DNA from: a virus
IMG/VR virus record: IMGVR_UViG_3300022602_000473
Location: 1-21,861 of that record
Length of the DNA stretch: 21,861 nucleotides
Reading direction: 5' to 3' (one strand)
Part shown: piece after piece, positions 1 through 21,861 of the stretch
How positions within the stretch are numbered: position 1 is the first letter of the stretch
How the letters are laid out: the number at the start of each line of letters is the position of its first letter
Notes under the pieces: model-generated
The model's input: the letters and a program-made list of their open reading frames with translations, nothing else
The model's database searches: none
What the model was told of the DNA's origin: nothing
Program-made: the position numbers and the translations under genes

Positions 1-182
1 GAAGCATTGGTAACGATAAAGTTGCTAACAGAAAAGTTAGTTGTGTTTTGGATAGGGATTGCGTTATCGCCAGTAGCGTTAACGTTTACACCAGTCAATA
101 CACCTAACAAACGGATAGCTTGGTTAGAAGCTAGATTTGATGGGTGAATCGTTTGGGTTGATGCTGGTCCTGGATTGCTCAT
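1..182 (-). CDS. Virion-associated protein of unknown function, 3' end cut by window
   Basis: The first 60 codons of a gene reading off the left edge of the window are visible. The ATG at 182 is preceded by a good ribosome binding site (AAGGAATAAAATC before ATG). The visible protein begins MSNPGPASTQTIHPSNLAS and is rich in Asn, Thr, Val and Ile, with no Cys and few charged residues, as in many small beta-rich virion proteins. It is the next gene after the major capsid gene in the same direction, where decoration, head-completion or tail-adaptor proteins are common. That context is the only functional hint; I do not recognise a named family. Start confidence is high, function low. Confidence 0.75.
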   Translation of the reverse strand, partial: MSNPGPASTQTIHPSNLASNQAIRLLGVLTGVNVNATGDNAIPIQNTTNFSVSNFIVTNA

Positions 183-210
183 GATTTTATTCCTTAAATA
201 TGGTTGAAAT

Positions 211-230
211 GCCGGGTTTTTAGGCCCGGC
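211..230 (-). terminator. GC-rich hairpin between capsid gene and next gene
   Basis: GCCGGG and CCCGGC form a perfect 6-bp stem with an 8-nt loop, just after the stop codon of the capsid gene. There is no long T-run on the minus strand after the stem, so it is at best a weak terminator or an mRNA 3'-end protecting hairpin that could keep capsid expression higher than that of the following gene. Confidence 0.4.
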
Positions 231-240
231 TATTTAATGC

Positions 241-1485
241 TTACGATGCTACGCGGCAAGCAAGTTCAGGGTACAAAGGCGCCCAGCCATACAGAACATC
301 CAAACGAGTAGGAATACTATCGTTATTGATGGTGTATTGACGGACCACACGGAGTGACAAGCCAATTTCTTTATCACTTGCACGACCAGCAAAATGAACG
401 CCTTCAGGCAATTCAAGGTCCGCTACTGCCAAAGTAAAGGCATTGCGGTGCATGATGATGTTTTGTGAAGAAGTTGTACCAATATTGTTAAATGGATTAA
501 CAGTCTGTGAACCAGTAGAAGTTACGCTAACGTTTTGGAACTGACCAGCAGTAATAACGGCTGGGGAAACAGTCACGGAAGCAGTACCACCTGAACTGAT
601 AGATACAGGAGCAGTTACAACGAATGAACGTAGTTTGCCTGAACCATAAGCTTGACGGTTTTGTGGGTTAACTGCATATACGCCAGCGATAGTGAATGTA
701 TCACCTTGGTTCAATGTTGCGGCCGCACTTGTAGCACCAATAGTGATGGTAGAAGTTTGTGCCCAACCTGAAGTCAAGAAGCCAGTTGCAGTTGTAACGT
801 TGCAAGACAATGTAGCACCGGAGTAGCTACCGAATGTTTGTGCCTGAACGTTTTGGTCCATTTTCCAGTTCATGCCGCCGGAATCACGACCCATAAGGCC
901 TTTACGATACTGTTCGCCAATTGCTTCTTGTGGAACGAACAAACCTTTCAAGCTATCAACAATAGTTGCTGAAGTGAATGGCTCAACGATGCAAGAACGG
1001 CGACCGTCACGTGGCGCACCTTCAGAATCAAGGTAAGCGGCCGCAGTCAGGTAAGTAATCAAACCAGTTGGAGCAGTACCGGCAGTACCAACGATGTTTG
1101 CAGTATTGTTTTTAGCCATCAATAAACCATCACGGTCTATCCTATTTGCAATAGTTGCTACCGCGGGTTTCAGCACTCTATCCGAAAACATATCCAAAGA
1201 CAATGCCAAATCTTGTGTTGTGAACTGGGTCGCAACTTGGAATTGAGTTGTCAATGTAACTGGTACTGAAGTTTCGTTGAAATCTTCAACTGACAAAGCC
1301 GGACCTGTCGCACCTACGAAGCGTCCAGGACGTCTTACGTTAACGGTTGCGCCAATTTTGCCGCCAACTACTGCGAACTGGTCGTCATAGTTACGGTCAA
1401 CTTCTGAAGTGAATGTTAGTTCGTTTTCCAAAACCATCAACGCTTCGTTGGTGATTTTGCTAATGGTTAATAAATTATTTGCCAT
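241..1485 (-). CDS. Major capsid protein, P22 coat-protein family
   Basis: The 414-residue product builds the icosahedral head shell. It matches the P22 gp5 coat pattern: an N-terminal region with an Arg-rich VRRPGRF segment, an HK97-like core, an inserted beta-rich domain at roughly residues 220-325 containing a GDTFTIAGVYAVNP segment comparable to the P22 I-domain GDKISFAGVKF, and a C-terminal part with SLRVVRQYTINNDSIPTRLD followed by LYGWAPLYPELACRV. Length is close to P22 gp5 (430). The ATG at 1485 has AAGGAACTTGCATC upstream. It follows portal and scaffold in the canonical order. The family call is strong; the inserted-domain boundaries are estimated by eye. Confidence 0.93.
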   Translation of the reverse strand: MANNLLTISKITNEALMVLENELTFTSEVDRNYDDQFAVVGGKIGATVNVRRPGRFVGATGPALSVEDFNETSVPVTLTTQFQVATQFTTQDLALSLDMFSDRVLKPAVATIANRIDRDGLLMAKNNTANIVGTAGTAPTGLITYLTAAAYLDSEGAPRDGRRSCIVEPFTSATIVDSLKGLFVPQEAIGEQYRKGLMGRDSGGMNWKMDQNVQAQTFGSYSGATLSCNVTTATGFLTSGWAQTSTITIGATSAAATLNQGDTFTIAGVYAVNPQNRQAYGSGKLRSFVVTAPVSISSGGTASVTVSPAVITAGQFQNVSVTSTGSQTVNPFNNIGTTSSQNIIMHRNAFTLAVADLELPEGVHFAGRASDKEIGLSLRVVRQYTINNDSIPTRLDVLYGWAPLYPELACRVAS

Positions 1486-1521
1486 GATGCAAGTTCCTTA
1501 AATGTAAATTAAATTTTTACC

Positions 1522-2439
1522 TTAACGAATCTTTCCTGTCTTGCGGCCGGCTTTCCAAGCTTGATAGTCGATTTGTTCGCCATCTGTATATACGCTTTGA
1601 CTGCCTGTCCCACGAATCGGATTAATCGGTTTCGGTGCATTTGACTTCACCGCAACAGGCTTACTTGTAGCTGGTTCTTCGGCTTTCGCTTCAAACTTCG
1701 CTTCTAACTTCCCAATCAGCTTTAACGCACTAGCGGTAGATAGTCCGGCAATCTTGGCGCCCAATTCATCGTCTGAAGCAAGTTCATACAGAATCCTAGG
1801 ACCAACATCACTTTCCAAAATCGCATCACGCACTTCATTGCTTACTGCAACTGTTGATGATGCAACCATATCTTCGTAATCGGGTAATTCAGCTTTAACT
1901 GAATCAAGCTTTTGTTGCCAGGTTTGTAATACTGCCTGTTGTTTAGCTTGTTCTTGTTGTTGCCTTACTTCCCTATCACGTCTTGCTACTGCTTCATTTG
2001 CTGACCATTCGGCTAACGCTTCAGCGTATTTAAACGCATCCGGAAAGTCGTCAGGTTGTGGCTTTGTATTGGCAGTTTGCGTTTGTGGCGCTGGTTGTTG
2101 CCCTTCTAAAGCCGCTAAACGTGCTTCCAAACTTTCCCTAGCTTCGCGTTCACGTGCCGCAGTTTCTTCGGCCGCCTTACGTGCTTTGGTCAGTTCAGAA
2201 AAACGTTTTTCTAACTTGGGGTTAGATTTCGGTTCCTCTGTTACGGTCGCATTTTCTTCCGTTGGGGCTGGTTCACTCTGACTTACTTCGGCCGCTGGCT
2301 CTACTGGAGTTTCCTCAACAGTAGCCGCAGTTGGGCTTTCTTCGGTAGCTAAACCTAGTTTCCCAGCATAAAAATCTGCTGAATTATCATTTGTTACTAC
2401 GTTTGTTGCCAAACGTTCTGCTACATTTGCTTCTGACAT
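1522..2439 (-). CDS. Scaffolding protein
   Basis: The 305-residue acidic, Ala/Glu-rich protein has a long predicted coiled coil around residues 75-170 (KLEKRFSELTKARKAAEETA onward) and a basic C-terminus (YQAWKAGRKTGKIR). P22-type scaffolds bind coat protein through a basic C-terminal helix. It lies between portal and capsid, the standard scaffold position. I chose the ATG at 2439 because GGAG sits 8 nt upstream; the frame is also open back to a TTG at 2490, but that has no ribosome binding site and would put a stable hairpin inside the coding region. It is expected to assemble with capsid protein into the procapsid and then leave. Function rests on composition and position, since scaffolds diverge rapidly. 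Confidence 0.85.
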   Translation of the reverse strand: MSEANVAERLATNVVTNDNSADFYAGKLGLATEESPTAATVEETPVEPAAEVSQSEPAPTEENATVTEEPKSNPKLEKRFSELTKARKAAEETAAREREARESLEARLAALEGQQPAPQTQTANTKPQPDDFPDAFKYAEALAEWSANEAVARRDREVRQQQEQAKQQAVLQTWQQKLDSVKAELPDYEDMVASSTVAVSNEVRDAILESDVGPRILYELASDDELGAKIAGLSTASALKLIGKLEAKFEAKAEEPATSKPVAVKSNAPKPINPIRGTGSQSVYTDGEQIDYQAWKAGRKTGKIR

Positions 2440-2461
2440 GGACTTCACTCCAAGAATTTGC

Positions 2462-2477
2462 CCGATGAACCCATCGG
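2462..2477 (-). promoter_or_regulatory. Hairpin just upstream of the scaffold gene
   Basis: CCGATG and CATCGG form a perfect 6-bp stem with a 4-nt loop, 22 nt before the scaffold ATG and 11 nt before its GGAG. No T-run follows, so it is not a simple terminator. It could mark an RNA processing site or tune scaffold translation relative to portal. Confidence 0.4.
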
Positions 2478-2502
2478 TAGGTTGTTTCAACTATACAACA
2501 CT

Positions 2503-4596
2503 TTACTGCGGTTGTGCAACATTAGTTGGTTGCAAACTACCAGTTGCTTGATTTGCAAAACCATATTGTTCTTTGTTCCGTGCTTCAATTTCTCTTTCAA
2601 GCTTGGCGGTGTCCATGTGATGCAAGATTAGTTCCATAAGCGCATCAATTTCCATCTTGTTTTGGCTAGTAACTGACCTAGTATTTTGGTCATTAACCTT
2701 GACTTGGGCGTTAAGCATGGCACGTCTATCTTCATGGCTTTGTTTAACTTCTTCAATATCCTGGCGTTGCTTGATGTACATCTGCAATTGCTGGTTCTGT
2801 TGACCCATTTGTTGCAATGCTTGTTGCATTTGCTGGATTTGCATCTGAACTTGTGGCGGTATCTTGGATTGGTCGTCAATTTGAGCCAATGGATTGATAG
2901 AAGCCAATCGGTCAGCAATAACTTCTGCGCCTGGGAAGTCCATATTTCTAAATACCAAGTCGCCAATCTGACCAAATAGGTTTGGATTAGCAGTTAAAGC
3001 TTGCATCATGGATTCCACGGCTTCCTGGCGTTTAGTGCTATATCCAGGGCCAGTTTCCATCACAATGTCGTATTCGCCAACGGTTACGTCATTCAAAATC
3101 TTATCAACACCGCTTTCGTCTTTGCCTTGCTGGTTAATAGTGACAATTTTTGGTTTGCCATCATCACCAATAATCCGCATTACGCGTTCTTTATCGTAAA
3201 TCTTTGGGATTAAATCAAGAATAATGCGGCCAGTATGGGCAATTGAACGGGTCAAATTGTCGTAATAATGGTAATTAGTCATGTCAACTTGCATCTGTTG
3301 ACCTTGTAACGCTTTGCCGGATATTGGGCCTTGTGGCAGTTGTGATGGGTCAAAAATACCCACTACGGCCATCAAATCAGCATTAATTCCAGCGGCCGCG
3401 GCCATAATTCCGGCTGGCGGTTGTTCCGGTGCCTGGCGAATTGGGGGTGGTGCCGGTACGCCATCGGTATCTGTCTGCTTGTAACGCAGATAAGACATTG
3501 CTTTGGTATTAGCTTGCGCCCATTCGTTTTCGTGGCCTTCATCTTGTCCTTCAGCCATAATCCATTTGGCTTTGGGCGCGAGGGCAACGCTTTCAGTAAT
3601 GGATGTAACCCAAAAGTTGTACATACGTTGTGGGTCTTTGGCCATGCGAACCAAGCCAAATTTCTTGCGTTTTCCTTCAATAACCAATTGCTGACCATAA
3701 GTAGGCACAATTGGAATATATTTACCAGCCCATTTTCCTTCTTCAAGGATTTGCATACCAGTTAGCTTGCACCAATGGATTTCTTTGCGCCATGAACTGC
3801 GGCGGCTTACTTCATAAATACCGGCAGATTCTAAAACCTTATCACTTGGCATTTCATCTTCATAAACGTGGGTGCCATCGGACAATAGGATTAGGTCTGC
3901 ATTAACAATCTTTGTGTAGAAGTATTCAGCCAGGCGAATATCTTCCTTCATTACCCATTCAGCATCGCTATCACCAGTACCACGCTGGGTAAATCCTGAA
4001 CCATCTTCGGCATCAGGGTACATTGCTCTAAAGTTTTCTTTAGGGATTACCGTTGTGATTAATACTTTTTCGGCGTCTGAACCGTCAGGTAGCACCGAAT
4101 TAGGGTCAAAATATACGGTAAATGGGTTGTCAATCGTATCAATACAAATTTCTTGGTCAAATGACTTTTCGTTCACATAACGTGTGTTTACACGCCAAAA
4201 ACCCCATCCCATACGAACTGCTGATTCATAAGCGGTGTCATAAGCATGGTCAGCATTGGATTGATTTTCAATGTGACGGCACATACCAGTAACAATGTCG
4301 GCTAACTGTTCGTCAGTTTCATTGTTCATCCCGTGGGCTTTCATCCTTGGGCGTTGCTGGCGTTGCTGATTGCATAGTTGACGGATATACGCATCAACTT
4401 TATTAATTGTTAAGCATGGGCGCGATTCCACGCTACGGCTATTTTGGATTTCTACTGGCCATTGGTCGCCACCGGCGAACTTTAGGTCATCTAATGCTTC
4501 TGAACGGTTATTGGTATCGGCATCTGCCGCAAAACGTAGGAATTGCTTTGCATCATCAATTCTAGGGTCGTAATCATCGTATTGCGATTCAGCCAT
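2503..4596 (-). CDS. Portal protein, P22 gp1-like
   Basis: The 697-residue protein forms the dodecameric DNA channel at the head vertex. Its N-terminus (KQFLRFAADADTNNRSEALDDL, then FAGGDQWP) and the following INKVDAYIRQLCNQQRQQRP segment are typical of the P22-type portal family; the length compares with 725 for P22 gp1. The region around residues 580-625 is strongly Gln-rich and helical (QMQQALQQMGQQNQQLQMY), as expected for the long barrel or tube helices of this family. The ATG at 4596 lies 3 nt after the terminase stop, so translation is probably coupled. The gene sits between large terminase and scaffold, in canonical order. Confidence 0.93.
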   Translation of the reverse strand: MAESQYDDYDPRIDDAKQFLRFAADADTNNRSEALDDLKFAGGDQWPVEIQNSRSVESRPCLTINKVDAYIRQLCNQQRQQRPRMKAHGMNNETDEQLADIVTGMCRHIENQSNADHAYDTAYESAVRMGWGFWRVNTRYVNEKSFDQEICIDTIDNPFTVYFDPNSVLPDGSDAEKVLITTVIPKENFRAMYPDAEDGSGFTQRGTGDSDAEWVMKEDIRLAEYFYTKIVNADLILLSDGTHVYEDEMPSDKVLESAGIYEVSRRSSWRKEIHWCKLTGMQILEEGKWAGKYIPIVPTYGQQLVIEGKRKKFGLVRMAKDPQRMYNFWVTSITESVALAPKAKWIMAEGQDEGHENEWAQANTKAMSYLRYKQTDTDGVPAPPPIRQAPEQPPAGIMAAAAGINADLMAVVGIFDPSQLPQGPISGKALQGQQMQVDMTNYHYYDNLTRSIAHTGRIILDLIPKIYDKERVMRIIGDDGKPKIVTINQQGKDESGVDKILNDVTVGEYDIVMETGPGYSTKRQEAVESMMQALTANPNLFGQIGDLVFRNMDFPGAEVIADRLASINPLAQIDDQSKIPPQVQMQIQQMQQALQQMGQQNQQLQMYIKQRQDIEEVKQSHEDRRAMLNAQVKVNDQNTRSVTSQNKMEIDALMELILHHMDTAKLEREIEARNKEQYGFANQATGSLQPTNVAQPQ

Positions 4597-4599
4597 AAT

Positions 4600-5886
4600 C
4601 TATCCCATCCAACTGGATTGAACGTGTGGAACGGTCTTTTTGACCACTTTCCTTGGTTCGTTAATCATAAGTCCTATGTACCGAAAGGCATCGGCCCCGT
4701 TTGAGTAATGGTCGTGCAATGGCTTTTGGCTAAATTGCTTTGTTTCGGGGTCAACTTCGTACCGGTAGTGACGTAAACATTGTAAGCCTTCTTCCGTATT
4801 TTGCCTATCAAAATAGCATTTAGGGAATATTGTTCTTGCCGCATTAATAGAATCTACAACAGGCACCCTGTCTAATACTTTGGTTCTGTGTCCTGTTTGC
4901 CGAACAATTTGTTCAATCGTCATTCCAGTTTGATAAGAATGGGCTTTGGCATCATGTGGCAACCAAATCGTATCAATCATGTAACCATAGGATTGAATCT
5001 TGGCCAACCAATAGCTTATGGTTTGCTGGTTATCTTCTTCGTAACGTATCAACCTGGTTTCAGTTGGAAACAGTTGCACATACCAAATTGCAGTATGGTC
5101 ATTGAACCCAAGGTCGAACACAACATGAACCCCTTTCATTGCATCGTATGGAACATTGCATATACGGCCTTGTAATTCAGCCATAGTGACTTCTTTAGCA
5201 AAGATGGCACCATCTATCGTCTGACGTGGAATTCCTTCCCAAACGTTGTTATACGCTTCTATATCACGCGCTTGCAGTTGCCGGCGTTCTATATCCAATA
5301 CTTCAGGGAAATAAGGGTTATCGTTCCAATTAAGCTTGGTAACAATCGAATTTTCCGGTGGATTTAATACAAACCGTTTATAAGTTTCATCCGTAGGCAA
5401 TTCAGGGTTAAAGCTTACCCATATTTCGCTATTTTCTTTACGGATTGTAGGAATTAAAACACCCCAGGAATGGGAAGTAACGTTGTTAGCTTCCTCTACC
5501 CAACAAATATCAATTCCTTCGATAGATTTTAGGCCGTTGACATTGTTCTTAATGCCAGCAAATATGAATTCTGTACCGTTTAATCCACGTATGGCATTTT
5601 GGGTAATTTCATAATGCGCTTCTAAACCCATTTCATAGATTTGGTCGCTTAATAGCTTATGGACCGAATCCTTAATGCTGGTCTGAAACTCACGGGCGCA
5701 TAGTACCCGAATGGTTGCACGAATACCTTTAATCAACAGGGCGCGGGATATTCCCCATGATTTTGCGCCACCACGTCCACCGTACAAAATTCTGTACCGG
5801 CTTTGTTTTGGTTCAAATAAACATTTTAATTTGCTGGGGAACCTTGCTTTAGCAATGGCATCGTTAATCTGTTGTGACGGTTCCAT
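4600..5886 (-). CDS. terL: Terminase large subunit (packaging ATPase and nuclease)
   Basis: The 428-residue protein is the DNA-packaging motor of the PBSX/Terminase_3 type. A Walker A motif GGRGGAKS is at residues 36-43, and Walker B at about 125-133 (IDICWVEEA) ends in the expected acidic pair. A C-terminal RNase H-like nuclease domain starts near residue 248 with VHVVFDLGFNDHTAIWY, whose Asp residues are likely metal ligands, and continues with WLPHDAKAHSYQTG. Its start overlaps the preceding gene by 23 nt and has no clear ribosome binding site, which suggests translational coupling. It works with the portal and a small terminase to cut and fill heads. Confidence 0.95.
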   Translation of the reverse strand: MEPSQQINDAIAKARFPSKLKCLFEPKQSRYRILYGGRGGAKSWGISRALLIKGIRATIRVLCAREFQTSIKDSVHKLLSDQIYEMGLEAHYEITQNAIRGLNGTEFIFAGIKNNVNGLKSIEGIDICWVEEANNVTSHSWGVLIPTIRKENSEIWVSFNPELPTDETYKRFVLNPPENSIVTKLNWNDNPYFPEVLDIERRQLQARDIEAYNNVWEGIPRQTIDGAIFAKEVTMAELQGRICNVPYDAMKGVHVVFDLGFNDHTAIWYVQLFPTETRLIRYEEDNQQTISYWLAKIQSYGYMIDTIWLPHDAKAHSYQTGMTIEQIVRQTGHRTKVLDRVPVVDSINAARTIFPKCYFDRQNTEEGLQCLRHYRYEVDPETKQFSQKPLHDHYSNGADAFRYIGLMINEPRKVVKKTVPHVQSSWMG

Positions 5887-6193
5887 CAGGGTCTATAAAA
5901 AATAGTTGTACGGCAGTTTTAAGTTGTGCGCCATCAGGACCAGTTACTTCTTGAACTGCTACTGCTTTGCCATCCATACGGTCAATTACTTCTTTTACTG
6001 CCCATGCTTCACCTTCTACTGCGGCATCTACTAGCTTTTCAGTTACCTGGCGTAGCTTTAGCGAATCGTTTTGGACTAGAACCTTACGCAGTTGGTCGTA
6101 GAAAAGTTTGCCCTTTTTAGCATTTTGGTTGCCCTTCATGCTTTCGGCTATCTTCTCATTACGAATTCCTACTGTTTCAGATTCCATGTCCAT
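5864..6193 (-). CDS. Putative terminase small subunit / packaging DNA-binding protein
   Basis: The 109-residue protein begins with a charged leader and a KGNQNAKKGKLFYDQLRKVL segment, followed by a helical part with VTEKLVDAAVEGEAWAVKEV and DRMDGKAVA. This pattern is found in small phage proteins encoded directly before the large terminase, often carrying a DUF5681-like domain. Its 3' end overlaps the large terminase start by 23 nt. Together, size, position and the basic helical N-terminus suggest it recognises the packaging site on phage DNA, but no clear helix-turn-helix is visible and the assignment is mainly contextual. The first ATG (6193) is used; a second in-frame ATG at 6187 is possible. 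Confidence 0.65.
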   Translation of the reverse strand: MDMESETVGIRNEKIAESMKGNQNAKKGKLFYDQLRKVLVQNDSLKLRQVTEKLVDAAVEGEAWAVKEVIDRMDGKAVAVQEVTGPDGAQLKTAVQLFFIDPDGTVTTD

Positions 6194-6214
6194 GATTTGT
6201 AAAGCTTTCTTTAC

Positions 6215-6457
6215 TTATGCTTGTGGTGGTTCTGCTGGTGCGCTACCGTCAGTTGCTACTGGTGTTTCTACTGGAGTATCTGCTACTTTTTCAATGCTTT
6301 GTGCAATATGGCTATCAACCATTGCTTTCGCGCCCAGGTGCAGTTTGTTGTGGATTTCTAGGGCCACTTCAATAGGAAGCTTACGCAATCCTTGAAGGAT
6401 TACTTCCATTTCCTGTACTGAATGGTCAAATGATAGTTTCAAGTCGTTTAAGTTCAT
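6215..6457 (-). CDS. Small helical protein of unknown function
   Basis: An 80-residue acidic protein. Residues 1-60 look helical (LSFDHSVQEMEVILQGLRKL and EVALEIHNKLHLGAKAMVD), and the last 20 are a Pro/Ala/Thr-rich tail. The ATG at 6457 has AAAGG about 9 nt upstream. It precedes the putative small terminase by 21 nt and is probably in the same transcript. Small proteins of this shape are common beside terminase genes, but I cannot assign a role. Confidence 0.7.
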   Translation of the reverse strand: MNLNDLKLSFDHSVQEMEVILQGLRKLPIEVALEIHNKLHLGAKAMVDSHIAQSIEKVADTPVETPVATDGSAPAEPPQA

Positions 6458-6495
6458 AGTGTTATGCCTTTAGGTTAATAATGGTTAATTTTAAA

Positions 6496-6813
6496 TTAAT
6501 AAAGGTCTTTAAAAAAATCTTCATTTTGTGGACCTCTTTCTTTGTATTCAAAAATAATATCTAAATGCTTTTCAAGCCATCCAAGCCTTGTGTTGCATTG
6601 TTGGCATAAAACACCCCTATAAGTTTTTGGAATTTTATGGTCAATACACATTTTTTTGGCTTTTACGCCGCAAATTTCACAAGGTTGATTTCTTAAATAT
6701 CGAACTTCTTCTAATGACAATCCATATTTTTTCCGAGCATCATAGGATAATTGATTGTGCTTTTTAGCGGCACTCAATGTCCCATTATTGGAAAATTTAT
6801 GATTTTTTGTCAT
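6496..6813 (-). CDS. Endonuclease VII-like HNH nuclease
   Basis: The 105-residue protein has the pattern of the recombination endonuclease VII family: zinc ligands C45-x2-C48, the catalytic-type D58-H59 pair in CIDHKIPKTYRG, and C70-x2-C73-N74 in LCQQCNTRLG. T4 endonuclease VII resolves branched DNA before packaging, but many stand-alone phage copies of this size act as nicking or homing enzymes. It lies just before the terminase block and is clearly more AT-rich than its neighbours (long A/T runs, mostly AAA and AAT codons), which suggests separate acquisition. Its ATG overlaps the previous stop in an ATGA junction. Nuclease call is strong; resolvase versus homing role is open. Confidence 0.85.
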   Translation of the reverse strand: MTKNHKFSNNGTLSAAKKHNQLSYDARKKYGLSLEEVRYLRNQPCEICGVKAKKMCIDHKIPKTYRGVLCQQCNTRLGWLEKHLDIIFEYKERGPQNEDFFKDLY

Positions 6814-6956
6814 TTTTTCTTAGATTTTGTTTTAGTTGCTTCTTTTTTAACTGCATAGCTTATGGCAACGGCTTGTTTGACGGGACGTCCGGCTTTGACC
6901 TCGGTGGCCACGTTTTTCTTAAATGCGGCTGGTTTTGCTGATTTGATTAATGGCAT
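6810..6956 (-). CDS. Small basic protein, 48 residues
   Basis: A short gene starting MPLIKSAKPAAFKKNVATEV and ending TKSKKK. Its stop overlaps the start of the endonuclease VII-like gene (ATGA), and it begins 2 nt after the preceding stop, so it fits the operon without gaps. The KPAAFKKN...EVKAGRPVKQAVAISYAVKK layout is one I recognise as a recurring small phage protein of unknown function. About one third of residues are Lys or Arg, which suggests nucleic acid binding or packaging with DNA. No experimental role is known to me. Confidence 0.75.
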   Translation of the reverse strand: MPLIKSAKPAAFKKNVATEVKAGRPVKQAVAISYAVKKEATKTKSKKK

Positions 6957-6958
6957 GA

Positions 6959-7237
6959 TTAACAGTTCCAATTTTTAAGTGATGCTTTAGCCCTTTCAGC
7001 CGGACCTTTAGCTTTCTTTACTACGCCTTCCATTCTTGCACAAAATGAAGCTTTTCTGCCCTTATCCTTTTCTGTCTTTGGATTAGGTGCTGGTGCCTTT
7101 AGATTGCTACCGTTCTTAGCGTTGTATTCAGCACGGCCTTTAGCAGTCATGCCGGCGCCCTTTTCAGTAGGGTTGTATGTCTTACCTTTGCCAGTAGTCT
7201 TATGTTCTATTGGCTTATCGTGTTTTTTAGTAGCCAT
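6959..7237 (-). CDS. DUF6321-like small basic protein
   Basis: The 92-residue Lys-rich protein contains a GRKASFCARMEGV segment followed by KKAKGPAERAKASLKNWNC, a pattern I associate with DUF6321-like proteins found in phages and some bacteria. The first half (KGKTYNPTEKGAGMTAKGRA and AEYNAKNGSNLKAPAPNP) is low in hydrophobic residues and probably extended. Its ATG overlaps the stop of the preceding gene by one base (TAATG). Function is unknown; charge and position among packaging genes suggest DNA or RNA contact. The DUF number is from memory. Confidence 0.75.
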   Translation of the reverse strand: MATKKHDKPIEHKTTGKGKTYNPTEKGAGMTAKGRAEYNAKNGSNLKAPAPNPKTEKDKGRKASFCARMEGVVKKAKGPAERAKASLKNWNC

Positions 7238-7539
7238 TATTTTTTCTTTGCAGTCTTAGCAGATTCTTTAAATGCTTTAGCAGTTGGCGCGCCATTGGTG
7301 CCTGGCTTACGCATCTTTTCTACTGGCTTGCCTTCAGCCTTTTCTTTTTCAATGCGCTTTTGTTTTGCATGGATATTGGCATATAGTCCGGGTTTAGTAG
7401 CCATTACGGTTTCCTTAGTAGTTGCTTTTTTTAAAATTGGGCGCTTTTTAGCTTTATCAAGTGGAAAATCAATTACTTTTGTATCTTTCGCATACTTTTC
7501 AGCTTCAGATTTAAACCAGTTCAGTATTTTTTTCAGCAT
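7237..7539 (-). CDS. Basic small protein, two possible starts
   Basis: The frame gives a 100-residue protein. An internal ATG at 7404 (residue 46, MATKPGLYANIHAKQKRIEK) is preceded by AAGGAAACCGTA, a much better ribosome binding site than that before the upstream ATG at 7539. The 55-residue C-terminal part, ending in MRKPGTNGAPTAKAFKESAK and a Lys tail, is the form in which I know this small phage protein. The N-terminal 45 residues (MLKKILNWFKSEAEKYAKD and on) are helical and overlap the co-chaperonin gene by 29 nt. Either a fused longer protein is made or two products come from one frame. Role unknown; it belongs to the run of Lys-rich proteins at 6810-7539. Confidence 0.7.
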   Translation of the reverse strand: MLKKILNWFKSEAEKYAKDTKVIDFPLDKAKKRPILKKATTKETVMATKPGLYANIHAKQKRIEKEKAEGKPVEKMRKPGTNGAPTAKAFKESAKTAKKK

Positions 7540-7846
7540 AATCTTCTTCCGTTAAGAAACATACGTCTTGCCAGGACATAATAAGATAACGTTCACCGTT
7601 AGTAAAGTATTCTTGAAATTTAAGATATTCATCTTGGGCGTTTTTACTCATGGTTCCAAATCGAACATGGTCGCCAACATTAACTGGCATGGCTTCACGG
7701 CGCCCATTGGGTAGCTTCTTGCCTGGTCCTATGGCTACTACGGTACCCATATTGTCTGCTTCCTTATTATCAATAATAAGTACAGTACTTAAAATGCGTT
7801 TATCAGGGCGGACAACGATTTTGTCACCTAAAGGCTGTAAATTCAT
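7511..7846 (-). CDS. GroES-like co-chaperonin
   Basis: The 111-residue protein follows the GroES fold order: MNLQPLGDKIVVRPDKR at the N-terminus, a mobile-loop position (residues 17-32, ILSTVLIIDNKEADNM) carrying a hydrophobic stretch where GroES has its GroEL-binding GGIVL, then GTVVAIGPGKKLPNGRREAM, a VNVGDHVRFGT strand and a C-terminal YLIMSWQDVCFL comparable to EVLIMSESDILAI. It is slightly longer than host GroES (about 97). Phage co-chaperonins such as T4 gp31 replace GroES so that the host GroEL can fold capsid protein, and this gene lies in the same transcription unit as the capsid genes. AAGGAATAT precedes the ATG. Confidence 0.88.
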   Translation of the reverse strand: MNLQPLGDKIVVRPDKRILSTVLIIDNKEADNMGTVVAIGPGKKLPNGRREAMPVNVGDHVRFGTMSKNAQDEYLKFQEYFTNGERYLIMSWQDVCFLTEEDYAEKNTELV

Positions 7847-8337
7847 ATATTCCTTGCATATTGACCGTGATATTTTGCTCTTGCTTCTTGGGCTACCAAA
7901 CCAGCTAATTCTAAATTTTCAAAATAACCAACAAAAATATTTTTTTTATCGGCACGTAGTTGTACAGACCATTTTTTAATATTTTTGTTCCAACTTACAT
8001 TTTTGTAACCTGAAGTGTTTTTTATTGAAATTTTAGCGTTATATTGATTTTTAATATTGTCAACAATTCTTAAATTTTCAATGCGGTTATTGTGTGGATT
8101 GCCATCAATATGGTCAACTTGATTCGGCATATATCCATAAAACATCATAAAAATAATGCGATGCAACATATATCTTTTATTGTTAAAGTAAACTTTACAA
8201 TATCTATGCTTACTTCCAGCCAACATACCAGCTTTTGTTTTATTTGTTTTACTAATTTTCCAATACAAATTACCTTCGTAATACAAAAAAGTATCAAGAA
8301 GGTTTTGTTTTGTTAAGTTAAAATCTACATCAGCCAT
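7843..8337 (-). CDS. HNH endonuclease with AP2 DNA-binding domain (homing type)
   Basis: The 164-residue protein has an HNH core around residues 57-95 (LHRIIFMMFYGY, then VDHIDGNPHNNRIENLRIV), followed by an AP2-like DNA-binding domain at about 108-160 (SGYKNVSWNKNIKKWSVQLR and VGYFENLELAGLVAQEARAK). This architecture is typical of free-standing phage homing endonucleases, which nick DNA in phages lacking the gene and so spread. It has a near-perfect ribosome binding site (AAGGAGTTGAT before ATG), lies directly after a terminator-like hairpin and overlaps the co-chaperonin start (ATGA). It is markedly AT-rich with Lys, Asn and Ile runs, consistent with independent acquisition. Confidence 0.9.
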   Translation of the reverse strand: MADVDFNLTKQNLLDTFLYYEGNLYWKISKTNKTKAGMLAGSKHRYCKVYFNNKRYMLHRIIFMMFYGYMPNQVDHIDGNPHNNRIENLRIVDNIKNQYNAKISIKNTSGYKNVSWNKNIKKWSVQLRADKKNIFVGYFENLELAGLVAQEARAKYHGQYARNI

Positions 8338-8365
8338 ATCAACTCCTTAATAGTTGGTTGGTTAG

Positions 8366-8401
8366 AAAGGCCCTAGTTTACCTTCACGTGCTAGGGCTTT
8401 T
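8366..8401 (-). terminator. Terminator-like hairpin, possibly bidirectional
   Basis: GCCCTAG (8370-8376) and CTAGGGC (8391-8397) form a perfect 7-bp stem extended by A/T pairs to about 11 bp, with a 14-nt loop. On the plus strand it is followed by TTTTCGTTTT, on the minus strand by CCTTTCT. It separates the 75-residue gene from the HNH-AP2 gene and could reduce read-through into the packaging operon. Confidence 0.6.
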
Positions 8402-8405
8402 CGTT

Positions 8406-8633
8406 TTAATCTGCGTAATAATTTGGGTCTGTTGGTGCTTGATTGCCTGAACCAGCGGTAAATGAAATGTCTTTGCCGCTTTGCATCGACTTGTCACTCC
8501 ATGGCGTTGCTTTAGCCTTTTGGACTTGCATTGCCCGTTGTGCATCTTTCACGTATGCGTTGGTCTTTAATAAATCCCCCAAACTAGTTTGATTGCTAGT
8601 TGAGGGATTTAGATTGGCAGTAAACCCAGCCAT
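8406..8633 (-). CDS. Small protein of unknown function
   Basis: A 75-residue polar protein (MAGFTANLNPSTSNQTSLGD start, DPNYYAD end), rich in Ser, Thr, Asn, Gln and Ala with no clear domain or membrane segment. It starts 2 nt after the previous stop, so the two are surely co-transcribed. The low-complexity polar composition resembles small virion or internal proteins, but I do not recognise a family. Confidence 0.65.
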   Translation of the reverse strand: MAGFTANLNPSTSNQTSLGDLLKTNAYVKDAQRAMQVQKAKATPWSDKSMQSGKDISFTAGSGNQAPTDPNYYAD

Positions 8634-8635
8634 AA

Positions 8636-8992
8636 TTACATATCGTCTTGGTCGTGGCCGTGGCGCTTGTGGTCATAGCATACGGATTCACCAGTATTGC
8701 CATGATTGAATTCACCTAAACGGCCATCGTGTTTGCCCATGTGCATTTCACGACCGCCCATTCCATCTTCCATACCAAGAGCAACGCCACCAGCAAATGA
8801 TTTTGCATGACGTTCGCCAGTTGTATCGCTTGATGTTGCGCCTTTAGGAATCTTTTCACCAGTAGCGCCAGGCATAAATTTTGTGGAATTTACACCAGTT
8901 TCACGTGATTCACGTTTTTCGCCTGTACGGTCGCTTGATTTAACGCCTTTTGGAAAGCGTTCGCCGCTTTCACCTTTTAATCCATAACCCAT
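8636..8992 (-). CDS. Gly-rich protein with an internal repeat
   Basis: The 118-residue hydrophilic protein carries two copies of a GERFPKGVKSSDRTGE-type unit: residues 10-25 and a second copy GEKIPKGATSSDTTGE at about 45-60, each followed by a charged R-rich stretch. The C-terminal part is Gly/Met/His-rich (GMEDGMGGREMHMGKHDGR, then HDQDDM) and could bind metal. A good ribosome binding site (AAGGAAAATATT) precedes the ATG. No named family recognised. Low hydrophobicity suggests an extended or repeat-built protein, possibly virion associated. Confidence 0.65.
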   Translation of the reverse strand: MGYGLKGESGERFPKGVKSSDRTGEKRESRETGVNSTKFMPGATGEKIPKGATSSDTTGERHAKSFAGGVALGMEDGMGGREMHMGKHDGRLGEFNHGNTGESVCYDHKRHGHDQDDM

Positions 8993-9009
8993 AATATTTT
9001 CCTTTTTGC

Positions 9010-9033
9010 AAAAAGAACTAGAAAAGCCTAGTT
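9010..9033 (-). terminator. Putative terminator after the 828-residue gene
   Basis: AACTAG and CTAGTT form a 6-bp stem with a 6-nt loop, followed on the minus strand by CTTTTTG. It starts 14 nt after the stop codon of the large gene. The stem is AT-rich, so termination would be partial. Confidence 0.5.
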
Positions 9034-9047
9034 TACCTATTTTATAA

Positions 9048-11534
9048 CTACTTTTTTGATTTGGCTATATCTTTTAGTATGCCATTTTTCTTTTGGTCAT
9101 CAGGGTACATTGCTGGGGCCGCCAATCCTATGCCGGCAAATAATGGTTGACCTTTTTCTTTTATGTCTTTTTTAGCGGCATCAGATAATTCTAAAAAATG
9201 AATTTCAGGACCTTTTCTGTCAGCATTTAAAAATTCTTTGTACAAATCATCCTGATTAACCCATGAATGTTTTAAAAATGTATCGTTAAGTGATGGGTCT
9301 TTTTCATTAGCCCAATCTTTAAAATTTAAAAATCTATCATTGTCAGGCGGCGTAAGATGTTCTTTTTTTAATGCCATACCCCATTTTTTTGTATGTTTAT
9401 TGATGAAATCAGGAAGAATTTTGTCGTAAAAGCCTTTCATTCCTTCGCCACCAATAGTTAAATCTTTGCCTTCAATAACACCAAGTTCACCACCTGGATG
9501 TTCTTCAATTTGTTTTGCCAATCCTTTACCAAGAACTTCTTCAATGGTTTTTCCTTTGCCTGGACCATCAATAAATTTGTTATCTTTAACGGTGCCTTCA
9601 AAAGTATTGTGGCCATTTTTAACGCCTTGAATAGTAATTGTGTCAGGTGGATAACCTTTGCTAAATTCAATTTTATCTACTGCCTGGCGTAATCCATGTT
9701 CATAACGTTCTACTTGTTGACGGCCAGTTGTAAAAGCTACGGCATCATAGTCACCTTTAGCGGCCATATCTAAAGCTTGTTTTACCATTAATTCATGCCA
9801 ATTCTTTTTAAATGGAGCATCGGGTACTAAACTTCTTTCGTCAACTCTTGCCATGTTTAATGTTTGTTGCTTTTCAGATTCACCAAAGTAATCAGCCAAT
9901 TTTCTTGGGTCTTGAACCATTTTGTTAGCCATTTTTGTGGCTAATGTTTTGGCTTTATCTACGGCTAAACCTTCGGCCGTAGCAATATTGAACGCTTCAT
10001 TTTCATAACGAACTTTTAAATCATTAATATATTTTGTATATTCTTTATCGGCTTGACCTTGATACCCTTTTTTGCGGCCTTCTTGGTGCCAATCTGATTG
10101 TATTTCTTCTACCATCAAAGTTTTTTTGCCATTGATGTTTCGGTCATTAACACGCATATGGGCCAAAACATTAGGCGTATCACCATAATGCCCTTCTGAA
10201 TATACTTCTAATTGTTGTCTAATTGCTTCATATTCATTCTGTAAATGATTAGTCCATTCGCTAGGATTTTGATTTTTAAATTTCATTAAATCATCAAGTT
10301 CACGGCTTAATTCTTGTGATTTATCCGGCAAAGTTGTTAATATTTCACGATAATTTTTATACCTACCAGGTAATGTGTAATCTTCATATCTAGCGCCATC
10401 ACCTTCATAGCTTAAATTGCCTTGTTCTAAATGATGCTCACGCAAAGAGTTTTCAACGTCTGAAATATTCCAATTATTTGTGCCAATATCAAGAAATTGA
10501 CGATTTGGGTCACGTACTGAATAACCCATGTTTTCGTTGCCATATACGTCATATCCATGTTCATCGTAATAATGGCGTATTGGGTCATCGTAATACATAT
10601 TCTTGGCTTGAACTTTAGCTTGTTCTTCTAAAGAACGTTCTACATGGTCATTTAACCTGGCGGCTACGTTTTCATCTAATTCATGACCTTCATACAATTC
10701 AGGAAATTGTTCTGCAATAGCTTCTTTTTCTTGATGGTATATATCGGGGTCATTCTTTAAATCATGGTGTATATCTTCTGCAAGAGAATCTATGTAATCG
10801 TAATCATCATAAACATCGCCGCCTTCAAGCCTATAATTGCCGGCGGTGTCACCAGTTGATTCACCCAAAACTTTATTTTCAAGTTTTAATTTGTTGTTTT
10901 TGATTAAGTCTTGTACTTCTTGTTTGGTAACGGTTGGTTTATCTTGTAAATATTTCTTTAGTCCTGTTATTTCAAGTTCTTCAGTTTTAACGCCAGGGGT
11001 TTTTTCTAGTTGCTTTAGAAACTGTTCGCCGGTGCCTTTTGGCTGGCCAATGTTATTAACTGCGTTTTCCAAAGTAGAATGAAAACCTAATTCATCTATT
11101 AATTGGGCTTCTTTTGATACGTCTTTAATAGATAAACCTACGGGTAAACCCTTACCTAATTTAAGTACGTCTTTTGTTACACCACCCACGCCTGGACTAA
11201 TTGCGGCGCCCACATCTTCTAATGTTTCTGCGCCTTCATGTGTTGGCGTTATTCTTGGAATGTTGTTTAGGATTTCCCTGGTGGTATTAAATGCCCTGGC
11301 ACCAAATATGTCATTCATGGTTTGGGGCGCATAAGTTCTAGCAAATTCACTAATATCGCCAACCACGCCAGGAATTGATGCTAATGCGCCACGGCCTACG
11401 GATTCAGCCACGCCAGGAATAGAACTACGTAATCTTGTTATCCCTTCGCCGGTTTCACGTAGGTTTTTCTCATTCTGAAGGCCATTCAAAATGTCATATA
11501 GTGATTGCTTTAGGGATGGTTCTTCGTAGTCCAT
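9048..11534 (-). CDS. Large polyvalent-type protein, probably virion associated or injected
   Basis: The 828-residue protein joins several segments typical of the large polyvalent proteins of phages and conjugative elements. Around residues 155-210 is a GTGEQFLKQLEKTPGVKTEE segment followed by LEITGLKKYL and a VTKQEVQDLI motif. Around 475 is the hallmark EEIQSDWHQEGRKKGY; at about 560-620 are PFKKNWHELMVKQALDMA and AFTTGRQQVERY; at about 705-730 are FYDKILPDFINKHTKKWGMA; and the end has the conserved KGQPLF. Residues 230-430 are unusually acidic and rich in Asp, Tyr and His (DVYDDYDYIDSLAEDIHHD). Such proteins are thought to travel with the DNA and act on the new host. I see no obvious catalytic domain, so its activity is unknown. 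It is 8 nt after the RusA gene. Confidence 0.8.
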   Translation of the reverse strand: MDYEEPSLKQSLYDILNGLQNEKNLRETGEGITRLRSSIPGVAESVGRGALASIPGVVGDISEFARTYAPQTMNDIFGARAFNTTREILNNIPRITPTHEGAETLEDVGAAISPGVGGVTKDVLKLGKGLPVGLSIKDVSKEAQLIDELGFHSTLENAVNNIGQPKGTGEQFLKQLEKTPGVKTEELEITGLKKYLQDKPTVTKQEVQDLIKNNKLKLENKVLGESTGDTAGNYRLEGGDVYDDYDYIDSLAEDIHHDLKNDPDIYHQEKEAIAEQFPELYEGHELDENVAARLNDHVERSLEEQAKVQAKNMYYDDPIRHYYDEHGYDVYGNENMGYSVRDPNRQFLDIGTNNWNISDVENSLREHHLEQGNLSYEGDGARYEDYTLPGRYKNYREILTTLPDKSQELSRELDDLMKFKNQNPSEWTNHLQNEYEAIRQQLEVYSEGHYGDTPNVLAHMRVNDRNINGKKTLMVEEIQSDWHQEGRKKGYQGQADKEYTKYINDLKVRYENEAFNIATAEGLAVDKAKTLATKMANKMVQDPRKLADYFGESEKQQTLNMARVDERSLVPDAPFKKNWHELMVKQALDMAAKGDYDAVAFTTGRQQVERYEHGLRQAVDKIEFSKGYPPDTITIQGVKNGHNTFEGTVKDNKFIDGPGKGKTIEEVLGKGLAKQIEEHPGGELGVIEGKDLTIGGEGMKGFYDKILPDFINKHTKKWGMALKKEHLTPPDNDRFLNFKDWANEKDPSLNDTFLKHSWVNQDDLYKEFLNADRKGPEIHFLELSDAAKKDIKEKGQPLFAGIGLAAPAMYPDDQKKNGILKDIAKSKK

Positions 11535-11542
11535 ATCTAATT

Positions 11543-11890
11543 TTAAAGCACTTCTATCATTACATCAACGCCGCCGCCCTTACGAATTTCACCACGATTA
11601 ATCATAAGTACGTCAATTTGTCCGTCATTGTCATAAACACCAGCATCTTCTAAACCATCTAAAACGGCTTTTAAACGATTATCTAGGTCTGTGACTACCT
11701 TTGACCGTGGATATAAAAACAATGTCATTTCAAGGCGTTTTGTGCCAAATTTGGGTATGTTTTGCGCTACAACACATTCTGCCACCGCAGTTTTAAATTC
11801 GCGCCCAGCTTTGCTTAATACTGTATGGCCACGAAAATTGCGCCAGTACGTGTTAACACTAGGTGGGTATGGCAGTTTAATGATTGTCAT
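11543..11890 (-). CDS. rusA: RusA-family Holliday junction resolvase
   Basis: The 115-residue protein fits RusA in length and motifs: LPYPPSVNTYWR near the N-terminus, then D68-x-D70-N71 in TDLDNRLKAVLDGLEDAGV, and D87/D89 in the YDNDGQI stretch, matching the catalytic Asp triad of RusA (D70, D72 and D91 in E. coli). It cleaves four-way junctions made in phage recombination and replication as a dimer. Its ATG lies within the 3' end of the Ref-like gene (14-nt overlap), showing tight coupling in the recombination operon. Confidence 0.94.
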   Translation of the reverse strand: MTIIKLPYPPSVNTYWRNFRGHTVLSKAGREFKTAVAECVVAQNIPKFGTKRLEMTLFLYPRSKVVTDLDNRLKAVLDGLEDAGVYDNDGQIDVLMINRGEIRKGGGVDVMIEVL

Positions 11891-12161
11891 TTAACAATTC
11901 TTTGACTTTTTCGTGTAAATCTTCTTCACTCCAGCCCCAGTATTTTTGGAAGCCTTTGTGTCCAAGGGAATGAACGCTGGTATTTCCAAGACGGTGGTGC
12001 CACATACACAAGGGTATAGTGTTGGCGGTTTTCCTAGGCTGACCATATCGGCGTATATGATGGATTTCCACGGGCGTGTCGGTGTCAGTAATTCCATTTT
12101 GCCGGCACAATATGCACCCCAATCTTGCCAATTTAGCATAGTGTTCTTTTTCATTTGCCAT
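11877..12161 (-). CDS. Ref-like recombination nuclease (HNH/zinc type)
   Basis: The 94-residue protein has C16-x2-C19 (CILCRQNG), an EIHHIRRYGQP motif at about 31-41, PLCMWHHRLG at about 49-58, and SVHSLGHKGFQKYWG near residues 62-76. This order is that of the P1 Ref family (RecA-dependent nuclease) and related phage HNH proteins. Ref cuts DNA in RecA-made displacement loops and stimulates recombination. Only the C-terminal nuclease-type part is present, without the long disordered N-terminus of P1 Ref, as in many phage homologues. It overlaps the upstream gene by 11 nt and RusA by 14 nt. Confidence 0.85.
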   Translation of the reverse strand: MANEKEHYAKLARLGCILCRQNGITDTDTPVEIHHIRRYGQPRKTANTIPLCMWHHRLGNTSVHSLGHKGFQKYWGWSEEDLHEKVKELLNDNH

Positions 12162-12510
12162 TCGCTAGTTCGTACCATTGCTTGTAAAAGTCTTTAAACA
12201 TACTAAACCCTTGACCAGCAAGCATACATTGTCCATCCGGTTGAACCAAATAATATTTATTGATAATTGTTTCAGTATCGGTATTACCATAAATGATTAC
12301 AACCATAAAATCTTCTTTTTTTGCTAATGCTTGAAGCAAATACTTTTGGCCTTTGCTTACTTTTTCACCAGGCCGTTTCCATTCCATAATTAAAAAACAA
12401 CCATTGCGTTCACATATTCCATCTACATTACTTGGTACAAAATGTGGGTTTTCTTCAATTAATCCTTGAAAATCCACATAATCTGTATGTGTCGCATAAG
12501 CGTTACGCAT
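12151..12510 (-). CDS. PD-(D/E)XK nuclease superfamily protein
   Basis: The small protein has the D-x12-E-x-K nuclease signature: the Asp in SNVDGICE, the Glu and Lys in FLIMEWKRPG, and a following conserved Gln in SKGQKYLLQALAKK, then a VVIIYG strand. I place the start at the ATG overlapping the previous stop (TAATG, 12510), giving 119 residues beginning MRNAYATHTDYVDFQ; an ATG three codons earlier (12519) is equally possible. The fold resembles VRR-NUC and small Holliday resolvase-like enzymes, so it probably cuts or trims recombination intermediates together with the RusA and Ref-like proteins next to it. The exact substrate is unknown. Confidence 0.75.
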   Translation of the reverse strand: MRNAYATHTDYVDFQGLIEENPHFVPSNVDGICERNGCFLIMEWKRPGEKVSKGQKYLLQALAKKEDFMVVIIYGNTDTETIINKYYLVQPDGQCMLAGQGFSMFKDFYKQWYELANGK

Positions 12511-12680
12511 TAGCCCCATTGTTCAGTCAAATCCTTTGCAATCAACTCTAGGTCATGCGCTACGTCAGTCATATCTAGCGATATTTGATAAGCTTTATCG
12601 TATTGACCTTTTAATGTGGCTTCGTGAAAGTCTTTAGTTAATTTTAATAACGCTAAATATGGTGTTGAATAATCGTTCAT
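12510..12680 (-). CDS. Small helical protein, 56 residues
   Basis: A short acidic protein starting MNDYSTPYLALLKLTKDFHE and ending DLTEQWG, predicted fully helical, with no motif I recognise. It is embedded in the operon by an ATGA overlap upstream (12677-12680) and a TAATG junction downstream, and fills what would otherwise be a 160-nt gap. These junctions are the main evidence that it is translated. Confidence 0.7.
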   Translation of the reverse strand: MNDYSTPYLALLKLTKDFHEATLKGQYDKAYQISLDMTDVAHDLELIAKDLTEQWG

Positions 12681-13018
12681 TTGGTTAATCTTTCTAAGTT
12701 ACGGTTGCTTGCTTCTTGGGTACGCCAAGCTTCAAAACGAAGCTTTGCCGCTTCTAATCTAAACTTCCACATTTCTGTTTTGTACGTTGCCGCACCAATA
12801 GCTTTGCATAAGTCTTGATATTCTTGGCTGGCATAAGCTTCGCGTTCCTGGGCGCCCAAACTTTGTTCGCTTGATTGTTTCATTTTTATGGCTTTTAGGC
12901 TGGATTTATAAGCTTCTAGTTCAGCCAATTCGCCTTTAGCTTTAGCGTATTCCGGGGCAAATTCGTATAGATAATCTACACAATCATTGGGGTCAACTAC
13001 ACGGGTTTCAGCTTTCAT
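12677..13018 (-). CDS. Helical coiled-coil protein of unknown function
   Basis: A 113-residue helical protein with a charged middle (AKAKGELAELEAYKSSLKAI) and a conserved-looking end (LRFEAWRTQEASNRNLERL). I chose the ATG at 13018, where it forms an ATGA junction with the stop of the small membrane-protein gene; an ATG four codons earlier (13030) is possible but would overlap that gene more. Proteins ending in a WRTQEASNR-like motif recur in phage replication and recombination operons; no function is known to me. Confidence 0.7.
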   Translation of the reverse strand: MKAETRVVDPNDCVDYLYEFAPEYAKAKGELAELEAYKSSLKAIKMKQSSEQSLGAQEREAYASQEYQDLCKAIGAATYKTEMWKFRLEAAKLRFEAWRTQEASNRNLERLTK

Positions 13019-13110
13019 CGTTCCATCCATATTTTAGCTACTACTAACAAAACAAAAGCCCAAAGCACTAGGCCGCTAAAAAAGAAAAATATAAAAATAA
13101 GTTCATTCAT
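13015..13110 (-). CDS. Single-pass membrane microprotein, 31 residues
   Basis: A very short gene: MNELIFIFFFFSGLVLWAFV continuing LLVVAKIWMER. Residues 4-26 form one hydrophobic helix followed by a basic end, so the C-terminus probably faces the cytoplasm. It is joined by ATGA overlaps on both sides (13107-13110 and 13015-13018), which strongly suggests real coupled translation. It could modify host membrane physiology or exclude other phages; nothing in the sequence decides this. Confidence 0.7.
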   Translation of the reverse strand: MNELIFIFFFFSGLVLWAFVLLVVAKIWMER

Positions 13111-13340
13111 CGCCAATCCCCAATTTGTCCACGGTTGCCTTTTTTCCATTGGTCGTACATATCTTTAGCAAGTAACTCCCGGCGGCTATTAAATTTAGAA
13201 TTAGCAAAATAACCCCTAAAACCGGCAAGCCCAAACTGGGTACGGTATATAAGTAATTGCCTGATTTCGCACTCATACCGCCATCTTTCCAATGTGTTGT
13301 TGGATTCTTTGTCGGTACTGCCCCATAGATTCCCCGGCAT
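13107..13340 (-). CDS. Small protein of the replication operon, unknown function
   Basis: The 77-residue basic protein contains NTLERWRYECEIRQLLIYR and ends in KKGNRGQIGDWR, a layout I have seen in small phage proteins next to replication genes. The ATG at 13340 overlaps the upstream gene by 68 nt, which is long; no later in-frame ATG gives a sensible product, so the start is somewhat uncertain (a non-ATG start nearer the end of the overlap is possible). Arg/Trp-rich composition suggests nucleic acid contact. Confidence 0.65.
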   Translation of the reverse strand: MPGNLWGSTDKESNNTLERWRYECEIRQLLIYRTQFGLAGFRGYFANSKFNSRRELLAKDMYDQWKKGNRGQIGDWR

Positions 13341-13647
13341 AAGCTTGTAGTCCCAATTCGCGGCCTTTGGCCAAGGTTAAGTCATCGGTACTATACCAAG
13401 GTAATGAAGGTCGCTTTAGTTCTTTTGGTGTCATGTCAAGTTCATCTTCAAACCGGCCCTGGTTAATCCACGTACTTGCATGGGGTATGAAATCCATTTC
13501 CGTACCCTTGAGTTTCCAATAAGCAACGTGTTGTTCAATGGCTTCTACGGCATCGGATTGTTCTTGTTTTGTAAGCCGGTTAAATGCCCCTTGGGCGGCA
13601 CGTTTGGCCACCTTTCGGGGATAAAGTTTCCAAAAGGTATCAAACAT
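13273..13647 (-). CDS. Replication-protein C-terminal domain (phage replisome / helicase-loader type)
   Basis: The 124-residue protein starts MFDTFWKLYPRKVAKRAAQG and has GTEMDFIPHASTWINQGRFE at about residues 49-68. This FxxFWxxYPRK...PHxSTWxNxxRW pattern is the conserved C-terminal module of many phage replication initiation or O-like proteins. Here it stands alone without an N-terminal winged helix, as in a number of phages. It may bring helicase or primase to the origin. Its start shares one base with the stop of the preceding gene (TAATG). Confidence 0.75.
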   Translation of the reverse strand: MFDTFWKLYPRKVAKRAAQGAFNRLTKQEQSDAVEAIEQHVAYWKLKGTEMDFIPHASTWINQGRFEDELDMTPKELKRPSLPWYSTDDLTLAKGRELGLQAYAGESMGQYRQRIQQHIGKMAV

Positions 13648-13874
13648 TATGCGGCCTGTTTATTTGCACAAGCTTCATAACGTGTATCGGTGTATTCAAA
13701 AAAGTAATGTTTAACTTGATTGATAACTTGATTTGCTTGTTCTGTTTTACCCATTGCAATTAATTCTTGTGCATCTGACAAAATGCCAGCCAAATACATA
13801 TTGATGTTGTATTGGGATTCAAATTGTTTTTCAAGGGCTTGTTCTGTGCATCCAAAAATTTTTAATTCGTTCAT
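13647..13874 (-). CDS. First gene of the minus-strand recombination/replication operon, unknown function
   Basis: A 75-residue protein (MNELKIFGCTEQALEKQFES start, ACANKQAA end), mainly helical, with no recognised motif. It is the promoter-proximal gene behind the hairpin leader at 13895-13910, with AAGG 8 nt upstream of the ATG. The same leader design precedes two plus-strand genes (15255 and 17379), so all three genes are probably expressed early under common control. Confidence 0.75.
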   Translation of the reverse strand: MNELKIFGCTEQALEKQFESQYNINMYLAGILSDAQELIAMGKTEQANQVINQVKHYFFEYTDTRYEACANKQAA

Positions 13875-13894
13875 TTTGTTTTCCTTTAATTTTC

Positions 13895-13945
13895 ACTGCA
13901 CCGTTGCAGTACTTATAATTTACTAAAGTAATCTTTAGTTGTAAA
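13895..13945 (-). promoter_or_regulatory. Early promoter, operator and 5' hairpin leader (copy 1)
   Basis: On the minus strand: TTTACA (13945-13940), a 17-bp spacer, then TAAATT (13922-13917). A perfect 7+4+7 inverted repeat ACTAAAGTAATCTTTAGT (13922-13939) covers the spacer, so a bound repressor would block RNA polymerase. Six bases after the -10 box begins ACTGCA-ACCG-type hairpin 13910-13895 (stem 6, loop 4), which would form the very 5' end of the transcript, followed by AAAGGAAAACAAA and the ATG at 13874. Confidence 0.75.
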
Positions 13946-14215
13946 CACCTTTTTTATCTTTTTTTGATGTATTAGGGTTTTCCTTACTAATTTCTTTATT
14001 ACTGTTGTATTTCTGCACAATCCTTTTGGTGGACGAACCTAGCCCACCTAGGTTTGCCTTAATCCGTTTGGAGCCACGGAACCCGTCAGTCGTTCAGGAA
14101 ACCGGCACTAACTTCGCCACCGGCATTTGCGTTATTACATTCCTTATCCCCCAGTAACGCTTCTATCCTGACCGCTGGTGGTGGTGAATCCCCAATCAGA
14201 ACGATTGCGAATAAG
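13946..14215. other. Structured non-coding stretch, possible RNA gene or origin
   Basis: No convincing gene lies here. After an AT-rich part (13946-14020) the sequence becomes GC-richer and full of inverted repeats: AACCTAG/CTAGGTT (14036-14042 with 14048-14054), TCCGT/ACGGA (14063-14067 with 14076-14080), and nested TCAGGA...GCGTTA with TAACGC...TCCTGA between about 14095 and 14178. This could be a small RNA, a long leader, or the replication origin next to the replication operon. Strand cannot be decided. A 42-codon open frame starting at GTG 14029 and ending at 14157 on the plus strand has no ribosome binding site. Confidence 0.45.
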
Positions 14216-14316
14216 AAACAAAAAACCCCTTAGTGGATAGACTGTATGGAAACTAAACTAATTAAATGGTTCAAGTGCATTTAATTAATTCAGAACAATC
14301 TACCCATTAAGGGGTT
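14216..14316 (-). terminator. Terminator with a long structured loop behind the Cro/methyltransferase operon
   Basis: On the minus strand an 18-bp stem (14299-14316 with 14224-14241; one G-U pair, one mismatch) ends in AAGGGGTTTTTTGTTT, the form of an intrinsic terminator. The loop is 57 nt, far longer than usual, and contains its own 10-bp hairpin TAATTAAATG/CATTTAATTA (14259-14268 with 14278-14287). An 8-base segment in the loop (14246-14253) is complementary to 14329-14336 outside the stem, giving a possible pseudoknot. Confidence 0.65.
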
Positions 14317-14357
14317 CTAACTTCAGCGGTTTCCATGTCGCAATGGTTAAAACTATA

Positions 14358-14926
14358 TCACATATTTCCCCATTGGTCAGCCATTGCATCAGCAATTCCT
14401 TGATAAGTTGTGCTTCTTAATTTCCAACGGTCTGCGCTGGGCGGCAATTTATGCAAACGTTGTTCACGTCCTTCAACAATATTTGTTGGTTGTAATTCCG
14501 GCAAACCCTTTAACCATAAGCAAGTAGCTTTAGTTTCACCATGCCCAAACATCCAAGGTTGAATAACTTGATTTTGCCGCCAACCAATGATTTCTACGGC
14601 ATATTTGTGCATTATTGGGTTTTCAATTGCATATTTAGGAATGTTGCAATCTAACAACATTTTAAAAAAATTAGCACCGTCCCTCATTTTGTCCCAGCGG
14701 CCTTCTTGCTTATAAAGCCATGAAACGCCTGAATTACATAAATAAGTGCATGGTGGGTGGGCTACCATTAAATCCCAACCATCATTAATAATGTCAAAAA
14801 TATCGCCTTGATAGTGCGGCCCAGGTGTATCAGTTGGCAATAAATCACAACTTATGGCTTCGTGCCCCCCCCGATGAACGCATCACGTACACGTCCTGAA
14901 TACTCACAAGCTACTAAAACTTTCAT
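14358..14926 (-). CDS. C5-cytosine methyltransferase-like protein, frameshifted at a G8 run
   Basis: The natural start is the ATG at 14926, overlapping the Cro-like gene stop (ATGA). It encodes MKVLVACEYSGRVRDAFI, a SAM-binding motif I-like beginning, then reaches eight G (14865-14872) and stops early at 14852. One base added or two removed there would join it to the frame reading HEAISCDLLPTDTPGPHYQG onward to 14358. That part has HPPCTYLCNSGVSWL (catalytic PPC type), ENP at about the motif VI position, and TKATCLWLKGLPEL. As written, only an N-terminally short 160-residue protein from ATG 14840 could be made, lacking motif I. Possible explanations are a sequencing or assembly error, slippage-based on/off switching, or a decaying gene. 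The intact protein would be about 190 residues, the usual size for this short phage family. Confidence 0.75.
14865..14872. repeat. Homopolymer run of eight C (G8 on the coding strand)
   Basis: This mononucleotide run lies exactly where the methyltransferase-like gene changes frame. It is a long G/C run for this AT-rich genome. Such runs are prone to slippage in replication, transcription and sequencing. Confidence 0.95.
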
Positions 14927-15153
14927 AAATTTTTAAGTTCCGGCCAAATTATCCACCAGTTGTCAGGAAACAACGTTTTCCTAGTAACGGCATTTCTGGA
15001 TTCTTTTTCTATTGTTGCGGCCATTAACGTTAACGGACCCATAGGAATAGCATCATTGTTGCGCCATTGACACACCGCTTGAACGCTTACGCCACATAGC
15101 TTTGCGACCTTTGCTGGCTTTCCTAACAAGTCAATTAATTCTGCATTAGTCAT
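14923..15153 (-). CDS. Cro-like helix-turn-helix repressor
   Basis: The 76-residue protein has a helix-turn-helix at about residues 9-33 (LGKPAKVAKLCGVSVQAVCQ then WRNNDAIP) and the C-terminal RKTLFPDNWWIIWPEL typical of the Cro/YdaS-type phage repressor group. It is transcribed leftwards, divergent from the early plus-strand operon, and the gap between them carries two tandem operator-like repeats (15170-15187 and 15191-15208). It therefore probably represses the early promoters and its own promoter; a TAATAT box at 15180-15175 overlaps the nearer operator, though no good -35 box is visible. AGGAAAATAA precedes the ATG. Confidence 0.88.
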   Translation of the reverse strand: MTNAELIDLLGKPAKVAKLCGVSVQAVCQWRNNDAIPMGPLTLMAATIEKESRNAVTRKTLFPDNWWIIWPELKNL

Positions 15154-15169
15154 TTATTTTCCTAAAATT

Positions 15170-15233
15170 GCTAAATATTACTTTACAAGAACTAAATTTT
15201 ACTTTACATTTGTCAGTACGGCAATGTCGCCGT
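15170..15233 (+). promoter_or_regulatory. Early promoter, tandem operators and 5' hairpin leader (copy 2)
   Basis: TTTACA (15182-15187), a 17-bp spacer, then TACATT (15205-15210). Two 18-bp operator-like sites, GCTAAAT-ATTA-CTTTACA (15170-15187) and ACTAAAT-TTTA-CTTTACA (15191-15208), repeat at exactly 21 bp, two helical turns, so both would be bound on the same DNA face. Seven bases after the -10 box a hairpin ACGGC-AATGTC-GCCGT (15218-15233) begins, followed by GATAAAAAAGGAG and the ATG at 15255. Confidence 0.75.
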
Positions 15234-15254
15234 GATAAAAAAGGAGTAGCAAAC

Positions 15255-15503
15255 ATGGTTGATGAATTAAGCCAATTGATGTTGGAACATGAAGAATTCC
15301 TTGAAAAAGCTTTAGATGACATGGAATTTAGTAATGAATTTATGACCCAGGAACAAGTTGACTGCATCCGTCAAGCTTGTGGAAAACCACGTAATAGTCA
15401 CGTTAACCCATTGTTACGTGATGTGATAAATGACTTTGCCAATGTTTTTGGAAGTGATTTCAAAAAATTTGATGAAGATACCAAAAAAATGTTTAGAAAG
15501 TGA
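15255..15503 (+). CDS. First gene of early plus-strand operon, unknown function
   Basis: An acidic 82-residue helical protein beginning MVDELSQLMLEHEEFLEKAL. The ATG at 15255 has a strong ribosome binding site (AAGGAG, 8 nt away); the frame is open further upstream, but that part covers the promoter and leader. The stop overlaps a GTG at 15500. I recognise no family. As the promoter-proximal gene it is expected to be made very early. Confidence 0.78.
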   Translation: MVDELSQLMLEHEEFLEKALDDMEFSNEFMTQEQVDCIRQACGKPRNSHVNPLLRDVINDFANVFGSDFKKFDEDTKKMFRK

Positions 15504-15508
15504 AAAAA

Positions 15509-16150
15509 ATGATAATCGCAAAAAGAAACAGTAGCGGCACCGGCGACTTTAAATTACCGCCACCAGGTAGCTTTCTAGCCCGTCTATATCGCATTATTGA
15601 CCTTGGCACCCAAACAACTGAATGGATGGGTAAAAAGAAAATGCAACGCAAAGTATTGTGTATGTTTGAGTTGCACGGGGAAGATAACGATGGCAATCCG
15701 CTGGTTATGGATGACGGCAAACCAATGGTTGTTTCAAAGCGTTATACGTTATCTTTGGACGAAAAAGCCACGTTGCTAAAGGACTTACAAGCTTGGCGCG
15801 GCAAAGAGTTCACACAAGAAGAATTAGACGGTTTTAGCCTAGAAGTATTGCTGGGTAAATTTTGTATGGTTTCTATTACCCATAGCGAATACCAAGACAA
15901 GACTTACGCCAATATTGCCAGCATCAGCCAAGTGCCGGCCGCATTGAAAAAGCTTGGCGAACCCGTTGGTGTCAATGAAACTTTAATGTTTTCTATTGAC
16001 CCGTGGGATAGAGAAAAGTTTGATAAGTTATCACAAGGGTTGCAAGATTTAATTAAAAAATCTGCTGAATACCGGAACACCTTTGATACTGCGCCAGCTA
16101 AACAAGGCGCAACAATTGAAGATGACAATTTTGACGATATTCCATTTTAA
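15509..16150 (+). CDS. Phage single-stranded DNA-binding protein (SSB-like)
   Basis: The 213-residue protein begins MIIAKRNSSGTGDFKLPPPG and has beta-strand-rich segments typical of an OB-fold phage ssDNA-binding family (LARLYRIIDLGTQTTEW, KVLCMFELHGED, VSKRYTLSLDEKATLLKDLQ, LGKFCMVSITHSEY). Its last residues DDNFDDIPF match the acidic tip of bacterial SSB (DDDIPF), which recruits host replication and repair proteins. It likely coats ssDNA in phage replication and recombination and works with the exonuclease encoded two genes downstream. I chose ATG 15509 with AGAAAG 8 nt upstream over GTG 15500, which overlaps the previous stop. Family from memory of similar phage proteins; the SSB tail is seen directly. 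Confidence 0.8.
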   Translation: MIIAKRNSSGTGDFKLPPPGSFLARLYRIIDLGTQTTEWMGKKKMQRKVLCMFELHGEDNDGNPLVMDDGKPMVVSKRYTLSLDEKATLLKDLQAWRGKEFTQEELDGFSLEVLLGKFCMVSITHSEYQDKTYANIASISQVPAALKKLGEPVGVNETLMFSIDPWDREKFDKLSQGLQDLIKKSAEYRNTFDTAPAKQGATIEDDNFDDIPF

Positions 16151-16158
16151 GGATTAAT

Positions 16159-16392
16159 ATGAAATGCGCTGAATGTAAACATTTTGCTGGCCAGCCGGGC
16201 GACCGGTATGGCTTGTGCAGAAGATACCCAAAAAATGAAAACAAATCACAAGAAGATTTATGTGGTGAATTTTCATTAAAAATTTTTCCACAAAAAGAAG
16301 TTGAAGTTGAAGTTGAATTTATTCGTGAATACGATATAACTACTGACGAATTCAAACCCAAACGTGGAAGAAAACCTAAAAATGTTAGTTAA
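16159..16392 (+). CDS. Zinc-ribbon-like protein with an AT-hook-like tail
   Basis: A 77-residue protein. The N-terminus has C3-x2-C6, C20 and C35, a likely single zinc site (MKCAECKHFAGQ ... YGLCRRYP ... DLCGEF). The middle is acidic (EVEVEVEF) and the end is basic with RGRKPK, which resembles an AT-hook that inserts into the minor groove of AT-rich DNA. AAGGATTAAT precedes the ATG. It sits between the SSB-like and exonuclease genes and overlaps the latter by 11 nt, so a role in DNA metabolism is plausible. Confidence 0.75.
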   Translation: MKCAECKHFAGQPGDRYGLCRRYPKNENKSQEDLCGEFSLKIFPQKEVEVEVEFIREYDITTDEFKPKRGRKPKNVS

Positions 16393-17170
16393 GGAACGCA
16401 CAAGTGAAAGTGGGCATTGGTATGACCGGGCTGGCAATCCAGCCTATACAATCATTGGAAAAAACGGCAAAGAACGCGGCACGACCTTACGGGATGCCCG
16501 CACCCTCAATCTATGTCCATCTGTCACAACAATACTTGGAGTTGCGGCAAAGCCAGGACTTGATACTTGGAAACAACAACAAGTCTTATTAAGCGCGCTG
16601 ACATTACCAAAGTCTGAAGGGGAATCGGAAGAATCATGGCTTGAAAGGGTTATGATGGATTCCAAGCAAACTGGACGTATTGCCGCGGAACGTGGTACGG
16701 CCATCCATGCGACCATACAGGCGTTCTTTGAAGGTGCTTTGATACCTGAAGCCATGCCAATCTGTCGGCCGGTAGAACAGGCCATTAAAGACCATTTTGG
16801 GGAACAACTTTGGTTGCCGGAATTAAGCTTTGCACATCCTATGGGTTTTGGTGGCAAATCAGATTTGACGGCCAAAGCAAAGCATGATTTTGCTGGTATT
16901 TCTATTGACGTCAAAACCAAAGAAACTACGGACATTTCTAAAATTGACGTTTATCCGGAACACGGTATGCAATTAGCCGCTTACCGCCAAGGTTTTAATA
17001 TGCCAGCCGCCAGGTGCGCCAATGTGTTTGTAGGCTACAAAATGGTTGAAGGCACTATTGTTTTTACTGGCGTTAAGGTTATTGAACATACCGCAGAAGA
17101 TTTAGACCGCTATTGGTTAATGTTTACTAAACTGTTAGAGTTTTGGCAGTTAAAGAACAACCATAAATAG
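16382..17170 (+). CDS. RecB/Cas4-type PD-(D/E)XK exonuclease
   Basis: The 262-residue protein has the four family motifs in order: GTAIHATIQAFFEG (His, about residue 107), a GFGGKSDLTAK motif (Asp, about 162), ISIDVKTKE (the D-x-K core, about 175) and MQLAAYRQG (Q-x3-Y, about 203). This is the signature of RecB/Cas4-like exonucleases and phage recombination nucleases. The N-terminal PSVTTIL segment is also typical. It would resect dsDNA ends to give ssDNA for annealing, with the nearby SSB-like protein. I prefer ATG 16382, overlapping the preceding stop, to an upstream GTG at 16364. No iron-sulphur Cys cluster is seen, unlike Cas4. Confidence 0.88.
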   Translation: MLVKERTSESGHWYDRAGNPAYTIIGKNGKERGTTLRDARTLNLCPSVTTILGVAAKPGLDTWKQQQVLLSALTLPKSEGESEESWLERVMMDSKQTGRIAAERGTAIHATIQAFFEGALIPEAMPICRPVEQAIKDHFGEQLWLPELSFAHPMGFGGKSDLTAKAKHDFAGISIDVKTKETTDISKIDVYPEHGMQLAAYRQGFNMPAARCANVFVGYKMVEGTIVFTGVKVIEHTAEDLDRYWLMFTKLLEFWQLKNNHK

Positions 17171-17259
17171 GGCGGTTAACGGGGCGTTGAAGGATGCAAC
17201 AAGGTGGGGCTTTTCCCCGTTTCGACCCACCAGCTATCAGTTGCCAAATTCACGCCCTA
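17168..17259 (+). other. Nested inverted repeats after the exonuclease gene, possible structured RNA
   Basis: TAGGGCG (17168-17174, including the exonuclease stop) pairs with CGCCCTA (17253-17259). Inside, GCAAC (about 17196-17200) can pair with GTTGC (about 17239-17243), and GGTGGG (17203-17208) with CCCACC (about 17226-17231) around a loop that itself contains GGGG and CCCC. The three stems nest without conflict. It is not followed by a T-run, so a simple terminator is unlikely. A 33-codon frame (17194-17295) lies within but has no proper ribosome binding site. Confidence 0.5.
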
Positions 17260-17306
17260 CTCTGTTGCAGATTTACAACTAAGGGTATGTCCTAATAAAA
17301 TATCGC

Positions 17307-17357
17307 TTTACAAGTGAAGTTTACTTTAGTAAATTACTAATACGGCAACGGTGCCGT
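17307..17357 (+). promoter_or_regulatory. Promoter, operator and 5' hairpin leader (copy 3)
   Basis: TTTACA (17307-17312), 17-bp spacer, TAAATT (17330-17335). An operator-like site AGTGAAG-TTTA-CTTTAGT (17313-17330) lies in the spacer, with one half-site identical to that at 13.9 kb. Six bases after the -10 box a hairpin ACGGCA-ACGG-TGCCGT (17342-17357) begins, followed by GATAAACAAAAGGAATAAATC and the ATG at 17379. Confidence 0.78.
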
Positions 17358-17378
17358 GATAAACAAAAGGAATAAATC

Positions 17379-17657
17379 ATGAAAGCAATCGACATTCAAT
17401 TAAGCAAAGTTGACCAGTTGGGTATGTTGTTGGCCCAAATCGCTGACTTGGAAAAACAAGCAGATGCACTCAAAAACGAACTTAAACAAAACGAAGGCCA
17501 CATTGAAGGCAATTTGTTTAAAGCTTTCGTTACCCTTTCACAACGCGCTACCGTTGATAACAAAGCAGTATTCGCAGAAGCCAATGTGCCAGCAGAATTA
17601 ATTGCCAAGCATACCAAAACTACTGCCGTAATCACTTTAAAAGTTACATCCAAATAA
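17379..17657 (+). CDS. Coiled-coil protein of unknown function
   Basis: A 92-residue protein. Residues 5-42 form an amphipathic coiled coil (LGMLLAQIADLEKQADALKN), followed by a compact part with ATVDNKAVFAEANVPAELIA and KHTKTTAVITLKVTSK. I have seen similar proteins, with a TVDWKAV-like motif and HTKTT ending, in other phages, without a known role. It has its own promoter and leader (copy 3), so it can be expressed apart from the upstream exonuclease. High expression is suggested by the good ribosome binding site (AAAGG). Confidence 0.78.
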   Translation: MKAIDIQLSKVDQLGMLLAQIADLEKQADALKNELKQNEGHIEGNLFKAFVTLSQRATVDNKAVFAEANVPAELIAKHTKTTAVITLKVTSK

Positions 17658-17662
17658 TCTAG

Positions 17663-17731
17663 GACAGGCCGTTGACACTATTCAGCTTTATGGCCCGTGG
17701 GGATTTCAAACTAAAAAGACCTCGGCCTGTC
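17663..17731 (+). other. Long-stem hairpin between two early genes
   Basis: GACAGGCCG (17663-17671) and CGGCCTGTC (17723-17731) form a perfect 9-bp stem around a 51-nt loop. A third GGCC in the loop (about 17692-17695) could compete for pairing. It begins 5 nt after a stop codon and ends 19 nt before the next ATG. There is no T-run. It may insulate or stabilise the mRNA, or be an element of a small RNA. Confidence 0.5.
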
Positions 17732-17750
17732 ACCCAATTAAGGAAAACAA

Positions 17751-17846
17751 ATGAAAGACTTTATATTAGGCGGTTTATTAGGGGCGGCAATAGCCGTGTT
17801 TTTAGTAATTGTTTATGGCTTTAGGATTGGGGTATATCACTTATGA
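17751..17846 (+). CDS. Membrane microprotein, 31 residues
   Basis: A short gene beginning MKDFILGGLLGAAIAVFLVI and ending VYGFRIGVYHL. Residues 4-22 form one hydrophobic helix with small-residue motifs (GGLLGAA), which favour helix packing in membranes. AGGAAAACAA precedes the ATG, and the stop overlaps the next start (ATGA). Early expression and membrane location suggest an effect on the host envelope or exclusion of other phages; this is inference only. Confidence 0.7.
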   Translation: MKDFILGGLLGAAIAVFLVIVYGFRIGVYHL

Positions 17847-18031
17847 AAGCCGCTAAAAACGTGTTTGAAACGTGGTATGAAGCAAATTATGACCATAAAC
17901 CTGGTGAAGATGATATAAAAGAACTGTTTAGAGAAGCTTTTGAAGCTGGAATGGTGTCAGGTTTGGCTTTTATGCAAACCCATGCTGATAAGTTAATGGA
18001 TGATTACAAAGGATTCCAAGATGCTAACTGA
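17843..18031 (+). CDS. Small acidic protein of unknown function
   Basis: A 62-residue protein, MKAAKNVFETWYEANYDHKP then GEDDIKELFREAFEAGM, predicted helical with aromatic residues near the N-terminus. The FREAFEAGxxxG pattern recurs in small phage proteins of early regions. It is coupled by ATGA to the membrane microprotein and overlaps the next gene by 11 nt. No function can be assigned. Confidence 0.7.
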   Translation: MKAAKNVFETWYEANYDHKPGEDDIKELFREAFEAGMVSGLAFMQTHADKLMDDYKGFQDAN

Positions 18032-18197
18032 ACATGATTTCATGCAAGATAAAATTAAAACATTAGAAGGAATTATTAAATACAAATTTGATAAATCTGA
18101 AGCTTTAGAAAAAGAAAATATTGTTTTAAAAAAAGAAATAAAAAAATTAGAAAAACGAATTAAATACTTAACAAATCAAGTTGAGGAAATGTTATGA
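18021..18197 (+). CDS. Short Lys/Glu-rich coiled-coil protein
   Basis: A 58-residue protein, nearly entirely coiled coil (ALEKENIVLKKEIKKLEKRI). I chose the ATG at 18021, with AAAGGA about 8 nt upstream; an in-frame ATG at 18000 lies further inside the preceding gene. It is more AT-rich than its neighbours. It overlaps the next gene by ATGA. Perhaps an oligomerising partner of another early protein. Confidence 0.65.
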   Translation: MLTEHDFMQDKIKTLEGIIKYKFDKSEALEKENIVLKKEIKKLEKRIKYLTNQVEEML

Positions 18198-18397
18198 ATG
18201 AACATATTTGGACTGCGGCTGGAACCGATATTACTATTCGCTGGCGTTTAAATGGCTGGATTCCACCATCAGAACTTCAGGAATATAAAGATAAGTGGAA
18301 GTATTATCAAAATCTTCCACTTCGTAGCCTAGATGACCAGGCTAAAGAACAGTACGAACAAGTGCTACGTAAAGCTAAAGTAGCACGGCTTCGTTAG
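18194..18397 (+). CDS. Last gene of the early plus-strand operon, unknown function
   Basis: A 67-residue basic protein with many Trp, Tyr and Arg (WRLNGWIPPSELQEYKDKWK then YYQNLPLRSLD). The WxPPSE...KWxYYQxxPLRxLD layout is one I have seen in small phage proteins without known role. Its stop codon overlaps that of the converging minus-strand gene by 3 bases. No terminator is visible after it. Confidence 0.7.
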   Translation: MNEHIWTAAGTDITIRWRLNGWIPPSELQEYKDKWKYYQNLPLRSLDDQAKEQYEQVLRKAKVARLR

Positions 18398-18597
18398 TAT
18401 TTACGCATATTAGGCAATGGGGCTTCCTTTTGGGATTTCCCATGTGCCTTGGATGCTGGCAAAGCTTCATGCTTTTTAAGCTTATCTTCCAGGCGATGCA
18501 ATTCGTTTTCATTTGATTTTTCATGCTCACGCAGAACAATGTAATGTTCTTTTGATGATTTACCAACTTTGCCTTTTACGGTGAAATTTGTAGCCAT
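18394..18597 (-). CDS. Small basic protein at the end of the lysis operon
   Basis: A 67-residue Lys-rich, His-containing helical protein (REHEKSNENELHRLEDKLKK) with a polar C-terminal tail. AAGGATAAAAA precedes the ATG, which lies 3 nt after the endolysin stop, so it belongs to the lysis transcript. The N-terminus MATNFTVKGKVGKSS could be a small beta element. Function unknown. Confidence 0.68.
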   Translation of the reverse strand: MATNFTVKGKVGKSSKEHYIVLREHEKSNENELHRLEDKLKKHEALPASKAHGKSQKEAPLPNMRKY

Positions 18598-18600
18598 TTT

Positions 18601-19191
18601 TTATCCTTCCAAGATTTGTAATGCTTTAGTGATTTTAGCAATTCTGTCGTCTAAACCTAACACACCGCCGTTAATTTTCCTAGTAACTTCTTCCCAACCT
18701 GACACATCAGCCGCGGCGTTTAAACCCCGTTTATTCCAAAACCAACCAGCGGATAACATAGCGTTCATTGGTTCTAATAAAAGGTCAGGATTGTCCATTA
18801 AATCCAGTTTAAGGGCTTGTCCGCAAAAAATGTACGAATCTTTACCGGTTAACTGTAAAACGCCCCTTCCTCTGTACTTAAACCCATCCCCATCTTCAGT
18901 ATTGCCCATACGTCCGGCATAGACTTTATTAGCTATTTTTTCAGGGTTATTGGCGTATTGGTCGGCCGTTGCTTGGTCAGGGAACCTTGATGGCCATACA
19001 CGCATTAATGAAGCGGCAGAATAATGTAAGTTTTCTTCTAGGGTTTTAAAGTTGCCTGATTCATGCTGACATTGACCTATAAACCCAGCTTGGCGTTTTG
19101 GCGTATTAATTTCGTATTTATCAAACGTAGAATTTAATGGGTCAAGCCATTTATCTTCAATACCTAAAGCTATTAATTGGTCATTCGTCAT
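18601..19191 (-). CDS. Endolysin, GH19 chitinase/lysozyme-like
   Basis: The 196-residue enzyme degrades host peptidoglycan at the end of infection. Family motifs: GFIGQCQHESGNF with the likely catalytic Glu in HES (residue 44), a second Glu in TLEENLHYSA, and FKYRGRGVLQLTGKDSY near residue 105-121, then MLSAGWFWNKRGLN and TRKINGG. No signal peptide, so holins are needed for release. The frame is open to a TTG at 19203, but the ATG at 19191, overlapping the upstream gene by 11 nt, is the more likely start. Two holin-like genes lie directly upstream. Confidence 0.92.
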   Translation of the reverse strand: MTNDQLIALGIEDKWLDPLNSTFDKYEINTPKRQAGFIGQCQHESGNFKTLEENLHYSAASLMRVWPSRFPDQATADQYANNPEKIANKVYAGRMGNTEDGDGFKYRGRGVLQLTGKDSYIFCGQALKLDLMDNPDLLLEPMNAMLSAGWFWNKRGLNAAADVSGWEEVTRKINGGVLGLDDRIAKITKALQILEG

Positions 19192-19393
19192 CACTATTGC
19201 CAATCTTTATGCCAGTAATAAGACCAATAAAACCACCAACAATAGTTTGAAATGCTGGGCCAATAATTTGAAATACTTTTTCATCGTCAACGTTTGGGTC
19301 AATTACTGCAAAAGCAAACATAGCTAACATAGCCACTACAACACAAACTAATGACCATGCGGCAATCGTCAGAATATGTTCCTTGTTGTTCAT
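19181..19393 (-). CDS. Two-helix membrane protein, probable holin or antiholin
   Basis: A 70-residue protein with two membrane helices: residues about 8-31 (LTIAAWSLVCVVVAMLAMFA) and about 42-64 (IIGPAFQTIVGGFIGLITGI), joined by an acidic loop DPNVDDEK, with an acidic C-terminus. Its position between a 3TM-type holin and the endolysin supports a role in timing of membrane permeabilisation. Start overlaps the previous stop (ATGA). Confidence 0.75.
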   Translation of the reverse strand: MNNKEHILTIAAWSLVCVVVAMLAMFAFAVIDPNVDDEKVFQIIGPAFQTIVGGFIGLITGIKIGNSDDE

Positions 19394-19797
19394 TTTGAAG
19401 CAACTCCCTGAATCTTTTCAAAAGTACGTAAACCGCCCATACCAAGCATACCCATCATGAGTTGCCATAAATTGTCATCAAGGCCAGGCAAAGGGGGAAT
19501 AGTAACGCCAAGAACACCCGCTACGGTGCCAGCAAGGGGTCTAAATAAGTATTGGTAGGCCAATGCTAGGGCGCATACCCAACCGATTGCTGGGCGCCAT
19601 CCTGACACGAATACGGATGAATTTGTGGCTTCCGCTTTATTAATATCAGTTTGTGCAGTCATTGTGGCCAAATCGCCACTTTGTTGAAGTGCCAATAACT
19701 TTAATTTGGCATCAGCGGCTTGGGTTGGGTCCGGAAAGAAATGGTCAATTAGTTTGCCGCCAAGGTCTAATGCCGCTGAAATAGGGTCTAAAGACAT
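19390..19797 (-). CDS. Holin, 3TM-type
   Basis: The 135-residue protein starts with DPISAALDLGGKLIDHFFPD and an amphipathic helix with Gln/Ala/Asp, then SVFVSGWRPAIGWVCALALA and YQYLFRPLAG, and a C-terminal amphipathic end (LWQLMMGMLGMGGLRTFEKI). The SGWRPxIGW...YQ motif is characteristic of the holin 3TM superfamily (GTA-type). It would form membrane lesions that let the endolysin out. AAGGAAAACATC precedes the ATG. Confidence 0.88.
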   Translation of the reverse strand: MSLDPISAALDLGGKLIDHFFPDPTQAADAKLKLLALQQSGDLATMTAQTDINKAEATNSSVFVSGWRPAIGWVCALALAYQYLFRPLAGTVAGVLGVTIPPLPGLDDNLWQLMMGMLGMGGLRTFEKIQGVASK

Positions 19798-19821
19798 GAT
19801 GTTTTCCTTATGCTAAACATA

Positions 19822-19902
19822 TTAGTAAGTTCCCATAATTAAAATTCCCGCAATAAGCCAAATACACAATGCTGTAAAAAACCATAGCCATCTTTCGTTC
19901 AT
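19822..19902 (-). CDS. Membrane microprotein in the lysis cassette, 26 residues
   Basis: A very short gene, MNERWLWFFTALCIWLIAGI followed by LIMGTY. Residues 5-24 form one hydrophobic, Trp-rich helix with a charged N-terminus. It overlaps the preceding stop by ATGA (19899-19902) and ends 25 nt before the holin gene. It could be a holin regulator; the coupling is the main evidence that it is made. Confidence 0.65.
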   Translation of the reverse strand: MNERWLWFFTALCIWLIAGILIMGTY

Positions 19903-20348
19903 TTAATACCCCAGGTCAAATACCAGGCAATTAAAGCCGCTACTGCAAAACAAATAAATTGAACTCTACGCACTTCTTTAAGGTCATGCTGATATTCTTC
20001 GTTTGCTTTGCGTTCCATATTTTCAATATCCAACTTAATTCTTAATACTGCATCCCATTCTTTAGCGCCGTACTTCTTAACAAAGTCTATTTTTAACTTT
20101 GCTTCTTGGTCGCTAATTTGCTTCTTTTTATTCCAATCTTCCAATGCTTTTATTAATGCCGTTTGTTTTTTATGTTCTGCTTCCCGTGCCGCCCTACGTC
20201 TTTCATTTGCCTTGCGTTGCGCTACGTCTATACCGTCTTGCTGAACACTTTCAATACTTTTAGATAAACCTTTAGCCGCTTCCCGGCTTGCATCAAGACT
20301 ACCGGAAAGAGTTTTTACTCCTTCTGTAATTCCGAACGGGTCTGACAT
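19899..20348 (-). CDS. Coiled-coil protein with a C-terminal membrane anchor
   Basis: The 149-residue charged helical protein starts MSDPFGITEGVKTLSGSLDA, has a long Lys/Arg/Glu coiled coil through residues 40-120 and a single hydrophobic helix near the end (VQFICFAVAALIAWYLTW). A C-terminal anchor with a soluble coiled-coil N-terminus is the opposite of classical i-spanins, so it probably faces the cytoplasm. It may regulate lysis or attach virion parts to the membrane. I do not recognise a named family. Confidence 0.7.
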   Translation of the reverse strand: MSDPFGITEGVKTLSGSLDASREAAKGLSKSIESVQQDGIDVAQRKANERRRAAREAEHKKQTALIKALEDWNKKKQISDQEAKLKIDFVKKYGAKEWDAVLRIKLDIENMERKANEEYQHDLKEVRRVQFICFAVAALIAWYLTWGIK

Positions 20349-20373
20349 AAAGGTTCACTTTCTTACACCGTCC

Positions 20374-20613
20374 TTATTTGCTACTTAAATAATGTCCAAT
20401 AAAACCAATAACAGAACTTATTCCGGAAATAAACATCATTCCCATCCAAAATCCACCACGGCCTTTATTGGCCATAGCAACTAATTGTTCTATGGAACTT
20501 TCCATCTTGTCTATTTTTTTGGACATTTCATCAAATTTTGCTTCATAGCTTTCTACTTTTTGCCATAAAACGCCATACTTAACAGGGTCAATTTCAAACA
20601 TAGTCATTTCCAT
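20374..20613 (-). CDS. Coiled coil plus membrane helix protein (XhlA-like layout)
   Basis: A 79-residue protein: MEMTMFEIDPVKYGVLWQKV, then a heptad-type coil (YEAKFDEMSKKIDKMESSIE) and a C-terminal membrane helix (FWMGMMFISGISSVIGFIGH). This is the layout of XhlA-type lysis proteins, but similarity is in architecture only. Its ATG shares one base with the stop of the tail gene (TAATG). Likely a member of the lysis set. Confidence 0.7.
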   Translation of the reverse strand: MEMTMFEIDPVKYGVLWQKVESYEAKFDEMSKKIDKMESSIEQLVAMANKGRGGFWMGMMFISGISSVIGFIGHYLSSK

Positions 20614-21326
20614 TATGTTTTCATGATGAACGATAATGCGTAATAAGGTGGCAAATTGGCGCCTGTACCGCTAGTACCAGCAGTTTGTAATGTAATGCCA
20701 GTAGTTGCAGTATCAGTTGTTGTAGTGCTTGCGCCAGTATTTCCGGACGGTGAATCATTGGCAATAGCGCCTGAACCAGTAGAAGCAATGTTGTGCTTAT
20801 GGCCTGGGTCAGTAACAGTATGGGTATGGCTTACGACAATAGCATCAGCAGAACCGCCGGTTTGACCAACGGAATAAGTAGAACCAGCACCAATAATGAA
20901 GCTTGAACGCAAATCGGGTGTGCCATTGGTACCATCACAAATTAACCAGCCGGATGGAATAGAACCGGTAGAACCTGACCAAATAGCAATTAATCCGCTT
21001 GGAATAGTCGCGCCCGAACCCGTTGCATTTTGCAATATTGGATAGATATTGTCTAAAGTTTGAATGGTTACACCGGCAGAAGTTTGAATAACAAACTTAT
21101 AGCTATATCCAGTTTGCAACCATACTTCATTAGGAACTTGTCCTGAAGCATTTAAAACAATAGGGTTTGGATTAGCAACAGTACCGTTAACCGTTGTATA
21201 TGTAGTTAGCAATGTGCTAGAACCAGCTTGATAGGTATAAACCAAACCAGCATTTAACGGCAAACCATTGTTATCAAAAAATGGAATACCGCTATTTCCA
21301 ACTGGGGATAAAAGTACGCTTGCCAT
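20613..21326 (-). CDS. Tail fibre / collar protein with a head-binding-like N-terminus
   Basis: The 237-residue virion protein has two parts. Residues 1-95 (GLVYTYQAGSSTLLTTYTT ... NPIVLNASGQVPNEVWL ... GYSYKFVI ... TLDNIYPI) resemble the head-binding domain family of P22-type tailspikes. Residues about 105-150 form a phage collar domain (IPSGLIAIWSGSTGSIPSGW then LICDGTNGTPDLRSSFIIGA), followed by a Ser/Thr/Gly-rich receptor region with HTHTVTDPGHKH, a likely metal-binding His set as in T4 short-tail fibres, and an aromatic end PPYYALSFIMKT. It likely trimerises and binds the host surface. It follows the window-edge virion gene by 2 nt. Confidence 0.85.
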   Translation of the reverse strand: MASVLLSPVGNSGIPFFDNNGLPLNAGLVYTYQAGSSTLLTTYTTVNGTVANPNPIVLNASGQVPNEVWLQTGYSYKFVIQTSAGVTIQTLDNIYPILQNATGSGATIPSGLIAIWSGSTGSIPSGWLICDGTNGTPDLRSSFIIGAGSTYSVGQTGGSADAIVVSHTHTVTDPGHKHNIASTGSGAIANDSPSGNTGASTTTTDTATTGITLQTAGTSGTGANLPPYYALSFIMKT

Positions 21327-21328
21327 AA

Positions 21329-21861
21329 TTATTTCCTAGAAGTTATTTCACTTAATTTTGTTTTTGCGGCCTGTTTGGCTTCGACTGCTTTTCTAGCAAC
21401 TTGACCGCCTTTATACATTAATTCACCCATTATTCTTGGGCTTTGGAATGGAAGTGCCAACCCTGATAATGGCGTTAAATCACCTGAGAAAACACGACCA
21501 CCAGTATATAAAGCGTTCATTCCTAATGCTGGGCCAGCTAAACCGGATGGGTGCCATTCTTTTAATGATTGACCAGCTAATGCTTCCATTAAGTTTTTAT
21601 TGCCTGATTCTTCCAATTGACGTGTTAATTCACGTCTAAATTCATTACCCATAGTGGATGTTGGACCCATCATGGTTTTAAGGCGGCGCAATGTAAGGTC
21701 AACAGAAGCTTTTGGACCAAGACCTAAAGATTTCTCAATTTCACGTTCGGTATTTAAAGCTTCTTGATATTCAGCCATTGTTTTTTCGTAATTTGGGTCT
21801 TGTTTAACAATGGTATCTTTTACGGCATTACGAGTATTTGTCATGATACGTTTAGCATTTG
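21329..21861 (-). CDS. C-terminal part of a larger protein, 5' end cut by window
   Basis: The frame is open to the right edge: beyond the ATG at 21844 it continues upstream as NAKRI, so that Met is probably internal. The visible 170+ residues are helical and charged (DPNYEKTMAEYQEALNTERE, then a SLGLGPKASVDLTLRRLKTM region and RRELTRQLEESGNKNLMEAL), followed by a Gly/Leu-rich part and a basic end. Similar C-terminal regions occur in long phage proteins upstream of tail genes, which may be internal or ejection proteins. Nothing here proves which. Confidence 0.7.
   Translation of the reverse strand, partial: NAKRIMTNTRNAVKDTIVKQDPNYEKTMAEYQEALNTEREIEKSLGLGPKASVDLTLRRLKTMMGPTSTMGNEFRRELTRQLEESGNKNLMEALAGQSLKEWHPSGLAGPALGMNALYTGGRVFSGDLTPLSGLALPFQSPRIMGELMYKGGQVARKAVEAKQAAKTKLSEITSRK

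Follow-up and report, generated by a model that had tools for sequence, protein, structure and literature searches.

Most known examples of stabilising stems at the 5' terminus of an mRNA come from single genes or from engineered vectors. The ompA and papA leaders of E. coli, whose 5' stem-loop stabilisers were reportedly studied by Emory, Bouvet and Belasco, are single host-gene leaders with a base-paired 5' end before the Shine-Dalgarno (SD) sequence, and their function is expected to depend on structure rather than sequence. The phage T7 gene 10 (phi10) leader likewise carries a stem-loop at its 5' end, with an A/U-rich SD region behind it; the leader follows a T7 RNA polymerase promoter and belongs to a late capsid gene. 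This stem-loop is a reported mRNA stabiliser (PMC2254391), and in the betaproteobacterium Cupriavidus necator it raised mRNA abundance and increased expression 1.5- to 3.6-fold (PMC6146998). RNA hairpins are also found on the leftward and rightward early transcripts of lambdoid phages, as in nut/boxB and HK022 put, and the lambda OL/OR system with CI/Cro joins one small helix-turn-helix (HTH) protein to a single class of palindrome that is found at promoters of both directions.

The window analysed here, a 21.9-kb virus record, carries three leaders predicted to share with ompA and papA a paired 5' end before the SD sequence. Unlike those single leaders, the element is a minimal stem of 14–16 nt with its first base at the predicted +1; backed by covariation, it is found again at almost every early promoter that has the operator in this phage group. 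In contrast to T7 gene 10, from which the stems also differ in sequence, host-type promoters with a repressor operator are used, and the genes are early ones. We regard the leaders as a probable variant of the known 5'-terminal stabilising stems, in which stabilisation itself would hold by analogy.

Anatomy of the three leaders and their operators

The preliminary description had reported three sites with a TTTACA box, a 17-bp spacer, a -10 box, a hairpin and an SD sequence, and all of these were present as written at leaders A, B and C. Promoter A lies on the minus strand (13917–13945), with TTTACA at 13945–13940 and, after 17 bp, TAAATT at 13922–13917; the hairpin ACTGCA ACGG TGCAGT follows at 13895–13910 (minus strand, predicted +1 at 13910), and then the SD sequence AAGGA at 13882–13886 (minus strand). 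This promoter serves gene A (13647–13874, minus strand; 75 aa, no family), which leads a leftward operon and is followed by the gene for a replication initiation protein (13273–13647, PHROG 270). On the plus strand, promoter B (TTTACA, 17 bp, TACATT; 15182–15210) precedes the hairpin ACGGC AATGTC GCCGT at 15218–15233 (predicted +1 at 15218) and an operon with a first gene of unknown function (15255–15503, plus strand, 82 aa), the later genes including a PHROG 862 member (15500–16150) and an exonuclease (PHROG 298, 16364–17170). Also on the plus strand, promoter C (TTTACA, 17 bp, TAAATT; 17307–17335) is followed by the hairpin ACGGCA ACGG TGCCGT at 17342–17357 (predicted +1 at 17342) and by gene C (17379–17657, 92 aa, unknown function), a conserved anchor for comparing this promoter across relatives.

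The gap between the -10 box and the hairpin was 6 nt at A and C and 7 nt at B. Behind each hairpin came RAWAA, then the SD sequence and ATG, and the stems were flanked by a T before and a G after, both nearly invariant. The GC stem with a U tract that marks an intrinsic terminator or attenuator was not seen, as GATAAA or GAAAAT and the SD sequence stand behind the stem on the coding strand. None of the three leaders matched a family in Rfam. A strict scan for promoter, hairpin and SD sequence returned A, B and C as the sole matches in the window and none in six Markov shuffles. By hexamer score alone the promoters were unremarkable, with 36 promoter-like sites in the whole region against 41 ± 6 in the shuffles; the significance of the three sites thus comes from the conjunction of their features and from the relatives that carry them, not from this score.

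In most copies, the 17-bp spacer and the -10 box hold an operator-like palindrome, ACTAAAG-N4-CTTTAGT, which was absent from the preliminary description. It reads ACTAAAG-ATTA-CTTTAGT at promoter A (13922–13939, minus strand), where it spans the spacer and the -10 box and is retained in relatives, AGTGAAG-TTTA-CTTTAGT at promoter C (17313–17330, plus strand) and, in degenerate form, ACTAAATTTTACTTTA at promoter B (15191–15206, plus strand). A more distant class carries TTAAG-N4-CTTAA in the spacer and -10 box. Beside promoter B lies a small HTH gene of the repressor/Cro-like kind (14923–15153, minus strand; PHROG 35), the likely owner of the operators, with a recognition region that differs in step with the operator class: CTTTAGT operators pair with an GVSVQAVCQWRNN-type HTH, and TTAAG-N4-CTTAA operators with an GVSVPAVSMWQNG-type HTH. 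Because gene and operator co-diverge, this small protein probably binds the promoter operators, and a palindrome at several promoters together with a co-varying HTH gene is what a repressor-operator regulon would present. Unlike lambda, there is one operator per promoter, within the spacer and the -10 box, and no tyrosine integrase was found among 21 related records. The likeness among the three promoters is largely that of the operator, and the hairpin is therefore a second, separate feature. Upstream of promoter C, another palindrome, TAAGGGTATGTCCTAAT (17280–17296, plus strand), is kept in relatives as TAGGG-N-CCCTA and also precedes the larger structured RNA (see below) in another phage group; it is a candidate second operator, activator site or terminator.

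Position and predicted fold of the hairpin

Downstream of the -10 box, the first paired base was in all classes an A, which stood at nt 7 in classes A and D and most of C, and at nt 8 in class B and part of C. Since this is the normal place of +1, the hairpin is predicted to form the extreme 5' end of the RNA. Folding predictions for the classes of the window gave a median probability of 0.98–0.99 for pairing of +2 and 0.88–0.96 for an unpaired SD sequence, and the probability that +1 is unpaired was about 0.14. The class with TTAAG operators has a short hairpin of 4–5 bp (dG about -5.7) with a pairing probability of 0.68 at +2, and this counts against the explanation that we favour. An extra complementarity in this class, CTGTC/GATAG, is not claimed as part of the stem and would fall upstream of +1.

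We consider it reasonably probable that the promoter-embedded 5'-terminal stem-loop shields early mRNA from 5'-end-dependent decay, in the manner of the leaders of ompA, papA and T7 gene 10. On this view, a P22-like podovirus would use the three sites as early promoters under repressor control, and the transcript from each would open with a blunt stem-loop that pairs from +1 onwards. The first 14–16 nt of the RNA would immediately form a hairpin of 4–7 bp with about no unpaired 5' nucleotides, and the A/U-rich SD region behind it would remain open. Such a paired triphosphate end should be poorly converted by a pyrophosphohydrolase of the RppH type and poorly sensed by RNase E, both enzymes being assumed for the host, and the early mRNAs would be longer-lived and more translated as a result. 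In E. coli, a 5' hairpin hinders RppH conversion and stabilises the bla mRNA (PMC3997798); a paired 5' end also fails to stabilise some mRNAs of this bacterium, which counts against the explanation (PMC3997798). The start sites, mRNA stabilisation, expression gain and infection benefit are what we infer here. Dozens of very short natural stem variants have been kept by matched mutations across this phage group. They are evolutionary evidence that 5'-end pairing itself matters in infection, and they offer a natural series to learn how many pairs are needed and how many unpaired bases are tolerated in a non-model host.

The distance from the stem end was 5–11 nt to the SD sequence (usually 7–10) and mostly 18–23 nt to ATG, looser than the spacing to the -10 box. 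Being rather constant, the hairpin-to-SD spacing counts against a view based on decay only and fits a role in translation, where a compact hairpin upstream of the SD sequence would free the ribosome site and aid 30S loading independently of decay. In agreement, the SD sequence is open in the folding prediction, and a stem-loop upstream of the ribosome-binding site lifted output with three such sites in C. necator (PMC6146998). We regard this alternative as unlikely, because the hairpin is held more tightly to the -10 box (nt 7 or 8) than to the SD sequence or ATG, the A/U-rich leader would probably be open even without the stem, and hairpins were not seen at internal operon genes in genome scans that required a promoter. 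The constant SD spacing may leave a translation role as a partner or a rival of 5'-end protection.

Covariation of stems and variation of loops

Compensatory stem changes in relatives, proposed in the preliminary description as the check on the hairpin, were looked for and found, both as covariation and as matched changes at the gene-C promoter. In a set of 24 representative leaders, paired cells amounted to 97.2%, against 81.3 ± 2.1% when shuffled, and the covariation score was 0.452, against 0.180 ± 0.025 when shuffled and at most 0.063 when the partners were slid by 1–3 columns. Pair 3 was GC in 15 of these leaders, CG in 7, UA in one and UG in one. At orthologous gene-C promoters, the stems read CGGC, CCGC, UCGC (with a U·G), CCGA, CUGC or CUCC according to the clade; mapped onto the gene tree, the stem word changed at least eight times and stayed paired, and two-sided changes numbered three at pair 3, three at pair 4 and one at pair 5. 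A MAFFT alignment of gene-C leaders, in which 15-nt and 16-nt hairpins were misaligned, was left out of the pair counts. Some of the stem jumps could be exchanges of the whole cassette; even so, every cassette keeps a paired stem. The basal A-U and C-G pairs showed hardly any variation, indicating some sequence preference besides shape.

Moreover, among 35 distinct hairpins, curated by hand with chance operator matches removed, the non-Watson-Crick combinations at pairs 1–4 were 11 G·U (not all independent, with about six origins by eye) and no A·C. As G·U occurs and A·C never does, the pairing is that of RNA from this strand and not that of a DNA palindrome. Every stem is an inverted repeat in the DNA and adjoins the operator, as would suit a palindrome at +1 for a second DNA-binding protein, with the RNA hairpin as a by-product; this is very improbable, since half-site sequence and spacing differ among promoters within one genome, the matched changes are two-sided, and the strand asymmetry is unexpected for a DNA site. 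Collectively, the comparison strongly supports the view that selection has kept the structure of the RNA stem, not its sequence.

The loops measured 3–6 nt, had many sequences, and differed even among the leaders of one genome (AATGTC, ACGG and GATTG in L003; AATGTC and CTT in L004). The preliminary description had also suggested that a phage protein might bind the hairpin RNA; such a site could be an N/boxB-like or put-like antiterminator site, or a translational operator. The hairpin is boxB-like in size (16 nt) and, as with nut/boxB and put, it is present on leftward and rightward early transcripts alike, but the variation of loop sequence and length inside single genomes makes a loop-reading protein unlikely, and the constant GNRA-like loop of N/boxB was not observed. 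Given the predicted +1 at the hairpin start, there is no room for a boxA upstream on the RNA, and none was seen downstream by eye. An N-like first gene was not noticed, and put RNAs are much longer, two-hairpin elements. The suggestion is thus disfavoured, and we take a protein site to be quite unlikely.

Recurrence in related phages and neighbouring RNAs

With gene C as the protein query, 80 related loci were obtained, and an independent DNA pattern of promoter plus hairpin matched 73 virus-contig stretches among 2.9 million contigs, many with two copies. When GA was added to the pattern and its gap made slightly narrower, 257 Gb of genomes from bacteria and archaea gave no match, and a scan of the genome collection with the gene C protein gave no relative, so neither route led to a prophage or a host. 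Relatives near completeness measure 33–36 kb and hold, in the best cases, three or four leaders. By terminase, the closest named records are metagenome phages from Manatee Spring, labelled podovirus or myovirus, with P22-like portal and coat genes.

Promoters collected by operator and -10 box only, with no hairpin required, amounted to 159 distinct elements, and the hairpin was present in 148, a proportion to be read with the caveat that many loci had been fetched with a pattern demanding it; in loci found by the gene C protein only, 56 had a hairpin and 5 had none. Chance hairpins of equal quality occurred in Markov shuffles at about 4% per site. Most of the 11 hairpin-less elements are chance operator matches, L034 and L165 bear a similar but weaker hairpin, and L134 and L143 show a larger structured RNA at the transcript start. 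Classes L054–L082, remote gene-C relatives with less sure start codons and promoters, were left uncounted; they partly bear hairpins (CGGTC ACTTGA GATCG or GACCG; CTGAC...GTCAG). With starts as predicted, it is well supported that nearly all operator-controlled promoters of this group of P22-like phages, which are uncultured, carry a 5'-terminal hairpin. The regulon-wide 5'-terminal hairpin of the preliminary description is accordingly well backed by the fixed position of the predicted +1, the covariation and the recurrence on these promoters. We found no earlier description of phage-wide 5' hairpins in the open-access literature.

Operator, promoter and leader travel as a module, up to four per genome, which would also fit a recent duplication of the promoter cassette with a hairpin devoid of selected function. 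This we hold to be extremely improbable: stems differ between copies and orthologues with pairing retained, the matched changes at the orthologous gene-C promoters being a case in point, and unrelated stems stand at the equivalent place in distant relatives. In the more distant podoviruses MW202674 and MW202520, the latter are ATGGC/GCCAT, ACTAGC/GCTAGT and GTAGCA/TGCTAC, behind TTAAG-type operators or other promoters. The precedence of structure over sequence that characterises 5' stabilisers was therefore seen in covariation, in the G·U/A·C asymmetry and in these unrelated stems. It is possible, though we lean slightly against it, that operator, promoter and structure-only 5' stem form a portable, family-wide cassette for mRNA longevity, in which any gene under the repressor would also gain a protected 5' end.

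The larger structured RNA, undescribed so far, occurs in the window at 17660–17734 (plus strand), directly upstream of an SD sequence, with copies at L134:4413-4487, L143:1129-1203(-), L050:6282-6356, in L183 and L187, and in others. Its closing stem P1, in which covariation was seen at 8 of 9 pairs, surrounds a nearly invariant core (UGACACUAUUCRG, a variable hairpin and ACUAAAAAGAC). The core was found in 38 virus-contig stretches, and a covariance model added more divergent copies; comparison with Rfam gave no credible match (best E 0.52, far below the gathering score), and no copy was found in isolated phages. It is a candidate new cis-regulatory RNA family. In L134 and L143, it replaces the small hairpin at an operator-controlled promoter and, with a closing stem that begins at about +2, the 5' end is paired there too.

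A late-type promoter, TTGCAAAACAC..ATTAAGAT, is conserved at L156:9031 (plus strand) and in G018, G013, G019 and G003. In these five genomes, TTGCAAAACAC...TTAAGAT is followed by the hairpin ACACTA CCTA TGGTGT and a structural-region gene; it was not counted as a fourth leader, its stem lying about 9–10 nt after the -10 box with no SD sequence directly behind.

Upstream of promoter A, the window matched Rfam RF02932 (Betaproteobacteria-1 RNA) at 14081–14202 (minus strand) with 90.5 bits. This RNA was detected in 14 of the 29 records of related phages and in none of 14 control genomes, and it thus appears phage-borne in the set examined; the family name weakly suggests a betaproteobacterial host for the phage. 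Beside it, an intergenic, long imperfect inverted repeat, AACCCCTTAGTGGATAGA ... TCTACCCATTAAGGGGTT, extends over 14224–14316. Finally, the frame of a DNA methyltransferase (14358–14926 region, PHROG 757) appears broken at a run of eight C (14867–14874, read on the minus strand; G on the coding strand), a candidate assembly indel or phase-variable tract.
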